Below are positions 1 through 64,000 of a DNA stretch of 64,000 bases, in pieces. Both the position numbers and the translations under genes were made by a program. Source of the stretch: Arachidicoccus sp. BS20 (GTDB taxonomy: Bacteria > Bacteroidota > Bacteroidia > Chitinophagales > Chitinophagaceae); the NCBI RefSeq assembly GCF_001659705.1, contig NZ_CP015971.1, positions 682,001 through 746,000 on the forward strand, written 5' to 3'. Within the stretch, counting starts at the first letter, position 1, and every line of letters starts with the position of its first letter. The notes beneath the pieces were generated by a model that worked only from the letters and a program-made list of their open reading frames with translations, was not told the origin of the DNA and searched no databases.

Positions 1-53
1 TAAATAATGTAATAAAAATTCGTGCATTAACTTCGTCGAACGCTGTTTCGTGA

Positions 54-620
54 CTAAGTTGCATTCAACATTTTGCTCAAAAATTCGGGCGTTACGCCAA
101 TGTACGATGCTACTTGCTTTTGCGGCAAACATTCAATCAACGTAGGATATTCCGCACAAAAACTTTGATAGCGCTCTTTCGCGGGAAGACTCAAGGAATT
201 AATGAGCCTGTTCTTATACGAAATCAAAGAATTTTCCGCCAATATCCTGAAAAATCTTTCCAGTTTAGGTATCACTTTGTACATATTTTCCCTATCCGAT
301 TTTTGCAACCAAAGAAATGTAACATCTTCCAGTGCATCTATGAAAAGACGTGCAGGCTTTTCGTAATTGTGGCTGTACATATCGTTAATCCACCAGCCGT
401 CCGGTGCAAATTGTATCACGTGTTCAAAACCGTTTTTATCAACCGAATAACTGCGCAACAAGCCTTTGGTTACAAACGCTGTGCCTCGGCAAATCTCTCC
501 TTCACGCAGCAAATATTCTTTCCGCTTCAACGATTTTTCCGTGAAATAAGAAAGAAATATTTCCTGTTCTTCGTGCGAAAGTGATACGTGTTTTGATACG
601 TTTTGTAAAAGCAATTCCAT
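54..620 (-). CDS. Crp/Fnr-family transcriptional regulator
   Basis: A 188-residue protein with an N-terminal cyclic-nucleotide-binding-like beta-roll (about residues 20-115, including LREGEICRGTAFVTKGLLR) and a short C-terminal helix-turn-helix (LPQKQVASYIGVTPEFLSKML). This is the compact Crp-like regulator type common in Bacteroidota, usually without the residues that bind cAMP. It probably acts as a cytoplasmic DNA-binding regulator; the signal and targets are unknown. The ATG at 618-620 is the first in frame. It is the last gene in a minus-strand run after kdsA and the TlpA-like gene, 36 nt from the latter. Family assignment is firm, function is not. Confidence 0.85.
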   Translation of the reverse strand: MELLLQNVSKHVSLSHEEQEIFLSYFTEKSLKRKEYLLREGEICRGTAFVTKGLLRSYSVDKNGFEHVIQFAPDGWWINDMYSHNYEKPARLFIDALEDVTFLWLQKSDRENMYKVIPKLERFFRILAENSLISYKNRLINSLSLPAKERYQSFCAEYPTLIECLPQKQVASYIGVTPEFLSKMLNAT

Positions 621-656
621 ACAATTAAGTTAAAAGAAAAATGGAAATATGTAACC

Positions 657-2009
657 TTAATATTTTGTAAGTTCATTTACGGTTTTCAACCAATCATAAC
701 CAAATCTCAGTAAAATAATTTTTCCTGTTGGCGTTATTAAATATTTCGTAGGAAATGATTCTACGTGATAATCTTTTTCAACTGTTCCATTCGACATTGC
801 TACGGGAAAATCATAATTATGGCTTGATTGAAAATGCATAACATTCTCAATTTTATCGAGACAAGAAATGCTTATAAGACGTATATCTCTCTTGTGATTT
901 TTTATATCGTCGTAAAGCTGATTTACTTTGGGCATTTCTGCAATGCAAGGTCCGCACCAAGTTCCCCAAAAATCTATCAACACCCAATTGTTTTTATAAT
1001 CGTGCAACGATATTGTTTTACCCAGAATATTTTTAAGCGAAAAAGGAGCAGGTGTTTTTAATTTGACAAAAACACTGTCGTAAAGATATTCTTTGAAAGT
1101 CGTTTTATTGAAATTGGCATTATAGAAATTTTCTAAATCAGAGAAATTATCTGCATTCTCTATGAACGAGTTTGTATATTCTCGAAGCGCTAATATTTTA
1201 TTTCCCAACTTTTTCAAAAATTCCGCATATGCTCCTATGTATGCGTGCTTGGCATCAGTTCCATAAAGACCTTCGATACCATAATTCAAAAGATATACAT
1301 TATCATTCAATGTATGAGTTATAGCAGAATTCTGTTCGGCTGTATCCATAGAATATTTTGCTGCAAGCTTTATATCATTTAATGAGTCAGCATAATTTTT
1401 ATCAAAATATTTATACTTGATATAGTATCCGTGCGATAAAAGGCTGCGAATTAATAAATCCTCATGTGCTTTATTCAGTTTAGACAGTCTGAAAATTGTG
1501 CTGTCTAAAATATGTTGTGATTCTGCACGATGCCCTATCACGTAAAGAGAGCAAGACAATAACAATCCATATCTCCCGGCATAGCCCTTTTCCCAAAAAT
1601 CATCATTTAGTCGAATTAACTTTAAAGCATTATCAATTTTGACGCTGCTGTCTTTATTATCTGCACCGTTTACATCTGCCTTTGCCCATAGAAATAAAGG
1701 CTCAATAAAAGGCAATAATTTCTTGGGAGAATTCTTATATAAGCTATCAAGCAATTCGAGTTCCTTATTGTAATTGATTGTCCTGAAACTCACAGCAAAC
1801 CTCATCCAAAAATTTTGCTGAATCCAATCAAACAATTCTTCGTTGTTAAATGTTTTTATTAATTGAGAAAGCGTATCAATATTCCTTGTCAATAACAAAG
1901 TGTTATATCTATATACTTTAAAGTTTTCGGACACAGTATCTTCCGCTACTTGCGCTTTTATCGAAAAAACCATAAAGACAGACAGAATACATAAAGAAAT
2001 CTTTTTCAT
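657..2009 (-). CDS. Exported TlpA-like thioredoxin-fold protein
   Basis: A 450-residue protein with a cleavable-looking signal peptide (MKKISLCILSVFMVFSIKAQ). It has a long helical N-terminal region of about 300 residues, and a C-terminal TlpA/AhpC-type thioredoxin domain with the redox motif WCGPC (C352 and C355) and a late cis-proline segment (ESFPTKYLI). It probably acts as a periplasmic thiol-disulfide reductase, as is usual for this family. The N-terminal region is not one I recognise; such modules are common in Bacteroidota TlpA proteins. The gene starts 21 nt downstream of kdsA and may be co-transcribed, but no functional link is evident. Confidence 0.8.
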   Translation of the reverse strand: MKKISLCILSVFMVFSIKAQVAEDTVSENFKVYRYNTLLLTRNIDTLSQLIKTFNNEELFDWIQQNFWMRFAVSFRTINYNKELELLDSLYKNSPKKLLPFIEPLFLWAKADVNGADNKDSSVKIDNALKLIRLNDDFWEKGYAGRYGLLLSCSLYVIGHRAESQHILDSTIFRLSKLNKAHEDLLIRSLLSHGYYIKYKYFDKNYADSLNDIKLAAKYSMDTAEQNSAITHTLNDNVYLLNYGIEGLYGTDAKHAYIGAYAEFLKKLGNKILALREYTNSFIENADNFSDLENFYNANFNKTTFKEYLYDSVFVKLKTPAPFSLKNILGKTISLHDYKNNWVLIDFWGTWCGPCIAEMPKVNQLYDDIKNHKRDIRLISISCLDKIENVMHFQSSHNYDFPVAMSNGTVEKDYHVESFPTKYLITPTGKIILLRFGYDWLKTVNELTKY

Positions 2010-2030
2010 AAAAACATTTATGCTTTAAAC

Positions 2031-2858
2031 TTAAACCACAGCTTTCCGCAGCTTCACTAATTTTTCCAACAAAGGTTCGAGCAAATCCAATCGCAGCATA
2101 TTTGCGCCATCGCTTTTTGCCACTGCAGGATTGGGATGCGTTTCTATAAACAAACCGTCTGCACCCGCCGCAATCGCAGCCTTGGCAATGGTTTCAATCA
2201 TTTGCGGATTGCCGCCGGTAACGCCGCTCGTTTGGTTTGGCTGTTGCAAACTGTGCGTACAATCCATTATCACAGGAACTTTGTTTTCCTGCATAACCGG
2301 GATATTGCGATAATCAACTACCAAGTCTTGGTATCCGAAAGTCGTTCCTCGCTCTGTAAGCATTACTCGTTCATTGCCTTCGCCGGTAATTTTCTCTACG
2401 GCAAATTTCATGGATGCACCACTCAGAAATTGTCCTTTTTTTACGTTCACTATTTTTTTAGTGTCCGCCGCAGCTAACAACAAATCTGTTTGCCGGCAAA
2501 GGAATGCCGGAATCTGCAACACATCCACATACTTCGCAGCTACAGCCGCTTCCGGCGCGGAATGAATATCGGAAGTTGTGGGCAAACCATATTTTTCTCC
2601 CGTCTTTTTCAAAATTTCCAATGCAGATTCATCGCCGATGCCCGTGAAAGAATTGGCGCTTGTACGATTAGCTTTTCTATAACTCGATTTGAAAATATAC
2701 GGAATACCTAAATTTTTAGTAATCACTGAAACCTTTGCCGCGACTTCATCCAGCAGCTCTTCGCTTTCTATTACGCAAGGTCCTGCAATGAGGAAAAAAT
2801 TGTTTTCGTCATAAGATTGATTGGCAAATAAATTTTTTAAAAAAGAGAAACGACTCAT
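2031..2858 (-). CDS. kdsA: 3-deoxy-8-phosphooctulonate (KDO-8-P) synthase
   Basis: A 275-residue cytoplasmic enzyme that condenses phosphoenolpyruvate with arabinose 5-phosphate to give KDO 8-phosphate, the precursor of the inner-core sugar of lipopolysaccharide. The sequence has the family signature GPCVIES near residue 26, FKSSYRKANRTS, a DIHS segment and the C-terminal GGNPQMIETIAKAAIAAGADG and ETHPNPAVAKSDG blocks. Length matches the usual 270-285 residues. The ATG at 2856-2858 is the only good start. It is divergent from the epimerase gene at 2943, with an 84-nt shared gap. Its presence supports a Gram-negative, LPS-making host. Confidence 0.96.
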   Translation of the reverse strand: MSRFSFLKNLFANQSYDENNFFLIAGPCVIESEELLDEVAAKVSVITKNLGIPYIFKSSYRKANRTSANSFTGIGDESALEILKKTGEKYGLPTTSDIHSAPEAAVAAKYVDVLQIPAFLCRQTDLLLAAADTKKIVNVKKGQFLSGASMKFAVEKITGEGNERVMLTERGTTFGYQDLVVDYRNIPVMQENKVPVIMDCTHSLQQPNQTSGVTGGNPQMIETIAKAAIAAGADGLFIETHPNPAVAKSDGANMLRLDLLEPLLEKLVKLRKAVV

Positions 2859-2942
2859 ATAAAACGTTTGTGTTATTTGTTTACAATTGTGCGAACTTAC
2901 ATAAACTTTTGCTTTCTTTGCGCTCGTAAAATTTTAACAGGT

Positions 2943-3893
2943 ATGTCTAACGATACAGACACGATTTTAATCATAGGTGCAGGCGGACAAATAGGTGTTG
3001 AACTGACCTTGGCTTTGAGAAAAAAATACGGCAACGAAAATGTAATTGCATCGGATTTGCGCGAAGAAAATCCTTTACTTGCCGGTACAGGCGCATTTGT
3101 TTTGATAGACGCTTTGAACAAACAGCAAATTGAAGAAGTTGTAAAAAAAGAAAGCATTACGCAAATATATTTGTTAGCTGCGGTGCTTTCCGCCGTGGGC
3201 GAAAAAAATCCGTTGTTCGCATGGAATATCAATATGCAGGCATTACTGAATGTATTGGAAATTGCCCGCGAATACAAATTAGACAAAGTATTTTTTCCCA
3301 GCAGCATCGCGGTTTTCGGACCTACATCGCCAAAGCAAAATTGCCCGCAACACACGATTATAGAACCAACCACTATTTACGGAATCAGCAAATATGCAGG
3401 CGAAAGCTGGTGTGAATATTATTTTCAAAAATACGGCGTGGATGTACGCAGTATTCGCTATCCGGGAATCATCAGCTATAAGTCTGCACCGGGCGGCGGC
3501 ACTACAGATTATGCAGTGGAAATTTTTTATGAAGCATTAAAAAATAAGTCTTATAACTGTTTTCTTAGTGAAGACACTTATCTCCCGATGATGTACATGG
3601 AAGATGCCATTCGCGCAACGCTTGAGCTGATGGATGCTCCAAAAGAAAACATTAAATCGCATCGTTCCTATAATCTTGCGGCAATCAGCTTTTCGCCAAA
3701 AGAAATCGCAGCAGAAATTCAAAAGCATATTCCCGAATTTTCGATTACTTATACTCCCGATTTTCGTCAGGCAATTGCAGACAGTTGGGCGCAAAGCATT
3801 GACGATAAAGAAGCGCGACAGGATTGGGGCTGGAAACACGAATATGACTTAGCAACAATGGTGGAGGATATGCTGAAGAACGTGAAAATATAA
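2943..3893 (+). CDS. NAD-dependent epimerase/L-threonine 3-dehydrogenase-like SDR
   Basis: A 316-residue extended short-chain dehydrogenase. The Rossmann glycine motif GAGGQIG is near the N-terminus, the catalytic YGISK (YxxxK) is preceded by PSSIAVFGP, and the substrate-loop segment RYPGIISYKSAPGGGTTDYAVE matches the epimerase-type threonine dehydrogenases found in Bacteroidota and animals. The likely reaction is oxidation of L-threonine to 2-amino-3-oxobutyrate with NAD. I start at ATG 2943 because a longer reading adds 25 non-conserved residues overlapping the divergent promoter region. A glycine C-acetyltransferase partner is not in the window, so another sugar-epimerase role remains possible. 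Confidence 0.85.
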   Translation: MSNDTDTILIIGAGGQIGVELTLALRKKYGNENVIASDLREENPLLAGTGAFVLIDALNKQQIEEVVKKESITQIYLLAAVLSAVGEKNPLFAWNINMQALLNVLEIAREYKLDKVFFPSSIAVFGPTSPKQNCPQHTIIEPTTIYGISKYAGESWCEYYFQKYGVDVRSIRYPGIISYKSAPGGGTTDYAVEIFYEALKNKSYNCFLSEDTYLPMMYMEDAIRATLELMDAPKENIKSHRSYNLAAISFSPKEIAAEIQKHIPEFSITYTPDFRQAIADSWAQSIDDKEARQDWGWKHEYDLATMVEDMLKNVKI

Positions 3894-3917
3894 GCAAAAT
3901 AATTCTACATCAGTACT

Positions 3918-3955
3918 AAAAAAGAGGAGGCTATATTATAGTTCTTCTCTTTTTT
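3918..3955 (+). terminator. Intrinsic terminator after the epimerase gene
   Basis: A-rich 12-bp stem (3918-3929 with 3944-3955, one G-U pair), 14-nt loop, ending in a run of T. It begins 24 nt after the stop codon of the epimerase gene. Confidence 0.6.
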
Positions 3956-4088
3956 AATTCACAAATGTCGCATCTATTTCGTGAAAGAAGAAAAACATTA
4001 ATTTTTGTGTTAAGATATGAATGCGGAAATTTTTTGCGAAGCGAATTGCATACATTTGTTTATTACAAATCATATTAAAACTCATGTT

Positions 4089-4604
4089 ATGAAAAAACTA
4101 TTGGCGCTTGCATCGTTCTGTGCTGTAATATTTTCAACTTCTTTTGCACAGGAACATAAGAAACCGTTAAGTCCGCCGGCGAAAGTTGAAAACAAATTGG
4201 TTGTTATCAATTATTCTCAGCCATCTGTTCGGTCACGAAAAATTTTTGGCGAAGGAAGTTCTTTCTTGCAACCTTACGGACAAATCTGGCGCGTGGGCGC
4301 AAACGCAGCTACGACTATTGAGGCGAAGGAAGACATAAAATTCGGCGGCAAATTGCTGAAAAAAGGAACCTACGCTTTGTATTCGATTCCAAACAAAAAT
4401 GAATGGACTTTTATCATCAATGGAAACCCGAAGCAATGGGGAACGGAATACGAAAAGAACAAAGACAAAGATTTGTTCCAAATAACTGAAAAGCCCGAAA
4501 CATTATCTCCGTTACAGGAAACATTTACGATGACTTTTGAAGGAAAGTTTTTGGTGTTGAAATGGGAAAATACAGAAGTGAAAATACCGATTACAAAAGC
4601 ATAA
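4089..4604 (+). CDS. DUF2911 exported protein
   Basis: A 171-residue protein with a signal peptide ending at SFAQ (MKKLLALASFCAVIFSTSFAQ), followed by a single DUF2911 domain: INYSQPSVRSRKIFG, PYGQIWRVGANAATTIE and KKGTYALYSIPNKNEWTFIIN are the typical blocks. It is a small secreted or periplasmic beta-rich protein of unknown function, very widespread in Bacteroidota. I start at ATG 4089 because the signal peptide begins there; the upstream in-frame ATG at 4017 would bury it behind 24 extra residues. A strong terminator follows 12 nt after the stop. Confidence 0.85.
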   Translation: MKKLLALASFCAVIFSTSFAQEHKKPLSPPAKVENKLVVINYSQPSVRSRKIFGEGSSFLQPYGQIWRVGANAATTIEAKEDIKFGGKLLKKGTYALYSIPNKNEWTFIINGNPKQWGTEYEKNKDKDLFQITEKPETLSPLQETFTMTFEGKFLVLKWENTEVKIPITKA

Positions 4605-4616
4605 AGTTATAGTCAT

Positions 4617-4646
4617 AAAAAGCCGCTTTGATTAAAGCGGCTTTTT
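4617..4646. terminator. Bidirectional terminator
   Basis: Perfect 13-bp inverted repeat (4617-4629 with 4634-4646), 4-nt loop, with A-run on one side and T-run on the other. It lies between convergent genes ending at 4604 and 4655 and can serve both. Confidence 0.85.
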
Positions 4647-4654
4647 ATGAAAGA

Positions 4655-6184
4655 TTAACCTAAATATTTCTTCACAAATTTTCCAACCACAGGCATTGAC
4701 TGAACTTCTTTTTTCTCTGCCCACAAAACAAGTAATAAAAATAAAAACATTAAAACAATTCCCACAATCGTTTTAATTATCAAGCTGTCTGTAACGTGCG
4801 CCACGCCTACGCTTGCGAAATATAACAGCAGCATTACAAACCAGTAAGCCGTTATCTTTTTTACATTATAAGGAACAGGGAAATATTTTTGCCCTACGAG
4901 ATAGCAAACAATCATCATTACAAGATAACAGATAAATGTTGTCCATGCGCTGGCATACATTCCGAATTTTGGTATGAAGAAATAATTGCCTGCAATGGTT
5001 ATTGCTGCACCGATTAATGTAATGTATAAACCCATTCTCATTTTGTCCGTAAGCTTGTACCAAACAGATAAATTGTAATACACGCCAAGGCAAATATTTG
5101 CCGATAACAAAACAGGAACAATATCTTGTCCTGTTCGGTATTCTTTTCCCTGAATGATGATGTGTTCCCAAACATCTAAAAACAACGCGGTAAAAAGAAA
5201 AGCGACTGCAAGCGTAATCACAAACCATTTCATAATACGCGCGTATAAAGCGGGCGCATTTCTCTCTCTCGACTGGTTAAAGAAAAACGGTTCAGCAGCC
5301 ATTTTAAAAGCCTGAATAAAAAGCGATATAAAAATCGCAAACCTGTAATTGGCGCTGTATATGGCTACAATTCGTTTGTTTACATCGGCTGAATATGGCA
5401 GCCATCTGTTTAGAAATTCCCTGTCCATAACTTCGTTTACCATTCCTGCCAAACCAATAATAATCATTGGTGTGCTGTATTTCAGCAAGCGTTTCAGTAA
5501 ATCGATATTTATCTTAAACCTAAAGCTTTTACATTCGCCAAGAAGCAACAGCATTACGATAATATTCTCTAAAACATTGGCGAGAATTACAAAGCCTGTT
5601 CTGTCTTTTGTTCCATACCAAACAGAAAAACTATTTGAAGGATGCGCGCTTACCCAACGCGGCAAAACCACCATAAACACGATAATAAAAACGATGTTAC
5701 AAACAATGCTGAAAAGATTGATAAACGCATATTTGCGCGGACGATTTTCCTGCCGAAGTTTCGCCATAGGAATTGCAGCAAGCGTATCTAAACCAATCAT
5801 TACAGAAAGCCACACGATATATTCAGGATGATGATTTAACCCGAAATGATTTTCTATCGGAACTCTGCAAAGACATATAATTGCACAGAGTAAAATGGTC
5901 GTAGCGATAATCGAACTAAACGACGTGCGAAACAATGTTTTCTTTTCAATTCCTTCTAAATTAGAAAATCGGAAATACGCCGTTTCCATTCCGTAAGTAA
6001 ACACAATGTTGGCAACGGCAACCCAAACATAAATGATGCTGATGTTTCCATATTCAATCATGCCTTTGTTGTCGCTCAGCAAATAGGTAAGCAAAGGCGT
6101 TAATAAATAAGCCAGCATCTTTTTTCCCACGCTGCTCAGTCCATACCAAACCGTTTGTCCTGCTAATTGTTTTATCTTACTCAA
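4655..6184 (-). CDS. Polysaccharide (Wzx-like) flippase, TTG start
   Basis: A 509-residue integral membrane protein with about 14 hydrophobic segments, of the MOP/polysaccharide-transport superfamily. It probably flips lipid-linked oligosaccharide across the inner membrane. The N-terminus (KQLAGQTVWYGLSSVGKKML) is typical for Bacteroidota members, and it is reached only by starting at TTG 6184; the first in-frame ATG is 18 codons later and would cut into the first membrane helix. No glycosyltransferases flank it, so the substrate is unknown. A second, different flippase gene lies at 32575-34065. Confidence 0.85.
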   Translation of the reverse strand: MSKIKQLAGQTVWYGLSSVGKKMLAYLLTPLLTYLLSDNKGMIEYGNISIIYVWVAVANIVFTYGMETAYFRFSNLEGIEKKTLFRTSFSSIIATTILLCAIICLCRVPIENHFGLNHHPEYIVWLSVMIGLDTLAAIPMAKLRQENRPRKYAFINLFSIVCNIVFIIVFMVVLPRWVSAHPSNSFSVWYGTKDRTGFVILANVLENIIVMLLLLGECKSFRFKINIDLLKRLLKYSTPMIIIGLAGMVNEVMDREFLNRWLPYSADVNKRIVAIYSANYRFAIFISLFIQAFKMAAEPFFFNQSRERNAPALYARIMKWFVITLAVAFLFTALFLDVWEHIIIQGKEYRTGQDIVPVLLSANICLGVYYNLSVWYKLTDKMRMGLYITLIGAAITIAGNYFFIPKFGMYASAWTTFICYLVMMIVCYLVGQKYFPVPYNVKKITAYWFVMLLLYFASVGVAHVTDSLIIKTIVGIVLMFLFLLLVLWAEKKEVQSMPVVGKFVKKYLG

Positions 6185-6212
6185 ACGAAAATATTTTGCT
6201 CAAATGTATTTT

Positions 6213-6224
6213 ATTACACGAATT
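6213..6224. repeat. ATTACACGAATT unit upstream of the flippase gene
   Basis: Single copy of the ATTACACGAATT motif that recurs around dtd and the MazG-like gene. It lies in the 129-nt gap between the flippase and arfB. Confidence 0.5.
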
Positions 6225-6273
6225 AAAACTAATTACACCAATTATTCTTACTGTTGGTTATCGGTTTCCCATT

Positions 6274-6313
6274 ATCCTTAAATTTCTAAAATCTTTCCAA
6301 ATCATGGTTCAGA
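6274..6313 (-). repeat. 3'-end dispersed repeat (TCTGAACCATGATTT family), copy 1
   Basis: Read on the minus strand, the sequence begins TCTGAACCATGATTTGG immediately after the arfB stop codon and continues as GATT-rich units with a spacing of about nine bases. Related copies sit at the 3' ends of pdxJ, pcm and ung, all in the sense direction of the gene. Confidence 0.75.
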
Positions 6314-6709
6314 TTATTCCCAATTCTTCCCTCGTTGTTGCTTGCGCAATGAATTGAGCTTTTTGCTTTCCAAACGTTTTTCTTTTGAAGCTACGGAGGG
6401 CTTTGTTGCAAGTCTTGTTTTCTTTTTGACTAATGCTTTATTGATGAGTTCATTTATCTTTTGTGTAACAATTTCTTTGTTGCCCAATTGCGTTCTTTCT
6501 GTTTGAGATTTCATCAAAAGAAATCCGTCTTTATTGATGCGCGAAGCAAGTTTTGATAAAATAATTTTCTTTTGTTCTTCACTTACAATGCCGGATGCAG
6601 CTATGTTCCAGCGCGCCTCCACCATCGTTTCCACTTTATTCACGTTTTGTCCGCCTTTGCCGCCGCTGCGCGCCGTTTTAAAAATCAGTTCAGATGAAAT
6701 GTCTATCAT
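6314..6709 (-). CDS. arfB: Peptidyl-tRNA hydrolase ArfB-type (release factor-like)
   Basis: A 131-residue protein with the class I release factor GGQ loop (RSGGKGGQNVNKVETMVE, near residues 14-31) and a long basic C-terminal tail (KKTRLATKPSVASKEKRLESK), but no codon-recognition domain. In this family the GGQ loop hydrolyses peptidyl-tRNA on ribosomes stalled without a stop codon, while the tail occupies the empty mRNA channel. Length fits (about 135-140). The gene is divergent from dtd, and the gap carries a repeat palindrome. Confidence 0.92.
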   Translation of the reverse strand: MIDISSELIFKTARSGGKGGQNVNKVETMVEARWNIAASGIVSEEQKKIILSKLASRINKDGFLLMKSQTERTQLGNKEIVTQKINELINKALVKKKTRLATKPSVASKEKRLESKKLNSLRKQQRGKNWE

Positions 6710-6713
6710 AAAT

Positions 6714-6800
6714 TTTTTATTACACGAATTTCTTTAAATATTTTTGTAAAGATAATTGTTTCATAATTCGTGCAATTCGCCGTAATTCGTGTAATAAAAA
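6714..6800. repeat. Inverted repeat of ATTACACGAATT units between arfB and dtd
   Basis: A perfect 17-bp inverted repeat (6714-6730 with 6784-6800), with an additional AATTCGTGCAATT unit inside the right half. The right arm ends one base before the dtd start codon, so the element fills the whole divergent gap. Confidence 0.8.
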
Positions 6801-6801
6801 T

Positions 6802-7254
6802 ATGCGGGCATTAATCCAACGAGTTTCTCAAGCATCGGTTTCCATTGATGGAAAAATAAAAAGCAATATTCAACGTGGAGTATTGATTTTATTAGGCATT
6901 GAAGATGCGGACAATGATGAGGATATTATTTGGTTAAGCAATAAAATCATCAACCTCAGAATTTTTAACGACGAACAAAGCGTGATGAATTTGTCTCTGA
7001 AAGATATTGACGGAGACATTTTGTTAGTCAGCCAGTTTACGTTACACGCTGCAACGAAGAAAGGCAATCGTCCGTCATACATTCGCGCAGCAAAGCCTGA
7101 TATTTCAATTCCTTTGTACGAAAAAATGATTGCACAACTGGAAAAAGATTCAGGCAAGAAAATTGCAACAGGAACGTTCGGCGCAGATATGCAAGTGAAT
7201 TTGATAAATGACGGACCCGTTACAATTTGGATAGATACGAAGAATAAAGAATAG
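6802..7254 (+). CDS. dtd: D-aminoacyl-tRNA deacylase
   Basis: A 150-residue cytoplasmic proofreading enzyme that hydrolyses D-amino acids (and glycine from tRNA-Ala) off tRNA. Starts MRALIQRVSQASVSIDGK as in the family. It has the two catalytic signatures, SQFTLHA and the C-terminal NDGPVT (the Gly-Pro motif). Length is exactly usual. The start codon lies directly against an inverted repeat of the ATTACACGAATT family, leaving almost no ordinary leader. It is separated from the next gene by 191 nt of further copies. Confidence 0.95.
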   Translation: MRALIQRVSQASVSIDGKIKSNIQRGVLILLGIEDADNDEDIIWLSNKIINLRIFNDEQSVMNLSLKDIDGDILLVSQFTLHAATKKGNRPSYIRAAKPDISIPLYEKMIAQLEKDSGKKIATGTFGADMQVNLINDGPVTIWIDTKNKE

Positions 7255-7262
7255 TTTTGATG

Positions 7263-7431
7263 ACACGAATTTTAAACCCAATTACACGAATTTCTTTTGT
7301 AAAATAATTTCCAAACATAAATTTATAATTCATAAGAGCATCTTTTAACACGAATTAAAACAATTTACGCTAAACTATTCTTTTCAATAAATCGCAAAAA
7401 TGATTCGTGTAATTCGCTGCAATTCGTGTAG
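7263..7431. repeat. Array of ATTACACGAATT-type units
   Basis: Two units point one way near 7263-7292 (ACACGAATTTT, ATTACACGAATTT), one at 7347-7356 (ACACGAATTA), and two inverted units at 7403-7414 and 7421-7431 (ATTCGTGTAATT, AATTCGTGTAG). Together they span most of the gap between dtd and the MazG-like gene and can fold as a long imperfect hairpin. Confidence 0.7.
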
Positions 7432-7445
7432 TCAAACAAATAATC

Positions 7446-7775
7446 ATGACAATACAAGAAGCACAACAGCAAGTAGATAACTGGATAAAAACCGTTGGTG
7501 TTCGTTATTTCAACGAACTGACCAATCTCGGAATTTTAATGGAAGAAGTAGGCGAACTTTCCAGATTAATGGTGCGCACTTATGGCGAACAATCTTTCAA
7601 AGAAAGCGATAATGGCAAAGAGCTTTCCGATGAAATGGCTGATGTATTGTGGGTTTTGCTTTGTTTGGCAAATCAAACCAATATCAATCTTACCGAAGCA
7701 CTACAAAAGAATTTTGAAAAGAAAAATATCCGCGATGCAACAAGGCACTTAAATAACGAAAAACTTAGTTCTTAA
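7446..7775 (+). CDS. MazG-like nucleotide pyrophosphohydrolase
   Basis: A 109-residue all-alpha protein with the NTP-pyrophosphohydrolase metal site EExxE...ExxD: MEEVGELSRLM followed about 25 residues later by ELSDEMADVLWVL. Members hydrolyse (d)NTPs to monophosphates and pyrophosphate and may clear aberrant nucleotides; the exact substrate cannot be read here. Single-domain short form, as is common for house-cleaning members. Its TAA stop shares its last base with the ATG of the following YihY/BrkB gene (TAATG), which suggests translational coupling. Confidence 0.85.
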   Translation: MTIQEAQQQVDNWIKTVGVRYFNELTNLGILMEEVGELSRLMVRTYGEQSFKESDNGKELSDEMADVLWVLLCLANQTNINLTEALQKNFEKKNIRDATRHLNNEKLSS

Positions 7776-8695
7776 TGCAGAAAGAGCTGAAACATATATG
7801 GAAGGCGTTGGTGCAAACCGCCAAAGATTTCGGTGCGCTGAATATCTTTCGCATGAGTGCGGCATTGGCATATTATACTATTTTCGGCTTAGCTCCCGTA
7901 TTGATTATTGTATTAAGATTCGTATCAGTATTTGCAAGTAAAAAACCTGTAGGATATATTTTTCTTCAGATACGCAAAGTAGTAGGCGATGCGGTTGCAT
8001 TGCAAATACAATCCATTATACAAAATGTAATTGCCATGCAACGCGATGTACTGATGCAGGTAATTGGCATTGTTGCACTTATAATATCGGCAACCGGTGT
8101 ATTTACCGAAATTCAGGATTCGATTAATACTATTTGGCGGGTACGGGCAAAGCCGAAACATGGCTGGTTAAAATTATTATTGAACAGATTATTGAGCTTT
8201 TCCATTGTGATTAGCCTTGGATTCATTTTGTTGGTTTCTTTATTGGTCAATGCATTGCTCGCCGCGCTGATGTCTAGACTTAATCAACTATTTCCCGAAA
8301 GCACGGTATTCACTTCATATATCGTGAATATTGCTATCACATTTTTAACCACCACCACTTTGTTTGCTATTATTTTTAAAGTGTTGCCCGATGCCCGCAT
8401 CAAGTGGCAGGATGTCTTTGTGGGCGCTATCACAACCGCCATTCTGTTTATGCTCGGAAGGTTTTTAATCGGCTATTATTTGCAGAAAAGCACCATTACC
8501 AATACTTTCGGCGCAGCAAGTTCTATCATTATTATTTTGAGTTGGGTGTATTATTCTGCTATCATTTTATATTTCGGTGCGGCATTTACACGGGCAAATG
8601 CACAGTTAAAAGGCAGGGAAATTGAACCGAATGATTACGCCGTGTGGATTGAAACGGTAGAAAGAAAATCAAAATCTGTTGTCAATAGTAATTAA
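7775..8695 (+). CDS. YihY/BrkB-family inner-membrane protein
   Basis: A 306-residue protein with about six transmembrane helices. Family blocks are visible: the N-terminal SAALAYYTIFGLAPVLIIVLR, ATGVFTEIQDSINTIWRV in the first third and SSIIIILSWVYYSAIILYFGAAFTRAN near the end. The family was once annotated as RNase BN, which is wrong; its function is not settled. Translationally coupled to the MazG-like gene upstream. A hairpin terminator follows nine nt after the stop. Confidence 0.88.
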   Translation: MQKELKHIWKALVQTAKDFGALNIFRMSAALAYYTIFGLAPVLIIVLRFVSVFASKKPVGYIFLQIRKVVGDAVALQIQSIIQNVIAMQRDVLMQVIGIVALIISATGVFTEIQDSINTIWRVRAKPKHGWLKLLLNRLLSFSIVISLGFILLVSLLVNALLAALMSRLNQLFPESTVFTSYIVNIAITFLTTTTLFAIIFKVLPDARIKWQDVFVGAITTAILFMLGRFLIGYYLQKSTITNTFGAASSIIIILSWVYYSAIILYFGAAFTRANAQLKGREIEPNDYAVWIETVERKSKSVVNSN

Positions 8696-8703
8696 ACAAA
8701 AAA

Positions 8704-8732
8704 TCCCGACAGAAATTATTATTCTATCGGGA
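8704..8732. terminator. Hairpin terminator between convergent genes
   Basis: An 11-bp stem (8704-8714 with 8722-8732, one mismatch) around a 7-nt loop, GC-rich at the base (TCCCGA...TCGGGA). It lies between the YihY/BrkB gene and the inositol-3-phosphate synthase gene, whose ends face each other. The flank is A-rich on one side and has only a short T-run on the other. Confidence 0.65.
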
Positions 8733-8758
8733 CTTCTTATATCAATATTTCTGAAAAA

Positions 8759-9970
8759 CTAATTCACGCCAACCGCTTCTTTTTTCAATTGCTTGCTGGT
8801 AGAATCGGTCAGTCTTCTTTCTGCCAAAGCATGACATTCTTCTATCGCATGACTGAACATCATTTGCTCAGGGGGTGTTTTTTGCGTAGCAGCTGACGGT
8901 CCGCGCAATGCGCCTGCCAAGCCCATTTCACGTGCTACATATACATAACGAATTGCATCAATTACCACACCGGCTGAATTTGGAGAATCCTGTACAGATA
9001 GTTGTGCATCAAAAATAACCGGAGAACCCATGAAACCTTCCAGTTCCAAACGGAAATTCGCCACTTTATTATCGCCATAATAAGCAATGTATTCAGAAGG
9101 ACCTGCGTGCAGGAAACTTCCTTTTGTAGAAATACCGCGAATATCGTTCTGTGCGCGAATTACATTTTCTTTGGAAATTTTCTTGCTCTTTAAGCGGGTT
9201 TTATCTTCCATATTCATAAAGTCTGTGTTTCCACCTACGTTTCTCTGAATATGCGCTCTTACCACATGCCCGCGTTCAAATGCCAGCTCCTGCAACATTT
9301 GCGACAAGATGCTTGCACCGAATTGACTTCTCATATCGTCGCCGATAATCGGAATGCCTGCATCAATAAATTTCTGTTCCCATTTAGGGTCAGACGCAAT
9401 AAAAACAGGAATACAGTTTACTAAAGAAATACCAAGTTCCAAACAAATCTCTGCCCAAAATTCAGTTGCTTTTTGAGAGCCTACCGGCAAATAGTTCAAC
9501 AAAACTTCAACTTCATGTTCCTGTAATTGCTGAATAATTTGCGCACGTAATGCTTCTACATGTGCTGCATTATATGTTTGATTTTTGTTCAGTAAATCCG
9601 TATCCGCTACAGCTTCATTTACCACAAATCTTGTGTCTTCCGGATACTCAAGCATCAAAGGAGAAACACCATCCAGCACAGGTGCCGGATAAACAGGTGC
9701 TTCAGTTGCAATATTGTCGTACAATACAATAGCGCAGTTTGGTTTTGTAAAAATAGCTTCTTTCAATGGCTTGCCTATTTTGCGTGTATCCACTTCAAAA
9801 CCGCAAACAAATTCAATATCCGATGCCGTATATCCACCGATATTATCCGACATCAAACCCGATTTTTCTTCGGGATGTGCAGTATAATATTCAACTCCCT
9901 GCACAAGAGAACTGGAACAGTTGCCAACTCCGACAATCGCCACCTTAATCTTATTCTTTAATAATGACAT
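8759..9970 (-). CDS. Inositol-3-phosphate synthase
   Basis: A 403-residue enzyme converting glucose 6-phosphate to 1D-myo-inositol 3-phosphate with bound NAD. The Rossmann motif is VAIVGVGNCSSSLVQG at residues 10-25. Family blocks DMRSQFGASILSQML, HIQRNVGGNTDFMNM and SPNSAGVVIDAIRYV are present, as in the shorter actinobacterial-type enzymes rather than the eukaryotic ones of 500 residues or more. It could feed inositol phospholipid or other inositol metabolites. It lies downstream of the hexuronate cluster on the same strand, 149 nt after uxuA, but has its own probable promoter, so co-transcription is uncertain. Confidence 0.92.
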   Translation of the reverse strand: MSLLKNKIKVAIVGVGNCSSSLVQGVEYYTAHPEEKSGLMSDNIGGYTASDIEFVCGFEVDTRKIGKPLKEAIFTKPNCAIVLYDNIATEAPVYPAPVLDGVSPLMLEYPEDTRFVVNEAVADTDLLNKNQTYNAAHVEALRAQIIQQLQEHEVEVLLNYLPVGSQKATEFWAEICLELGISLVNCIPVFIASDPKWEQKFIDAGIPIIGDDMRSQFGASILSQMLQELAFERGHVVRAHIQRNVGGNTDFMNMEDKTRLKSKKISKENVIRAQNDIRGISTKGSFLHAGPSEYIAYYGDNKVANFRLELEGFMGSPVIFDAQLSVQDSPNSAGVVIDAIRYVYVAREMGLAGALRGPSAATQKTPPEQMMFSHAIEECHALAERRLTDSTSKQLKKEAVGVN

Positions 9971-10016
9971 CTTAAACAGAAATTTATTTTAATGTTGCTG
10001 TAATAAAAAAATCATG

Positions 10017-10024
10017 CAAATTTA
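10017..10024 (-). promoter_or_regulatory. Putative -7 box upstream of inositol-3-phosphate synthase
   Basis: On the minus strand TAAATTTG matches the Bacteroidota TAnnTTTG element, about 46 nt before the start codon. The upstream element is weak (a TTTA 17 nt away), so this is tentative. Confidence 0.35.
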
Positions 10025-10119
10025 ATGCATATCAATGAATCTAAACGTATTTTTTATACGAATGGCAAATCTTTACAATTTCAAGACCGAAAATGCGCGT
10101 GTTGTTTAATTTATTCTTT

Positions 10120-11280
10120 TTAATAATTGCTCAGCCTTTTAATTGCCGTTTCCATTCCTTTAATTTCCGCCAAACCTTTTAACCTTCCTACGAAAGAATA
10201 GCCGGGATAACTGTCAATATCATTATCAATATTCAATTGATGCCCGTGATCGGGCCGCATGGGAATAATTTTGTTTTCGCTACGTTCTAATTCCGTTGCA
10301 AGTTTTACAATGCTGAATAAATCGGCATCGCCTGCAAGATGATCTGCTTCAAAAAAGTTTCCTTCATTATCTCTTTGTGTGCTGCGCAAATGCAAAAAAT
10401 AAATGCGGGAAGAAAATTCCTGAAACATTGCCTGTAAATTATTTTCTTTTCGTGCGCCGTAAGAACCGGTGCAAAAGCATAAGCCTGCGATTTTTGACGG
10501 GACATTTTCAATCATTTTTCTTACATGATTGGCATGGCTCATAATGCGCGGCAATCCCAAAACAGGAAACGGCGGGTCGTCAGGATGAATTGCCATTTGC
10601 ATATTTGCCGCTTCCGCAACAGTTGAAATTTCGTTGAGAAATAAAAATAAATTTTGTTGCAAGGTTGCTTCGTCAATGCCTTTGTATTCGTCCAACAAAG
10701 ACAATATTTTTTCTTTTGAAAATGCTTCCTTGCTGCCCGGAAGTCCCTGCATACAAGCCTTTGCGAGATTTTCTTTTTGTTCGGCAGAAAGATTGTCAAA
10801 ATAATTTTTTGCTTTCGCAATATCACTTTCGGAATAATCTTTTTCTGCATCAGGTCTTTGCAAAATGAATAAATCAAACGCCACAAAAGGCAGCCATTCA
10901 AAACGCAAAGCAAAACCTGTGCGCGTTTCATAATTCAGGTTCGTTCTCAGCCAATCCAGCACAGGCATAAAATTGTACGTAATTACATAAATGCCGTTTG
11001 AGCTCAAATTTTGTAAACTAATTTTATAGTTTTCAATCCATTGTTGATAATTGCCGTTACGTTTTTTAATATCTTCATGCACGGGCAAACTCTCTACAAC
11101 AGACCATTTCAACCCTTCGGCTTTAATCATTTTTTTTCGTTCTTTGATGGCTTCATCCGTCCATATTTCGCCTACGGGAATTTGGTGCAAAGCCGTTACA
11201 ACGCCCGTGCAGCCAGCCTGCGCAATATCTTTTAAAGTAACGCCGTCGTTTGGTCCGTACCAGCGCATTGTGTATTCCAT
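10120..11280 (-). CDS. uxuA: Mannonate dehydratase
   Basis: A 386-residue enzyme that dehydrates D-mannonate to 2-keto-3-deoxygluconate. Starts MEYTMRWYGPNDGVTLKDIAQAG. The family blocks VVESLPVHEDIK, MAIHPDDPPFP (metal-binding), GLCFCTGSYGA, FLHLRST and MRPDHGHQLN are all present. Length fits (about 390). It is the last gene of the minus-strand hexuronate cluster, 125 nt after the SDR gene; that gap carries a C-rich/G-rich repeat at its upstream end. It supplies the fourth step of glucuronate breakdown. Confidence 0.96.
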   Translation of the reverse strand: MEYTMRWYGPNDGVTLKDIAQAGCTGVVTALHQIPVGEIWTDEAIKERKKMIKAEGLKWSVVESLPVHEDIKKRNGNYQQWIENYKISLQNLSSNGIYVITYNFMPVLDWLRTNLNYETRTGFALRFEWLPFVAFDLFILQRPDAEKDYSESDIAKAKNYFDNLSAEQKENLAKACMQGLPGSKEAFSKEKILSLLDEYKGIDEATLQQNLFLFLNEISTVAEAANMQMAIHPDDPPFPVLGLPRIMSHANHVRKMIENVPSKIAGLCFCTGSYGARKENNLQAMFQEFSSRIYFLHLRSTQRDNEGNFFEADHLAGDADLFSIVKLATELERSENKIIPMRPDHGHQLNIDNDIDSYPGYSFVGRLKGLAEIKGMETAIKRLSNY

Positions 11281-11383
11281 GCTTTAATGTTTTCTGTTAT
11301 CAGTTACTTATTATCGGTTTATATCGTGAGTCGTGATACGCCAGTCGTGAATTGAATATGCTATTATCTCGTTTCAAATTCCC

Positions 11384-11405
11384 CTTTCGGGGGATTGAGG
11401 GGGCT
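11384..11405 (-). repeat. GC-rich hairpin repeat after the SDR gene
   Basis: Directly after the SDR stop codon the minus strand reads AGCCCCCTCAATCCCCCGAA then AGGGGA; CCCCC and GGGG form a compact hairpin around a GAAA-type loop. I have the impression that similar C-rich/G-rich strings are common between Bacteroidota genes. It may trim or stabilise the 3' end within the operon. Confidence 0.5.
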
Positions 11406-12215
11406 TTACACTCCACTAAACACCGTGAACCCACCATCGACCATTACGGTGCTTGCCGTAACAAATTTAGACGCATCGCTCAAAAGCCACACCAGCGCGC
11501 CGTTCAGCTCTTCCGGCTTACCGAAACGGTTGAAAGGTGTATTGGCAATAATTGCATTTCCTCTGTCTGTTAATGAACCGTCGGAATTGGTTAATAATGT
11601 TCTGTTTTGTTCCGTTAAAAAGAAGCCCGGCGTAATGGAATTCATACGGATTTTATCGCCGTATCTGCGCGCGGCTTCGACTGCAAACCAACTTGTATAA
11701 GTGTCGATTGCCGCTTTGCCCATACTATAACCTAAAACTTTAGTTAATATGGTTTTCGAGCTTACGGATGAAATATTGACAATACTTCCGCCGTTTTCTT
11801 TCATCGCCTGCCCGAAGATTTGTGTAGGAATCACACTGCCCCAAAGATTGAGCGACAACGCTTTTTGCATACCTGCAATGTTCATAGAAAAAATATCATC
11901 ATTTGCCTGTAAAATTCCTTCAGGAACATTGCCGCCTGCTGCATTTACCAATCCGTCAATTTTGCCGTAAACGGAAAGAATTTTTTCTCTTGCTTCCACC
12001 AGTTGAGCCTCTTCCATTACATCTGCCTGAATGCTCAAAGCTTCGCCGCCTGCAGATTTCACAGCTTCTTCTTTTTTATTCAGTCGTTCTTTGTTGCGCC
12101 CAATAATTACCACTTTTCCTTCTGCTTCCGCAATCGCCGAAACGAAAGAACCGCCTAAAATTCCCGTGCCGCCGGTTACAATAATCACTTTGTTTTTTAA
12201 TGAAAAATCTGCCAT
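11406..12215 (-). CDS. SDR oxidoreductase, probable fructuronate reductase (UxuB role)
   Basis: A 269-residue classical short-chain dehydrogenase: cofactor motif TGGTGILGG near residue 15, NAAGGN, catalytic serines in NISSVSS and YSMGK (YxxxK). By position it should reduce D-fructuronate to D-mannonate, the step carried out in E. coli by the unrelated long-chain UxuB, which is missing here; SDR replacements at this step occur in Bacteroidota. I start at ATG 12215 (MADFSLKNKVIIVTGG); a longer frame would run into the upstream esterase gene. Nine nt separate it from the esterase gene. The substrate is inferred from context. Confidence 0.85.
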   Translation of the reverse strand: MADFSLKNKVIIVTGGTGILGGSFVSAIAEAEGKVVIIGRNKERLNKKEEAVKSAGGEALSIQADVMEEAQLVEAREKILSVYGKIDGLVNAAGGNVPEGILQANDDIFSMNIAGMQKALSLNLWGSVIPTQIFGQAMKENGGSIVNISSVSSKTILTKVLGYSMGKAAIDTYTSWFAVEAARRYGDKIRMNSITPGFFLTEQNRTLLTNSDGSLTDRGNAIIANTPFNRFGKPEELNGALVWLLSDASKFVTASTVMVDGGFTVFSGV

Positions 12216-12223
12216 ATTATTTT

Positions 12224-13150
12224 TTAATTTTTTGTAGATAAATAATGATTGTGTTGCAGCCACAGCTTCAGCCTGTCCGTCCAATTACCGTTAATCCTCT
12301 GAAAGTCTTGTCCGAAACCATGTCCGCCGTTTTGATAAATATGTAATTCAGCAGGAACATGATTTTTCAACAACGCCTCATAATAATCAATACTGTTTAA
12401 AGGATTGACAACATTGTCGTCATTTGCCAAAAATAAAAACGCAGGCGGCGTGTTTTCAGTTACATTTAGTTCATTAGAAAATTTTTGCTCCAAAATTATA
12501 CTTGAATTTTTGCCGAGAAGCGCATCGTGGCTCCCCATGTGTGTAATTTTTTTATCCATGCTGATAACCGGATAACCGAGAACAGAAAAGTCGGGGCGCA
12601 AAGAAATATGCTGCGGATTATCAATGACCATATCATTATAAAGCGTAGATAAATTTGCCGCCAAATTTCCACCCGCCGAGAAGCCCATGATACCAATTTT
12701 AGAGCTGTCGATATTCCATTTTTTTGCGTTCATTCTTACCAATTGAATTGCACGTTCCGCATCCTGCAAAGGACCGATTGTTTTGTCAGTCATAATATCA
12801 TCACTTGGCAATCTGTATTTCAGTACAATCGCCGTAATGCCCCATTTTACAAGCGTTTCAGCAATGCTTGTCCCTTCCCAGTTAAATGCAAGAATCGTAT
12901 ATCCTCCGCCCGGACAAATGATAATTGCCGTATGCTGGTCAATATTTTTATCGGGATGAAAAACCGTAATTGTAGGAACACTTACTTTGCTTATTCTGAT
13001 AATTCCATCTGTTCCCGTATCTGCTTTTTCCCTGTATGTCGCAGAGGGCTTGCTATTGGGAACTTTATTATACAAAGGAATTATTTCTTGCGCCATAGAA
13101 AACCGATGAAAGAGAAAAATAACGATAATTAGCAGAACACATTTTTTCAT
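12224..13150 (-). CDS. Exported alpha/beta-hydrolase, probable carbohydrate esterase
   Basis: A 308-residue protein with a signal peptide (to about residue 20, MA-QE), an oxyanion block CPGGGYTILAFNWEG at 79-93, nucleophile motif GFSAGG with Ser158, probable acid Asp245 (ANDDNVV) and His277 (GGHGFG). It resembles the acetyl-esterase/xylanase-associated esterases of Bacteroidota. Inside a hexuronate operon it probably removes acetyl or ester groups from uronate-bearing oligosaccharides such as glucuronoxylan in the periplasm. It lies 12 nt after exuT and 9 nt before the SDR gene. The exact substrate is unknown. Confidence 0.82.
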   Translation of the reverse strand: MKKCVLLIIVIFLFHRFSMAQEIIPLYNKVPNSKPSATYREKADTGTDGIIRISKVSVPTITVFHPDKNIDQHTAIIICPGGGYTILAFNWEGTSIAETLVKWGITAIVLKYRLPSDDIMTDKTIGPLQDAERAIQLVRMNAKKWNIDSSKIGIMGFSAGGNLAANLSTLYNDMVIDNPQHISLRPDFSVLGYPVISMDKKITHMGSHDALLGKNSSIILEQKFSNELNVTENTPPAFLFLANDDNVVNPLNSIDYYEALLKNHVPAELHIYQNGGHGFGQDFQRINGNWTDRLKLWLQHNHYLSTKN

Positions 13151-13162
13151 ACCTGTTTTGTT

Positions 13163-14530
13163 TTATAAATCCGTTATTAATTTATATTTCGGAACCAAAC
13201 TTTTCATAATAATCCAAGCCAGCAAATAGGCGATTGCACAGAATGCAAACACAATAGTATAGCCGGTTGCAAGATGCCCCTGCGCTTTGTAATAATCAAA
13301 TAACCAACCGCTTATTTTCGTAACCAAGTAGCCGCCTACACCGCCTGCAAGTCCGCCAATACCGGTAACGCTCGCGACAGCTTTCTTTGGAAACATATCG
13401 GAAACAGTAGTAAAAATATTTGCCGACCATGCCTGATGTGCCGAGGCGCCAACACCAATCAAAATTACGGGAATCCAAAAACTATACGCGCCCAAAGGTT
13501 GCGCCAACAAAACCAATAAAGGGAATAAAGCAATAATCAACATGGCACGCATACGACCATCATAAGGTTTGCAACCTGTTTTCTTAATAAAATAAATGGG
13601 AAACCAGCCACCGAAAATACTGCCAAACATCGTCATGGTGTACAACACAGCCAACGGCAACATCACTTGCATATCTTTAATACCATATTGGTCGTTCAGG
13701 TATTTCGGCAACCAAAACAGGAAAAACCACCACACGCCATCGGTTAAAAATTTACCGATAAAAAAAGACCATGTCTGATTGTACTTTAACAATTCAGCCC
13801 AACGAACCTTTGTTTTTTCAGAAACCACTTTTATTTCATCGGCATCATCGCTGTTGATATAACTGAGTTCTGCTGCAGAAAGCCGCTTCTGTTGTTCCGG
13901 TTTTTCATAATAAATCTTCCAGAAAATAAGCCAGACAAATCCCGCAGCGCCAATGATGATAAACGCTGACTGCCAGCCCCAATTCTTCTCAATCCAGGGC
14001 ACAGTCAATGGAGCGAGTATCGCACCAATATTAGCTCCCGAATTAAAAATGCCTGTTGCGTAAGCTCTGTCTTTTTTAGGGAAATATTCTGCCGTTGTTT
14101 TGATAGCAGCAGGAAAATTGCCCGATTCGCCAATAGCCAGCACGGAACGACCAAACAGAAAACCCAATACCGAAACGGGAATGCCGGCGATGCCAATCCA
14201 TCCTAACACAACGGATAGTTTTGTCCCGATAGGAATTGCGAGTGCATGAATCATCGCACCGAGCGACCAGATAATTAACGCCCAGGAATAACCTTTTTTC
14301 GTTCCGACTTTATCCACAAATCTCCCGGCAAACAATAAAGCAATCGCATATACTAATTGGAAAATCCCCGAAATGTTGGCATAATCCGAATTTGACCAGT
14401 GGTACTGCTTTGACAAACTTGGCGCAAGCAAGCTCAATACTTGCCTGTCCAGATAATTGATTGTGGTAGCGGCAAACAGCAATGCACAAATTGTCCATCG
14501 AAATTTTCCAACTTTTTCGGTTACGCTCAT
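13163..14530 (-). CDS. exuT: Hexuronate transporter (MFS, ExuT-like)
   Basis: A 455-residue major facilitator with 12 predicted membrane helices. The early block TTINYLDRQVLSLLAPSL and the loop RFVDKVGTKKGYSW are typical of the anion:cation symporter family that includes ExuT and GudP, and GESGNFPAAIKTTAEYFPKKDRA is diagnostic. It probably imports glucuronate and/or galacturonate with protons. Its ATG overlaps the eda stop codon by four bases (ATGA), so the two are likely coupled. Its position among the catabolic genes supports the substrate. Confidence 0.93.
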   Translation of the reverse strand: MSVTEKVGKFRWTICALLFAATTINYLDRQVLSLLAPSLSKQYHWSNSDYANISGIFQLVYAIALLFAGRFVDKVGTKKGYSWALIIWSLGAMIHALAIPIGTKLSVVLGWIGIAGIPVSVLGFLFGRSVLAIGESGNFPAAIKTTAEYFPKKDRAYATGIFNSGANIGAILAPLTVPWIEKNWGWQSAFIIIGAAGFVWLIFWKIYYEKPEQQKRLSAAELSYINSDDADEIKVVSEKTKVRWAELLKYNQTWSFFIGKFLTDGVWWFFLFWLPKYLNDQYGIKDMQVMLPLAVLYTMTMFGSIFGGWFPIYFIKKTGCKPYDGRMRAMLIIALFPLLVLLAQPLGAYSFWIPVILIGVGASAHQAWSANIFTTVSDMFPKKAVASVTGIGGLAGGVGGYLVTKISGWLFDYYKAQGHLATGYTIVFAFCAIAYLLAWIIMKSLVPKYKLITDL

Positions 14531-15189
14531 AATTTATTTTTTACTGATTGAACAATATCCAAAGCTTTTTTCGCAAGTGATTTTATCGCGTCATAATCTT
14601 CACTCTGCATCAACTTTTTACTGATTAATTTACTGCCCATTCCAACAGCAACTACGCCGGACTTAAACCAATCCTCGATATTTTTTTCATCCATATCCAC
14701 ACCGCCTGTAGGCATAAAATTCATCCCGGGAAACAAATCTTTTACGGCAGATACGAAAGCAGGCTGCAACAAATGACCGGGAAATAGTTTGACAAATTTG
14801 ACGCTTTTCAATTCTGCATTATTGATTTCCGTCGGCGTCATACAACCCGGAATCCACGTAGCTTCACGACTTTTTACCACTTTCCAGACTTCTTTTGAAT
14901 AACAAGGCGAAACCAAAAAATCAGCGCCGGCGTCTAAATAATTTTCTGCGTCATCGGAATTTTTAATAGTGCCTACGCCTAAAATCATTTCAGGAAAATC
15001 TTGACTCTTCGCTTCAATTATTTTTTTAAAATTACTCAGCGCCTCACCGCCGCGATTGGTATATTCCACAATACGGATACCCGCGCTGTATAAGGCTTTC
15101 ATCACATTCAAACTAACTTCTTCATTTGGATGAAAATACAATGGAAGAATGCCTTGCTGCTTGATGGCTTCAAAAATTTTATTGTTCAT
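14527..15189 (-). CDS. eda: 2-keto-3-deoxy-6-phosphogluconate aldolase
   Basis: A 220-residue class I aldolase that splits KDPG into pyruvate and glyceraldehyde 3-phosphate, the last step of the pathway. VEYTNRGGEA, GVGTIKNSDDAENYLDAGADFLVSPC and the Schiff-base segment VKFVKLFPGHL match the KDPG/KHG aldolase family; PTGGV with a phosphate-binding role follows. Length is usual. It overlaps exuT by four nt and is separated from kdgK by 182 nt that hold a long palindromic element. Confidence 0.95.
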   Translation of the reverse strand: MNNKIFEAIKQQGILPLYFHPNEEVSLNVMKALYSAGIRIVEYTNRGGEALSNFKKIIEAKSQDFPEMILGVGTIKNSDDAENYLDAGADFLVSPCYSKEVWKVVKSREATWIPGCMTPTEINNAELKSVKFVKLFPGHLLQPAFVSAVKDLFPGMNFMPTGGVDMDEKNIEDWFKSGVVAVGMGSKLISKKLMQSEDYDAIKSLAKKALDIVQSVKNKL

Positions 15190-15239
15190 TTGTTCAGTTT
15201 TTTAATGAAATGTTTTGCAATGATTTGATAACGTTTGCA

Positions 15240-15345
15240 CGTCATTCCCGCGCAGGCGGGAATCTCATATCTCGCCACAAGCGAGATAAAGCTTTACTGT
15301 TCGGCTGTAACCGAACAAGAGATTCCCGCCTGTGCGGGAATGACG
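15240..15345. repeat. Cloverleaf-like palindromic element inside the hexuronate cluster
   Basis: Outer arms 15240-15266 and 15319-15345 are a 27-bp inverted repeat with a single mismatch. Each arm is itself a hairpin (ATTCCCGC...GCGGGAAT). Between them are two more hairpins: 15268-15288 (8-bp stem TATCTCGC/GCGAGATA, 5-nt loop) and 15298-15317 (7-bp stem TGTTCGG/CCGAACA). The whole can fold as a branched structure in either DNA or RNA. It lies between kdgK and eda. Ends read CGTCATTCC...GGAATGACG, related to the element at 23710. Confidence 0.9.
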
Positions 15346-15371
15346 GAAAAGCGTGTTCATATTTCACTTCC

Positions 15372-16385
15372 CTATTCAATTTTATTTATTCTTCTTTCAA
15401 TATCTTCTACACGTTGATTCGTGTGGTCGCCAATTTCATACAACTTCCCGATAGCTGCGCCGGTTGCAAAATCAACAGTTTGCTGTAAAGATTTTTTTTT
15501 GTACAAACCATAAATTACACCTGCCATAAAGCAATCGCCGGTGCCGGCTTTATCCACAATATTGTCGTATATTTTTTCTTTGGAATGAACAAATTCCTTC
15601 TTATTACAAACTGTAGCAAAATATCTTACAGTTTCATTTTCCTGATTAAAACGAAAAGTATTAACAACCGTTTTACACGCTGGGAACTGCGACATGATTA
15701 ACTTTGAAGACTTTTCTGCTTCTTGCAGAAAATCATTCTGTAAAGAAAAATTACTTATATTATTACTTAATTCAATGCCCAACATTTTATTTGCCGCCCA
15801 AATATTCCCCATGATAATATCGGCATAATTGGCAAGCGCAGGCATCACATCAATCGGTTCTTTTCCGTACTTCCACAGTTTTTCACGATAGTTCAAATCG
15901 AGCGAAACCGTGATATTTTTTTGCTTCGCAGCTTTTAATAATTCTCCGCAAACATCCGCCGCACTTTGTGAAACAGCAGGCGAAATTGCCGTCAAATGTA
16001 CGTGAGACACCTCTTTCAATTTTTCGTTCCAATCAATAGTATTCGGTTGCAATTCAGCGAAAGAAGAGTGTGCTCGGTCATAAGTTGTGCCCGCGCTTTT
16101 CAAATCAGAGCCTTGTTGTAAATAATACAAACCGATGCGATTGCCACTTCTGATACTCGCAGAAGTATCAATATTTTTTTCTTCGAGATAAGCAATAATT
16201 TTTTCCGCAACAAAGTTTTCGGGAAATGCACTGCAATATTTTACAGGAATGTTCCATGCGCTCAAAGCAAAAGCCACATTGGCTTCCGCGCCGCCTACAT
16301 AAGACTTAATAATGGAATCGTGTCGCCAGTTTTCCGACAACGACATTCGTAACAATATCTCTCCGAAACAAAAAACTTTACTCAT
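15372..16385 (-). CDS. kdgK: 2-keto-3-deoxygluconate kinase (PfkB family)
   Basis: A 337-residue sugar kinase that phosphorylates 2-keto-3-deoxygluconate to KDPG. PfkB features: N-terminal FGEILLRMS, the glycine stretch VGGAEANVAFALS, the LDLNYREKLW block and the anion-hole/catalytic motif DKAGTGDCFMAGVIYGL (the catalytic Asp in GTGD). It sits 16 nt after uxaC and upstream of eda, which fixes the substrate better than sequence alone. Length is typical. Confidence 0.92.
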   Translation of the reverse strand: MSKVFCFGEILLRMSLSENWRHDSIIKSYVGGAEANVAFALSAWNIPVKYCSAFPENFVAEKIIAYLEEKNIDTSASIRSGNRIGLYYLQQGSDLKSAGTTYDRAHSSFAELQPNTIDWNEKLKEVSHVHLTAISPAVSQSAADVCGELLKAAKQKNITVSLDLNYREKLWKYGKEPIDVMPALANYADIIMGNIWAANKMLGIELSNNISNFSLQNDFLQEAEKSSKLIMSQFPACKTVVNTFRFNQENETVRYFATVCNKKEFVHSKEKIYDNIVDKAGTGDCFMAGVIYGLYKKKSLQQTVDFATGAAIGKLYEIGDHTNQRVEDIERRINKIE

Positions 16386-16401
16386 TCAAACATTCACTTT
16401 T

Positions 16402-17814
16402 TTAGATAATATTTTCCCAGCCGAAATAACTTTTCGCGTTATTAAAACAAATATCGCCTACTATTTTTTTAATCCATTCCATATCGTTCGGCAATTCGCC
16501 GTTCACAATGTCATCGCCAAACATATTACACAAAATTCTTCTGAAATACTCGTGGCGCGGGAAAGACAGGAAGCTGCGCGAATCGGTAAGCATACCAACA
16601 AAGCGACTTAATAAACCCATATTTGACAATGTGGCGATTTGTTTTTCCATGCCGTCTTTTTGGTCGAGAAACCACCATGCAGCACCATATTGAATTTTCC
16701 CCGGCACAGTTCCATCGTTAAAATTTCCTGCCATTGTAGCAAACAATTCATTGTCCGAAGGATTGAGATTGTACAAAATAGTTTTTGTCAAAACGCCGCG
16801 TGCGTCCAGACTTCCGAGAAATTTGGATAATGATTTACCTTGCGAATAATCGCCTATGGAATCGGCACCGACATCTGCTCCGGCTAATTCTTGCAAGCGA
16901 ATATTATTGTTGCGCAGCGCACCGAGATGATATTGCTGCACCCAGTTTTTTTCGTAATCCCATTCGGCAAAATGGACGAGCATTGCAGATTTGAATTTCG
17001 CATTTTCTTCCGCAGAAATGGATTTCCCGATTCTTATTTTATCAAAAATGGTTTCAATTTCTGTATCAGTATAATCCTCGGCGTATAAATGTTCCAAACC
17101 ATGATCTGAAACTTTGCACCCAACGGAAGCAAAAAAATCGTGGCGTGATTTCAAAGCTGCAAGATATTCCTTGAAGCCTGTAACAGACGTATTTGTAACT
17201 TTTTCCAACCGTGCCACATAATCGTTGAGCAACCTTGTATTGCCTGCGTTCATTGCTGCATCGGGACGAAACGCAGGCAATACGGGAATTTCAAAGCCAT
17301 CATTCTTTATTTGTATATGAAATTCGAGGCTGTCGCACGGGTCATCTGTCGTGCAAATTACTGCAACATTCATCTTGCGGAGCAAATTACGAACGGAATA
17401 TTCTTTTGTTTGTAATGACGAAGACGTGGTTTCATAAACCTTTCGTGCAGAACGCTCATTTAATAAATCATGTATATCAAAATAGCGCTGCAACTCCAGG
17501 TGTGTCCAATGATACAGCGGATTGCGCATAGTATAAGGAACTGTTTTTGCCCATTGAAAAAATTTTTCTTCATCAGGCTTGTTGCCGGTAATATAACTTT
17601 CATCAACGCCATTTGCTCGCATCGCACGCCATTTGTAATGGTCGCCGCCAAGCCACACTTCCGTAATGTTTTTGAATTGATAATCTTTTGCAATCAGTTC
17701 CGGCGGTAAATGATTGTGATAATCTATAATAGGCGCTTTTGCTGCAACTTCATGATACAATATTTTCGCTTCTTCGCTGTAGAGTAAAAAATCTTTTTCT
17801 AAAAACGTTTTCAT
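16402..17814 (-). CDS. uxaC: Glucuronate (uronate) isomerase
   Basis: A 470-residue enzyme that isomerises D-glucuronate to D-fructuronate (and galacturonate to tagaturonate). Starts with FLLYSEEAKILYHEVAAKAPIIDYHNHLPPE, where HNH supplies metal ligands; ICTTDDPCDSLEFH, SDHGLEH and GMLTDSRSFLSFPRHEYFRRILCN are the other family blocks. Length matches. It is the first gene of the minus-strand cluster and follows a palindromic site at 17862, a likely operator. No uxaB or uxuB of the classical type is present. Confidence 0.97.
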   Translation of the reverse strand: MKTFLEKDFLLYSEEAKILYHEVAAKAPIIDYHNHLPPELIAKDYQFKNITEVWLGGDHYKWRAMRANGVDESYITGNKPDEEKFFQWAKTVPYTMRNPLYHWTHLELQRYFDIHDLLNERSARKVYETTSSSLQTKEYSVRNLLRKMNVAVICTTDDPCDSLEFHIQIKNDGFEIPVLPAFRPDAAMNAGNTRLLNDYVARLEKVTNTSVTGFKEYLAALKSRHDFFASVGCKVSDHGLEHLYAEDYTDTEIETIFDKIRIGKSISAEENAKFKSAMLVHFAEWDYEKNWVQQYHLGALRNNNIRLQELAGADVGADSIGDYSQGKSLSKFLGSLDARGVLTKTILYNLNPSDNELFATMAGNFNDGTVPGKIQYGAAWWFLDQKDGMEKQIATLSNMGLLSRFVGMLTDSRSFLSFPRHEYFRRILCNMFGDDIVNGELPNDMEWIKKIVGDICFNNAKSYFGWENII

Positions 17815-17861
17815 TCAATAAACAATTAAGTTCGGCAATTTACAAAACGAATGATAATTTG

Positions 17862-17878
17862 TTTTACAAAATGTAAAA
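17862..17878. promoter_or_regulatory. Putative operator upstream of the hexuronate cluster
   Basis: Perfect 17-bp palindrome TTTTACA-AAA-TGTAAAA, 48 nt before the uxaC start codon. A partial second copy (TTTACAAAA) lies at 17840-17848. The minus strand here also reads TACATTTTG, close to a -7 box. It is a plausible site for a repressor that responds to a uronate intermediate; no such regulator gene is in the window. Confidence 0.5.
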
Positions 17879-17995
17879 TAAATTTGAGTAAACGTCATCA
17901 ACTTATATACTCAGCAATATAATTTGATAGATATTAAAGGAGTTACAAATAATGAAAAAGGGTAGTTATATACGCAGTAATCGCCACAACATTTT

Positions 17996-20470
17996 TTAAT
18001 CATTATTCATATCTTCCTTTTGCGGCGCTTTGTGAAAAGGGTCCCACACAAGTCTTACTTTGCCCGAAACATCGTCACGCGCACGCAGATGAACAACAAT
18101 TCCTTTGCGTACTTTTTTCCCTTGTGCTCTTCTTTCTTCTGCCTTTTGCGGGTCGCGCAACGGCACATCGATTCCAATATCAGTTCCTTTGTCTATGGCA
18201 TATACACCTTGTAGATTCAGCTCAATCACGTTCGAGGCAATCGTCATCGGCGGTATTGTAATCTTTCCGTCGCTGATGGAAAAATTATTCCGAATGGTTT
18301 TAAAAGCAACATTGGCAAGGTCGCGTTTTTTAAAAACATATTTCTGGACAGATAGCAAAGGTTTGTAATTGATAAGATGTCCATCCGTCAATACAAAAGA
18401 AATTTTTCCGTTCAGAGAATTTTTTACGAGGTCTGCCTGTTGCGTAAGATTTCCCTGTACATCAACGTTTGCAGAGAATGAGCCGTCTATATTTTTCGCG
18501 GTAAGCGAGCTTTGTCCGAAATCGGCAAATGCCGTGAACAGTTTGTCCACATCTACGCCCTGCGCATTTGCTTTCATGCGGAAAGGCACTTCGCTCCTGC
18601 CCTGCGCCGCGGAAATAGTTGCATGGATATTTCCGCCGGCAAATTTTACATTTGCATTGTTCAACGAAAGATTGTCGGGCGAAAGATTTGCCGTAGCGTC
18701 TAAATCATGAGCGGAAAAAGTTTTATAAGCAATATTCGCTACGCGCAAATGCAGATTTGCGGTGCTGTTGCGCATAATGTACTCTAATTTTTCGTTGATA
18801 TTTTCCAGCGACTGATTGCTGTTTTTACTGCCCGTTTTCTTAGGCGCATCAATCATTCCTTTAAATTCGTCCAACGCCAAATGTTTGCTTTCAACATTCC
18901 AGTTAAATACGATTTTGCCGGGGTTGGTAAAATACAAATTCATAAAATTTGAAGCTGAACCGCTCATGCTTATATCGCTTTTCAGCGTAGCTAAAGTGGT
19001 GTTATCAAGTATCAAATTATGCTTATCAAAAACGAGATTTACATTTCCTTTTTGAAAATGAATATTGCTTGGAACGTAGAAAAACGCTGCATTTTCTATA
19101 TGAATTTTTCCTGTGAGTGTGTGCCCCAAAGTATCTTGCGGAACAATGCCTCCATGATAATTTATATTAATATTTGTCCTGCCACTGTCGAAGAAAAATG
19201 TACTGCCGGAAATGCCGTTCAGTTTCTCAACAGGGAAGTCCGAAGTCAGTTTGAAATCCAGCAAGGGATGCGTCAAATTAAACATTCGTACATCTTTCAT
19301 TTTAACGGGAATGCCGTAAAACAAGGCATTTAAAGAATCTAAAGCAATCTGTGAATTATCATCGCCATGTCCTTGATTCGGAATCACATTGTTGTAATAA
19401 GCGCCTGTGAATGTCGCATTTTGCATCACGCCAAACGGCGCGGTAAAATCATTGTTTTTTACTTGCCATTTTGCAAGAACAACAGGATCGTCCGGTCCGC
19501 TCAAATGCCCGTCAACCGTGGCTTTTACGGAAAGATTATTTTTAAGGTTAAATGGTTGCAAGGTTTTTTGCAGCTTCTGTGTGAGAATGGAAACAGCATC
19601 TTTAAAACCAATCGAAGGCGCATGGATATTGAGCGAATATATTTGCGGATTATTGCCGAAATTAAAGTCTGCACCAATCAATAAAGTTGTTCCATTAATC
19701 TTTACTCGCTGTACGGGCATGGATAAATCTTTCTTTTCTTTATGAAAAAGTAAATGAAAATCTGCATCAATATTTTTATTACTTAAATAGCCGCCTTTGT
19801 TCAGATTAAAGCCAAGCTGCGCCACATGAATTTTTGAATCGGCGTGAATATCCATGCCGGTTTCGGAAGAATGAATGCTACCGTTCATGCTGTTTACAGT
19901 AAACAACAATTGTTTCGGTTTGGTTTTATTTTCTATATTGAACGTAATATTCTGCAAGCCGAAATTTTCAAAATCAATTCTGTTATTATTTTTCTTCTTA
20001 CTCGCAGAATCCTTACTGCGCTTGAATTTCAGCAGATAACCATTGCTGAAAGTTGAATCGCTAAACAAATGAAAAGTGCCGTTTGCCAATGTTACTTTAA
20101 TAATTTTCGGATGCCTTGTGAGCAAAGAAAAAATATTCAGCTTTACATAAGCCGATTGTACATCAATCAAGTTAATGTGATAAGTTGTGTACAAACTGTC
20201 GCTTAACGTAACGCCGTTCAACTCAACAGCAAGATTGGGAAAGCCGCGCAGCAACACAGGCTCCATATCGTTGATATGAAAATTTCCGTTGAGGTTTTCG
20301 CTAACCTTTGCAGATATTTTTTGCAGCAGTTCCTGTTTGTGTGAATGGATGTACCACGATGTTCCAAACCATGCTAAGACATTCAACAACAAAAAAGAAA
20401 CAAAAACAATCACAACGATGCGAAGCCCTTTAGGCAGGCGTTTCCAGCGATTTGTTTTTGTTTCATTCAT
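17996..20470 (-). CDS. AsmA-family envelope protein
   Basis: An 824-residue protein with one N-terminal transmembrane helix (about residues 17-38, LRIVVIVFVSFLLLNVLAWFG) and a long beta-rich periplasmic part that ends in the AsmA C-terminal domain (FTAFADFGQSSLTAKNIDGSFSANVDVQGN, KRDLANVAFKTIRNNFSISDGKITIPPMTIASN). AsmA-like proteins are thought to bridge the periplasm and move phospholipids to the outer membrane. Start chosen at ATG 20470; the frame can be extended only to a TTG two codons earlier. It follows the ArsC-like gene by nine nt. Confidence 0.85.
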   Translation of the reverse strand: MNETKTNRWKRLPKGLRIVVIVFVSFLLLNVLAWFGTSWYIHSHKQELLQKISAKVSENLNGNFHINDMEPVLLRGFPNLAVELNGVTLSDSLYTTYHINLIDVQSAYVKLNIFSLLTRHPKIIKVTLANGTFHLFSDSTFSNGYLLKFKRSKDSASKKKNNNRIDFENFGLQNITFNIENKTKPKQLLFTVNSMNGSIHSSETGMDIHADSKIHVAQLGFNLNKGGYLSNKNIDADFHLLFHKEKKDLSMPVQRVKINGTTLLIGADFNFGNNPQIYSLNIHAPSIGFKDAVSILTQKLQKTLQPFNLKNNLSVKATVDGHLSGPDDPVVLAKWQVKNNDFTAPFGVMQNATFTGAYYNNVIPNQGHGDDNSQIALDSLNALFYGIPVKMKDVRMFNLTHPLLDFKLTSDFPVEKLNGISGSTFFFDSGRTNININYHGGIVPQDTLGHTLTGKIHIENAAFFYVPSNIHFQKGNVNLVFDKHNLILDNTTLATLKSDISMSGSASNFMNLYFTNPGKIVFNWNVESKHLALDEFKGMIDAPKKTGSKNSNQSLENINEKLEYIMRNSTANLHLRVANIAYKTFSAHDLDATANLSPDNLSLNNANVKFAGGNIHATISAAQGRSEVPFRMKANAQGVDVDKLFTAFADFGQSSLTAKNIDGSFSANVDVQGNLTQQADLVKNSLNGKISFVLTDGHLINYKPLLSVQKYVFKKRDLANVAFKTIRNNFSISDGKITIPPMTIASNVIELNLQGVYAIDKGTDIGIDVPLRDPQKAEERRAQGKKVRKGIVVHLRARDDVSGKVRLVWDPFHKAPQKEDMNND

Positions 20471-20479
20471 ACGCAAATA

Positions 20480-20836
20480 TTAATGTTTCCAATGAATAGC
20501 GTTGTACAAGTTTTCTTCAAAACCTATTATTACAATTTCATTGCCAAGTTCAATTACGGGACGTTTTATAACACTTGTTTTTTCCTGCATCAATGCAACA
20601 GCTTTCTTTTCATTCGTAATAGCGTTTTTGGTTTCTTCGTCCAGACTGCGCCAGGTTGTTCCTTGTTTGTTCAATAATTTTTCCCAACCAACCTGAGAAG
20701 CCCATTCCTTCAGCTTTTCAGCCGAAATGCCAAGCTTTTTATAATCGTGAAATTCATAAGGAATCTTGTGCGCGTTCAGATAATCAAACGCTTTCTTCAT
20801 CGTGTTGCAATTTTTAATACCGTAGATTTCGTACAT
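20480..20836 (-). CDS. ArsC/Spx-family thioredoxin-fold protein
   Basis: A 118-residue protein of the arsenate reductase/Spx/YffB family. It has the N-terminal YGIKNCNTMKKAFDYL with a single active-site Cys at 10 (no CxxC), and the RPVIE motif (residues 92-96) typical of these folds. YffB-like members are small cytoplasmic proteins of uncertain function that may handle glutathione-type thiols; an arsenate reductase role is less likely without arsenic genes nearby. Nine nt upstream of the AsmA gene. Confidence 0.82.
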   Translation of the reverse strand: MYEIYGIKNCNTMKKAFDYLNAHKIPYEFHDYKKLGISAEKLKEWASQVGWEKLLNKQGTTWRSLDEETKNAITNEKKAVALMQEKTSVIKRPVIELGNEIVIIGFEENLYNAIHWKH

Positions 20837-20909
20837 GGTTTTATTGTTGTTTGTTATCAGTTTTCTGTTGTCCGTTTTTGAATATTCTATACTTAAACAA
20901 TTTCCTCAT

Positions 20910-20942
20910 AATCCTATAAATCCGCCCAAATCATGGTTCAGA
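20910..20942 (-). repeat. 3'-end dispersed repeat (TCTGAACCATGATTT family), copy 2
   Basis: On the minus strand the repeat reads TCTGAACCATGATTTGGG and continues GATTTATAGGATT. It overlaps the end of pdxJ: its first bases encode the last residues (Glu, Pro) and supply the TGA stop. Confidence 0.8.
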
Positions 20943-21701
20943 TATTTGTCTTTTATACATCTGAATCGTATTCTCAAATCCTAAATAAATTGCATCTGCA
21001 ATTAACGCATGACCGATAGAAACTTCATCAAGATAAGGAATGTTTTGCTTGAAAAATTTCAGGTTGTGCAAGTCCAAATCATGTCCTGCGTTCAAGCCCA
21101 AACCCAATACCTGCGCACGATGCGCGGCTTTTATATATTCTTTAATTGCCTTATTTTTATCAACTAAATAATTTGTTGCATAGCTTTCCGTGTACAATTC
21201 TATTCTGTCCGTTCCTGTAGTTTTCGCAGCTTCGACCATTTCAACAATCGGGTCCACAAAAATGCTCACGCGGATATTTTCTTTCTGAAAAACGGCAACC
21301 ATTTCTTTTAAATAATCCTGATTTTTTATTGTATCCCAACCGTGATTACTTGTGATTTGTCCGATAGCATCAGGAACTAAAGTAACCTGGTCGGGCTTAA
21401 CTTCCAACACCAAATCAATAAATTTTTGCTCGCGGCAATTGCCCTCGATATTAAATTCCGTTGTGATAATTTTCTTTATTTCACGCACATCGCTGTAACG
21501 AATGTGGCGTTCATCAGGACGCGGATGTACGGTAATTCCGTCTGCGCCAAAACGCTGCGCGTCAATCGCAGCCTGCGTTACATTCGGATTGTTGCCGCCG
21601 CGGCTGTTGCGCAACACAGCGATTTTATTGATGTTTACACTGAGCTTAGTCTGCTTTGGTTTCCAAATATATACTTCAAATTTTTGTATTTCATTTTCCA
21701 T
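20931..21701 (-). CDS. pdxJ: Pyridoxine 5'-phosphate synthase
   Basis: A 256-residue TIM-barrel enzyme that joins 3-amino-2-oxopropyl phosphate with 1-deoxyxylulose 5-phosphate to make pyridoxine 5'-phosphate. Core blocks: TKLSVNINKIAVLRNSRGGNNPNV, HPRPDERHIR, FNIEGNC, QVTLVPD and LGLNAGHDLDLHNL. Usual length is about 240; here the N-terminus carries some 18 extra residues, and no ATG, GTG or TTG offers the shorter start. The last codons and the stop are formed by a dispersed repeat. Six nt after the serine hydrolase gene. Confidence 0.95.
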   Translation of the reverse strand: MENEIQKFEVYIWKPKQTKLSVNINKIAVLRNSRGGNNPNVTQAAIDAQRFGADGITVHPRPDERHIRYSDVREIKKIITTEFNIEGNCREQKFIDLVLEVKPDQVTLVPDAIGQITSNHGWDTIKNQDYLKEMVAVFQKENIRVSIFVDPIVEMVEAAKTTGTDRIELYTESYATNYLVDKNKAIKEYIKAAHRAQVLGLGLNAGHDLDLHNLKFFKQNIPYLDEVSIGHALIADAIYLGFENTIQMYKRQISEP

Positions 21702-21707
21702 ATTTTT

Positions 21708-22817
21708 CTATTTATCTGTTACTTTAAAAAGTTCAAAACACAGCGCATCAATCATATCATTTTTAGGATGAAATGCCGAAACATTACTCAATACAATTAT
21801 CGCGTTTTTCTTTTCAATATCCATTATCAAACAGGAACGATAACCCTCAACGCCGCCGTTGTGCCAATAATAAGTATAATTCGGAATTACATTTTTATTC
21901 CATCCCAACGCAATAGAATTAACAGTATTGATTTGGAAAGTCGGCTGATGCAATAAATTATTTACTTCGTTTTGATTAAAATTATCCACCACAAATTTCG
22001 ACAAATCATTTACCGAAGAATAAATTGAACCGCAACCTTTATAAATTTCCGAAAACTCCCAAAGCCTTGCTGTGTCGCCATTTACGTTCAATCCTTCAAC
22101 CAAATAATTTTTTATTTCATTTCTATTTGTTGTGGAATGATTCATTTTTAATGGCTCGAAAATTTGCTGCTGCAACATTTCTTCGTATGGTTTCTTTTCA
22201 ACTTTCGACAATAAATAAGCCAACAAACCTGCGCCGAAATTTGAATAGGCATATTTTGTTCCCGGCACGGATTGCAATTTCAAACTGTCCGTCAAATCTG
22301 TTTTTAAATCTGCATCCGAAAAATTTGCATAAGGATTATTACTGCCTTTATCGGCAATTGCCCAAATTTTATTTGATAAGCCCGGCAAGCCCGATGTGTG
22401 ATTGGACAACTGTTTCAGCGTTATCTGCACATTATCTTTTAATGGATAACCTAAAATTTTGTCGACCGTTTCATCCAAACTTACCTGATGATTCACAACT
22501 GCACGAGCCAATAAAGTGGAAGTAAAAACTTTCGTAATCGAACCGATTCCGAAAACAGAATTTGCATTATCAATATCTTTCAGCGTATCATTTTGTTTAA
22601 CGATACCGCGGAAAAATTTCACTTTTCCGTTTTCGATAAACGCAATTGCAAGCTGCGTTCCGTCCGGATAAAAATTCGTGTATTTATAAATAGTATCTTC
22701 CAAATTATAGTTATTCATTTTTATTTGAGAAAGATGATTGACAACCTTCGTTTGTGCGAAACCCGCATGAATAAAGAGAAACGCAACCGCAAATAAATAA
22801 ACTGTTTTCCGCATCAT
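21708..22817 (-). CDS. Exported serine hydrolase (beta-lactamase/class C-like)
   Basis: About 369 residues with a signal peptide ending at FIHAGFAQ and a serine beta-lactamase-like fold: GSITK (SxxK, Ser at about 93), YSN (YAYSNFGAGLLAYLL) and HNGG near the C-terminus in place of KTG. Such proteins are usually D-aminopeptidases, esterases or penicillin-binding-like enzymes rather than resistance genes. I start at ATG 22817, not the ATG at 22832, because a perfect -7 box at 22833-22840 would put the transcript start downstream of 22832. Overlaps nothing; six nt before pdxJ. Confidence 0.83.
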   Translation of the reverse strand: MMRKTVYLFAVAFLFIHAGFAQTKVVNHLSQIKMNNYNLEDTIYKYTNFYPDGTQLAIAFIENGKVKFFRGIVKQNDTLKDIDNANSVFGIGSITKVFTSTLLARAVVNHQVSLDETVDKILGYPLKDNVQITLKQLSNHTSGLPGLSNKIWAIADKGSNNPYANFSDADLKTDLTDSLKLQSVPGTKYAYSNFGAGLLAYLLSKVEKKPYEEMLQQQIFEPLKMNHSTTNRNEIKNYLVEGLNVNGDTARLWEFSEIYKGCGSIYSSVNDLSKFVVDNFNQNEVNNLLHQPTFQINTVNSIALGWNKNVIPNYTYYWHNGGVEGYRSCLIMDIEKKNAIIVLSNVSAFHPKNDMIDALCFELFKVTDK

Positions 22818-22832
22818 AAAAATTCTTTTCAT

Positions 22833-22840
22833 CAAAGTTA
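22833..22840 (-). promoter_or_regulatory. Putative -7 box for the serine hydrolase-pdxJ unit
   Basis: Minus strand TAACTTTG, a perfect match to TAnnTTTG, 15 nt before the chosen start codon. No clear upstream TTTG partner at the expected distance. Confidence 0.45.
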
Positions 22841-22892
22841 ATCAAATATTTATCGTGCCGGTTTCGTAACATTGCAGGCAGAATAGTTAATT

Positions 22893-23708
22893 ATGTTGCA
22901 AAAAACTTTTGACGTTCATCAGGGAAAAATACCGGACGGTTTTCTTCATTTGGAAGTCGGCGCGGCGCACGTTGCGCTCACGGCTTTTGATGAAAATAAA
23001 ATCGCTTCGCACAATTTTGAGTTTTACAGTTTCGATGCGAATGATGATTTTGAAAATGTATTGTCGCAGATTTATGCGCAATCATCCTTCTTAAAACACG
23101 ATTACCAACAAGTAAAAATTGTTTGGGAAAATGCCCGTGCGCAGTACATTCCTGTAAGTTTTTATAACGATTCCATGAAAGATTTAGTTTATCCTTTCGT
23201 AGAAAATAGCTTGGTACAACAAAAAAGATTACTGCAAAAAAATGATGTGTTTGCTGTTCCGTTTTCAGTTGATGAAGAACGTTGGAATCTATTGCACAAA
23301 ACATTTCCGCAAGCAAAAGATGCACACAAATATTATGAAATTATTGAACAGTCTTTTGCTTCTCCGAACGATAACAAACTACATTTATTGGTCATTTTTT
23401 ATCCCGAACATTTCATCATCAAGGCAAATAAAAACGGGAAATTGCAGTTTATTAATGCCGTAAATTTTTCTTCGGGAACAGATGTTGTTTATTATTTGCT
23501 GAATGCTACAAAGCAGCTTGTGACAAGCATTTCAGACACTTTGGCAACTTTATCGGGATTGATTGACGGCGACTCGACTTTGTTTCAGGAAATTTATAAA
23601 TACATTCCGCATATTGATGTTGACAGCGCAGAAAATGCAGCGTTTTTAAAAGAAAATTTCGGCGAATATCCGTCACATTTTTTTGTACCGTTTTTTAAAT
23701 ACGCATGA
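22893..23708 (+). CDS. DUF3822 family protein
   Basis: A 271-residue protein matching the DUF3822 family of Bacteroidota. Visible features are an N-terminal beta-rich half (FLHLEVGAAHVALTAFDENKIASHNFEFYSF) and a C-terminal half with NAVNFSSGTDVVYYLLNATKQL and LSGLIDGDSTLFQEIYKYI. The fold suggests an actin/hexokinase-like ATPase relative, but no function is known. In this phylum it is very often next to rsmD, as here (98 nt, with a structured repeat between). No signal peptide, so probably cytoplasmic. Confidence 0.8.
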   Translation: MLQKTFDVHQGKIPDGFLHLEVGAAHVALTAFDENKIASHNFEFYSFDANDDFENVLSQIYAQSSFLKHDYQQVKIVWENARAQYIPVSFYNDSMKDLVYPFVENSLVQQKRLLQKNDVFAVPFSVDEERWNLLHKTFPQAKDAHKYYEIIEQSFASPNDNKLHLLVIFYPEHFIIKANKNGKLQFINAVNFSSGTDVVYYLLNATKQLVTSISDTLATLSGLIDGDSTLFQEIYKYIPHIDVDSAENAAFLKENFGEYPSHFFVPFFKYA

Positions 23709-23709
23709 G

Positions 23710-23788
23710 TCCGTCATGCTGAACTTGTTTCAGCATCTGAGATTCCGAATTGAAAATCGGCGAAGCCAAACATGTTCGGAATGACGGA
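23710..23788. repeat. Structured repeat bounded by CCGTCAT/ATGACGG
   Basis: Outer 8-bp arms TCCGTCAT (23710-23717) and ATGACGGA (23781-23788). Inside are two hairpins: 23716-23736 (ATGCTGAA/TTCAGCAT) and 23742-23782 (ATTCCGAA/TTCGGAAT). It starts one base after the DUF3822 stop codon. The terminal sequence resembles the element at 15240-15345 (GTCAT...GGAATGACG). Confidence 0.8.
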
Positions 23789-23806
23789 ACAATTTAATCG
23801 TAAGTT

Positions 23807-24346
23807 ATGAGAATTATATCAGGAAAATTCGGCGGAAGAAAAATAAACCCGCCTGCGAAAATGCCTTACACGCGCCCGACAACGGACATTGCGAAAGAAG
23901 GCTTGTTCAACATTTTGCAAAACCGCATGAGCTTTGAAGATATCAAAACGCTTGACTTGTTCGGCGGCACAGGCGCAATCAGTTATGAACTTGCTTCGCG
24001 TGGTGCCAATGATTTAACAATTATTGAAAAGGATGCAACGATGTCTGAATTTATCAAACAAAATATTGCGTTATTGAAAATCGAGAATGCGCGTGTGTTG
24101 CGTTTGGATGTGTTTCAATATCTCGAAAGTTGCACCGATGAATTTGATTTTATTTTTGCGGGACCTCCTTACGCGCTCGGAACAATTGATGAAATTCCTA
24201 AACTCATTATGGAAAAAAAGCTGATTGCGGAAGACGGTTATTTTGTGCTGGAACATACGCCACGCAACGATTACAAAGATTTTAAAGGTTACAGTTTTCA
24301 AAGAAATTACGGCACTACAATTTTTTCTTTTTTTGAAAAATCATAG
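23807..24346 (+). CDS. rsmD: 16S rRNA (guanine966-N2)-methyltransferase, altered motif IV
   Basis: A 179-residue SAM-dependent methyltransferase that normally methylates G966 of 16S rRNA. MRIISGKFGGRKINPP, RPTTDIAKEGLFNIL and the SAM site LDLFGGTGAISYELASRGA are typical. The catalytic motif IV, normally DPPY or NPPY, reads AGPPY here (Gly119-Pro-Pro-Tyr122), so the acidic or amide residue that contacts the target base is missing. Length is normal and there is no frameshift. Either this lineage tolerates Gly or the enzyme is impaired. Confidence 0.9.
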   Translation: MRIISGKFGGRKINPPAKMPYTRPTTDIAKEGLFNILQNRMSFEDIKTLDLFGGTGAISYELASRGANDLTIIEKDATMSEFIKQNIALLKIENARVLRLDVFQYLESCTDEFDFIFAGPPYALGTIDEIPKLIMEKKLIAEDGYFVLEHTPRNDYKDFKGYSFQRNYGTTIFSFFEKS

Positions 24347-24393
24347 CCACGAATGCACGAATAATAGTTCAATTTTTATTCGTGCATTCGTGG
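24347..24393. repeat. Perfect 18-bp inverted repeat after rsmD
   Basis: CCACGAATGCACGAATAA (24347-24364) pairs with 24376-24393 around an 11-nt loop and begins right after the rsmD stop codon. No T-run follows, so it is not a classical terminator. The core resembles a longer-armed relative of the ATTACACGAATT units; a fragment of similar sequence (ATTCGTGCATTAAC) is at 18-31. Confidence 0.8.
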
Positions 24394-24406
24394 TATATAA
24401 AATAAA

Positions 24407-24976
24407 ATGACAAAGCAAGAACTTCGCAAAATATATCTTGAAAAAAGAATGAGCATTTCGTCCAAAGAAAAACTCAAGTTGGACGATTTGTTGCTGATTC
24501 AGTTTCAGCGTTTGTCGTTTGATGGCGTGCAGGTTTTAATGAGCTATTTTCCGATGGCAGAAAAGAACGAACCGAATACTTTGCTGTTTTCAAATTATTT
24601 GCGGCACGCGATTCCGAACCTCGAAATTGCTTTTCCTAAATCCGATTTTACATCCAATGAAATGCAAGCTGTTTTGATTGATGAAGAAACCGTTTATCAA
24701 AAAAATAATTATCAAATCACAGAACCGACAAGTGGAAAAATCATTAAGCCGACAGACATCGATTTAATCTTCGTTCCGCTTGTAATGCTTGACAGCAAAG
24801 GGTTTCGGGTGGGTTACGGAAAAGGGTTTTACGATAAATTTTTAAGCAAATGCCGCGAAGATGTGTTAAAAATCGGTTTCAGTTACTTCTCTCCAGTTGA
24901 AGAAATATCCGATGTTCAGGAATTTGATATACCTTTAGATTATTGCATCACGCCCGACAAGGTTTATGAATTTTAA
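24407..24976 (+). CDS. 5-formyltetrahydrofolate cyclo-ligase
   Basis: A 189-residue enzyme that converts 5-formyltetrahydrofolate to methenyltetrahydrofolate using ATP. N-terminal LRKIYLEKRMSIS and the C-terminal nucleotide/folate block VPLVMLDSKGFRVGYGKGFYDKFLSKC are the family hallmarks. Length is normal. It overlaps lpxK by 11 nt, beginning a run of three overlapping genes (this one, lpxK and rnr) that should be co-transcribed. Confidence 0.92.
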   Translation: MTKQELRKIYLEKRMSISSKEKLKLDDLLLIQFQRLSFDGVQVLMSYFPMAEKNEPNTLLFSNYLRHAIPNLEIAFPKSDFTSNEMQAVLIDEETVYQKNNYQITEPTSGKIIKPTDIDLIFVPLVMLDSKGFRVGYGKGFYDKFLSKCREDVLKIGFSYFSPVEEISDVQEFDIPLDYCITPDKVYEF

Positions 24977-26054
24977 AAAAGTTTTACGGCTTCTTACATT
25001 TCCTGTTTCCATTATTTATGGTTCTGTAATTCACGTCCGGAATTTTTTGTTCGACAAAAAAATATTACGTTCAACAAGTTTTGATATGCCCATCATTTGT
25101 GTCGGAAATATTTCTGTCGGCGGAACAGGAAAAACGCCGATGGTGGAATATTTAATTAAATTATTACAACAACAAAATTTGCTGCAAGCCACAATTAGTC
25201 GGGGTTACAGAAGAAAAACAAAAGGATTTTTAATTGCAAATAAAACAACAACTGCCAATGAAATCGGCGATGAACCAATGCAGTTTCACACAAAATTTCC
25301 TGATGTAAATGTTTGTGTCGGTAAAGACAGAGTAAATGCCGTTCAACAATTTCTGCAGTTAAAACCCGAAACAAAAGCCATCATTTTAGACGATGCTTTT
25401 CAACATAGAAAAATTACAGCGGGGCTGAATATTTTATTAACTGATTATAATAATTTATTTTACAAAGATTATTTTTTACCGACAGGAACATTGCGCGATC
25501 AAAGAAGTTCTGCAAAGCGTGCAGATATAATAGTGGTTACAAAATGCGACCATGATTTATTGATTAATAAGAAAGAAAAGATTATTAATCAGATAAATCG
25601 TTTCAATCAAGGTTATATTTTTTTTACAACTATCAATTACGGAAAGCCTTGCCACATCAGCGTTTCAGAAGAATTTATTTTGAATAATGAAACGCATTAT
25701 ATCTTGGTTCATGGCATTGCGAACGCAAATTCTTTAAGAAATTATATCGCTTCTTTCGACAAAAATTTTGAAGAAATTTCGTTTAAAGACCACCACAATT
25801 TTACGCAAAATGATATTGAAAAAATAATCGGAATCTATCAAAAAAAAACCGGAAAAACGGTTATTATTACAACCGAAAAAGACGCGGTTAAATTAAAATG
25901 GTTTAATGAATTATCCGCGTTACCTTTATATGTGTTGCCGATTGAAACGTCTTTTCTTTTTAATCAAAAAGATGATTTTGACAACACGATAAAAAACTTT
26001 GTTCTCCAATTCAACAATAACAACAATGAGCAAAAAGCATCAGCCAAAGCCTAA
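24966..26054 (+). CDS. lpxK: Tetraacyldisaccharide 4'-kinase
   Basis: A 362-residue inner-membrane-associated kinase that phosphorylates the 4' position of the lipid A disaccharide. One N-terminal hydrophobic helix, then a P-loop in GNISVGGTGKTPMVEYL, ISRGYRRKTKG, GDEPMQFHTKFPDVNVCVGKDRV and DDAFQHR, all expected. Length usual. The start overlaps the folate enzyme gene by 11 nt and the end overlaps the rnr start by 29 nt. With kdsA it shows that the cell makes lipid A-anchored LPS. Confidence 0.95.
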   Translation: MNFKKVLRLLTFPVSIIYGSVIHVRNFLFDKKILRSTSFDMPIICVGNISVGGTGKTPMVEYLIKLLQQQNLLQATISRGYRRKTKGFLIANKTTTANEIGDEPMQFHTKFPDVNVCVGKDRVNAVQQFLQLKPETKAIILDDAFQHRKITAGLNILLTDYNNLFYKDYFLPTGTLRDQRSSAKRADIIVVTKCDHDLLINKKEKIINQINRFNQGYIFFTTINYGKPCHISVSEEFILNNETHYILVHGIANANSLRNYIASFDKNFEEISFKDHHNFTQNDIEKIIGIYQKKTGKTVIITTEKDAVKLKWFNELSALPLYVLPIETSFLFNQKDDFDNTIKNFVLQFNNNNNEQKASAKA

Positions 26055-28077
26055 AAAAAGAACACATACAACTACGAAAAATACTGCATCCGTTGAGCTG
26101 AAAGGTACGCTGGACTTGACTCGCAGCGGAATGGGTTATGTAATTATAGATGGTTCAAAAGACAAAGACATTCTTGTCCGCCAGCAAGATTTAGGCGTTG
26201 CATTGAGCGGCGATACGGTTCGCGTGAAGATTGTGAAGCAAAGTCAAAGCGGCAGAAAAGAAGGTCGAATTACCGAAGTTATTCAACGCAAGCAAACTGA
26301 ATTTATCGGAAGACTAAGCGTGCAGGAACATTTTGCATTCTTCATTGCGGCAAGCGAAAAACCAATGCCCGACATTTATATTCCTAAAAATAAAATCAAA
26401 AATACACCCGACAATTCCAAAGTAATTGTACGACTAACCGAGTGGGAAAACAATAAAAAGAAACCTGTGGGCGAAGTCGTTTCCGTAGTTACGGAAGAGC
26501 AGGAAAATGATTTTGCCATGAAAGGTATTATCGCTGAAAACGGCTTCAGCATTGAGTTTCCGAAGGAAGTGATGCACGAAGCGAATAAATTAACGGATAA
26601 AATTCCTGATGAAGAAATTGCAAAACGCAAAGACTTTCGCAAAACGCTTACGTTCACGATTGACCCTGTGGATGCAAAGGATTTTGACGATGCTATTTCC
26701 ATAAAAAAGTTGGACAAAGAATGGTATGAAATAGGCGTTCACATTGCAGATGTAAGCCATTTTGTAACGCCCGATACGGAATTGGACAAAGAAGCATACA
26801 GCCGCGCAACGTCTGTTTATCTGCCCGACAGAGTTATTCCGATGTTACCCGAACATATTTCAAATGTGTTGTGTTCGCTGCGCCCGAATGAAGACAAGCT
26901 CACGTTTTCAGCAGTTTTTATCATCAATAAAAAAGGAAAAATCAAAGAACATTGGATTGGCAAAACCGTGATTCATTCCGATAAAAGATTTACGTATGAA
27001 GATGTGCAGCAAATCATTGATACAAAAGAAGGATTGCTGAAAGATGATGTTTTACTGTTGAATGAAATCGCCCAAAAGCTACGCGCAGAAAGGTTTTCCA
27101 ATGGCGCCATCAATTTTTCGTCGCAGGAAGTCCGTTTTAAATTAGACGAAAAAGGCAAACCCATCGGCATTGAAATTAAAGAAAGCAAACCCGCGCATCA
27201 ACTGATTGAAGAACTAATGTTGCTGGCAAACAGATATGTGGCGACTTATGCCGCAGGCATTAAAATTCATGGCAAACCGATTCCTTTTCCCTACCGCATT
27301 CACGACCAACCCGATGAAGCGAAGCTGGAAAATTTTATTCCGTTTGCAAAAAAATACGGTTATCATTTCGATTTGTCCACGCCCGAAGGTATTGCCAAAA
27401 GCTTCAACGAAATGTTGGAAAAAGCGCACGGAAAGCCGGAACAGCACGTGTTGGAGCAGTTGGGTATACGCACAATGGCGAAGGCAATTTATACTTCGGA
27501 AAACATCGGGCATTACGGATTGGGTTTTGAAAATTATTGTCATTTCACTTCGCCCATTCGCCGTTATCCCGATGTGATGGTTCACAGAATTATCGAAGAT
27601 TGTTTAAAAAATCATCCGCAAGTTGATAAAAAATTAGAAGAAAAATGCAAGCATTGCAGCGATAAAGAACGCGCTGCAATGGATGCCGAACGCGCTGCGA
27701 ATAAGTATAAGCAAGTGGAATATATGCAGCAATTTTTGGGCGATGAATTTGAAGGTATCATCACAGGCGTTGCAGAATTTGGCTTTTGGGTAGAAACCGT
27801 TGAACAGAAATGCGAAGGTTTGGTAAGCGTTCAGAGTTTAAATTTTTATGACGATTTCAGATACGTTGAATCTGATTATATGTTAGCCGGAAGCCGCTCC
27901 GGGCGCAGGTTTCAGATGGGCGATAAAGTTTGGATAAAAGTAGTTGCTGCAAATCTGGATAAACGTCAGCTCGATTATGAATGGGTTTTAAAATCGGATT
28001 CGACAAAGAAAAAAGAAAAAACTACGACTACGAAAAAGAAGAAAAAAAGCAATGTGGGACAGAAGAAAGAGAAATAG
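26026..28077 (+). CDS. rnr: Ribonuclease R
   Basis: A 683-residue 3'-5' exoribonuclease. Order: Lys-rich N-terminal tail (MSKKHQPKPKKRTHTTTK), cold-shock OB domains, the RNB catalytic domain with TIDPVDAKDFDDAIS (metal-binding aspartates) and HIADVSHFV, GHYGLGFENYCHFTSPIRRYPD, an S1 domain (FEGIITGVAEFGFWVE) and a Lys-rich C-terminal tail (KKKEKTTTTKKKKKSN). Start at ATG 26026, where the basic tail begins, within the end of lpxK (29-nt overlap). It degrades structured RNA. Confidence 0.96.
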   Translation: MSKKHQPKPKKRTHTTTKNTASVELKGTLDLTRSGMGYVIIDGSKDKDILVRQQDLGVALSGDTVRVKIVKQSQSGRKEGRITEVIQRKQTEFIGRLSVQEHFAFFIAASEKPMPDIYIPKNKIKNTPDNSKVIVRLTEWENNKKKPVGEVVSVVTEEQENDFAMKGIIAENGFSIEFPKEVMHEANKLTDKIPDEEIAKRKDFRKTLTFTIDPVDAKDFDDAISIKKLDKEWYEIGVHIADVSHFVTPDTELDKEAYSRATSVYLPDRVIPMLPEHISNVLCSLRPNEDKLTFSAVFIINKKGKIKEHWIGKTVIHSDKRFTYEDVQQIIDTKEGLLKDDVLLLNEIAQKLRAERFSNGAINFSSQEVRFKLDEKGKPIGIEIKESKPAHQLIEELMLLANRYVATYAAGIKIHGKPIPFPYRIHDQPDEAKLENFIPFAKKYGYHFDLSTPEGIAKSFNEMLEKAHGKPEQHVLEQLGIRTMAKAIYTSENIGHYGLGFENYCHFTSPIRRYPDVMVHRIIEDCLKNHPQVDKKLEEKCKHCSDKERAAMDAERAANKYKQVEYMQQFLGDEFEGIITGVAEFGFWVETVEQKCEGLVSVQSLNFYDDFRYVESDYMLAGSRSGRRFQMGDKVWIKVVAANLDKRQLDYEWVLKSDSTKKKEKTTTTKKKKKSNVGQKKEK

Positions 28078-28097
28078 TTTTTATTTATTTCTCTTTT
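28066..28097 (+). terminator. Terminator overlapping the rnr stop codon
   Basis: An 11-bp perfect stem (28066-28076 with 28086-28096), 9-nt loop, includes the TAG stop. The right arm is T-rich. It may also serve the convergent gene ending at 28102. Confidence 0.55.
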
Positions 28098-28101
28098 CAT
28101 T

Positions 28102-28572
28102 TTAACTTTTCAGATTTCTAAGATAATTATCTTCAATCAATTTTACATTTCCTTCCTGAAAAATCGGTATCATTTGGAGTCTTGAAATTTTCCATCCGTC
28201 ATTTGTTTTCTGTAATTCGTGATAATATTTTGCATAAATATTCCAGAAGTCAGCGCCCGAATCCAGTTTGTGCAACGCTCTTCCATAAGAATGGACTTCA
28301 GCCTTTTTCCCGAAAACCGAAACTTCGTGATTGAAGCTCAAGTGCATTGTTGTCATGTTTTTATAGGCGATTTTGCTCCAATTAACCAAGTCTTCTTTTT
28401 TTAATGTTTGAGAAGGTTGAACACCGCCGAAATCAATAGTTATTTCATCCGCAATTTGCGCTGATTGAAGTTCATGATTTTTTCTGTCGCCACTGTTTAC
28501 CAGTTTGTAAATTGTTTGAATAATTGCAATTATTTCCGTCGATACATTTTCTGTAATTAGTTGATTGCTCAT
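28102..28572 (-). CDS. SnoaL-like/NTF2-fold protein
   Basis: A 156-residue protein that looks like the SnoaL/DUF4440 type of NTF2-like fold: an N-terminal helix pair (EIIAIIQTIYKLVNSGDRKNHELQSAQIADEITIDFGG), then beta-strands with VFGKKAEVHSYGRALHK and YYHELQKTNDGWKISRLQMIP, the usual C-terminal block. These proteins bind or transform small molecules, and the substrate is not visible. It is divergent from the HxlR regulator gene 112 nt away, which may control it. It has a good promoter. Confidence 0.7.
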   Translation of the reverse strand: MSNQLITENVSTEIIAIIQTIYKLVNSGDRKNHELQSAQIADEITIDFGGVQPSQTLKKEDLVNWSKIAYKNMTTMHLSFNHEVSVFGKKAEVHSYGRALHKLDSGADFWNIYAKYYHELQKTNDGWKISRLQMIPIFQEGNVKLIEDNYLRNLKS

Positions 28573-28597
28573 GTTTTTTGTTTTTAAATTTGTTCGG

Positions 28598-28628
28598 CAA
28601 AATTAAAATACAACACAGGACCCCGCAA
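28598..28628 (-). promoter_or_regulatory. Bacteroidota-type promoter for the SnoaL-like gene
   Basis: Minus strand: TTG at 28626-28628, 20-nt spacer, TAATTTTG at 28598-28605 (TAnnTTTG). The start codon is about 25 nt downstream. Confidence 0.5.
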
Positions 28629-28684
28629 TAGGTCGCCCGAAAATGACCACATTCATTTTATAATTAATTCAAAAACAAATAAAA

Positions 28685-29038
28685 ATGGCAAGTGAACGTA
28701 AATCAACATCCACCGTTGCATTAAATGAATATCTTTTGGGCGAATCATGCAGATTTAATGAAGTGTTGTTGCTGATTTCGCCACGGTGGAAAATGCAAAT
28801 TCTTTTTTCTATATACGACGGCATCAACAGATTCAGTTTATTGAAAAAAGAATATCCTTCACTCTCAAAACAAATCTTGGGCAAAAGACTGAAAGAGTTG
28901 GAAGCCGAAGGATTTGTAACAAAAGAAATCAATGAAAAAGTAGCGCCTACCACAATCAGTTATTTCATAAAACCTAAAGGCAAAGCCTTGTTGGACATAG
29001 TTCCGAGATTATGCGAATGGGGCGACAAGTGGATATAA
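28685..29038 (+). CDS. HxlR-family transcriptional regulator
   Basis: A 117-residue winged-helix protein of the HxlR/MarR-like type: SCRFNEVLLLISPRWKMQILFSIYDGINRFSLLKKEYPSLSKQILGKRLKELEAEGFV is the diagnostic block, with a cysteine at about 23 that is often redox-sensitive in this family. Probably a dimeric repressor or activator of a neighbouring gene: the divergent SnoaL-like gene and the aldo/keto reductase 132 nt downstream are the obvious candidates. Starts at ATG 28685. Confidence 0.88.
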   Translation: MASERKSTSTVALNEYLLGESCRFNEVLLLISPRWKMQILFSIYDGINRFSLLKKEYPSLSKQILGKRLKELEAEGFVTKEINEKVAPTTISYFIKPKGKALLDIVPRLCEWGDKWI

Positions 29039-29170
29039 GAACGATAAAAAGTATCAAAGAGAATGCAGAAAGTGATGCTCAATTCTTGACACTCACTTCA
29101 AACTTCCTTCAATTTTTTACCTTTACTTGCAACTAATTTCAGTTATTTTTTATAACCTAAAATATCAGTT

Positions 29171-30163
29171 ATGGCACTTAGAAAATTAGGAAAAACAGAT
29201 TTAGCATTAACGGAAGTAACATTCGGCGCATGGGCTATCGGCGGATGGATGTGGGGTGGAAACGAAGGCAATGACGCGGTTTCAGCGATTAAAGCATCTA
29301 TCGATAACGGCATTACATCTATTGATACCGCGCCGATTTACGGACAAGGCGAAAGTGAAGAACTCGTAGGCGAAGCTATCAAAGGCGTTGCGCGCGACAA
29401 GATTCAGATTGCGACCAAATTCGGTATGCGCTGGGATTTGGAAAAAGGCGATTTTGTGATGGACAGCAACAAGAACGATGGTACGCCAATTAAAATTTAT
29501 AAATACGCAGGCAAAGAAAGTGTTGTCTATGAATGTGAGCAAAGCCTCAAAAGACTTGGTACAGATTATATCGATTTATATCAAATCCATTGGAACGATA
29601 AAACTACGCCGATTGAAGAAACATACGAAGCTGTTCTTCGTTTGAAAGAGCAGGGAAAAATCAAAGAAGCCGGCGTATGTAATTACGATGTTGAACAAAC
29701 AAAGCGAGCCAATGCAACCTGTCCATTGGCTTCCAATCAAGTGCCTTATAGCTTGGTTAATCGTGATATTGAAAAGGAATTGATTCCTTATGTACTGGAA
29801 GAAAACATCGGCATATTAGCATACAGCCCTTTGCAGCGCGGGCTTTTGACAGGAAAATATAAACCCGGACATACTTTCAACGAAGGCGATACACGCGCAG
29901 GAAACAGATTTTATACCGATGAGTATATTATAAAAGTCAATTCGTTTTTGGGTAAAATAAAATCTCTTGCCGATGATAAAAATGTATCGCTCGCACAATT
30001 AATTTTGCGCTGGACATTAGAACAGCCGGGCATTACCATTGCATTGGCGGGTGCAAGAAATGCCGAGCAGGCAACCGATAATGCAAAAGTTTTGGATTTA
30101 AAATTGACAGAAGAAGAATTGGGTTTCATCAATCAAAAAATTGCAGAATCCGATTTGTACTAA
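29171..30163 (+). CDS. Aldo/keto reductase
   Basis: A 330-residue TIM-barrel NADPH-dependent oxidoreductase. The catalytic tetrad is visible as DTAPIYGQGESEELVG (Asp, Tyr), IATKFGMRW (Lys) and YQIHW (His); GVCNYDVEQ and the C-terminal cofactor segment IALAGARNAEQATDNA complete the family pattern. It acts on aldehydes or ketones of unknown identity. Lies downstream of the HxlR gene on the same strand; HxlR regulators often control such reductases in response to reactive carbonyls, which is only an inference here. Confidence 0.9.
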   Translation: MALRKLGKTDLALTEVTFGAWAIGGWMWGGNEGNDAVSAIKASIDNGITSIDTAPIYGQGESEELVGEAIKGVARDKIQIATKFGMRWDLEKGDFVMDSNKNDGTPIKIYKYAGKESVVYECEQSLKRLGTDYIDLYQIHWNDKTTPIEETYEAVLRLKEQGKIKEAGVCNYDVEQTKRANATCPLASNQVPYSLVNRDIEKELIPYVLEENIGILAYSPLQRGLLTGKYKPGHTFNEGDTRAGNRFYTDEYIIKVNSFLGKIKSLADDKNVSLAQLILRWTLEQPGITIALAGARNAEQATDNAKVLDLKLTEEELGFINQKIAESDLY

Positions 30164-30188
30164 TTATTTAGTTTAAGTAAATTTTGAT

Positions 30189-30221
30189 AAAAAGTCTTGG
30201 TGCGAAACATCAGGACTTTTT
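30189..30221 (+). terminator. Terminator after the aldo/keto reductase gene
   Basis: An 11-bp stem AAAAAGTCTTG (30189-30199) with 30211-30221 (one G-U pair), ending in TTTTT, 25 nt after the stop codon. Its position rules out the longer reading of the next gene that begins at 30197. Confidence 0.75.
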
Positions 30222-30244
30222 ACTTTTGGACAAACAAAAAAACT

Positions 30245-31162
30245 ATGGAATACGGCAGTGTGCAGGAACATGAGTTGGAAAATATTGATTTCAATCTGCC
30301 GGAAGATTGTAAAGAAAACAGCATTATTCTTAACGGCAAGAGAAATGATTCTTTTAAAATCCACATTGGTTTGCCGCGTTGGAACAATCCTGAATGGAAA
30401 GGGAAAATATATCCGACGAATGCAAAAGATTCGGAACTTCTCTCCTATTATTCCGCAAATTATAATTGCATAGAACTGAATGCGACCTGGTACAAAATAC
30501 CGTCATTGCAAAACATTCATTCCTGGAAAAATTTGGTCAAACAAAACGAAAATTTTTTGTTTTGTCCGAAGATGATTAAAGATGTAACACATACCAATTC
30601 TTTGCCCAACAATAAAAATCTTTCGGATTATTTTATCGATACAATGAGAAATTTTGATAATTATCTCGGTGCGATTTTTATACAGCTCAACGAAACTTTT
30701 GCGCCTACGCGTAAAAACGAATTATTTAGTTACCTCAAAACTTTGCCCAACGATATTCCGTTCTTTTTGGAAGTGCGCCATCCGCAATGGTTTTCGGATA
30801 AAAATATCAATAAAGAATTACTTAATTTTTTGGAAGATAACCGCATCGGTATTATTATCACAGATACAGCAGGCAGGCGCGACGCCGTACACATGAGCCT
30901 TACAATTCCTAAAACTCTTATCCGTTTTGCAGGAAACAGTTTGCACGCATCTGATTATGCAAGAATTGATGATTGGGTTGAACGAATAAATTTTTGGATG
31001 AACAATGGCACGGAAGAAATTTATTTCTTTATTCATATGCCGAATGAAATGCTCCTTCCTGAATTGACCATTTATTTGATTGATAAGCTGAACGAAACTT
31101 GCGGCTTAAATATTAAAAGACCGCAGTTAATAAACGATACGCCGCAGCTAAGTTTGTTCTAA
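30245..31162 (+). CDS. DUF72 family protein (TIM barrel)
   Basis: A 305-residue protein with the DUF72 signatures HIGLPRWNNPEWKGKIYP, NCIELNATWYKIPS, LFCPKMIKDVTH, LGAIFIQLNETFAP, FFLEVRHPQWF and FFIHMPNE. The family is TIM-barrel-like with an endonuclease-IV-like look and no proven activity. Starts at ATG 30245, downstream of the terminator; the acidic first 35 residues are not conserved and may be disordered. No obvious operon partner. Confidence 0.85.
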   Translation: MEYGSVQEHELENIDFNLPEDCKENSIILNGKRNDSFKIHIGLPRWNNPEWKGKIYPTNAKDSELLSYYSANYNCIELNATWYKIPSLQNIHSWKNLVKQNENFLFCPKMIKDVTHTNSLPNNKNLSDYFIDTMRNFDNYLGAIFIQLNETFAPTRKNELFSYLKTLPNDIPFFLEVRHPQWFSDKNINKELLNFLEDNRIGIIITDTAGRRDAVHMSLTIPKTLIRFAGNSLHASDYARIDDWVERINFWMNNGTEEIYFFIHMPNEMLLPELTIYLIDKLNETCGLNIKRPQLINDTPQLSLF

Positions 31163-31248
31163 TGACTTAAATATAAACTTAATAATCGATTACTTCATCA
31201 GACAGATATATTAACTAAAGAAATAGTCAATCAAAATACGGCTACTGT

Positions 31249-32502
31249 TTAATGATGAAAACTTTCCAGCGTTCCCTGCTCATGCTTATTCTTAAACACA
31301 ACCGGGAATACGATTGACAGCACCAGCGCGTACAAGGCGAACATTATCCAAATGCCTTTCCAGTCTTTATCGCCGTTACTTAGAATAAAATATTTATCAA
31401 TCAACACACCGCTTGTAAAACTGCCGATGATTGCACCAAAACCATTTACCATCATCATAAACAAACCTTGTGCGCTCGCACGGATTGTTTCATGCGTTTG
31501 TGTTTCGATGAATAATGAACCGGAAATATTGAAGAAATCGAACGCCATTCCGTAAACGATACAGGAAAGAATTATCATCCAGAAATTATCGCCGGGATTC
31601 CCATAAGCAAACAGTCCGAAACGTAATACCCACGCCACCATACTCATCAGCATCACATATTTGATTCCGAATTTTTTCAGAAAAAACGGAATTGCCAAAA
31701 TGAACAAGGTTTCCGAAATCTGGGAAATGGACATCACGACCGCCGAATGTGTTACCATAAAACTATCGGGATAATCTTTACCGAAATCTCCTAAAAATGT
31801 ATCGCCGTAAGCATTAGTGAGTTGCAACGCTGCGCCAAGCAGCATGGAAAACAAAAAGAAAACAGCAAAACGTTTATTTTTAAAAAGCTTGAAAGCGCTC
31901 AATCCCAAAGCATCTGCGAAAGATTTGCTGCGCATACTTTTTCCCAATGGCGGACAATCGGGCAGCGAGAATGAATAAACGCCCAATAAAAAAGAAACTG
32001 CACCCGCAATGTAAAACTGGTTGGCTGAATTTTCATTTTTTGTAAGACTTACCAACCATAATGCAACAATAAAACCGATTGTTCCCCAAGTACGAATCGG
32101 TGGAAACGCTTTTACAACATCATCGATGTTATATTTTTTTAAAGAATTGTAAGACACCGTTATCGACAGCGAAAGCGTGGGCATATAAAAAAACATATTG
32201 ACAAGCATCGCCCAAAAGAAGGTAACAGGATTATTGATTTGCGGCAAATAACACAGCAGCACAGCAGCAAAAATATGCAACGTTCCGTATAGCTTTTGCG
32301 CGGAAATCAATCTATCTGCAACAATGCCCATCAATGCGGGCATAAAAACAGCTGAAATACCCATCGTACCGAAGATTGCGCCGAATTGACTGAACGTCCA
32401 GTGCATTGTGTTGGAACAATATTTCCCCACAGTCAGCAGCCACGCGCCCCAAATAAAGAATTGCATGAAATTCATTGCAATCAGCCTCAGCTTAATGTTC
32501 AT
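31249..32502 (-). CDS. Nucleoside:H+ symporter (NupG/XapB type)
   Basis: A 417-residue major facilitator with 12 membrane segments. The opening MNIKLRLIAMNFMQFFIWGAWLLTVGKY and the block FGAIFGTMGISAVFMPALMGIVADR are characteristic of the nucleoside:H+ symporter family, in which NupG and XapB import nucleosides. Length is right. It probably takes up purine and pyrimidine nucleosides for salvage; a nucleoside phosphorylase gene lies 9.5 kb away. Stands alone, 72 nt from the flippase gene on the same strand. Confidence 0.88.
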   Translation of the reverse strand: MNIKLRLIAMNFMQFFIWGAWLLTVGKYCSNTMHWTFSQFGAIFGTMGISAVFMPALMGIVADRLISAQKLYGTLHIFAAVLLCYLPQINNPVTFFWAMLVNMFFYMPTLSLSITVSYNSLKKYNIDDVVKAFPPIRTWGTIGFIVALWLVSLTKNENSANQFYIAGAVSFLLGVYSFSLPDCPPLGKSMRSKSFADALGLSAFKLFKNKRFAVFFLFSMLLGAALQLTNAYGDTFLGDFGKDYPDSFMVTHSAVVMSISQISETLFILAIPFFLKKFGIKYVMLMSMVAWVLRFGLFAYGNPGDNFWMIILSCIVYGMAFDFFNISGSLFIETQTHETIRASAQGLFMMMVNGFGAIIGSFTSGVLIDKYFILSNGDKDWKGIWIMFALYALVLSIVFPVVFKNKHEQGTLESFHH

Positions 32503-32574
32503 TGCACAAGGATTTTAAAATAAATACATCGTTGTTTAAAAATCAGTCAGCAATATAGCAAAATGTTTCGGGTT

Positions 32575-34065
32575 TTAATTTTTCTTCAAAAATTTATTTA
32601 ACGCTGTTTTGTACATCGCGTTTATATCTTCCGAAACTTTGAACCGGAGAATCAATGGAATATATAATAACAGAAAAACTGTTGTTCTTACAGTAACATC
32701 CACAAACATATTTCCCACGTAAGGAATAATATACGCAACTATAAGTGCAATCGCTCCAAACACAAGTGTCATCAATGTTTTGGAAGAAAACGGTTGCAAA
32801 TTATATAATTTCCACAGGTAAAAAAAACGCATCAAATTATAGAACACCAATGCAATACTTCGTCCGTAAGCTGCGCCTATCGGACCAAATGTTTTTATCA
32901 TAAAAAAGTCGAGCAACACATTCACAGCAATGAATGATGCACTTGTATAAAAATCAAATCTCCAGTACTTTGAAAGTCCAAGTATTTGCGCGTTCATACC
33001 CATTCCCAAATCAATCAGTTTGCCCATTCCTATAATCAGAAAGACCGGTTTTATCAAAGCGTACGAACTGCCTTCAAAACGAATAAGATTATCTATATTC
33101 AGTTCAATAATGCTGAATAAGGCAAGCCCGAGAATCAATAAGTTCAATGAAGTTTTTTGGTACAGTTCTGCGATTTTTCCTTTGTCTTTATTTTTCCATG
33201 CTTCGCCAATTAGCGGCGTTGTAATGGCTATAATAGTACGCTGCGGTACTTCTATAACCGACACAAGATACACTGCCATTGTGTACACAAACAATGTTTC
33301 CAATCCGTTTTTTGCAATTCCTGCAATAAATATTCCGTCTATCGCATTGGGAATAATAGAAATAAGCGCTCCCGAATAATGAACACTCATAAACACAAGC
33401 ATTCTCTTATACAAGCGTTTTGTAGCGCTGCTGACTTGCGTACATATTTTTATTGTTCCGTTTTTAAAAATACAATATAACAATACTATTAACGACGGCA
33501 CATACGAAAACGAAAACAGCTCAAAAAATGTATTGAGAGAAATAATCTTGAAGATATATAACAATATCAATACGCTTGATGTAAGCCTGAAAATCAATTC
33601 CCGAGCGATGTTGGAAATAATTGTCTTCCGGATTATCCAGCAAAAACTTTCCAACAACATCAAACAGAGATAAGAAATGGTGTATGGAACAATCAAGTGA
33701 TAATGCGCTACAAACAGCGGCGAACTTTCGCCAAACTTGCGTTGAATAAATCCCTTAAAAAAAATGGAAACAAGAATGAATAATATACAACCGATAAGAT
33801 TTGCTGTAAGCGTGAGAAAGGGCAAATCATTTTTTTCCGGCTTGAGGTAAGAACGATAAAAAGGATAAAATTTATACAGAACATTCAGGCTTCCCAGCGT
33901 AGCAAAGCCCGAAAACACAAGCGCTACTTCATTAACCATTCTTGTTAAACCGCTTGCATCTTGCGGAAGCTTCGGCAGCAAAACCAACATATTAACCGCA
34001 CCTATCGCAAAACCGATATAAATAAAAATGGTGGAATACGTGCTTTGCTTACGAACAATGCCCAT
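32575..34065 (-). CDS. Second polysaccharide flippase-like membrane protein
   Basis: A 496-residue protein with 12-14 hydrophobic segments, of the MOP (Wzx/RfbX-like) superfamily. N-terminus MGIVRKQSTYSTIFIYIGFAIGAVNMLVLLP is the typical first helix and GMGKLIDLGMGMNAQILGLSKYWRFDFY is a recurring block. It probably moves lipid-linked glycans across the inner membrane. It is not closely similar to the flippase at 4655-6184. No sugar-modifying genes adjoin it. An A/T-rich 20-bp inverted repeat separates it from recQ. Confidence 0.85.
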   Translation of the reverse strand: MGIVRKQSTYSTIFIYIGFAIGAVNMLVLLPKLPQDASGLTRMVNEVALVFSGFATLGSLNVLYKFYPFYRSYLKPEKNDLPFLTLTANLIGCILFILVSIFFKGFIQRKFGESSPLFVAHYHLIVPYTISYLCLMLLESFCWIIRKTIISNIARELIFRLTSSVLILLYIFKIISLNTFFELFSFSYVPSLIVLLYCIFKNGTIKICTQVSSATKRLYKRMLVFMSVHYSGALISIIPNAIDGIFIAGIAKNGLETLFVYTMAVYLVSVIEVPQRTIIAITTPLIGEAWKNKDKGKIAELYQKTSLNLLILGLALFSIIELNIDNLIRFEGSSYALIKPVFLIIGMGKLIDLGMGMNAQILGLSKYWRFDFYTSASFIAVNVLLDFFMIKTFGPIGAAYGRSIALVFYNLMRFFYLWKLYNLQPFSSKTLMTLVFGAIALIVAYIIPYVGNMFVDVTVRTTVFLLLYIPLILRFKVSEDINAMYKTALNKFLKKN

Positions 34066-34069
34066 GCGT

Positions 34070-34165
34070 AATTAAGAATTAATAATTAGAAATTAATAAT
34101 TGTTGAACGCTGATTGATAATTTATAATTCTGCATAACACTGAAGCTAATTATTAATTCTTAATT
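34070..34165. repeat. 20-bp perfect A/T inverted repeat between the flippase gene and recQ
   Basis: AATTAAGAATTAATAATTAG (34070-34089) and its exact complement at 34146-34165, about 56 nt apart, filling most of the gap upstream of the flippase gene and downstream of recQ. Both genes are on the minus strand, so it can fold in the read-through transcript. The low complexity makes a chance origin less unlikely than the length suggests. Confidence 0.7.
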
Positions 34166-34182
34166 TTTAATTACTAACTTAA

Positions 34183-36447
34183 TTAGTTTCCGTACTCGCA
34201 CAAAAACTTAATACGCATTATTTTCAATTGCTCCCAGTCAAAATCAAATTCCGACAGTTCTTCTTTTGCCACATCCAAAGATGATGTTTCACAACCACGA
34301 AAATATTCGATGATTTCATCCTGGTCGTCTTCGTCGAGCATATCGTCAATAGCATAATTCAGATTCAGTTTTGTGCCGCTTGCAACAATGGATTCCATTT
34401 CTTCCAGTAACTCGTCCAGGCGCAAATCTTTGTTCTTGGCAATGGTTTCCAAAGGAATTTTTTTGTCCACGTTTTGGATAATGTAAATCTTGTTACTTGC
34501 TTTGTTTGCAACACTTTTCATTACAAAATCGTCGGGCTTCACAATGTCGTTGTCTTCCACATATTTTGCAATCAGTTCCACAAAAGGCTTTCCGTATTTC
34601 AATGCTTTTCCTTTACTTACACCCTGACATTTTTCCAATTCTGCCAATGTTGTCGGATACATCGTAGCCATATCGTTTAGCGACGTTTCAAGGAAAATCA
34701 CAAATGGCGGCAGTCCCAATTTTTTTGCCTGTTTCTGGCGCAAATCTTTCAACATATCGAACAATACTTCATCCGTTGCTGCGCCGCTCGTTGCTCCCGC
34801 ACCTTCGGTTTCTTCGTCGTCTGCGTCTGCACCTTCAAATAAATTGTTCAATACGATTTTGAACGAAGTCGGCTTCTTCAAAAATTTCTCGCCTTGTGGT
34901 GTAAATTTGAGCAAACCGTATTCTTCAATATCTTTTCTGATTAAATTTTCCAGCAACATTTGACGGATAAGACTGTTCCAGAAATGAACATCTTTGTCTT
35001 TGCCGATACCAAACTCTGCTATATTTTCGTGGCGGAACATAGTAACAGACGGCGTTAATCTTCCGATTAAGATATTTACAGCATAATCAAGATTAAAACG
35101 TTCGTCCAGTGCTTTAACCACTTTCAGCACTTTTACAGCTTCATCTTTCGCTTCAACTTTCTCTTTCGGATGGAGGCAGTTGTCGCAATTGCCGCAATTT
35201 TCTTCGTTCCATTCTTCGCCAAAATAATGCATCAATACTTTTCTGCGGCAAACAGAAGTTTCCACAAAAGCCAATGTTTCATTGATTAATTGCGCTCCCA
35301 CTTCGCGCTCGCTCAAAGGCTTGTCGCGCATCAAATGTTCGAGCTTTGAAACGTCTTTGTGCGAATAATACAGAATACACTTACCTTCCAAACCATCGCG
35401 CCCCGCACGCCCTGTTTCCTGATAATAATTTTCAATCGACTTCGGCATATTGTAATGAATTACAAAACGGATATCCGGCTTGTCAATGCCCATGCCAAAT
35501 GCAATAGTAGCAACAATTACCTGCACATCTTCATTCAAAAATCCGTCTTGTCTTTCGGCGCGAAGTTTCGCATCCAATCCTGCGTGATAAGCAACGGCTT
35601 TGATGCCGTTAGCCATTAAAATTTCCGCAAGTTCTTCGGTGGTTTTTCTGTTGAGTGTGTAAATAATTCCGCTCTTACCTTTGTTTTGCGAAATAAATCT
35701 TACAATGCTTTTGATAGTTTGGTCAACCTTGACTTTCGGCTGAATTTCGTAGTAAAGGTTTTGCCTGTTGAAGGAAGAAATAAAAATATTCGGCTCGCGC
35801 AGCCCCAGATTTTTTACAATATCGCTTTGTACTTTCGGTGTTGCCGTTGCGGTCAAAGCAATCACGGGAATGTCTTTGTTAATCTCATCCATCATCTCGC
35901 GCAAACGGCGGTATTCGGGACGAAAATCGTGTCCCCATTCCGATATACAATGCGCTTCATCCACTGCAAAAAATGAAATATTTGCCGCGCGGAAAAAGTC
36001 GATATTCTCTTGCTTAGTCAATGTTTCCGGCGCAACGTAGAGCAATTTTGTTTTGCCCGAAACGACATCGTCGCGCACCACTTTTATCTGACCTTTATTT
36101 AACGATGAATTGAGAAAGTGTGCTATATTATCATCTTCGCTGTAACCGCGAACCAAATCGACCTGGTTTTTCATCAGTGCGATTAATGGACTTACCACGA
36201 TTGCGCAACCGTCCAATATCAAAGCGGGAAGCTGGTAACACAAACTTTTGCCGCCGCCGGTGGGCATTATTACAAATGTATCGTGCCCGTTTAGTAAACT
36301 ATGAATCGCTTCTTCCTGGCGACCCTTGAATTTATCAAATCCGAATTTAGCCTGAAGCCCTGCGGTAATATCGTGCGAGTGTTTTTGTTTCGCTGCCGAA
36401 GATGTGTTTGCTTTCTTAGGGCTTGCCGTTTTTGTACTTTTTGCCAT
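34183..36447 (-). CDS. recQ: ATP-dependent DNA helicase RecQ
   Basis: A 754-residue 3'-5' helicase: Walker A MPTGGGKSLCYQLPAL, DEAHCISEWGHDFRPEYRRL (motif II with aromatic loop), ALTATATPKVQ, and QETGRAGRDG (motif VI), followed by the zinc-binding cysteines CRRKVLMHYFGEEWNEENCGNCDNC, a winged helix, an HRDC domain (FVIFLETSLNDMATMYPTTLAELEKCQGVSKGKALKYG) and an extra C-terminal helical region of about 120 residues. Start at ATG 36447 (MAKSTKTASPKK); an upstream in-frame ATG adds 20 unconserved residues. It acts in recombination and repair. Confidence 0.96.
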   Translation of the reverse strand: MAKSTKTASPKKANTSSAAKQKHSHDITAGLQAKFGFDKFKGRQEEAIHSLLNGHDTFVIMPTGGGKSLCYQLPALILDGCAIVVSPLIALMKNQVDLVRGYSEDDNIAHFLNSSLNKGQIKVVRDDVVSGKTKLLYVAPETLTKQENIDFFRAANISFFAVDEAHCISEWGHDFRPEYRRLREMMDEINKDIPVIALTATATPKVQSDIVKNLGLREPNIFISSFNRQNLYYEIQPKVKVDQTIKSIVRFISQNKGKSGIIYTLNRKTTEELAEILMANGIKAVAYHAGLDAKLRAERQDGFLNEDVQVIVATIAFGMGIDKPDIRFVIHYNMPKSIENYYQETGRAGRDGLEGKCILYYSHKDVSKLEHLMRDKPLSEREVGAQLINETLAFVETSVCRRKVLMHYFGEEWNEENCGNCDNCLHPKEKVEAKDEAVKVLKVVKALDERFNLDYAVNILIGRLTPSVTMFRHENIAEFGIGKDKDVHFWNSLIRQMLLENLIRKDIEEYGLLKFTPQGEKFLKKPTSFKIVLNNLFEGADADDEETEGAGATSGAATDEVLFDMLKDLRQKQAKKLGLPPFVIFLETSLNDMATMYPTTLAELEKCQGVSKGKALKYGKPFVELIAKYVEDNDIVKPDDFVMKSVANKASNKIYIIQNVDKKIPLETIAKNKDLRLDELLEEMESIVASGTKLNLNYAIDDMLDEDDQDEIIEYFRGCETSSLDVAKEELSEFDFDWEQLKIMRIKFLCEYGN

Positions 36448-36723
36448 TGTTCCGAAATCAATATTAAAATAATCGGATTGTAATCTACGAAATTCTATTG
36501 TATTCACAAAACATCATCACAACCCGAAATCCTCTCCAATATTTTTATAGAGGGCGACGAAGTTAGTACAACCGAAAGATTTTTAATAATAAAAATTTAA
36601 TTTTTAACAAGCGCAAACTACCTATTGTTGGTTATCTTCCTTCTGCTCTGGAATTATTGAATTACCTTATTGTTGCATTGTTGTTAGAAAATAGATGCTG
36701 ATATGTAATGGTAATTAATAATA

Positions 36724-36763
36724 ATCCTCACAATCTAAAAAATCTACCAAAATCCATGTTAGA
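36724..36763 (-). repeat. 3'-end dispersed repeat (TCTGAACCATGATTT family), degenerate copy 3
   Basis: Minus strand reads TCTAACATGGATTTTGGTAG then GATTTTTTAGATTGTGAGGAT; its first bases include the TAA stop of pcm. It is more diverged than the other copies but keeps the order and spacing of the GATT units. Confidence 0.55.
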
Positions 36764-37418
36764 CATTTCCTTTCAGCATCGGAACAAAAGAAAAACGGTC
36801 GAAAGTTTCTTCTTCCCAGGTACCGTCATCATTTTTGGTAATGCGAAGCATCGTTTGCGCATCGTCAATATCCTGCACAGGCAATACCATTTTTCCTCCC
36901 ACTTTTAGTTGTGCCATTAATTTTTCGGGAATATATGGTGCGGCAGCCGTAATCAAAATTTTGTCAAACGGCGCGTAATCGGGCAACCCCTGATAGCCAT
37001 CGCCATAGAAAAAATGTATGTTGGGATATTTATCTTTTAAAGGAAACTTTTCCTGCGCGTCAAACAATTTTTTCTGCCGTTCAATGGTAAAAACATCTGC
37101 GCCCATTTCCGCCAAAACCGAAGCCTGGTAAATACTTCCGGTGCCTATTTCTAAAACGCTGTCCGTTTTTTTTATTTGTAATAATTGTGTTTGATATGCA
37201 ACTGTATAAGGCTGCGAAATAGTCTGCCCTTCGCCAATGGGAAATGCACGGTCTTCATACGCAATGCGGTCAAACGCCGAATCGAGGAAAAAATGTCTTG
37301 GGATTCTGTTCATTGCAGCAAGTACATCTTCATCTGTTATTTTGCGCTCATCGCGCAGAAAATCTATCAACTGCTTTCTTAACCCTTTGTGTAAATATGT
37401 ATCTTCAAAAATTCTCAT
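36759..37418 (-). CDS. pcm: Protein-L-isoaspartate O-methyltransferase
   Basis: A 219-residue SAM enzyme that repairs isoaspartyl residues in aged proteins. It shows RIPRHFFLDSAFDRIAYEDRAFPIGEGQTISQPYTVA, the family signature, and VLEIGTGSIYQASVLAEMGADVFTIE for SAM binding (GTGSIYQ where E. coli has GTGSGYQ; I believe this is normal in Bacteroidota). Start at ATG 37418; the frame extends only to a TTG four codons earlier. Its stop codon lies in a dispersed repeat. Single gene, 272 nt of gap before recQ's start. Confidence 0.94.
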   Translation of the reverse strand: MRIFEDTYLHKGLRKQLIDFLRDERKITDEDVLAAMNRIPRHFFLDSAFDRIAYEDRAFPIGEGQTISQPYTVAYQTQLLQIKKTDSVLEIGTGSIYQASVLAEMGADVFTIERQKKLFDAQEKFPLKDKYPNIHFFYGDGYQGLPDYAPFDKILITAAAPYIPEKLMAQLKVGGKMVLPVQDIDDAQTMLRITKNDDGTWEEETFDRFSFVPMLKGNV

Positions 37419-37510
37419 AACAACCTGCAAGATAATGCGCTGCTGCGAGTTATGAGTTGGGTGTTAAGAAATATTTTAAATGTGTCCTTTTTTCTCTACC
37501 CAAACATTTA

Positions 37511-37542
37511 TTTCTATAATTCATTCCACAATAGTAACTTTG
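37511..37542 (+). promoter_or_regulatory. Putative queA promoter with long leader
   Basis: TTTC at 37511, 20-nt spacer, TAACTTTG at 37535-37542 (perfect TAnnTTTG). It implies a leader of about 150 nt before queA that holds GC-rich complementary segments (37558-37610) and an A/T-rich hairpin. Confidence 0.4.
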
Positions 37543-37640
37543 CGGGTTCAAATAATGATGCCGTAACATCATTTGGTCGCCCCGTAAGGCGTCGGCAGAA
37601 TGAATGTGGGCTATTAAAATTTAATTATTAATAGACACAG

Positions 37641-37677
37641 AATTTTTATCAACCTAATTTTTCTGTTGATAAAAATT
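37641..37677 (+). promoter_or_regulatory. Perfect 13-bp hairpin in the queA leader
   Basis: AATTTTTATCAAC (37641-37653) pairs exactly with 37665-37677 across an 11-nt loop (CTAATTTTTCT). It ends 25 nt before the queA start codon. No T-run follows, so it is not a simple terminator; it could be a protein-binding operator or an RNA hairpin that tunes translation. Confidence 0.55.
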
Positions 37678-37702
37678 ATCTGGAAAACACAGTACAAAAA
37701 AT

Positions 37703-38752
37703 ATGAAATTATCGCAGTTTCGCTTTGACCTTCCGCTAAACCTGATTGCACAAAATCCCCCGAAACGCAGAGAAGACAGCCGCTTGATGGTTGTTGAACG
37801 CAAAACAGGACGTATCGAACACAGACATTTTCGCGACGTGCTTGACTACTTCGACGACAAAGACGTGTTCGTAGTAAATAACACTAAAGTTTTTCCTGCA
37901 CGCATGTACGGTCGCAAGGAAAAAACAGGTGCGAAGATTGAAGTATTTCTCTTGCGCGAACTGAATAAGCAAAACCGTCTTTGGGACGTAATTGTTGACC
38001 CGGCGCGCAAAATCCGCGTGGGTAATAAATTATATTTCGGAGAAAACGATGAGTTGGTTGCCGAAGTTATCGACAACACGACAAGCCGGGGAAGAACCAT
38101 TCGTTTTCTATGGGACAAAGATGAAGCAAGCTTTCGCGAAATGCTGGAGTTCATGGGCGAAACGCCACTTCCTAAATACATCAAACGTAAACCTACGGAA
38201 GAAGATAAAGAACGCTATCAAACCGTTTATGCAAAATACGAAGGTGCAGTTGCTGCACCTACAGCAGGCTTGCATTTCAGCAAAGAATTAATCAAGCGAT
38301 TGGAAATCCAGGGTATCAAATTCGCAGAACTTACGTTGCATACAAGCCTCGGCACTTTCCGTCCGATTGAAGTTGAAGACCTGAGCAAGCATAAAATGGA
38401 TGCCGAATATTTCCGCATTGATGAAGAAACCTGTCGCATTGTCAACAAAGCCAAAGAAACAGGACACAGAGTTTGCTCCGTAGGCACAACCACAATGCGA
38501 GCTTTGGAAAGCAGCTTTACAGCCGAAGGTTTACTGAAACCCGCAGAAGGCTGGACAAACACATTTATTCATCCTCCGTATGATTTCAATATAGCAGACA
38601 GTCTTATTACTAATTTCCATTTGCCCAAAACAAGTTTGCTGATTATGGTTTGCGCCTTCGCAGGATACGATTTGGCAATGGAAGCATACAAAACAGCCAT
38701 TAAAGAAAAGTACAATTTCTTTACCTACGGCGATGCGATGTTGGTATTGTAA
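37703..38752 (+). CDS. queA: S-adenosylmethionine:tRNA ribosyltransferase-isomerase
   Basis: A 349-residue enzyme that builds epoxyqueuosine in tRNA by transferring ribose from [90 protein letters not shown] and [21 protein letters not shown] are all family blocks. Length usual. Preceded by a possible long leader with a hairpin. The other queuosine genes are not in the window. Confidence 0.97.
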
Positions 38753-38835
38753 AAATATTTTTACATCAGCTGTAGCATTGTTCAGACTAATTGCGTTTAT
38801 GAGTTGGCAAGTATTTTGTATAGTTAAAAAGTATT

Positions 38836-39624
38836 ATGTTTAGTTTTTTACGTAAAAAAAATAAAGACGATCTTACTTCTGTGAAAGACTGGAGTTTTGT
38901 AGTCACAGATATTCATTCTCATATACTTCCGGGTATAGACGATGGCGCTAAAAATATACATGACAGCATAAGTCTTATAAAAACCATGTACAAACATGGT
39001 TATAAGAAAATGATAGCTACTCCGCATGTAAGTGAAGATATTTACTCCAACTCGAAAGACACAATTTTGCAAAAATTGTTTGCAGTCCGCCAAAAAGTAA
39101 GCGAGCTGAATATCGATATGGAAATAGACGCTGCCGCGGAATACATGATAGACGAGCGCTTCGTTTCCTTAGCGGAAAGTGAAGATAAGCTGCTTACTAT
39201 CTATGACAACAAAGTATTGGTAGAAATGTCTTACCTGATAGAATCCCCGCTTTTACATACAGCCTTGTTTACCATGCAAACACGCGGTTATCAGCCGATA
39301 CTGGCACATCCGGAACGATACAATTTTTATCACGACAGACTGGAAAAATATGACGAGCTGAAAGATAAAGGTTGCTTGTTTCAACTGAACACAATAGCGC
39401 TTTCGGGCTATTACGGTAAAAGTGTAAAAAGGGTTGCCGAATATTTGTTCAATAAAAATATGTATGACTACTGCGGCTCCGATATCCATCATCTGCGTCA
39501 TACGCACGCACTTAACAGTTTATTGGGCAGCCGGCATCTTCAACTGTTAAGAGAATATCCGTTCCTTAATAAGGAAATAGAATTAAGTAATAAATTCAGC
39601 GAAACAAACTCTCTTGCAGGATAA
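38836..39624 (+). CDS. CpsB/YwqE-type tyrosine-protein phosphatase (PHP fold)
   Basis: A 262-residue PHP-domain phosphatase of the family that dephosphorylates bacterial tyrosine kinases controlling capsule export. Metal-binding residues are in DIHSHILPGIDDGAKN (near 30-45), ATPHVSEDIY, HPERYNFYH and GSDIHHLRHTH. The short N-terminal FSFLRKKNKDDL is variable. It is 83 nt after queA. No partner kinase or Wza/Wzc gene is adjacent, but a Wzz-like gene begins at 63474, so it may act on a distant export system. Confidence 0.88.
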   Translation: MFSFLRKKNKDDLTSVKDWSFVVTDIHSHILPGIDDGAKNIHDSISLIKTMYKHGYKKMIATPHVSEDIYSNSKDTILQKLFAVRQKVSELNIDMEIDAAAEYMIDERFVSLAESEDKLLTIYDNKVLVEMSYLIESPLLHTALFTMQTRGYQPILAHPERYNFYHDRLEKYDELKDKGCLFQLNTIALSGYYGKSVKRVAEYLFNKNMYDYCGSDIHHLRHTHALNSLLGSRHLQLLREYPFLNKEIELSNKFSETNSLAG

Positions 39625-39643
39625 AACAATAAGTATTATACTC

Positions 39644-39679
39644 AAAAAAATGAGGCGAAAAAATTGCCTCATTTTTTTT
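39644..39679. terminator. Bidirectional terminator between cpsB-like gene and bcp
   Basis: A 13-bp stem (39644-39656 with 39666-39678) with GC core ATGAGGC/GCCTCAT, A-run on one side and T-run on the other, between convergent genes. Confidence 0.85.
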
Positions 39680-39708
39680 CAGCGAAATATACCAAATCGG
39701 AATACATT

Positions 39709-40185
39709 TTAATTTTCATCCCACGCATCCAATACTTGTTCCGTATGATTTTTAGTATTCGGTTTATCAATTATTGTTTTGATAATTCCTTTTTCATCAA
39801 TCAAAAAAGTAGTACGCACAATACCGAGAAACGAACGCCCCATAAATAATTTCGGACGCCATACGCCGTAATCTTCAATAATTTTTTTGTCTTCATCGGC
39901 AATTAATGGAAATGGCAAATCAAATTTTTCTTCAAACTTCTTGTGGCTTTTCACACTGTCGCCGCTCACTCCTATTATTTGAAAGCCTTTATTTATCAAT
40001 ATTTCATAATTATCCCTCAAATTACAAGCCTGTGCCGTACAGCCCGGAGTATTATCTTTAGGATAAAAATATAATACAACTTTCTTCCCTTTAAAATCCT
40101 TTAAGGAAACTACATTGCCATTTTGGTCAACGCCTTTAAAATCGGGTGCTTTATCGCCGGGTTCCAATATTGTTTCTTTTGACAT
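39709..40185 (-). CDS. bcp: Thiol peroxidase Bcp/AhpC-type (peroxiredoxin Q)
   Basis: A 158-residue peroxiredoxin that reduces hydroperoxides. LEPGDKAPDFKGVDQNGNVVSLKDFKGKKVVLYFYPKDNTPGCTAQACNLRDNYE contains the peroxidatic Cys in PGCT and a resolving Cys five residues later, the usual Bcp pattern; FPLIADEDKKIIEDYGVW follows. I start at ATG 40185 (MSKETILEPGDKAPDF), which leaves no extension; an upstream in-frame reading adds 28 unconserved residues across the terminator of the next gene. Confidence 0.94.
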   Translation of the reverse strand: MSKETILEPGDKAPDFKGVDQNGNVVSLKDFKGKKVVLYFYPKDNTPGCTAQACNLRDNYEILINKGFQIIGVSGDSVKSHKKFEEKFDLPFPLIADEDKKIIEDYGVWRPKLFMGRSFLGIVRTTFLIDEKGIIKTIIDKPNTKNHTEQVLDAWDEN

Positions 40186-40214
40186 AAAATTATTTTTTTT
40201 CTTTACAAAAGTAA

Positions 40215-40248
40215 AACTCCTCGCGGAAGATGACAACCGCAAGGAGTT
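40215..40248 (-). terminator. Terminator of the DUF4197 gene
   Basis: On the minus strand a 12-bp stem (40237-40248 with 40215-40226) with one mismatch (AACTCCTTGCGG/CCGCGAGGAGTT), then a short T-run. It sits 24 nt past the DUF4197 stop codon and 30 nt before the bcp start. Confidence 0.65.
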
Positions 40249-40271
40249 CTTTATTATTTTTAAATACAAAA

Positions 40272-40973
40272 TTATTTCTTACCGAAAACCTGCTTCAATG
40301 CAGCTGTTGTTTGCGCCGCAGGATTTGTACGAATATTTTTCTCTGCGCCAGCCATTTGGTTAAACATCGCGTTCATCGCCTGATTGGCTACATAATTTGA
40401 CAAATCGGGATTCAGTTTGTTTTTTACCAGCGGAACTTTATTGTATGTATCTGCTATTTGCGAATAATATTTGGTTGCGTTGTTTTTGTCCAACGACTGT
40501 TTGATAATCGGTGTAAACGCAGCCAATAATTGTGAAGAGGTTTTTTGTTTAAAATAATTGGTAATCGCATTATTACCGCCGGAAACCAAACTTGCCGCAT
40601 CGCTAATGGACATACTTTTAATAGCATTTGTAAAAATCGGTTTAGCCGTTACTACGGCTTGTTCTGCCGCATGATTCATCTGTGTTTCGGCGCTGTTAAC
40701 AACACTTCCCAAACCAAGTGCCTGTAATGTACTTGCTACTTTTTGTGCTTCGGGCGGAAGCAATATTTTATACAGCTGATTGTTTAAAAATCCATTATTC
40801 GTTCCCAGATTTCCGATGCCGGAAAGTACGCTTTGTAAAAGCAAATCGGTAATAGCCGTATTCATTGTATTTCCTGTACCGATGCCTGCAATTGAAGAAA
40901 GCGGATTAGTGGTTCCGCACGAAGAAAATGTCAAGCAGCCCGCAAGCGATAAAACAATAAGAAGTTTTTTCAT
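40272..40973 (-). CDS. DUF4197 lipoprotein
   Basis: A 233-residue protein whose N-terminus (MKKLLIVLSLAGCLTFSSCG) is a lipoprotein signal peptide with lipobox FSSC. The rest matches DUF4197: TAITDLLLQSVLSGIGNLG, IKSMSISDAASLVSGGNNAITNYFKQKTSSQL, and YYSQIADTYNKVPLVKNKLNPDLSNYVANQAMNAMF. Mostly helical, probably periplasmic on the outer membrane. The function is unknown. A terminator follows before bcp, so it is its own unit. Upstream gap (about 180 nt) contains a CTTCGyCGAAC motif. Confidence 0.85.
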   Translation of the reverse strand: MKKLLIVLSLAGCLTFSSCGTTNPLSSIAGIGTGNTMNTAITDLLLQSVLSGIGNLGTNNGFLNNQLYKILLPPEAQKVASTLQALGLGSVVNSAETQMNHAAEQAVVTAKPIFTNAIKSMSISDAASLVSGGNNAITNYFKQKTSSQLLAAFTPIIKQSLDKNNATKYYSQIADTYNKVPLVKNKLNPDLSNYVANQAMNAMFNQMAGAEKNIRTNPAAQTTAALKQVFGKK

Positions 40974-41151
40974 GTGTTTATTTTTTTTATTATTTTTTAT
41001 TTGTCACATGGAATTGGCTTCGCCGAACTCCGTTTCGCCATAAATAATCATCGCTTTGGGTATGCGAAGTTCTTATGGCTCATTTCATCTGTTTATTTTT
41101 AAGATTTTTCATAGGTTACAAAAATAAAAATTCAGAGAAATACGGTAGAAG

Positions 41152-41934
41152 TTATTTATCCACTTTTATCTTTCCTTCAAATACCAATTCCGCAGGACCG
41201 CAAAGCCACACATCGCCAAAGTTTTCCTCTCCTATTCTATCAAATTCAACTGCCAGATTACCACCTAAAGTTTTTACTTCAATTCTGTTGAAACCTCTTT
41301 CGTTGTGCGCCGACACGAGGCTCGCAGCAGTTACGCCCGTTCCACAACTAAAAGTTTCGTCTTCAACACCACGTTCATAAGTGCGGACAAAAATTGTTGT
41401 GTCGTCCAACGTTTGTACAAAATTCACATTGATACCTTCTGCTTTATACGTATCGTTGTAACGGATTTTTCGTCCTTCTTCAACAACATTTGTAAGTTGA
41501 ACATCTTCTACAAATTTGATGTAGTGCGGGCTTCCTGTATTCAACACATAATGTCCATTGATAAAATCAACTTTGTGTACATCTTTCATTTTTAAATGAA
41601 CACCGTCTTCTTCAATTGTTGCAGTATGTTCGCCATCGATAGCAAGAAAATGATATGTATTTTCTATAATTCCCAATTGCTTTGCAAATTGTACAGCACA
41701 TCTGCCGCCGTTTCCACACATACTTTGCGTTCCATCTGCATTATAATAATCCATTTCAAAATGCAATGAAGGATGTTTTTTTAGAATAATCAATCCATCT
41801 GCGCCCACGCCAAATTTCCGATGGCATATATCTTTTATATTTTGGATGGATAAATTGATGTCGCTGTTAATTCCGTCAATCATCACAAAATCATTTCCAG
41901 TTCCCTGGTACTTGTAAAAACTAATCTCTTGCAT
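41152..41934 (-). CDS. dapF: Diaminopimelate epimerase
   Basis: A 260-residue enzyme that converts LL- to meso-diaminopimelate for lysine and peptidoglycan. It starts MQEISFYKYQGTGNDFVMID and has both active-site cysteines in MCGNGGRCAVQFAKQLG and ETFSCGTGVTAASLV. Length is usual (about 270). Start at ATG 41934, since the longer reading would enter the neighbouring phosphorylase gene. It follows that gene by 28 nt on the same strand. Confidence 0.95.
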   Translation of the reverse strand: MQEISFYKYQGTGNDFVMIDGINSDINLSIQNIKDICHRKFGVGADGLIILKKHPSLHFEMDYYNADGTQSMCGNGGRCAVQFAKQLGIIENTYHFLAIDGEHTATIEEDGVHLKMKDVHKVDFINGHYVLNTGSPHYIKFVEDVQLTNVVEEGRKIRYNDTYKAEGINVNFVQTLDDTTIFVRTYERGVEDETFSCGTGVTAASLVSAHNERGFNRIEVKTLGGNLAVEFDRIGEENFGDVWLCGPAELVFEGKIKVDK

Positions 41935-41962
41935 TTCGTAAAATAAATTTATACACGTAAAA

Positions 41963-42841
41963 TTATATTTCGCTGATTCGTTCCAGTACTTTTTGAATGG
42001 TATTTTCCACAGCCGCTTTTCCGTCTTTAGAAAATGTACGAGCCACTCTGTTTGCCACAACCGCATTAATGCTCAAGACCTGATGTCCAAGCAATTTTCC
42101 CAAGCCGTACATTGCACTCGTTTCCATTTCAAAGTTGGCAATTCTATGCGTACCGTAAGAAAAAGTTCCAAGTAAATCTACAAAGTTAGGATACTTTAAA
42201 CCCAAACGCAAAACACGACCTTGCGGACCATAAAATCCGGGGCAGGTTACCGTAATGCCATGATGAAATCCGTCCACAAAATGTTTCAGTAAGCTGCTGC
42301 CGGCGGCATTAATATAAGGCATGGAAAACTGTTGGTCGATTTGTGTATGGCGAATAAATTGTTGCAACAATTCAAGTTCGTCAACATTGTTTTCCTGCAA
42401 ATAATAATTTAGTAAATTATCAATGCCCAAACCATACGTGCCGGCAACCATGCCATCGACAGGAATATCTTCCTGCAACGAACCGCAAGTGCCTATGCGT
42501 ATGATGTGCAACGTAGTAAGTTTCTCTTTAATAGTACGCGAAGTAAAATCAATGTTAACAAGCGCATCCAGTTCATTGAATACAATATCAATATTATCAG
42601 GACCAATACCTGTAGAAACTACGGAAATCCGTTTACTGCCGAGCGTTCCGGTATGTGTGATAAACTCACGATGCTGGCGTTGAACTTCAATGTTATCAAA
42701 ATATTTGCTTACTTCTTTCACTCTGTCGGGGTCGCCCACGGTAATAACAGTTTGACCAAGTTCTTCGGGTTTTACGTCAAGATGATAGATAGCTCCCCTG
42801 TTATTGATGATAAGCTCGCTTTCAGGTATTATGCCGCTCAT
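41963..42841 (-). CDS. Nucleoside phosphorylase (PNP/UDP family)
   Basis: A 292-residue phosphorylase of the PNP_UDP_1 fold: VITVGDPDRVKEVSKYF near the N-terminus, SVVSTGIGPDNIDIVFNEL, IIRIGTCGSLQEDIPVDGMVAGTYGLGI and ANFEMETSAMYGLGKLLGHQVLSINAVVANR (EMETSA motif). It probably splits uridine or other nucleosides with phosphate in salvage. The Bacteroidota uridine-type enzymes have this longer length. Start at ATG 42841 (MSGIIPESELIINNRG). The tRNA-Cys promoter is just upstream on the other strand. Confidence 0.88.
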   Translation of the reverse strand: MSGIIPESELIINNRGAIYHLDVKPEELGQTVITVGDPDRVKEVSKYFDNIEVQRQHREFITHTGTLGSKRISVVSTGIGPDNIDIVFNELDALVNIDFTSRTIKEKLTTLHIIRIGTCGSLQEDIPVDGMVAGTYGLGIDNLLNYYLQENNVDELELLQQFIRHTQIDQQFSMPYINAAGSSLLKHFVDGFHHGITVTCPGFYGPQGRVLRLGLKYPNFVDLLGTFSYGTHRIANFEMETSAMYGLGKLLGHQVLSINAVVANRVARTFSKDGKAAVENTIQKVLERISEI

Positions 42842-42892
42842 GTTTATTTCTTGTTTGGGGCGACAAGGTAGCAAATTAATTTCAAATAGAAT

Positions 42893-42922
42893 TTTGAAAT
42901 CTGCGGGAATATGTTATTTTTG
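42893..42922 (+). promoter_or_regulatory. Promoter for tRNA-Cys
   Basis: TTTG at 42893-42896, 18-nt spacer and TATTTTTG at 42915-42922 (matches TAnnTTTG). The tRNA begins 13 nt further on, so the predicted transcript start is just a few bases before the mature 5' end. Confidence 0.5.
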
Positions 42923-42934
42923 CAGCCCGTTAAA

Positions 42935-43005
42935 GGTCTTGTGGCCGAGTGGCTAGGCAGAGCTCTGCAAAAGCTTCTACAGCGGTTCGAATCCGCTCGA
43001 GACCT
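42935..43005 (+). tRNA. tRNA-Cys (GCA)
   Basis: A 71-nt cloverleaf read directly: acceptor stem GGTCTTG/CGAGACC, anticodon stem GAGCT/AGCTT with loop CTGCAAA (anticodon GCA), and T-arm AGCGG-TTCGAAT-CCGCT. The discriminator base is U, as expected for tRNA-Cys. The 3' CCA is not encoded, so it must be added by nucleotidyltransferase. A terminator follows directly. Confidence 0.95.
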
Positions 43006-43008
43006 CGA

Positions 43009-43037
43009 AAAAGCTCCGAAATAACGGAGCTTTTTTT
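43009..43037. terminator. Terminator after tRNA-Cys
   Basis: A 10-bp stem AAAAGCTCCG (43009-43018) with 43025-43034, 6-nt loop, followed by more T. It starts four bases after the tRNA and overlaps the dprA stop codon region, so it probably serves both directions. Confidence 0.85.
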
Positions 43038-44130
43038 ATGCTAACTGATATAATTTCCCCGGCAGTGAAACGATAATTCCAGCCAGCTCCAAAGTAAGCA
43101 TCGCACTTGCCAATTCGCCGGAACTCAAGCCGCAACTGGCTTTCAGAGTATCAATGTGCAAAGCCTCGTTTGTTCTGAGAACATCAACAACTTTCTGTTC
43201 GTTCAAAGACAAATCTGCAAAAATCATGGTTTGCTGTTTAGGCTTCTTCTTCGAATTATTCCAATTCATCGCATACAAAAACTGCTCGGTATCCGTAAAA
43301 ATTTGCGCTTTGTTTGATTGTATTAAATAATTGCAACCATTGCTTTTCTCGTCTCCGATTCTTCCCGGAACGGCGAAAATTTCACGACCGTAACTGTTTG
43401 CAATTTCAGCTGTAATCATGCTGCCGCCTTTACGCGAAGTTTCAACCACAATTGTTGCATCAGCCATACCTGCAACAATTCTGTTGCGGCGCGGAAAGTT
43501 ATACCTGTCGGGTTTGGTGTCGTGCGAAAATTCGCTTAACAAGCCGCCTTGTGCGAGCATTTCTTCTGCGAGTTTTTTATTCTCTGACGGATAAATGGTT
43601 TTTAATCCGTTTGCCAAAACGCCAATCGTTTGCAGGTTATTTTTCAATGCAGCTTTGTGCGCAATCGTATCAATTCCATAAGCCAACCCGCTTACGATTA
43701 AAATATTTTGCACCGATAATTTTTCAACAATTTCTTCCGCTGTTTTTTTGCCGTAAGGCGTATTGTTTCTTGTACCGATAATGCTTACAATTTTTTCATC
43801 GTTCAAATTTGAGTTGCCTTTGTAATATAGCAAAACCGGCGGGTCATAGCAATTCAGCAACCTTTGCGGATAATCTTTTTGTGTAATGAAAAATGTTTGA
43901 ATCTTATATTTTTTAATGAATAAAATTTCTTCATCCACTTTAGAGAAATCGTCAAATGTTTTAATGGATTCAATCGCATCGCTTGCAATGCCCGCATCGC
44001 GCAAATCTTTTTTATTGGCAGAAAAAATTGTTTGTGCATCGCCAAAATGTTCAATCAATTTTTTCGCGGTAACAACGCCGATGCTTGGAACAAGGGTTAA
44101 AGCAATCTGGTATTTTAATTCTTCATTCAT
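43036..44130 (-). CDS. dprA: DNA processing protein DprA
   Basis: A 364-residue protein that loads RecA on incoming single-stranded DNA during natural transformation. N-terminal helix-hairpin-helix (YQIALTLVPSIGVVTAKKLIEHFGDAQTIF), the Rossmann-like DprA core (PVLLYYKGNSN, VSIIGTRNNTPYGKKTAEEIV, IVSGLAYGIDTIAHKAAL, GGLLSEFSHDTKPDRYNFPRRNRIVAGMADATIVVE) and a C-terminal winged helix (LRTNEALHIDTLKASCGLSSGELASAMLTLELAG). Start at ATG 44130; its stop lies in the tRNA terminator. Seven nt after the peptide-binding protein gene. Confidence 0.95.
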   Translation of the reverse strand: MNEELKYQIALTLVPSIGVVTAKKLIEHFGDAQTIFSANKKDLRDAGIASDAIESIKTFDDFSKVDEEILFIKKYKIQTFFITQKDYPQRLLNCYDPPVLLYYKGNSNLNDEKIVSIIGTRNNTPYGKKTAEEIVEKLSVQNILIVSGLAYGIDTIAHKAALKNNLQTIGVLANGLKTIYPSENKKLAEEMLAQGGLLSEFSHDTKPDRYNFPRRNRIVAGMADATIVVETSRKGGSMITAEIANSYGREIFAVPGRIGDEKSNGCNYLIQSNKAQIFTDTEQFLYAMNWNNSKKKPKQQTMIFADLSLNEQKVVDVLRTNEALHIDTLKASCGLSSGELASAMLTLELAGIIVSLPGKLYQLA

Positions 44131-44137
44131 CAAAAAA

Positions 44138-45763
44138 TTATTTTTGAAAATACACATTTTTCAACTCCAATGTATTCAACGCATTCGTCTGAAAGCCGCG
44201 CACGTCGGGCTGTACAAGCCTAATAACTTCATCGTAAAATATCGGAATTACAGGCGCATCGTCAATCATCATCTGGTCTAATTTCCTGTACATTGAATAT
44301 CTTACCGAATCATTATTTTCCTGCAAAGATTGTTCGTACAAATCATCAAAGGCTTTGTTTTTATACCTTGTATAATTCGGCGGCGCAGGATTTTTGCCAT
44401 AAAAACAAGCCATATAATTTTCCGCATCGGGATAATCTGCAATCCAGCTTCCGAGAAATAATGCGCATTGCTGTTGCGCCGTTTGTTGCAGCATCATACT
44501 CTTTTGCAACACTTCAACCTGTACTTTTATACCGATATTATTTTCTTGTTTCGCAACAAAATCACACACATCCGCAAACTGTGGCGAAGTGGACAAAGTA
44601 ATCGCCGGCAAACCTTTACCATTCGGAAATCCTGCATCGTTCAACAACTTCAAAGCAAGCGTTGGATTATAGTTGTAACCTTTCACGGAATCGGTGTTGC
44701 TCGACGGCAACCCGCTTGGCGCAAACCCTGAATTAGCAGGCGTTCCAATGGAATTGCGCAAATACATCATCAGCTGTTTTTTATCAATTGCATAGCTCAT
44801 CGCCTGACGAACAGATTTAATTTTTAAGGGCGAATTTTTTACCAAAGGATTATTTTCATCCAGCAAAATTCCGAGATATTCAATGTTGAGATAAGGCTGT
44901 TTTTCCAACACAATTTTTCCTTGCCATTGCTTGCGCAACTCGCCTGTTTTTGTAATCACTTCGTCCTGAAATGACGGTTCAATATCGCTGATAAAATTTA
45001 ATCGTCCCTGCCTGAATTGCAAAAACTCCATGGCTTTATTTGCATTGAAACTTATATCAATCGCATCGAGATAGGGCAACCGTTTTCCGTTTTTATCGTA
45101 CTCCCAATAATGCTGATTTTTTTGCAAAATCAATGCTTGCCCGTCATCCCAAAACTTGAATTGAAACGCGCCGCTGCCGCATGGATGATGCCCAAAATCT
45201 TTACCGTATTTTTCCACCGCTTCGTGCGGCACAACAGAACAATAATCCATGCTCAAAATATTGAGAATAGGATGAAACGGACGCAACAATTTTAATTGAA
45301 AAGTCGTATCGTTCAACGCAATAAATCCATGCTGCGCAATGCGATTATTAAACAACCAAGCGCCTGTGCTTGCAGTATTCGCATCAATAATTCTGTTGAG
45401 GCTGTAAGCCACGTCCTGCGCGGTTAAGCGACGACCTTTGCCATTTTTAAAAGCGGCATTATTTTGAAAAAAAACATCATTTCTTAAATGAAAAGTATAG
45501 ATCAAAAAATCGGCACTCACGTCCCAACTTTTTGCAACAGATGGAACGATATTCATATTGCTGTCCAAATCGACAAGACGATTAAAAATCTGATGAATTG
45601 CCCACATCACGGACTGACTTTTTGCAAACGCAGGGTCGAGCGTAGCAATGTCGCGACTTTCATTGTAATAAAAAATTTGTTCCTTGTTTTTCGTATGATG
45701 ATTACAAGAAAAAAGGAAGATAAAATTTATGATGATTACAACATATCTTTGAAACGAATTCAT
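44138..45763 (-). CDS. Orphan peptide/nickel-type ABC substrate-binding lipoprotein
   Basis: A 541-residue extracytoplasmic binding protein of the SBP_bac_5 (DppA/OppA) family: FYYNESRDIATLDPAFAKSQSVMWAIHQIFNRLVDLD, FSFNANKAMEFLQFRQGRL, SVRQAMSYAIDKKQL and WIADYPDAENYMACFYGKNPAPPNYTRYKN. The N-terminus has a lipoprotein signal with lipobox FSCN (cysteine about residue 20). It should bind oligopeptides, but no permease or ATPase gene is near. Start at ATG 45763 rather than the GTG upstream because of the signal peptide. It precedes dprA by seven nt. Confidence 0.85.
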   Translation of the reverse strand: MNSFQRYVVIIINFIFLFSCNHHTKNKEQIFYYNESRDIATLDPAFAKSQSVMWAIHQIFNRLVDLDSNMNIVPSVAKSWDVSADFLIYTFHLRNDVFFQNNAAFKNGKGRRLTAQDVAYSLNRIIDANTASTGAWLFNNRIAQHGFIALNDTTFQLKLLRPFHPILNILSMDYCSVVPHEAVEKYGKDFGHHPCGSGAFQFKFWDDGQALILQKNQHYWEYDKNGKRLPYLDAIDISFNANKAMEFLQFRQGRLNFISDIEPSFQDEVITKTGELRKQWQGKIVLEKQPYLNIEYLGILLDENNPLVKNSPLKIKSVRQAMSYAIDKKQLMMYLRNSIGTPANSGFAPSGLPSSNTDSVKGYNYNPTLALKLLNDAGFPNGKGLPAITLSTSPQFADVCDFVAKQENNIGIKVQVEVLQKSMMLQQTAQQQCALFLGSWIADYPDAENYMACFYGKNPAPPNYTRYKNKAFDDLYEQSLQENNDSVRYSMYRKLDQMMIDDAPVIPIFYDEVIRLVQPDVRGFQTNALNTLELKNVYFQK

Positions 45764-45797
45764 TCTCAAAAATATCCAAAACACGTAGTTTTAAAAA

Positions 45798-47486
45798 ATG
45801 AAATCTTTATTTATTTTATTTGTTGGTACAATATTTTCGTTGCAGTTAAATGCACAGTTACTTTCAGGCAAAGAAAAAGTCTTTACACACGCCGATACTT
45901 TGCGCGGAAGCGTTACGCCCGAACGCGCTTGGTGGGATGTATTGCGGTACGATATAACCGTAAAACCTGATTATGAAACGAAGTCGATTGTTGGAAAGAA
46001 TGTGATTACTTATTTTGATAACGGCGGCAAAACGATGCAGATAGATATGCAAGAACCAATGGAAATCGACAGCATTTCTGACGGACAAAAAAAATATCAA
46101 TATCGTCGGGAAGGCAATGCTTATCACGTTTTCGTGAGAGATAGTGCTGCAATGTATAAAATTAAACCCGGCGTTAGGACAATCACAATCTACTACCATG
46201 GCAATCCACGCATTGCTATAAAAGCGCCTTGGGACGGCGGCTGGATATTTACAAAAGATTCGCTCGGTCGTCCCTGGATGACGGTTGCGTGCCAGGGTTT
46301 AGGCGCATCGGTTTGGTATCCTTGCAAAGATTACCAGGGCGATGAACCCGACAGCGGCGCAGGCATTACAACGATTGTTCCCGATACTTTGGTCGCTGTT
46401 GCAAACGGGAAATTAATTGAAAAGAAAGAATTGCCCAATCATTTAACAAGCTATAAGTGGGCGGTAAAAAATCCGATTAATAATTATGACATTGTTCCAT
46501 ACATTGGAAAGTACACATTATTCGATACGAGTTACAACGGGCTGAAAGGCAAACTGGACGTGGCTTTATGGGCTTTGGATTATGATATGAACAGGATGAA
46601 AGTGCATTGCAAGCCCGACGTGTTTAAGATGCTGAAAGCATTGGAATATTGGTATGGTGCGTATCCTTTTTATGAAGATGGGTACAAACTCGTGGAAGCC
46701 CCGCATCTTGGTATGGAACATCAAAGCGATATTGCTTACGGCAATCATTTTTTACAAGGATATTTGGGAAGAGATTTGTCGCACACGGGCATCGGTTTGA
46801 AGTTTGATTTTATTGTGGTGCACGAAAGCGGGCATGAATGGTTTGGCAACAGCATTACCTCGAAAGATATTGCGGACATGTGGATTCACGAAAGTTTTAC
46901 CAATTATTGTGAAGCTTTGTTCACGGAATATTATTGGGGCAAAAAAGAAGCGCAGGATTATGTGTATGGCATTCGCCAAAATATTGAAAACGATGAGCCG
47001 ATTATCGGGCATTATAGTGTGAACGACGAAGGCAGCGGCGATATGTATTACAAAGGCGCAAACATGATCAACAATATTCGTCATTCTATTAATGATGACG
47101 ATAAATTCCGCGCATTACTGCACGGCATCAACAAAGCATTTTATCATCAAACGATTACATCTAAGCAAATTGAAGATTATATTAATCAGTTTACAGGAAT
47201 TGATTTCAGTAAAGTTTTTCAACAATATTTAACCACAACACAAATTCCTGTTTTGGAACTATATTTTTCGGATAATAATGAAAAAATTAATTATAGATAT
47301 ATAAATTGCGTTGCCGGTTTTAATATGCCAATTGTTTTGCACGATGGCAATCATACATTCAAATTCACGCCGACAACAGAATGGCAGTCAAAGCCCGTAA
47401 AAACGGCTGATGAGGCAAATATGCTCAACCCGATTGAAATAGAAGGGCAATATTATCTGACTTGTAAAATAGTGCAACAACCGTAA
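45798..47486 (+). CDS. M1-family metallopeptidase, exported
   Basis: A 562-residue zinc aminopeptidase with a signal peptide (MKSLFILFVGTIFSLQLNAQ). The zinc site HESGH-x18-E is intact (His342, Glu343, His346, Glu365), preceded by LGMEHQ, the counterpart of the GxMEN exopeptidase motif. It lacks the long C-terminal helical domain of full-size aminopeptidase N, as is usual for the periplasmic M1 proteins of Bacteroidota. Divergent from the peptide-binding lipoprotein gene (34 nt), so peptide scavenging is a plausible joint role. Confidence 0.9.
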   Translation: MKSLFILFVGTIFSLQLNAQLLSGKEKVFTHADTLRGSVTPERAWWDVLRYDITVKPDYETKSIVGKNVITYFDNGGKTMQIDMQEPMEIDSISDGQKKYQYRREGNAYHVFVRDSAAMYKIKPGVRTITIYYHGNPRIAIKAPWDGGWIFTKDSLGRPWMTVACQGLGASVWYPCKDYQGDEPDSGAGITTIVPDTLVAVANGKLIEKKELPNHLTSYKWAVKNPINNYDIVPYIGKYTLFDTSYNGLKGKLDVALWALDYDMNRMKVHCKPDVFKMLKALEYWYGAYPFYEDGYKLVEAPHLGMEHQSDIAYGNHFLQGYLGRDLSHTGIGLKFDFIVVHESGHEWFGNSITSKDIADMWIHESFTNYCEALFTEYYWGKKEAQDYVYGIRQNIENDEPIIGHYSVNDEGSGDMYYKGANMINNIRHSINDDDKFRALLHGINKAFYHQTITSKQIEDYINQFTGIDFSKVFQQYLTTTQIPVLELYFSDNNEKINYRYINCVAGFNMPIVLHDGNHTFKFTPTTEWQSKPVKTADEANMLNPIEIEGQYYLTCKIVQQP

Positions 47487-47533
47487 ACAATATGCCACAA
47501 ATGAATTTCAATTCATGCATTTGTGCATATCAC

Positions 47534-47995
47534 TTACTTTAAGAACAGTCTTTTGTCAAAAGAAAATTCTTCCATTCGCTTGATTCTTATTCTTGAAAAA
47601 TCTTTGTGATGAGGATTAATCAAAAAATTAAAATCGCCGAAAACCACAGCCGAAGGCACTTTCAGCACGAGATATTTATTTTCCTGAATAAATTTATTGC
47701 CGACCTCCTGTGTTGCAGAACCATAGGGAATTTCATTCCAATTATCCGGCAGCGAAGCAATTTTAATTTCTTTAAAGGAAATATTATCCGGAATTTCAAT
47801 CGTAATCATGTAATAATCTGTCGGCAAAATTCCGACAGGCGTATGAACAGCTATTTCCGTTGTACACAACGCGCGCGATTCGCTTGTGTACAGCATTGCA
47901 ACATTTTTGCTGTTCCAGCGTCCGCCCGCAAACCTCGCACCTTCGCCCGAAAGGTCATTTTTGTATTTACTTTTCGCAAGTCTGTAGACTATCAT
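47534..47995 (-). CDS. RES-domain toxin
   Basis: A 153-residue protein of the RES family (named for Arg, Glu, Ser). The conserved elements are near the N-terminus: YRLAKSKY, SGEGARFAGGRWNSKN (Arg and substrate-loop) and SRALCTTEIAVH (Glu). In characterised RES-Xre pairs the toxin breaks down NAD+ and stops growth. It begins two nt after the stop of the antitoxin gene, the expected order (antitoxin first). I see no truncation, so it appears to be intact. Confidence 0.9.
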   Translation of the reverse strand: MIVYRLAKSKYKNDLSGEGARFAGGRWNSKNVAMLYTSESRALCTTEIAVHTPVGILPTDYYMITIEIPDNISFKEIKIASLPDNWNEIPYGSATQEVGNKFIQENKYLVLKVPSAVVFGDFNFLINPHHKDFSRIRIKRMEEFSFDKRLFLK

Positions 47996-47997
47996 TA

Positions 47998-48453
47998 TTA
48001 TGCAAGTACGCCGTGTTCTATGCGAGTGAGTTCGTCTTTGATAAGTTTGATACCGAATGTGCTGTCCATGAGTGCCTTAGGAGTAATTCCCCCTAAAGCA
48101 ATATTCTTAGTTTGAAGCCAAGTATTATAGTTTTCTTCATCGCCGAAAACTTCTTTACCATAATTATTGAGCATAGTAATTTCCAGAATTTTTTCGGAAT
48201 AAATTGGGTCAAATGCTTTGTTTTCTTTGCTGTAGCGCTGCATGGTGCGCTCTGAAAGATGCAGAAAATTTGACCATTCGCCAATACTGAAAGGACTGCG
48301 TTCTACAATAGTTTTGAAAGCGGGAAACTTGATACCATGTTTAATAGTGTTTATCAAAGAAAATATATTGTTGTTCTCTGCAATACCATATGCAACTGCC
48401 GCTTCATTAACAATGTTATTAGTAGTATCCTCGGATGTTTTATATTTTTTCAT
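47998..48453 (-). CDS. Xre/MbcA/ParS-type antitoxin
   Basis: A 151-residue protein with an N-terminal DNA-binding region (the stretch FSIGEWSNFLHLSERTMQRY looks like its helix-turn-helix) and a C-terminal toxin-binding domain of the DUF2384 type (YSEKILEITMLNNYGKEVFGDEENYNTWLQTKNIALGGITPKALMDSTFGIKLIKDELTRIEHG). It should neutralise the RES toxin and repress the pair's own promoter. Start at ATG 48453 (MKKYKTSEDTTN); the longer reading overlaps the -7 box. Confidence 0.88.
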   Translation of the reverse strand: MKKYKTSEDTTNNIVNEAAVAYGIAENNNIFSLINTIKHGIKFPAFKTIVERSPFSIGEWSNFLHLSERTMQRYSKENKAFDPIYSEKILEITMLNNYGKEVFGDEENYNTWLQTKNIALGGITPKALMDSTFGIKLIKDELTRIEHGVLA

Positions 48454-48468
48454 CGTTTTTCCTTTCCA

Positions 48469-48507
48469 CAAAATTAGACATTTTTCTTAAAAAAAACGAC
48501 ATTTGTC
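48469..48507 (-). promoter_or_regulatory. Probable promoter/operator of the toxin-antitoxin pair
   Basis: Minus strand: TAATTTTG at 48469-48476 (matches TAnnTTTG) with the antitoxin start codon only about 15 nt downstream. A dyad GACA-TT-TGTC lies at 48498-48507, about where the -33 element should be, and GACATTTTTC at about 48477-48486 is a second half-like copy. It fits autoregulation by the antitoxin; unproven. Confidence 0.4.
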
Positions 48508-48530
48508 ATATTTATTTTTCAAAAAATCTA

Positions 48531-49037
48531 TCAAATAAGTTGCAATCTATTTGCGAGCCAGCTTTCTTTGACAGGAATAAGCCAGTTTTCCAACAATTCT
48601 TTTTTAGTCAAAACAAGGTTATTGAAATACAAACTGTCGCCATTGAGAAAATTGTTTTCAAATGCGTAATTTAATTGTGACAATGGCAACAATTGCACTT
48701 TATTTTTAATTATAAACGCAAGAGATTGCCGGTCGAACATATTAACCACAAATTCTTTTTCGATTTCTTTTACAAATCTTACAGAGCTGTCCGTGCTGCA
48801 ACCACTCACTTTTTGAGACGATTCATCCGCCATGATAATTAAGAATTGTCCGAAAAATAAATTGGCAAAAGCCGTGTTGGGCGTGCCATGCGTATTCCAT
48901 TGCGAGAGAAAATCGTTTATCTTTTCCCCGATGGCGAATGCTTCCTGCAAAGAAAATAACCGGTTGCTTTGATAAATCCACACACGCGATTCATCGGAAA
49001 AGTTTGCAGGAATATGTTGTTGAAAATTTAGGTCCAT
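48531..49037 (-). CDS. Uncharacterised Bacteroidota protein (often mislabelled ABC transporter ATPase)
   Basis: A 168-residue soluble protein with blocks such as SRVWIYQSNRLFSLQEAFAIGEKINDFLSQWNTHG, FLIIMADESSQKVSGCSTDSSVRFVKEIEKEF and NMFDRQSLAFI. I recognise the family from Bacteroidota genomes, where it is frequently called an ABC transporter ATPase. There is no Walker A, signature or Walker B motif, so that name is not supported. A cysteine within SGCSTDSS looks conserved. It follows the Fe-S protein gene by 10 nt and may be co-transcribed with it. Function unknown. Confidence 0.7.
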   Translation of the reverse strand: MDLNFQQHIPANFSDESRVWIYQSNRLFSLQEAFAIGEKINDFLSQWNTHGTPNTAFANLFFGQFLIIMADESSQKVSGCSTDSSVRFVKEIEKEFVVNMFDRQSLAFIIKNKVQLLPLSQLNYAFENNFLNGDSLYFNNLVLTKKELLENWLIPVKESWLANRLQLI

Positions 49038-49047
49038 TTGTAGTTTT

Positions 49048-49827
49048 TTAATTCATTGAATTGATAATAATTTCCGCAATGTCCAATACCTGAACATCAT
49101 CTTCTGCGCTTTTATTTTTCAAACCGTCCGTGAGCATGGTATTGCAAAACGGGCAAGCCGAAGCTACAATATTTGCTTTCGTTTGCAACGCATCTTCTGC
49201 CCTTTCGGTGTTCACGCGCTTCACTCCTTTTTCCTCTTCTTTAAACATTTGCGCGCCGCCTGCGCCACAACACAAACCCTTACTGCGACAGCGTTTCATT
49301 TCAATCAACTCCACATCCAACGCTTCCAGAACTTTACGCGGAGCTTCATAAATATTGTTCGCGCGACCAAGATAGCAGCTGTCGTGATACGTAATTTTTT
49401 TACCTTTAAATTCGCCGCCGTCTTTCAACACAATTTTTCCTTCGTCAATCAATTGCTGCAACAAAGTCGTGTGATGAATTACTTCATAATTTCCGCCAAG
49501 TGCAGGATATTCATTTTTAAAAATATTAAAGCAATGCGGACAAGTAGTTACAATTTTTTTTACTTCATATCCATTCAGCAATTGAATATTTCCATAAGCC
49601 GTCATTTGAAAAAGAAATTCATTTCCCGCACGCCTTGCAGGGTCGCCGGTGCAGGTTTCCTCCGTTCCAAGCACAGCATATTTTACGCCCGTTTTATTTA
49701 AGATAGCGGCAAATGCTTTTGTAATTTGTTGTGCTCGCCTGTCGAAACTTCCGGCACAACCAACCCAAAATAAAATTTCGGGAATATCGCCCGCAGCCAG
49801 CATTTCAGCCATTATAGGAATTTGCAT
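49048..49827 (-). CDS. CCG-domain (Fe-S) protein, heterodisulfide reductase-like
   Basis: A 259-residue protein with two cysteine-rich CCG domains: LFWVGCAGSFDRR, CTGDPARR and TTCPHCFNIFKNEYP in the first, then YHDSCYLGRANN, KGLCCGAGGAQMF and ASACPFCNTMLTDG in the second. Such domains bind noncubane [4Fe-4S] clusters or pass electrons in lactate oxidase, glycolate oxidase and heterodisulfide reductase systems. In Bacteroidota it normally lies next to a 4Fe-4S dicluster partner, which is not here. Start at ATG 49827. Ten nt upstream of the previous gene. Confidence 0.87.
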   Translation of the reverse strand: MQIPIMAEMLAAGDIPEILFWVGCAGSFDRRAQQITKAFAAILNKTGVKYAVLGTEETCTGDPARRAGNEFLFQMTAYGNIQLLNGYEVKKIVTTCPHCFNIFKNEYPALGGNYEVIHHTTLLQQLIDEGKIVLKDGGEFKGKKITYHDSCYLGRANNIYEAPRKVLEALDVELIEMKRCRSKGLCCGAGGAQMFKEEEKGVKRVNTERAEDALQTKANIVASACPFCNTMLTDGLKNKSAEDDVQVLDIAEIIINSMN

Positions 49828-49876
49828 CAAAAAAATTAATTATAAAAAATTACTGCAAAAATACGAAATGAAAATA

Positions 49877-50455
49877 TCATTTCTTCGATTCCAATCTTTT
49901 ATCAGGTGTTACCCACATCAACGCAACGCCTACATAACAGGCGATTGCCAATAAAGGAATAAAAAACGATAAAACAATTCCGACAATATAAATTACAATC
50001 GATATAATCCCTTTAAAATCTTTTCCGATGCCGCCTGCAAGCTCGTGATTATCTTCTACACAACCAGTTAAAATCACAATCAGATAACGATATGCAACCG
50101 CACACATCAGCAAAACAATGCCGTACAACGCAACGGGGTCTTTGCTTTTAATATGTTCGCCCAGCCAAGCCGTAGTTACGGGAATGAGCGAAAGAGAAAA
50201 CAGTAAAAATAAATTTGCCCAAAGCGCCCTGCCGTTAATTTTTTCTACTAACTGAAATACATGATGATGGTTGTTCCAATAAATACCTACATAAATAAAG
50301 CTCAATACATACGACAAAAAATTCGGCAACATCGGTAGCAATGCTTTAAAAGTATCTCCGTCTTCTTCGTGCGGAACTTTGATTTCCAGAACCATAATGG
50401 TAATAATAATCGCAATTACGCCGTCGCTGAATGCTGTTAAACGTTCGGGTTTCAT
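49877..50455 (-). CDS. TMEM175-family (DUF1211) potassium channel-like protein
   Basis: A 192-residue membrane protein with about six hydrophobic segments. The signature RLTAFSDGVIAIIITIMVLEIKVP is the first-helix FSDG motif of the bacterial TMEM175/DUF1211 channels, which conduct potassium as tetramers. The rest (FLSYVLSFIYVGIYWNNHHHVFQLVE, LWANLFLLFSLSLIPVTTAWLGEH) fits. Length as usual (about 190-210). It stands alone. Confidence 0.88.
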   Translation of the reverse strand: MKPERLTAFSDGVIAIIITIMVLEIKVPHEEDGDTFKALLPMLPNFLSYVLSFIYVGIYWNNHHHVFQLVEKINGRALWANLFLLFSLSLIPVTTAWLGEHIKSKDPVALYGIVLLMCAVAYRYLIVILTGCVEDNHELAGGIGKDFKGIISIVIYIVGIVLSFFIPLLAIACYVGVALMWVTPDKRLESKK

Positions 50456-50634
50456 ATTAAATGAAATTTAATTCTGTATCAATATTAAGAAAAAATGACA
50501 ACACAAAAATCTTTACATTTTATGAAACCACATAAAAACATAGAATTTTGTAGAATTAAAACTAAAATTCATTCAGCATTTAAACACACAAACAATCATA
50601 GTATTTTCATCTTTCGCTGTATTCATCTATCTAA

Positions 50635-50646
50635 AAACTATAGTTT
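50635..50646. repeat. Perfect 12-bp palindrome upstream of ung
   Basis: AAACTATAGTTT. It sits in the 245-nt gap between the TMEM175-like gene and ung. A TAGGTTTG (matching TAnnTTTG) at 50689-50696 precedes the ung ATG by only four nt, so the transcript may be almost leaderless. No other structure seen in the gap. Confidence 0.35.
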
Positions 50647-50700
50647 CTATATGGTTTAATTTTTAACTTTCAGTTGAAAAATTTCATGTAGGTTTGAAGT

Positions 50701-51375
50701 ATGAATGTACAAATTGAAGAAAGCTGGAAAAATGAATTGAAAGATGAATTTTCCAAAGAATATTTCGCGGGAATTGTCGATTTCCTCAAAGCCGAAAAAG
50801 CGCTTAAGAAAACCATTTATCCGCCGGGAGCTTTAATTTTTAATGCCTTTGCACAAACGCCTTTTGACAAAGTAAAAGTCGTTATCATCGGGCAAGACCC
50901 ATATCACGGTTACGGACAAGCGATGGGATTATCATTTTCCGTTCCCGACGGCGTGCCGCAACCGCCGTCGTTGCAAAATATTTTTAAAGAACTGCACAGC
51001 GATATCGGTATGCCGGTTCCGAAAACAGGCAACCTTACATCTTGGGCAAAACAAGGCGTTTTGCTGTTAAACGCAAGCCTTACCGTTCGCGCAAATGAAG
51101 CCAACAGCCATTCAAAAATCGGCTGGACAATTTTTACTGATGCTGTAATTAAAAAAATATCCGACGAAAAACGCGGCGTGGTGTTTTTGTTGTGGGGAAG
51201 ATTTGCACAGGAAAAAGCGACTTTGATTGACGTATCCAAACATCACATTTTAAAAGCTGCGCATCCGTCGCCGCTAAGCGCACACAACGGATTTTTCGGC
51301 TGCAAGCATTTTAGCAAAGCAAATGAATTTTTAATCAAAGAAGGGCTGCAACCGATTGATTGGATGATTGTCTGA
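50701..51375 (+). CDS. ung: Uracil-DNA glycosylase
   Basis: A 224-residue DNA repair enzyme that removes uracil from DNA. Catalytic motif GQDPYHGYGQAMGLSFSV with Asp66, and HPSPLSAHNGFFGCKHFS with His188; also LLNASLTVRANEANSHSKIGW and FLLWGRFAQEK. Length is normal. The likely -7 box lies only four nt before the ATG, hinting at a leaderless transcript. A copy of the TCTGAACCATGATTT repeat begins ten nt after the stop codon. Confidence 0.97.
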   Translation: MNVQIEESWKNELKDEFSKEYFAGIVDFLKAEKALKKTIYPPGALIFNAFAQTPFDKVKVVIIGQDPYHGYGQAMGLSFSVPDGVPQPPSLQNIFKELHSDIGMPVPKTGNLTSWAKQGVLLLNASLTVRANEANSHSKIGWTIFTDAVIKKISDEKRGVVFLLWGRFAQEKATLIDVSKHHILKAAHPSPLSAHNGFFGCKHFSKANEFLIKEGLQPIDWMIV

Positions 51376-51384
51376 AAGAGAATG

Positions 51385-51418
51385 TCTGAACCATGATTTT
51401 TGGGATTTATAGAATTTC
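51385..51418 (+). repeat. 3'-end dispersed repeat (TCTGAACCATGATTT family), copy 4
   Basis: TCTGAACCATGATTTTTGGG continued by ATTTATAGAATTTCC, in the sense direction of ung, nine nt after its stop codon. It is the closest match to copy 2. Confidence 0.75.
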
Positions 51419-51448
51419 CCCGGGGATATAATTTTCTGATTAGCATAC

Positions 51449-52189
51449 ATGAACTACATGAAACTTCTTAAAGGAATATTCGCACGCATCTGGGCATTAT
51501 GGGCATTGATTGTATTTGTTGCAACCATGTTGATTTGTTTTATTTTTATGCTGCCTTGCTTTTTTCTGAAAGACCCGCAGCGAGCGGCTTTGCAGAAAAA
51601 TGTATCGAAAGTCTGGATGCGGATTTTTCTCACACTCACACTTGTTTTTATCAAAACAAAAAACAAGAAAGTTTTTCAGAAAGGCAAAAATTACATTCTC
51701 GTTTGCAACCACAATAGTTTTATGGATGTGATGATAACCAATCCTTTTGTGCCAAATGTTGCAAAAACGATTGCTAAAAAAAGTTTTGTAAAAGTTCCCA
51801 TTCTCGGTTGGATTTATACCTGGGGCTCTGTTTTGGTAGATAGAAAAAATACACAAAGCCGCACACAAAGTTATGGCGAAATGAAAGACGTGTTATCGAC
51901 CGGAATGAGTATGTTGATTTTCCCTGAAGGTACACGTAACAAGACGTCTAAACCTTTAGGCAATTTTCAGAACGGCGCATTCCGATTGGCGATTGATACG
52001 CAAAAAGGCATCATTCCTATTGTTCTTTTCAATACTAAAAAAATTTTGCAAGAAGATAAATTTTATATGCTTCCGGGAATTGTTGAAGTGCATTATTTAC
52101 CGCCAATCAATCCTGCAAATAAAACTGCCGACGAACTAAAACAAAATATATATGAAATAATGTGGAATTATTACGAAGCAAATTATTGA
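51449..52189 (+). CDS. plsC: 1-acyl-sn-glycerol-3-phosphate acyltransferase
   Basis: A 246-residue inner-membrane enzyme of phospholipid synthesis that adds the second acyl chain to lysophosphatidic acid. One or two N-terminal hydrophobic helices, then HNSFMD (HxxxxD, His88 and Asp93), GWIYTWGSVLVDRKN and FPEGTRNKTSKPLGNFQNGAF, all typical. The gene's end overlaps the end of the convergent MFS gene by seven nt. Exact substrate specificity is not visible. Confidence 0.9.
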   Translation: MNYMKLLKGIFARIWALWALIVFVATMLICFIFMLPCFFLKDPQRAALQKNVSKVWMRIFLTLTLVFIKTKNKKVFQKGKNYILVCNHNSFMDVMITNPFVPNVAKTIAKKSFVKVPILGWIYTWGSVLVDRKNTQSRTQSYGEMKDVLSTGMSMLIFPEGTRNKTSKPLGNFQNGAFRLAIDTQKGIIPIVLFNTKKILQEDKFYMLPGIVEVHYLPPINPANKTADELKQNIYEIMWNYYEANY

Positions 52190-53406
52190 ACCAAAAACTG
52201 CGCCGCATTTCTGCGTTTTCTTTTAAAATAGAAAAAGACAATAGAAGAAACTATTCCAATCACGCCTTCTATCACAACAGTTGCTTTTGCCCCGCATTGT
52301 TCAGCAATCGCACCTACAATCAAGCTGCCGACAGGTATCAATCCTTGATAAGACATAATAAAATAACTTACCACTCTGCCGCGCATATCGTCTGCAACGT
52401 GCATTTGCAAATAAGTATTTATGGCAGCCGTCATCGACATCATTCCCATGCCCGTTAACAATGTAAAAAACAATGCTACCTGCAAATTAAAACTCGACGA
52501 CAACAACAGCACACCAATTGCAAAAACGGTGCTGCCGGCAAATACAATTGTCAGCATATCTTTATTCGGCTTCAATGTTGCAATATACCCTGTACCAATC
52601 AACGCACCTACTCCTGCCGCACTCTCAAACCAACTGAAAGTAGCAGCATCGCCTTGAAAAACATCTTTGGCAAACACAGGCAGCAACGTACTGAACGGAA
52701 TCACAAACACACTATATGCTGCAAGCAGCATAATAACCGAAGACGAATCCGGCGACTCTTTTAAATATACATAACCTTCGTACAAAGTTTGCCAAACATT
52801 TTCTTCTTTATGTTCCACTTTGGGCAAGTGAAGCTTCATCATCAGCAAAGAAAAAATCACGAAAAAATAGCTGATAAAATTGATAGAAAAACACATTGTA
52901 TCGCCCAATGTACTTAACAAAATTCCACCGACGGCAGGTCCCAAAATCCTTGTAAGATTTGCCATTGCCGAGTTAAGCGCAATTGCGTTCGGCAAATCCT
53001 CTTCGTGTTCAATCATCTTTACAATCAACGATTGCCGCGCGGTTGTATCAAATGCGGTAATTATTCCCTGAATCAAACTGAGTATAATAATTACCGCCAT
53101 ATTGTCCAGCTTTATGTAAACGACATAAGTGAAAATACCTGCCTGTAAAGCCAGTAAAATTTGTGTCGCCAATAAAATCTTATAACGATTGTGCCTGTCT
53201 GTAAAACCACCTACGTAGGGAGACAATAATAATGATGGAATAAGGTTGGCAAACATGGTCAAACCCAGCATAAATGCCGAACTTGTAAGCCGGTAAACAA
53301 TCCAGCTTACAGCAACTTTTTGCATCCATGTTCCAATCAAAGACACAGATTGACCACTTAGAAAATATCTGAAATTTTTAGACTTCAAAGCCCTAAATGC
53401 CTGCAT
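52183..53406 (-). CDS. MFS exporter (EntS/MFS_3 type)
   Basis: A 407-residue major facilitator with 12 membrane segments. MQAFRALKSKNFRYFLSGQSVSLIGTWMQKVAVSWIVYRLTSSAFMLGL and FVGGFTDRHNRYKILL-like blocks (PYVGGFTDRHNRYKILLATQ) place it in the MFS_3 group that contains enterobactin and multidrug exporters. Start at ATG 53406, which keeps it off the upstream gene; it lies 11 nt after marR, so the two form an operon. It probably exports a toxic or signal compound sensed by the MarR protein. Confidence 0.86.
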   Translation of the reverse strand: MQAFRALKSKNFRYFLSGQSVSLIGTWMQKVAVSWIVYRLTSSAFMLGLTMFANLIPSLLLSPYVGGFTDRHNRYKILLATQILLALQAGIFTYVVYIKLDNMAVIIILSLIQGIITAFDTTARQSLIVKMIEHEEDLPNAIALNSAMANLTRILGPAVGGILLSTLGDTMCFSINFISYFFVIFSLLMMKLHLPKVEHKEENVWQTLYEGYVYLKESPDSSSVIMLLAAYSVFVIPFSTLLPVFAKDVFQGDAATFSWFESAAGVGALIGTGYIATLKPNKDMLTIVFAGSTVFAIGVLLLSSSFNLQVALFFTLLTGMGMMSMTAAINTYLQMHVADDMRGRVVSYFIMSYQGLIPVGSLIVGAIAEQCGAKATVVIEGVIGIVSSIVFFYFKRKRRNAAQFLVQ

Positions 53407-53417
53407 AAATAACTGTT

Positions 53418-53855
53418 TTAAAACTCTGCCATAGATAATTTTTGTAACAATGCAACGAATGAAGGGAGCTGTGCTATTTCTTCTTTTGAGAGTTTTTTTG
53501 CAATAGCCTCGGAAAGCCATGCGCTACGCGCGGCACGCATTTCGGCCAGCTTGGATTTGCCCGTTGTATTGAGCGAAATATAAACTCTGCGTCCATCTTT
53601 GTCATCCGCATTTTTAACAATGCAATCTTCCTCGTACAATCGATTGATGATTTGCGACATGGCTTGTGCCGAAATATGATGCGCGTCTGCAAGTTCAGAA
53701 GGCAACATTTTAGTATTCTGCTCCAATAAAGCCATTGTCGTTTGCTCGCTCAGGGAGAAAGGTTGCTTTCCGGCTTCCTTTCTTAATCGCCGTGTGAGCT
53801 GTGCCATCGAATTGTTGAACGAAACCGCTAAATCGAAGAAGCTGTTTTTTGCCAT
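53418..53855 (-). CDS. MarR-family transcriptional regulator
   Basis: A 145-residue winged-helix regulator: PSELADAHHISAQAMSQIINRLYEEDCIVKNADDKDGRRVYISLNTTGKSKLAEM is the MarR DNA-binding region with the beta-wing DxRR, here KDGRR. It forms an operon with the MFS exporter 11 nt downstream and is probably released by a ligand to allow expression. Its own promoter overlaps a palindrome (53885-53900), which fits autorepression. Confidence 0.92.
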   Translation of the reverse strand: MAKNSFFDLAVSFNNSMAQLTRRLRKEAGKQPFSLSEQTTMALLEQNTKMLPSELADAHHISAQAMSQIINRLYEEDCIVKNADDKDGRRVYISLNTTGKSKLAEMRAARSAWLSEAIAKKLSKEEIAQLPSFVALLQKLSMAEF

Positions 53856-53884
53856 TTGTCAAATAATTAAGTTAATTAATAAAT

Positions 53885-53924
53885 TAACTTTGTAAAGTTA
53901 CTTTACTATTTTTACACGACAAAA
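53885..53924 (-). promoter_or_regulatory. marR promoter overlapping a MarR-type operator
   Basis: Minus strand: TTTTG (53920-53924), 19-nt spacer, TAACTTTA (53893-53900). The -7 box is one arm of a palindrome TAACTTT-GT-AAAGTTA (53885-53900), the size and symmetry of MarR operators. Binding there would block polymerase. Confidence 0.6.
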
Positions 53925-54116
53925 GAATGATAGAACTTTTAACATTCCAGAAACAATCTTTATCCGCTTTGGATATTTTGAATATGTAATTGTCAACTGA
54001 TTTCCGGCTTTTTCAGATTTTTTTTTACGCAAGGCAACCATTCATCCTATTTAATTGTTTAATCTTTGAGTATATAATATTTTAACTGTAAAATCTCTCG
54101 GAACTTACTACTTTTA

Positions 54117-54686
54117 ATGGAACATCAATTGTCTGACATTTTGAGTGGCTGCCGGCAGGAAATACCTGCCTGGCAAAAGATTTTATATGAACGATATTAC
54201 GGGTTCGCATATTCTGTTTGTATGAGATATACTTCAAATAATGAAGATGCCATCGAGACAATGAATGACGGATTCGTAAAGATTTTTAAAGGCGTTGCAA
54301 AATTCACGGAACCGGAAGACAATACTAACTTGCCGAAGGCATTTATGGGTTGGGTTAAAACGATTATGATAAATACAAGCATTAATCATGCGAAATCTGT
54401 GGCAAGAAAAATTTCATGGACGGCAACGGATGATGCTGCACAAAATATTGCATCTCATCAGCACAGTCCTATTTCAGACATTTCTTATACAGAATTAGTA
54501 AAAATGGTACAACGTTTAAGCCCCGCTTATCGTAATACCTTTAGTTTATATGCAATAGAAGGTTTCTCTCACGAAGAAATTGCGGGAATTTTAGGTATAT
54601 CTGTTGGAACTTCAAAATCAAACTTATTAAAAGCTCGGAAGAATTTGCGAAAAATTTTGGACAAGACTTATGCCGAAAAAGTTTAA
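54117..54686 (+). CDS. ECF-type RNA polymerase sigma factor
   Basis: A 189-residue sigma-70 family protein of the extracytoplasmic-function type: region 2 (WQKILYERYYGFAYSVCMRYTSNNEDAIETMNDGFVKIFKGVAKF) and region 4 (LVKMVQRLSPAYRNTFSLYAIEGFSHEEIAGILGISVGTSKSNLLKARKNLRKIL). It redirects RNA polymerase to an envelope-related regulon. Four nt downstream is a predicted anti-sigma factor that spans both membranes. Start at ATG 54117. It is followed co-directionally by envelope protein genes that are good candidates for its regulon. Confidence 0.93.
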   Translation: MEHQLSDILSGCRQEIPAWQKILYERYYGFAYSVCMRYTSNNEDAIETMNDGFVKIFKGVAKFTEPEDNTNLPKAFMGWVKTIMINTSINHAKSVARKISWTATDDAAQNIASHQHSPISDISYTELVKMVQRLSPAYRNTFSLYAIEGFSHEEIAGILGISVGTSKSNLLKARKNLRKILDKTYAEKV

Positions 54687-54690
54687 CAAT

Positions 54691-55977
54691 ATGGACAACG
54701 AAGAGTTTGACAAACTCTTTCGACAATCTGCAGAAGATTTTACTCCGCCTTCCGCTCCCGAAGGTGCATGGGACAATTTTTATGAAAATAAATTATCGGA
54801 CAAAAAGAAAAAGAAAGGATGGCTACTGACAAATATTGAAAGGTTGTTATCGCCATTTATAGTACCTAAATTATCGTGGCAGTTTGCTACCACAGGCGTA
54901 CTCATTATCGTCGCAGGTATCTGGTTGTCAATGAATAATACAACAAATCTGCATCAAGCTGTTCAAACACAAAAAATCATTGCCGAAGGTCCAAAACAGC
55001 AACTTCAAATTGAACAAGACAACGACACAGGAGTTTTAAATGAAAATGATGACCATTCCAATATAGTTGCCGAAAATGGTATATACACAGCAAAGCGAAA
55101 TAACAAAAGTTCTTCACAAGAAATTTTCCGTCAGGTATCAATTGTTCCAAATACAAATAAAAACAGCAATATCATATATAATCTTCCCGAAAAATCCGGG
55201 CTGATTAAGATGAACACCGACATATATAATAATGTAATATCCGGCAGAAAAAATTCAATTGACAGTATTAATACAAGAAGATACGTTCTTGACAATAATC
55301 CAAATAAAACTATAAATAAACAGCCTGCACAACAACCGGATTTAAAAGGTTTTTTTGCAGTAGATGATGATGAAAACACCAAAAATCACAATGATGCGAG
55401 ATGGCAGGTAGGCGTTGTTGGCGGCTCTAATGTAAGCGTTATACACGGCAATGTTTCGGGCAATCCCGGATTGAATACCGGCGTTATGGTTCAACGCCGG
55501 ATTAATGAATCTCGTTTGTCGGTAGAAGCCGGTATTGTAAGGGAATCTATGGCTTATGATGTGGACAATGCAGATTTTCATCCAAACGGGAAAACTATTT
55601 CGTCTGAAGTCTCGAATATCAATGGGACCTGCACCATGGTTGATGTCCCTGTGAATATCCGTTACGATGTAGTTCATACAAAAAAGAGCAATGCTTTCGT
55701 AAGCACAGGTGTTTCTACGACGTGGATGGCAAATCAAAATTATACATATCAATATACAGCAGATAATGGCAACACAACACAAGTAAGCAGAGACGTGAGC
55801 GGACAAGGCAAAAACGTATATGCGGTTACTAATGTTTCAATAGGTTTTGAACAACATTTTAAGAATACTTCCGTGCAGGTAGCTCCTTACGTAAAAATTC
55901 CTTTGGGCGGCATAGGATATGGTAATATGAATTTGGGAAGTGTAGGCGCACAAATTTCTATTAAGAAAAGTTTCTAA
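54691..55977 (+). CDS. Candidate dual-membrane-spanning anti-sigma factor
   Basis: A 428-residue protein with four visible parts. Residues 1-62 are cytoplasmic and acidic/basic (MDNEEFDKLFRQSAEDFTPP, then AWDNFYENKL), as in anti-sigma binding segments. Residues about 64-80 are one hydrophobic helix (WQFATTGVLIIVAGIWLS). Residues about 85-234 are polar, rich in Asn, Gln, Lys and Ser, without hydrophobic stretches. Residues about 235-428 look like an outer-membrane beta-barrel (alternating strands such as RWQVGVVGGSNVSVI, VSIGFEQHF, VQVAPYVKIPLGG) ending in a terminal Phe. It could therefore cross both membranes as one chain. The upstream in-frame ATG at 54670 overlaps the sigma gene; 54691 fits better. 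Confidence 0.8.
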   Translation: MDNEEFDKLFRQSAEDFTPPSAPEGAWDNFYENKLSDKKKKKGWLLTNIERLLSPFIVPKLSWQFATTGVLIIVAGIWLSMNNTTNLHQAVQTQKIIAEGPKQQLQIEQDNDTGVLNENDDHSNIVAENGIYTAKRNNKSSSQEIFRQVSIVPNTNKNSNIIYNLPEKSGLIKMNTDIYNNVISGRKNSIDSINTRRYVLDNNPNKTINKQPAQQPDLKGFFAVDDDENTKNHNDARWQVGVVGGSNVSVIHGNVSGNPGLNTGVMVQRRINESRLSVEAGIVRESMAYDVDNADFHPNGKTISSEVSNINGTCTMVDVPVNIRYDVVHTKKSNAFVSTGVSTTWMANQNYTYQYTADNGNTTQVSRDVSGQGKNVYAVTNVSIGFEQHFKNTSVQVAPYVKIPLGGIGYGNMNLGSVGAQISIKKSF

Positions 55978-56037
55978 TTCAATAATAAAACACATTCGGT
56001 TAGCAGCATTTAAATAATCATTTTTAAATCACATTTT

Positions 56038-56460
56038 ATGAAACGAAAAAAAGCGATTTTTTCCGTAGTGGCAATTCTTTGCGCTATCGGGATTGCAGGC
56101 GGCATTTGGGGCTGGATGGCTTATCACAAAGCAAGACCCACGCTCGATTCCGTTAAAGCAGATGTACAAATCAATGCAGCGAAATTGTACAACGACTTTA
56201 GTACAAATGAACAAAACGCCGATAAACTTTATCTGAATAAAGTCGTGGAAGTCAGCGGTGTCGTGGCTTCCGTGCAACAGGACAGCAGTTCCGCATCGGT
56301 ACAATTAACGGCAGGCGACGGCGCCATGGGCGGCATCAACTGCGATATGCGAAGTACAGAAAACCTGCCGAAAAAAGGCGACAGCGTACACATCAAAGGC
56401 AGATGCACAGGCTATTTGATGGATGTGAGTCTTGTAGATGCAGTCAATATTTCTAAATAA
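56038..56460 (+). CDS. Membrane-anchored OB-fold (tRNA_anti-like) protein
   Basis: A 140-residue protein with an N-terminal signal anchor (MKRKKAIFSVVAILCAIGIAGGIWGWMAYH) and a single OB-fold domain of the tRNA_anti-like family: LYLNKVVEVSGVVASVQQD, VQLTAGDGAMGGINCDM and GDSVHIKGRCTGYLMDVSLVDA. Despite the family name it is extracytoplasmic, so nucleic-acid binding is unlikely. It is the first of four closely spaced genes (gaps 25, 30 and 10 nt) after the sigma/anti-sigma pair. Function unknown. Confidence 0.75.
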   Translation: MKRKKAIFSVVAILCAIGIAGGIWGWMAYHKARPTLDSVKADVQINAAKLYNDFSTNEQNADKLYLNKVVEVSGVVASVQQDSSSASVQLTAGDGAMGGINCDMRSTENLPKKGDSVHIKGRCTGYLMDVSLVDAVNISK

Positions 56461-56485
56461 ATAATGAACATAAAAAAATAAATAC

Positions 56486-56884
56486 ATGAAAAGAAAAATT
56501 CTTGCTTCCGGTAGTGTTTTCAGTTTGATTATTCTCGGAAGTGCAGTTTTAAACAGCTGTTCCAAAGCCAATGAAACTGCACTTCAACAATCAGGTGGCA
56601 TTACGTGCGATACTGTAAATATGAAGTACCAGGCAGATGTGCTTCCGATACTTACCGCCGAATGTTACAGTTGCCACAGCTCGCAAACATATTTATCGTC
56701 CGGGTCAAATCTCAATCTGGAAGATTTCGGCATTCTTAAATCAGAAGCGGATAACGGCGATTTGCTGAACGCCATCAAACATACCGGCAACGTTACGCCA
56801 ATGCCATTAAATCTTCCACAACTTTCCGACTGTGAAATCAATACAATAACAGATTGGATTAATAACGGCAGTAAAAACAATTAA
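56486..56884 (+). CDS. Mono-haem c-type cytochrome lipoprotein
   Basis: A 132-residue protein. Lipoprotein signal peptide with lipobox LNSC (Cys25), then one haem-binding CxxCH (Cys60, Cys63, His64) and a candidate distal ligand Met106 in GNVTPMPLN. Two further cysteines (41 and 116) could form a disulfide. This resembles the small planctomycete-type cytochrome domain found in many Bacteroidota lipoproteins. It should carry electrons at the periplasmic face of a membrane. Operon with an OB-fold gene before and a YceI gene after it. Confidence 0.85.
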   Translation: MKRKILASGSVFSLIILGSAVLNSCSKANETALQQSGGITCDTVNMKYQADVLPILTAECYSCHSSQTYLSSGSNLNLEDFGILKSEADNGDLLNAIKHTGNVTPMPLNLPQLSDCEINTITDWINNGSKNN

Positions 56885-56914
56885 CCAAGTCATTCAATTA
56901 AAAAAAACAGAAAG

Positions 56915-57460
56915 ATGAAAAAAATAATCTTATGCTTACTTATCATTCCCGTAAGCTATACGCTAAAAGCACAAAAGTTTTTTACACGAAACGGAGAAGT
57001 AAGTTTTTATTCAAAAGCGCCTGCGGAAACCATTCAGGCAGAGAACAAGCAAGTACTTGCCATCATTGATGTATCTACAAAACAAGTTGCCTTTAATCTT
57101 TTGACAAAAGGATTTTTGTTTCAAAAACAATTGATGCAAGACCACTTCAACGAAGAAGTAATAGAAAGTGATAAATACCCGAAAGCAAGTTTCACGGGAA
57201 AAATTACCGATGCTGTTGATTTAACCAAAGCCGGCAAATACCACGTACACATTACGGGACAACTGACCATGCACGGCGTAGCGAAACCCGTAACAACAGA
57301 AGCCGATATTGAAGTTGCTTCGGGCGAATTAAAAGCAACCTCTTCCTTCAAGGTTGCTTATGAAGATTATAAAATCACAATGCCTTCTTTGCTGAAAAAT
57401 AATGTGGCTAAAACAATAGCCATTTCGGTAAACATCGATTGTAAACCCATGAATAAATAA
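56915..57460 (+). CDS. YceI-family protein (first copy)
   Basis: A 181-residue exported protein with a signal peptide (MKKIILCLLIIPVSYTLKAQ) and a YceI-type beta-barrel lipocalin-like domain: FFTRNGEVSFYSKAPAETIQAENKQVLAIIDVSTKQVAFNLLTKGFLFQKQLMQDHFNEEVIESDKYPKASFTGKI, then GKYHVHITGQLTMHGVAKPVTTEADIEV. YceI proteins bind isoprenoid lipids such as ubiquinone-like chains. Next to a cytochrome lipoprotein it suggests quinone or isoprenoid handling. Ten nt before the next gene. Confidence 0.88.
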   Translation: MKKIILCLLIIPVSYTLKAQKFFTRNGEVSFYSKAPAETIQAENKQVLAIIDVSTKQVAFNLLTKGFLFQKQLMQDHFNEEVIESDKYPKASFTGKITDAVDLTKAGKYHVHITGQLTMHGVAKPVTTEADIEVASGELKATSSFKVAYEDYKITMPSLLKNNVAKTIAISVNIDCKPMNK

Positions 57461-57470
57461 AATAAAAACA

Positions 57471-58388
57471 ATGATTAAGAAACTTAGCATATTCATATTA
57501 TCGGCAATTGCATTGGTGCATCATTCTTATGCGCAAGATACAACAAGCAACAACCTGATGAGCCTGTTAAACGATTCCATTTCATCTCAGGAAGCGGCGG
57601 ACAATAAAGTTACTTCTATATTTAAAGGCACACAAATAGTGGATCTTCCAACCGTGGAGCAACCCGGCAAAAGAAACCTGCAAGTATTGATTATGCACCG
57701 CTTCGGTCGCCTGAATAACGGCGCATATCAATTCTTCGGGTTGGACAACGCATCTATACGTTTAGCATTGGATTACGGACTTACAGACAGGCTTGCAGTA
57801 GGCATCGGCAGGAGTTCTCTTGATAAAGTATTTGACGCTTCGTTCAAATATAAAATAGCTTATCAGCGCAAAAAGAAAATGCCTGTTGCCATCAGCTTCT
57901 ACGGTTTGGCAACCACACAAACCTTGCGCTATACCGATAAGCCATACTTAAACTTCAAGTATCGTACCGCTTATACATCACAGTTGTTAATCGCTCGAAA
58001 ATTTACGGAAGCGTTGTCTCTGGAAGCCGCACCTGCGTGGATACATTATAATCTTGTACCTACTCCGCAAGACAAGAACAATATTTTTGTAATGAGTGTG
58101 GGCGGCAGAATGAAAATCACGAAAAGAATGAGCATCGATGCAGAATATAATTATCTGCCCAATAACTCTTTGCCGTCCGAAGGGGTACATTCTTCATTAA
58201 GCGCCGCCCTTGAAATTGAAACGGGCGGGCACGTATTCCAGTTTGTATTCAGCAATGCACAGGGAATGATAGGACCTTATTACCTCACACAATCAACAGG
58301 CACCTGGGGCAAAGGCGATATTTATTTTGGATTCAATATATCGCGCGCATTCGGCTGGAGCAAGCATGGTAAGAAGAAAAAGGGCTAA
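57471..58388 (+). CDS. DUF5777-type outer-membrane beta-barrel protein
   Basis: A 305-residue protein with a signal peptide (MIKKLSIFILSAIALVHHSYAQ) and a barrel-like sequence: ALDYGLTDRLAVGIGRSSLDKVFDASFKYKIAYQ, YTSQLLIARKFTEALSLEAAPAWIHYN, MKITKRMSIDAEYNYLPNNSL, and ALEIETGGHVFQFVFSNAQGM are typical of the DUF5777 family. Probably an outer-membrane protein of about 10-14 strands, role unknown. The fourth gene of a tight unit; a strong terminator follows 44 nt downstream. Confidence 0.83.
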   Translation: MIKKLSIFILSAIALVHHSYAQDTTSNNLMSLLNDSISSQEAADNKVTSIFKGTQIVDLPTVEQPGKRNLQVLIMHRFGRLNNGAYQFFGLDNASIRLALDYGLTDRLAVGIGRSSLDKVFDASFKYKIAYQRKKKMPVAISFYGLATTQTLRYTDKPYLNFKYRTAYTSQLLIARKFTEALSLEAAPAWIHYNLVPTPQDKNNIFVMSVGGRMKITKRMSIDAEYNYLPNNSLPSEGVHSSLSAALEIETGGHVFQFVFSNAQGMIGPYYLTQSTGTWGKGDIYFGFNISRAFGWSKHGKKKKG

Positions 58389-58431
58389 GTAATTAAAGGA
58401 CTTGTGTAATCTTATTTTGATAAAACAGAAT

Positions 58432-58466
58432 GCAGATAATTATCATTAAGATTTATCTGCTTTTTT
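58432..58466 (+). terminator. Terminator closing the OB-fold/cytochrome/YceI/DUF5777 unit
   Basis: An 8-bp stem GCAGATAA (58432-58439) with 58453-58460, 13-nt loop, then six T. The remaining 168 nt before the next gene are A/T-rich; they contain an AACAGT-CTT-ACTGTT dyad near 58579 and otherwise nothing I recognise. Confidence 0.8.
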
Positions 58467-58634
58467 CATTTTTTACATCTGTAGTATCATACAGTTTTCA
58501 ATCTACCCTCATCAATAAAATATCGTAGTCTTCTTCTCTATTTTATTATAAAAAATTTTAGCCTGCGGCAACCGATTTAACAGTCTTACTGTTCATAAGA
58601 GTATAGAAAATAAAATCAATTAAAATTTTAAAAA

Positions 58635-59498
58635 ATGAAGACAAAAACAGTTTCACGATTACTTGCCGGCGTATTCATACTCGGCTTGTCAGCCTGTTCC
58701 AAAAGCAACAGCTCTACAACATCGGACAACACGGATAAAAGCAGCACGATACAGCTTTCTTCCAATGCAACCTTTGGCAATATCATTACCGATGGAAATG
58801 GTATGACATTGTATTTCTTTTCGATCGATGCAACCGGACAGTCCGGCTGTTCCGGCGATTGCACCGTGGCATGGCCTACCTATTATGCCGCAACACCTAC
58901 AATCGGAGACGGACTGAACAGTTCGGACTTTGGCACTATCACTCGTCCCGATGGCAGTAAACAAACAACTTACAAAGGATGGCCGCTCTATTATTATATG
59001 GGCGATACTAAAGCCGGCGATGTTACGGGAGATGCCGTAAATAATGTATGGTTTGTAGCAAAGCCGGATTATACGGTTATGCTTGCCAATGAACAATTGG
59101 TAGGCAATGACGGAAAAAATTATACCGGCGATTATCAGGAAGGAACAGGCGTTACGCAATATATTACAGACGCCGTAGGCAATACTTTATATTCATTTAC
59201 GCCCGACAAGTTCAATACAAATACTTTTACCAAATCTGATTTCAGCAACAATGCTGTTTGGCCTATCGACACCATCAGCACGATACAAAGCGTTCCATCT
59301 ATTTTAAAGAAAAGCGATTTTGCTGTTATACAGGTTTTCGGCAAACCGCAACTTACTTACAAAGGTTGGCCATTGTACTATTTTGGAGCAGATGGTATGA
59401 TGCGTGGCAACACCAAAGGCGTGAGTGTTCCTACGCCGGGCGTGTGGCCTATCGTTAATACAAAAACAAACACAGCTCCTCAGCCTGTTACATTTTAA
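58635..59498 (+). CDS. YxFxxD-repeat lipoprotein (Lipoprotein_15/COG4315 type)
   Basis: A 287-residue protein with a lipoprotein signal (lipobox LSAC, Cys21). The body carries repeated aromatic motifs of the Yx(F/W)xxD kind: LYFFSID (Tyr60), PLYYYMGD (about 118-124), LYSFTPD (Tyr186) and PLYYFGAD (about 247-253). It also has a cysteine pair GCSGDC (Cys72, Cys76) followed by TVAWP. The fold is a secreted repeat of unknown role. It has its own terminator downstream and lies between two envelope units. Confidence 0.85.
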   Translation: MKTKTVSRLLAGVFILGLSACSKSNSSTTSDNTDKSSTIQLSSNATFGNIITDGNGMTLYFFSIDATGQSGCSGDCTVAWPTYYAATPTIGDGLNSSDFGTITRPDGSKQTTYKGWPLYYYMGDTKAGDVTGDAVNNVWFVAKPDYTVMLANEQLVGNDGKNYTGDYQEGTGVTQYITDAVGNTLYSFTPDKFNTNTFTKSDFSNNAVWPIDTISTIQSVPSILKKSDFAVIQVFGKPQLTYKGWPLYYFGADGMMRGNTKGVSVPTPGVWPIVNTKTNTAPQPVTF

Positions 59499-59506
59499 TA
59501 CGTAAC

Positions 59507-59535
59507 GCGGGACTAATCAAAAGTCCCGCTTTTTT
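59507..59535 (+). terminator. Terminator of the repeat-lipoprotein gene
   Basis: An 8-bp GC-rich stem GCGGGACT (59507-59514) with 59522-59529, 7-nt loop, then six T. It is the clearest intrinsic terminator in the right half. Confidence 0.92.
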
Positions 59536-59558
59536 ATATTATTCCAACACACCTAATC

Positions 59559-60152
59559 ATGAAAACAATAGTGTTTAACCTTTGCATAGCGCTACTTATT
59601 TTTTCAAACAAAGTGGATGCGCAAAACAAAAACTTATACTCCATTGGCAACGATTATACAATAACCATCAACGGAACATCCAACCTGCACGACTGGCACG
59701 AAACAGTCGATAAAGCTTTAGGGCGAGGTATTATTACACAAAACACCGACGGCAGCTTCAACATCGATTCTTTATATATTCGCATGGATGTTCACTCCAT
59801 CAACAGTCCCGAAGGAAAGACAATGGTCAATAAAACCCGGGACGCCTTAAAAGCAAATCAATATCCGTTTATTACTTTTTCCATTGCATCTCCTTTAAAA
59901 ATAACTACGGCAAATAAAGACGGAGTTACGGTAAACACGCCGGGCGAATTAACCATTGCAGGCGTAACCAAACACATCATTATTCAAGGGAAAATATATG
60001 CAGGCGATGCGCATAAATTTATTTTTGAAGGCACACTTCCTGTAATGTTGAACGACTATAACATTACGCCGCCGACTGCCATGCTGGGACTGCTGAAAGT
60101 GAAAAATGCTATTACCGTTCATTATCGCACATCCTTTGAAATGAAAAGCTGA
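59559..60152 (+). CDS. YceI-family protein (second copy)
   Basis: A 197-residue exported protein; signal peptide MKTIVFNLCIALLIFSNKVDAQ, then a YceI-like barrel: YTITINGTSNLHDWHETVDKALG, YIRMDVHSINSPEGKTMVNKTRDALKANQYPFITFSIASPLKI, TPGELTIAGVTKHIIIQGKIYAGD and YNITPPTAMLGLLKVKNAITVHYRTSF. Sequence-wise it is distinct from the first copy (56915-57460), so it is not a recent duplication. It is monocistronic between a terminator and a 104-nt gap; the gap shows nothing definite. Confidence 0.85.
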   Translation: MKTIVFNLCIALLIFSNKVDAQNKNLYSIGNDYTITINGTSNLHDWHETVDKALGRGIITQNTDGSFNIDSLYIRMDVHSINSPEGKTMVNKTRDALKANQYPFITFSIASPLKITTANKDGVTVNTPGELTIAGVTKHIIIQGKIYAGDAHKFIFEGTLPVMLNDYNITPPTAMLGLLKVKNAITVHYRTSFEMKS

Positions 60153-60256
60153 TACAAATAAAACAGCATAAAATTTTCATTTGCAGCAACCAATCTTCTT
60201 CATTCGTTGTTTATAAATGTGTAGATAATAAAGTTCCTCCGCTTAAAACATTTATA

Positions 60257-61180
60257 ATGAACATTTCTCAGGCATCTGTTTACGATTATCCTTTTTACGG
60301 TTCTAAAAACAATGCACCAAAGCCTTCCGAAATACTTGAATTACTCAGATATTTCGGCGTTTTCAAGCATCCTTTAAGAGCCGATGAATTGTACAAATTT
60401 TCCGCCGCCGGCGCCAGCGTTCTGTCTGAAAAAACTGTGTTGGAAAAAATGAAAGCGACCGGCGAGGTTAAACAATACGGCGAATATTACTTGTTAAATA
60501 ATGCGCCTGAAATGTGTGTGGAAAAACGCATCAACGGCGAAAAGCTTGCCGGCAAATTATTACCGAAAGCCAAAAGAACAGGGCGTTTCATTGGAATGTT
60601 TCCGTTTGTAAAATTTGTAGGCATTTCGGGTTCGCTGTCAAAAAATTATGCCGATGAAAATACCGATTTCGATTTCTTCATTATCACAGCCAACAACACG
60701 CTTTGGATATGCAGAAGCATTTTGCATATTGTAAAAAAATTAAGCTTCATCATCGGGAAGCAGCATTCACTTTGCATGAATTATTTTATAGATGAACATC
60801 ATTTGAAAATAGAAGAAAAAAACATTTTCACACGCATTGAATTAAGCACGCTGATTCCGGTTTACAATAAAGATTTGTACAGAACTTTTTTGCTGCGCAA
60901 TCAAAACAATCTTCCCAACATCCGGCATCTCGGCGTTGATTTTGAAGGTGCGGTTCAGTACAATTTGACGAAGTGGAACAGGCAAAACCTGGTTTGGAAA
61001 CCGCTCAATATTTTCCTGATGAAATTTACCGATGCAAGATGGAAACGAAAATGGAAAAAGCGCGGATACGCCATGCAGGACTATGATTTGGCATTCAAGA
61101 CAACGCCTTACGTGTCAAAAAATCATCCCAAAAATTATCAGAAAAAAATTCTCGAACAGTTAGAAAACCAAGCACATTGA
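60257..61180 (+). CDS. Nucleotidyltransferase-domain protein
   Basis: A 307-residue protein with a nucleotidyltransferase core: FVGISGSLSKNYADENTDFDFFIITANN, i.e. GS followed by DxD (metal aspartates at about 137 and 139). Upstream is a winged-helix-like segment (LRYFGVFKHPLRADELYKFSAAGASVLSEKTVLEKM), downstream a helical domain. It could transfer NMP to a protein, sugar or small molecule. It overlaps the radical SAM gene by four nt, so they are translationally coupled. Similar genes occur at the start of Bacteroidota exopolysaccharide clusters. Substrate unknown. Confidence 0.82.
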   Translation: MNISQASVYDYPFYGSKNNAPKPSEILELLRYFGVFKHPLRADELYKFSAAGASVLSEKTVLEKMKATGEVKQYGEYYLLNNAPEMCVEKRINGEKLAGKLLPKAKRTGRFIGMFPFVKFVGISGSLSKNYADENTDFDFFIITANNTLWICRSILHIVKKLSFIIGKQHSLCMNYFIDEHHLKIEEKNIFTRIELSTLIPVYNKDLYRTFLLRNQNNLPNIRHLGVDFEGAVQYNLTKWNRQNLVWKPLNIFLMKFTDARWKRKWKKRGYAMQDYDLAFKTTPYVSKNHPKNYQKKILEQLENQAH

Positions 61181-62652
61181 AAGTATTATTCAGTCATTCC
61201 TATTTTATGCAATTCGACCCTAAGCAGATAGCGCATGCGCAGCCTTATCCGCCGTTGGGAACCATACTCGCAGCGTCGCTGTTGCGGGAGCATGACTACC
61301 ATGTTGCATTGTTCGATACAATGTTCGCAAAGTCTCCGGAAGAGATTATTCCTGTCATAAAAACTTATCAACCGGATGTATTTGTGATTTATGATGATGG
61401 TTTTAATTACCTCACAAAAATGTGCCTTAGCAATATGCGCGATGCTGCTATGCTGATGCAGCAATATGCAAAAGCGTATGGTTGCGCCGTGATTGTTACC
61501 AGCTCGGATGCTGCCGACCATTACGAAAAATATTTAGACAACGGCGCCGATTTTGTTATCAGAGGCGAAGCCGAACATACTTTATTGGAAACCATCCAGG
61601 CGATTGAAGAAGATAAAAATTCGTTCAACGATATTGATGGATTAATTTATAAATCAGGCAAAGACAATATTGTGAAATGTAAGCTGCGATCGGTTTCCAA
61701 GCGATTGGACGATTTGCCTTTGCCCGCATGGGACTTGATAAATATTGAACCATACAAAAAAGTATGGATTAAAAACCACGGTTATTTTTCCATCAACATT
61801 GCTACTACGAGAGGCTGTCCGTATAAATGCAACTGGTGCGCAAAACCCATTTATGGCAACAGTTACAATATGCGTAGCCCGGAAAAAGTAGTGGAAGAAA
61901 TTATCCTGTTAAAGCAAATGTTTGATATGAATCACATTTGGTTTTGCGACGACATCTTTGGGCTGAAACGCTCATGGGTAAAGGATTTCTCATCGTTTAT
62001 GCAAGCAATTGATTTGAATATCGGGTTCAAAATTCAATCGCGTGCAGACCTTTTGGTACAAGAAAAATATGTATCCGATTTAGCCGGCGCAGGCTGTGCA
62101 GAAGTTTGGATGGGTGCAGAAAGCGGCTCGCAAAAAATACTGGACGCCATGGACAAAGGCACAACCGTAGAAGAAATTAAACAGGCAAGACAGTTGCTGA
62201 AACAATATGATATACGCGCTGCATTTTTTATCCAGTACGGCTATCTCGGCGAGACCATGGAAGACATCAACAAGACACTTGATTTAATTACAGAAACAAT
62301 GCCGGACGATATAGGTATTTCCGTTTCGTATCCTTTACCCGGTACAAAATTTTATGATAAAGTTCAACAAGATATGGTAACGAAAAAAAACTGGACAGAC
62401 TCGGACGATTTGGCGCTGATGTATTCCAACACATACGAAAGCCCTTTCTACAAAAAATTGCACAGGTACACACATTATACTTATCGTTTAAGAAAAATAA
62501 GAAACGAGCAAATGCCTGCGCCTGTAAAATTATTTAAGCGTGCAAAATATAAAATAATGAAGACCTATTTCAAAAGGCAGTTGCGCACTTACACAAAGCA
62601 AGTTGCAAGCAGAAACGATGTAAGCATGAATCCTATTATCGAACTCAATTAA
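61177..62652 (+). CDS. B12-binding-domain radical SAM protein
   Basis: A 491-residue protein. An N-terminal cobalamin-binding-like domain (about residues 1-150, KVLFSHSYFMQFD to RGEAEHTLLE) lacks the classic DxHxxG histidine motif. The radical SAM core starts TRGCPYKCNWCAKP (Cys214, Cys218, Cys221; CxxxCxxC for the 4Fe-4S cluster), followed by ELAG-like blocks WFCDDIFGLKRSWVKDF and EVWMGAESGSQKILDAMDKG. Related enzymes methylate or rearrange unactivated carbons of lipids and glycans. Overlaps the preceding gene (ATGA) and lies 10 nt before a methyltransferase gene. Confidence 0.9.
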   Translation: MKVLFSHSYFMQFDPKQIAHAQPYPPLGTILAASLLREHDYHVALFDTMFAKSPEEIIPVIKTYQPDVFVIYDDGFNYLTKMCLSNMRDAAMLMQQYAKAYGCAVIVTSSDAADHYEKYLDNGADFVIRGEAEHTLLETIQAIEEDKNSFNDIDGLIYKSGKDNIVKCKLRSVSKRLDDLPLPAWDLINIEPYKKVWIKNHGYFSINIATTRGCPYKCNWCAKPIYGNSYNMRSPEKVVEEIILLKQMFDMNHIWFCDDIFGLKRSWVKDFSSFMQAIDLNIGFKIQSRADLLVQEKYVSDLAGAGCAEVWMGAESGSQKILDAMDKGTTVEEIKQARQLLKQYDIRAAFFIQYGYLGETMEDINKTLDLITETMPDDIGISVSYPLPGTKFYDKVQQDMVTKKNWTDSDDLALMYSNTYESPFYKKLHRYTHYTYRLRKIRNEQMPAPVKLFKRAKYKIMKTYFKRQLRTYTKQVASRNDVSMNPIIELN

Positions 62653-62662
62653 TCTGCACACG

Positions 62663-63457
62663 ATGATGAATGAAGAACTTGTAAGCAAAGCATTTTCCTT
62701 TCAATCGGTCGTGTTTGATGAGCTGAATGAAGGTAATAAACTGACACATCACTTGCGTGAAATTTACCGGAAGGAAATAGTGAAAAATGCAAAACCCGGC
62801 AGCAACATTTTAGAGCTGAACTGCGGCACGGGCATAGACGGCATCTACTTTGCAGCGCAAGGCTTTAATGTGTTATCGACAGATAATGCCGAAGGAATGT
62901 TTGATGTTCTGAATCAAAAAATAAACAAATATCATTTGGAGCAAAACATTCAAACCAAGCTTTGTTCCTTCAACGAATTGTATGAGTTGCGCGATAAAAA
63001 ATTTGACTATATCATATCAAATTTCGGCGGACTAAACTGCACTGATAATCTTAAAGAAGTGTTGTACCAGCTTAAAGAGCACCTGAATGAAAATGGTAAA
63101 GTTACTTTAGTAATTATGCCGAAAGTATCGCCGTGGGAATTGGTTATGGCTTTGAAGGGCGATTTTAAAACGGCTTTCAGGCGGTTCAAAAAGCATACAA
63201 AAGCGCATATCGAAGGCGTGTATTTTTCGGTTTATTATTACAATCCGTCTTACATTATAAAACGCTTGAAATTCGATTTTGACGTGCTTACTTTAAAGGG
63301 AATTTATTTTGCCGTGCCGCCTGAATTTTATCAACGCTTCGTGGAACGTTATCCGAAAATGTATAAAATACTTCAGAAAATTGAACGCGGCATGGGCAAC
63401 CATTTTCCCTTTAACCGTTGTTGCGACCACTTCTTAATTACGTTGCAGAAAAAATAA
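62663..63457 (+). CDS. SAM-dependent methyltransferase (class I)
   Basis: A 264-residue protein with the SAM-binding motif ILELNCGTGIDGIYFAAQGFNVLSTDNAEGMFDVL (about residues 49-83) and the post-motif FDYIISNFGGLNCTDNLKEVLYQL. The C-terminal third, GVYFSVYYYNPSYIIKRLKFDFDVLTLKGIYFAVPPEF, is typical of class I methyltransferases in polysaccharide or lipid clusters. The acceptor cannot be read. Two adjacent ATGs occur at 62663 and 62666; either could be used. It follows the radical SAM gene by 10 nt. Confidence 0.85.
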   Translation: MMNEELVSKAFSFQSVVFDELNEGNKLTHHLREIYRKEIVKNAKPGSNILELNCGTGIDGIYFAAQGFNVLSTDNAEGMFDVLNQKINKYHLEQNIQTKLCSFNELYELRDKKFDYIISNFGGLNCTDNLKEVLYQLKEHLNENGKVTLVIMPKVSPWELVMALKGDFKTAFRRFKKHTKAHIEGVYFSVYYYNPSYIIKRLKFDFDVLTLKGIYFAVPPEFYQRFVERYPKMYKILQKIERGMGNHFPFNRCCDHFLITLQKK

Positions 63458-63473
63458 ATTATCCCGTAAATTA

Positions 63474-64000
63474 ATGATGCAGCAAACAAAAAATACACAA
63501 GATGAAGTAACGGTACATGAATTTTTATCTCAGGTAAAAGAAATCCTTCTTTTCCTGAAACGACTGTGTACACTATATTTCAGAGAATTGGGAAAACGAA
63601 AAGCTATTCATGTTTTTCTGTTATTATGCGCTATTGCCGGCGCGTTGTCTTTTATTTTTCATCCAATAAAAAAATACGAAGCAACCGCTTCATATAAGTA
63701 CGACAGCCCTGCGGGAAAGTTATATGGCGAAATGCTTGATAAAGTAAACGGGCTTATTCAAACACATTCTTACACGCAGCTTCATCAATACATTCACTTG
63801 CCATTGCAACAACTCGAAAGCATTCAAAAAATTGAAGCGAAAAACATTTACGGAAGTCCGTTGTCTGACGATATGACCAACAGCAAAGACAAAATATTTT
63901 ACATATCGGTTACAAGTTCAAACGCCACAGTATTTGATAGTTTAGGAACTGTATTGGAAAATTATCTGAATAACAATATATCTGTTCGTGAGACATTGCA
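63474..64000 (+). CDS. Wzz-like chain-length determinant (runs off the right edge)
   Basis: An open frame without stop to the window end (at least 175 codons). N-terminal part MMQQTKNTQDEVTVHEFLSQ, then a transmembrane segment (about residues 48-65, AIHVFLLLCAIAGALSFIFH) and a periplasmic region with helices (EMLDKVNGLIQTHSYTQLHQYIHL). The order of one membrane helix near the N-terminus followed by a periplasmic domain fits polysaccharide co-polymerase/Wzz proteins, but only the first part is visible. Starts 16 nt after the methyltransferase gene, ATG at 63474 or 63477. Confidence 0.7.
   Translation, partial: MMQQTKNTQDEVTVHEFLSQVKEILLFLKRLCTLYFRELGKRKAIHVFLLLCAIAGALSFIFHPIKKYEATASYKYDSPAGKLYGEMLDKVNGLIQTHSYTQLHQYIHLPLQQLESIQKIEAKNIYGSPLSDDMTNSKDKIFYISVTSSNATVFDSLGTVLENYLNNNISVRETL

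Follow-up and report, generated by a model that had tools for sequence, protein, structure and literature searches.

A σ factor paired with a candidate anti-σ factor predicted to reach from the cytoplasm to the outer membrane in Arachidicoccus sp. BS20

In the RseA-DegS-RseP system of Escherichia coli, the state of outer-membrane proteins releases the ECF σ factor sigma E, and in FecR/FpvR systems an ECF σ factor receives a signal that starts at an outer-membrane barrel, via two proteins plus a TonB-dependent transducer. The class of dual-membrane-spanning anti-σ (Dma) factors has been linked to vesicle control, a link that comes from Bacteroides. Dma domains are described as extending inward from the outer membrane as far as the cytosol, and work on Bacteroides thetaiotaomicron reports genes near dma2 among those most raised upon dma2 deletion (PMC13088901). 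For the EcfO-Reo pair, two reports propose outer-membrane stress sensing, state that loss of Reo frees EcfO in Phocaeicola vulgatus and give BcpT and Bd-A as inducers (PMC9308784, PMC13114119); the pair was first found as induced by prolonged oxygen exposure (PMC13114119).

The window analysed here comprises 64,000 nucleotides of the Arachidicoccus sp. BS20 genome (NZ_CP015971.1, positions 682,001 to 746,000 of the forward strand), and all coordinates below count from its first letter. It contains the following gene pair, with the parts of the second protein listed beneath:

54117..54686, + strand: ECF σ factor, 189 aa (Pfam Sigma70_r2 and r4_2; TIGR02937)
54691..55977, + strand: barrel protein, anti-σ candidate (AlphaFold2, Foldseek, Pfam, family comparison)
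54691..54876, + strand: cytoplasmic part, residues 1-62, with helices 3-15 and 26-36, putatively σ-binding (AlphaFold2, N-terminal family model, coevolution)
54877..54936, + strand: inner-membrane helix, residues 63-82 (AlphaFold2, hydropathy)
54937..55401, + strand: disordered periplasmic tether, residues 83-237 (AlphaFold2, family tether lengths)
55402..55971, + strand: eight-stranded outer-membrane barrel, residues 238-427 (AlphaFold2, Foldseek)

An earlier note on this DNA had given both reading frames, separated by 4 nt, and had paired an ECF σ factor with a barrel protein. Coordinates, frames and gap proved correct, and identity and pairing are borne out by the Pfam matches to regions 2 and 4 and by a σ gene adjacent to 108 of the 109 barrel ORFs in loci seeded from the barrel (109 of 120 matches outside the window were fetched; the others were weak matches, lay near the edge of a contig or were second pieces). 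Chance association of σ and barrel genes was dropped on this adjacency. As the start of the barrel protein, an alternative in-frame ATG at 54670 appears an equal candidate to 54691; it would yield 435 aa and a 17-nt overlap with the σ gene. The identical -17 start occurs in one relative (L002), and by the most upstream possible start, GTG and TTG counted, 166 of 187 unique pairs overlap. Pfam and NCBIfam matched no FecR domain in the pair at E values up to 1, and no STN or TonB receptor feature either. With that domain absent from both databases' matches, a FecR-type identity for the barrel protein was dropped.

The AlphaFold2 model of the barrel protein, built on 74 alignment rows, returned the layout that the earlier note had proposed. 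The single inner-membrane helix lies at residues 63-82, also by hydropathy, and is preceded on the inner side by a lysine-rich stretch, with an additional short helix at 49-52. The polar linker of about 150 residues appears as a disordered tether of about 155, modelled at low confidence and without structure from about residue 85 to 236 (pLDDT blocks of 43-55 across most of the tether). The barrel expected in residues 235-428, on whose presence that proposal depended, is there: residues 238-427 form eight strands at a pLDDT of about 95, and the chain ends in KKSF. In Foldseek searches of the PDB, the best solved match to the barrel was OmpA (E 5.6e-8), and NspA matched with a TM-score of 0.72 by target; the Pfam barrel PF13568 matched residues 236-367 with 26 bits, slightly below its 27-bit cut-off.

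Coevolution links the cytoplasmic helices to σ regions 4 and 2 and favours a contact between them. An N-terminal family model, covering the motif in the two cytoplasmic helices, matches 177 of 187 members. Distances in the cytoplasmic part track σ distances with r 0.70, above all 100 entropy-matched sets of barrel columns (mean 0.61, highest 0.66). Among the strongest couplings are R174-D7 (z 7.3) and L127-F10, with K21-D28 and Y28-F30 ranking lower; the highest coupling in each of 12 barrel column sets was 4.7-6.4, and 20 shuffled pairings gave at most 5.6, a comparison made with barrel columns and shuffles only, shared ancestry inflating all couplings. Couplings between σ factor and barrel reach 6.4-6.5. 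Among the top 20 couplings, 18 had z of 4 or more in the real pair, and 18 also in one of the 12 barrel sets. Contrary to a clean helix-by-region split, S135-A26 (z 5.8) connects helix 2 to region 4. A joined single-chain AlphaFold2 model of σ and anti-σ, in whose alignment the bridging rows came from in-frame read-through pairs, gave a pTM of 0.54 and an unusable interface.

Upstream and downstream of the pair, the following promoter candidates and genes were found:

54033..54062, + strand: predicted σ-dependent promoter GGCAACC-N17-GTTTAA before the σ gene, implying autoregulation (motif in family)
56038..56460, + strand: tRNA_anti-like (OB-fold) membrane protein, probable regulon (PF12869; counterpart near the pair in the relatives L251, by eye, and L252, by Pfam)
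56486..56884, + strand: probable c-type cytochrome lipoprotein (CxxCH), probable regulon (sequence; weak Haem_bd below cut-off; counterparts by eye)
56915..57460, + strand: YceI-like protein, probable regulon (PF04264; counterparts by eye)
57471..58388, + strand: DUF5777 outer-membrane barrel, probable regulon (PF19089, 4.7e-91; counterparts by eye)
58567..58596, + strand: second motif copy, GGCAACC-N17-GTTCAT, before the Lipoprotein_15 gene (pattern search)
58635..59498, + strand: Lipoprotein_15 (secreted repeat) protein, probable regulon (PF03640; counterpart directly after DUF5777 in L251 and L252)
59559..60152, + strand: second YceI-like protein, possibly co-transcribed (PF04264)
60185..60214, + strand: third site, tentatively promoter-like, AGCAACC-N17-GTTTAT, 42 nt ahead of an ORF at 60257 (pattern search)

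Of 171 family σ genes, 145 have GCAACC or GGCAAC in the region of their start, and GCAACC by itself accompanies 132 of the 171 versus 6 in shuffles. The two extra same-strand downstream sites compare with 0.10 expected (P 0.005, interval closed at the last site). Genome-wide, a loose promoter pattern showed no excess (105 versus 143 in the control), and a tight pattern, whose degenerate letters were fitted to the three sites, occurred 4 times versus 3 in the control. The gene set is retained in L251 and L252; the motif was not seen before the Lipoprotein_15 genes of these two relatives. The YceI, cytochrome c, DUF5777 and Lipoprotein_15 genes thus listed are the probable regulon of the σ factor. 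Since the DUF5777 barrel belongs to this conserved set, one may ask whether it, or another outer-membrane protein, sets the state of the barrel or tether as in TonB-dependent cell-surface signalling; we hold this to be quite improbable, and it is at odds with the absence of FecR, STN and TonB receptor features from both proteins.

The reading that we favour, and consider reasonably probable, is a Dma/Reo-type pair in which a one-chain anti-σ factor couples barrel assembly or outer-membrane state to σ release and to expression of the σ factor's own operon and a second one. The two short cytoplasmic helices would hold the ECF σ factor between its regions 4 and 2, while the membrane helix, the tether of about 155 residues and the barrel would span inner membrane, periplasm and outer membrane, respectively. 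As long as the barrel is properly assembled, the σ factor would be withheld from RNA polymerase; a disturbance of that assembly, or of the state of the outer membrane, would free it, most likely by the chain being cut or lost, since no rigid conformational signal can travel along a disordered tether. The earlier note had supposed control by barrel folding and no protease relay; with a tether of this kind, proteolysis stays a live route. The source genome has one gene for an M50 (site-2 type) protease, but such genes are also present in 14 of 14 control genomes, so this says little on proteolysis. Free σ factor would then transcribe its own operon from 54033 and the second operon from 58567, which between them would supply the envelope with YceI, cytochrome c, DUF5777 and Lipoprotein_15 proteins. 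EcfO-Reo offers a published analogy for this reading; Bd-A, one of its inducers, we take to be bacteroidetocin A, an inhibitor of BamA.

Homologs occur in 97 of 194 other sampled genomes of the same family (E 1e-3), and the idea of a feature unique to the source genome was dropped on this count. When relatives were seeded from the σ factor, the barrel model matched 60 of 80 loci and 4 more had a sub-cut-off Pfam barrel; among these best 80 of at least 591 matches, 79 of the 80 named relatives bear Bacteroidota names and no record is named Bacteroides. The exception, L111, is a MAG under the label Kuenenia, which may be misassigned. By their sequences, the barrel relative L024, which has no σ neighbour, adjoins an apparent copper-ATPase end, and beyond its operon L251 has proteins that look heavy-metal-type; on these two isolated observations a role in copper handling was considered. 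A phylum search gave at least 113 of 395, with at most 4 candidates scored per genome.

There are also 22 two-piece loci, two of them in the same genome, that have a barrel-less anti-σ factor, usually followed by a gene for a separate secreted protein. Their tether has a median of 178 residues, similar to the fused tether, in a set where 20 of the 22 loci were selected by open-frame length (about 240-265 aa) and the narrow range is partly selection. Of 56 matches taken as N-terminal-only among the matches listed, 27 were in the 240-270 range. The two own-genome anti-σ candidates (L254, L255) were unmatched by the N-terminal model even at E 10 and were classed as two-piece on the basis of their gene order, their membrane helix and their length. 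Since two-piece relatives exist, the class can do without a covalent link. They also lend some weight to a rather remote alternative without a bridge in vivo, according to which cleavage behind the inner-membrane helix, in the course of biogenesis, leaves a barrel that acts as a free outer-membrane protein and a short, membrane-bound remnant that alone acts as anti-σ factor. However, a long tether is kept in nearly all 187 fused pairs (median 182 residues, 5-95% range 128-253), the length-chosen two-piece tethers are typically just as long, as would be expected if reach counted, and Dma domains are described as spanning from outer membrane to cytosol.

Four or more systems of this broad type lie in the source genome (30 of 36 region-4 matches examined). 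If each did no more than report barrel assembly, all would be activated at once, a point in favour of a more specific signal. Two barrel residues bear on this point:

55630..55632, + strand: Cys314 codon, sole cysteine of the barrel protein (family alignment)
55726..55728, + strand: Met346 codon, coupled to Cys314 (barrel couplings)

Among 185 family barrels, two rows with unread letters having been removed beforehand, 159 have Cys at position 314 and 162 have exactly one cysteine; 152 have both Cys314 and Met346, 10 have one without the other and 23 have neither. Their coupling ranks second of 17,399 barrel couplings and fits the strand 4-5 register, and none of the six other PF13568 barrels examined in the same genome has a cysteine in its mature part. 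It is possible, though unlikely, that the barrel is a specific sensor instead of an assembly reporter, in which case the pair, lumen-facing near the outer rim, would react with or bind an outside agent, be it an oxidant, a soft metal or a compound reactive towards thiols, and the barrel would change in such a way that the chain releases the σ factor. The cysteine counts and coupling point in this direction, as do the cytochrome and YceI proteins of the probable regulon and the induction of EcfO-Reo by prolonged oxygen exposure (PMC13114119). On the other hand, a conserved Cys-Met contact may be structural; Cys314 is absent from 26 of the 185 barrels and from L051, another fused paralog in this genome; on the σ tree, Cys314 and Met346 were concordant in about 4 of 6 independent pairs (median p 0.125, not significant); and 17 of 21 separate proteins of two-piece systems have no cysteine past the first 20 residues.

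A wider reading, which we put forward tentatively and regard as doubtful, is that a single wiring principle with interchangeable outer ends operates phylum-wide. The shared module would consist of a short σ-binding part, an inner-membrane helix and a tether of periplasm length; the outer end would be a same-chain barrel, as here, a separate neighbouring barrel gene in two-piece systems, a type IX sorting domain (PKD/CHU_C or Plug-VWA-sorting tail) or a PorP/SprF barrel, and in the barrel form the lumen-facing Cys-Met pair would be a surface chemical sensor. If this were true, a σ factor in the cell interior would read an oxidation, or the binding of a metal, on the far side of the outer membrane with no messenger having to diffuse. 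Judging by the type IX and PorP variants, the class may extend beyond the barrel proteins described in Bacteroides. As a compact model for signal passage through one double-membrane chain to a σ factor, the pair offers its predicted own promoter as a read-out, probable target genes, a barrel residue pair and predicted σ contact residues, and the two-piece versions in the same genome make reach separable from covalent linkage.

Compared with RseA-DegS-RseP, where the unassembled barrel and the anti-σ factor are separate proteins connected by a protease relay, the present system is a single chain; from FecR/FpvR it differs in having no FecR domain. The likeness to the Dma class, already suggested by the earlier note, holds at the level of the described architecture. 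In the Dma1/Das1 and Dma2/Das2 pairs of B. thetaiotaomicron (PMC13088901), Dma1 and Dma2 share with the barrel protein one transmembrane helix, a long disordered tether, a C-terminal barrel and an adjacent ECF σ gene, and they have an N-terminal anti-σ part to which the putatively σ-binding residues 1-62 would correspond. The neighbours here (YceI, cytochrome, DUF5777 and Lipoprotein_15 genes) are unlike those of the Dma loci. EcfO-Reo of P. vulgatus and Bacteroides fragilis likewise has an ECF σ factor followed by its anti-σ factor, and Reo an inner-membrane helix and a C-terminal outer-membrane barrel; it differs in a regulon with NigD proteins and in the longer O-antigen made, and the accessible portions of the reports mention no cysteine-methionine site or promoter motif (PMC9308784, PMC13114119). 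Altogether, the Dma/Reo architecture of Bacteroides and Phocaeicola is a class already known, of which this pair is a further member, and what is added here is the coevolution, the promoter with its probable regulon, the Cys314-Met346 pair and the two-piece loci.

An ECF sigma factor gene is followed after 4 nt by the gene of a candidate anti-sigma factor with a barrel:

54117-54686, forward strand: ECF sigma factor, 189 residues, Pfam regions 2 and 4
54691-55977, forward strand: candidate anti-sigma factor with barrel, 428 residues

Use of an alternative start at 54670, a position shared with the start in a relative (L002), would extend the second protein to 435 residues and create a 17-nt overlap with the sigma gene; when GTG and TTG starts were counted, the most upstream possible start overlapped the sigma gene in 166 of 187 unique pairs. 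In the AlphaFold2 model, built on 74 aligned sequences, N-terminal helices (residues 3-15 and 26-36) are followed by a membrane helix (63-82), a region of low confidence up to about residue 236 and eight strands (238-427) with a pLDDT of about 95. Foldseek matched the barrel to solved eight-stranded outer-membrane barrels, namely OmpA (9fzc, E 5.6e-8) and NspA (1p4t, TM-score 0.72 by target). The anatomy described in the earlier note, a small cytoplasmic part, one inner-membrane helix, a linker and a C-terminal barrel, was thus borne out by the modelled helices, tether and eight strands and by the barrel matches. Anatomy and pairing, like the promoter motif described below, were established by computation.

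When the sigma factor and the cytoplasmic part were folded as one artificial chain, pTM was 0.54, and therefore no sigma-anti-sigma interface can be claimed from the joined model. Coevolution was analyzed in 185 pairs by distance correlation and by mean-field direct coupling. Pairwise distances of the cytoplasmic part correlated with sigma distances (r 0.70, 185 pairs) more closely than those of 100 entropy-matched barrel column sets (mean 0.61, highest 0.66), but this edge disappeared against the whole barrel, which has more columns (r 0.71). The strongest coupling between sigma factor and anti-sigma factor was R174-D7 (z 7.3), followed, among columns ungapped in the window proteins, by L127-F10 (6.3), S135-A26 (5.8), S113-S21 (5.6) and P136-S13 (5.3), and at lower values Y28-F30 (4.7) and K21-D28 (4.6). 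Top couplings of the controls were 4.7-6.4 for 12 entropy-matched barrel sets, 6.5 for the whole barrel and at most 5.6 for 20 shuffled pairings; 18 of the top 20 couplings reached z of at least 4 in the real pair, and 7 to 18 in the barrel sets. From the coupling pattern, helix 1 appears to point mainly to sigma region 4, and helix 2 seems linked to region 2, yet S135-A26 joins helix 2 to region 4 too. Class I anti-sigma factors lie between sigma regions 2 and 4, a placement that this helix-to-region pattern resembles. Coevolution thus gives moderate support for sigma contact by the cytoplasmic part, graded no higher because shared ancestry inflates coupling values.

A search with the protein alone detected homologs in 98 of the 195 family genomes sampled, the own genome among them, and a profile search that scored at most four candidates per genome matched at least 113 of 395 phylum genomes (E 1e-8) and at least 58 of 171 genera. 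Loci were fetched for 109 of the 120 non-window matches of the single-protein search; all 109 contained the barrel ORF, and the sigma gene was adjacent in 108. In the single exception, L024, the barrel anti-sigma-like gene (L024:928-2103) lies just behind sequence that looks to us like the tail of a copper-ATPase gene.

A reciprocal view came from the sigma alignment, of whose matches, at least 591 in number, the best 80 loci were fetched. A downstream ORF matched the barrel model in 60, and the remainder were as follows:

L110, L125, L134, L140: Pfam barrel match below cut-off
L104: ends in a PorP/SprF barrel (Pfam) beside the sigma gene
L092, L111, L120, L128, L130, L131, L136: PKD-type proteins, some by domain matches, the rest by eye
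L123, L129, L135: short anti-sigma factors without barrel (our reading)
L137, L139: unclassified (our reading)
L081, L124, L133: unresolved or truncated (our reading)

At L133:8568-8780 the sigma gene has behind it a short remnant like an anti-sigma N-terminus, and the ORF taken as downstream is unrelated. By eye, the putative N-terminal sigma-binding motif appears to be repeated in tandem four to about eight times in L104, L110, L112 and L134. Among the window protein and 73 proteins from the sigma-seeded loci, Pfam (E 0.01) reported OMP_b-brl_2 in 50, OMP_b-brl in 25, PKD_4 in 6 and CHU_C in 5, and more than one of these families may fall on a single protein. In place of the barrel, anti-sigma-like proteins next to this type of sigma gene can carry another outer end. 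L092, L130, L131 and L136 have PKD domains and a terminal type IX type B sorting domain (above the NCBIfam cut-off in L092, below it in the other three; L131 and L136 also pass the Pfam cut-off for CHU_C), and the end of L263:2891-5203 combines a TonB plug with a VWA domain and a type A sorting tail.

The barrel may also be encoded separately. In two paralogous loci of the own genome, L254 and L255, the sigma gene is followed by a barrel-less anti-sigma gene (257 and 232 residues, respectively) encoding a membrane helix and tether, and 10-11 nt further by a third gene whose product has a signal-like N-terminus and is probably a secreted outer-membrane protein; that of L254 matches PF13568. The N-terminal family model did not match either anti-sigma factor. 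Twenty further loci with the same sigma type and a short anti-sigma factor were picked by length from the phylum search, and in 19 of them a candidate for the third gene lies no more than 132 nt away. Among 21 third proteins PF13568 was found in 7 and PF13505 in 1 (these may overlap), and the remainder had no Pfam barrel match. Two-piece tethers measured 167-198 residues (median 178, n=22), a range narrowed by the length-based selection, and the median in the 187 fused pairs was 182. This similar reach suggests that the tether serves to span the periplasm. Under assumed typical values of persistence length and of the width of the periplasm, a worm-like-chain estimate gave about 7-15 pN for a 155-residue tether stretched across 20-30 nm.

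Within the barrel, Cys314 is the sole cysteine of the 428-residue protein. Cysteine occupies this position in 159 of 185 family barrels, 162 have exactly one cysteine, and Met346 is present in 155. Both residues occur in 152 barrels and neither in 23, while 7 have only the Cys and 3 only the Met (Fisher P 4e-20, uncorrected for ancestry). The 314-346 coupling ranked second of 17,399 within the barrel and the coupled pairs 319-345, 317-347 and 307-353 of strands 4 and 5 share one register, which makes contact between the two residues probable. They would face the lumen, since hydrophobic and polar positions alternate, and lie near the outer rim, judged by the distance from the periplasmic turn. 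Six other PF13568 barrels of the same genome have no cysteine in the mature part. A general role is opposed by the 26 of 185 family barrels, and by L051, a second fused paralog of the genome, that have no Cys at 314, and by a test on independent pairs, which was not significant.

Of 171 family sigma genes, 132 had GCAACC near the start, as compared with 6 in shuffled sequence; when GGCAAC was also accepted and the stretch slightly lengthened, 145 of 171 had the motif, and a weaker (C)G(T/A) block lay about 17 bases further on. In the window the family motif gives:

54033, forward strand: candidate promoter of the sigma gene, GGCAACC-N17-GTTTAA

When two mismatches at most were allowed, the seed had 56 forward matches genome-wide. 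Two, at 58567 and 60185, lie within the next 6.2 kb (expected 0.10; P 0.005, somewhat flattering because the interval was ended at the last site), as does one reverse match. The loose seed pattern was not enriched genome-wide (105 matches versus 143 for the reversed control). RGCAACC-N17-GTTYAW, with letters fitted to the three window sites themselves, matched four times in 3.49 Mb, against 3 for the control, and three of the four matches lie in the window (expectation 0.04). Behind the pair follow genes for a tRNA_anti-like OB-fold protein, a CxxCH lipoprotein, YceI, DUF5777, Lipoprotein_15 and a second YceI. In the relatives L251 and L252 the pair is likewise followed by counterparts of the first five genes (named by eye, save two scanned L252 genes); in L252 the first two have changed places, and in both relatives Lipoprotein_15 comes straight after DUF5777. 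No motif was seen before Lipoprotein_15 in these relatives, where none would be needed if the genes formed a single operon. From the recurrent motif and the conserved gene set we propose its own operon and Lipoprotein_15 as targets of the sigma factor. The site at 60185 is tentatively promoter-like. By eye, 60185-60214 precedes a gene run from 60257 that includes radical-SAM-like and methyltransferase-like ORFs and closes with a chain-length-determinant-like ORF at 63474.

In the proposed mechanism the cytoplasmic helices would hold the sigma factor and the state of the barrel would decide its release. Release via proteolysis is possible but not indicated, because an M50 protease gene is present in the own genome and in all 14 control genomes; control that bypasses a protease relay, as put forward in the earlier note, remains a hypothesis. 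As to the signal, at least four such systems share one genome, which favours a more specific signal for each barrel; barrel assembly or outer-membrane integrity is favoured by the published P. vulgatus pair, for which both BcpT and Bd-A are reported as inducers (PMC13114119), the latter in our reading bacteroidetocin A, a BamA inhibitor (PMC9308784).

The Cys-Met pair, the two-piece form and the type IX forms are not mentioned in the accessible portions of the open-licence papers on Dma and Reo, with no claim of absence from print. As far as these portions describe them, Dma consists of an anti-sigma part, a transmembrane helix, a long disordered tether and a C-terminal barrel (PMC13088901), and Reo, with the same order, is described as reaching through all five compartments (PMC13114119; PMC9308784). 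The window protein has the domain order of both and is a probable Dma-type member.
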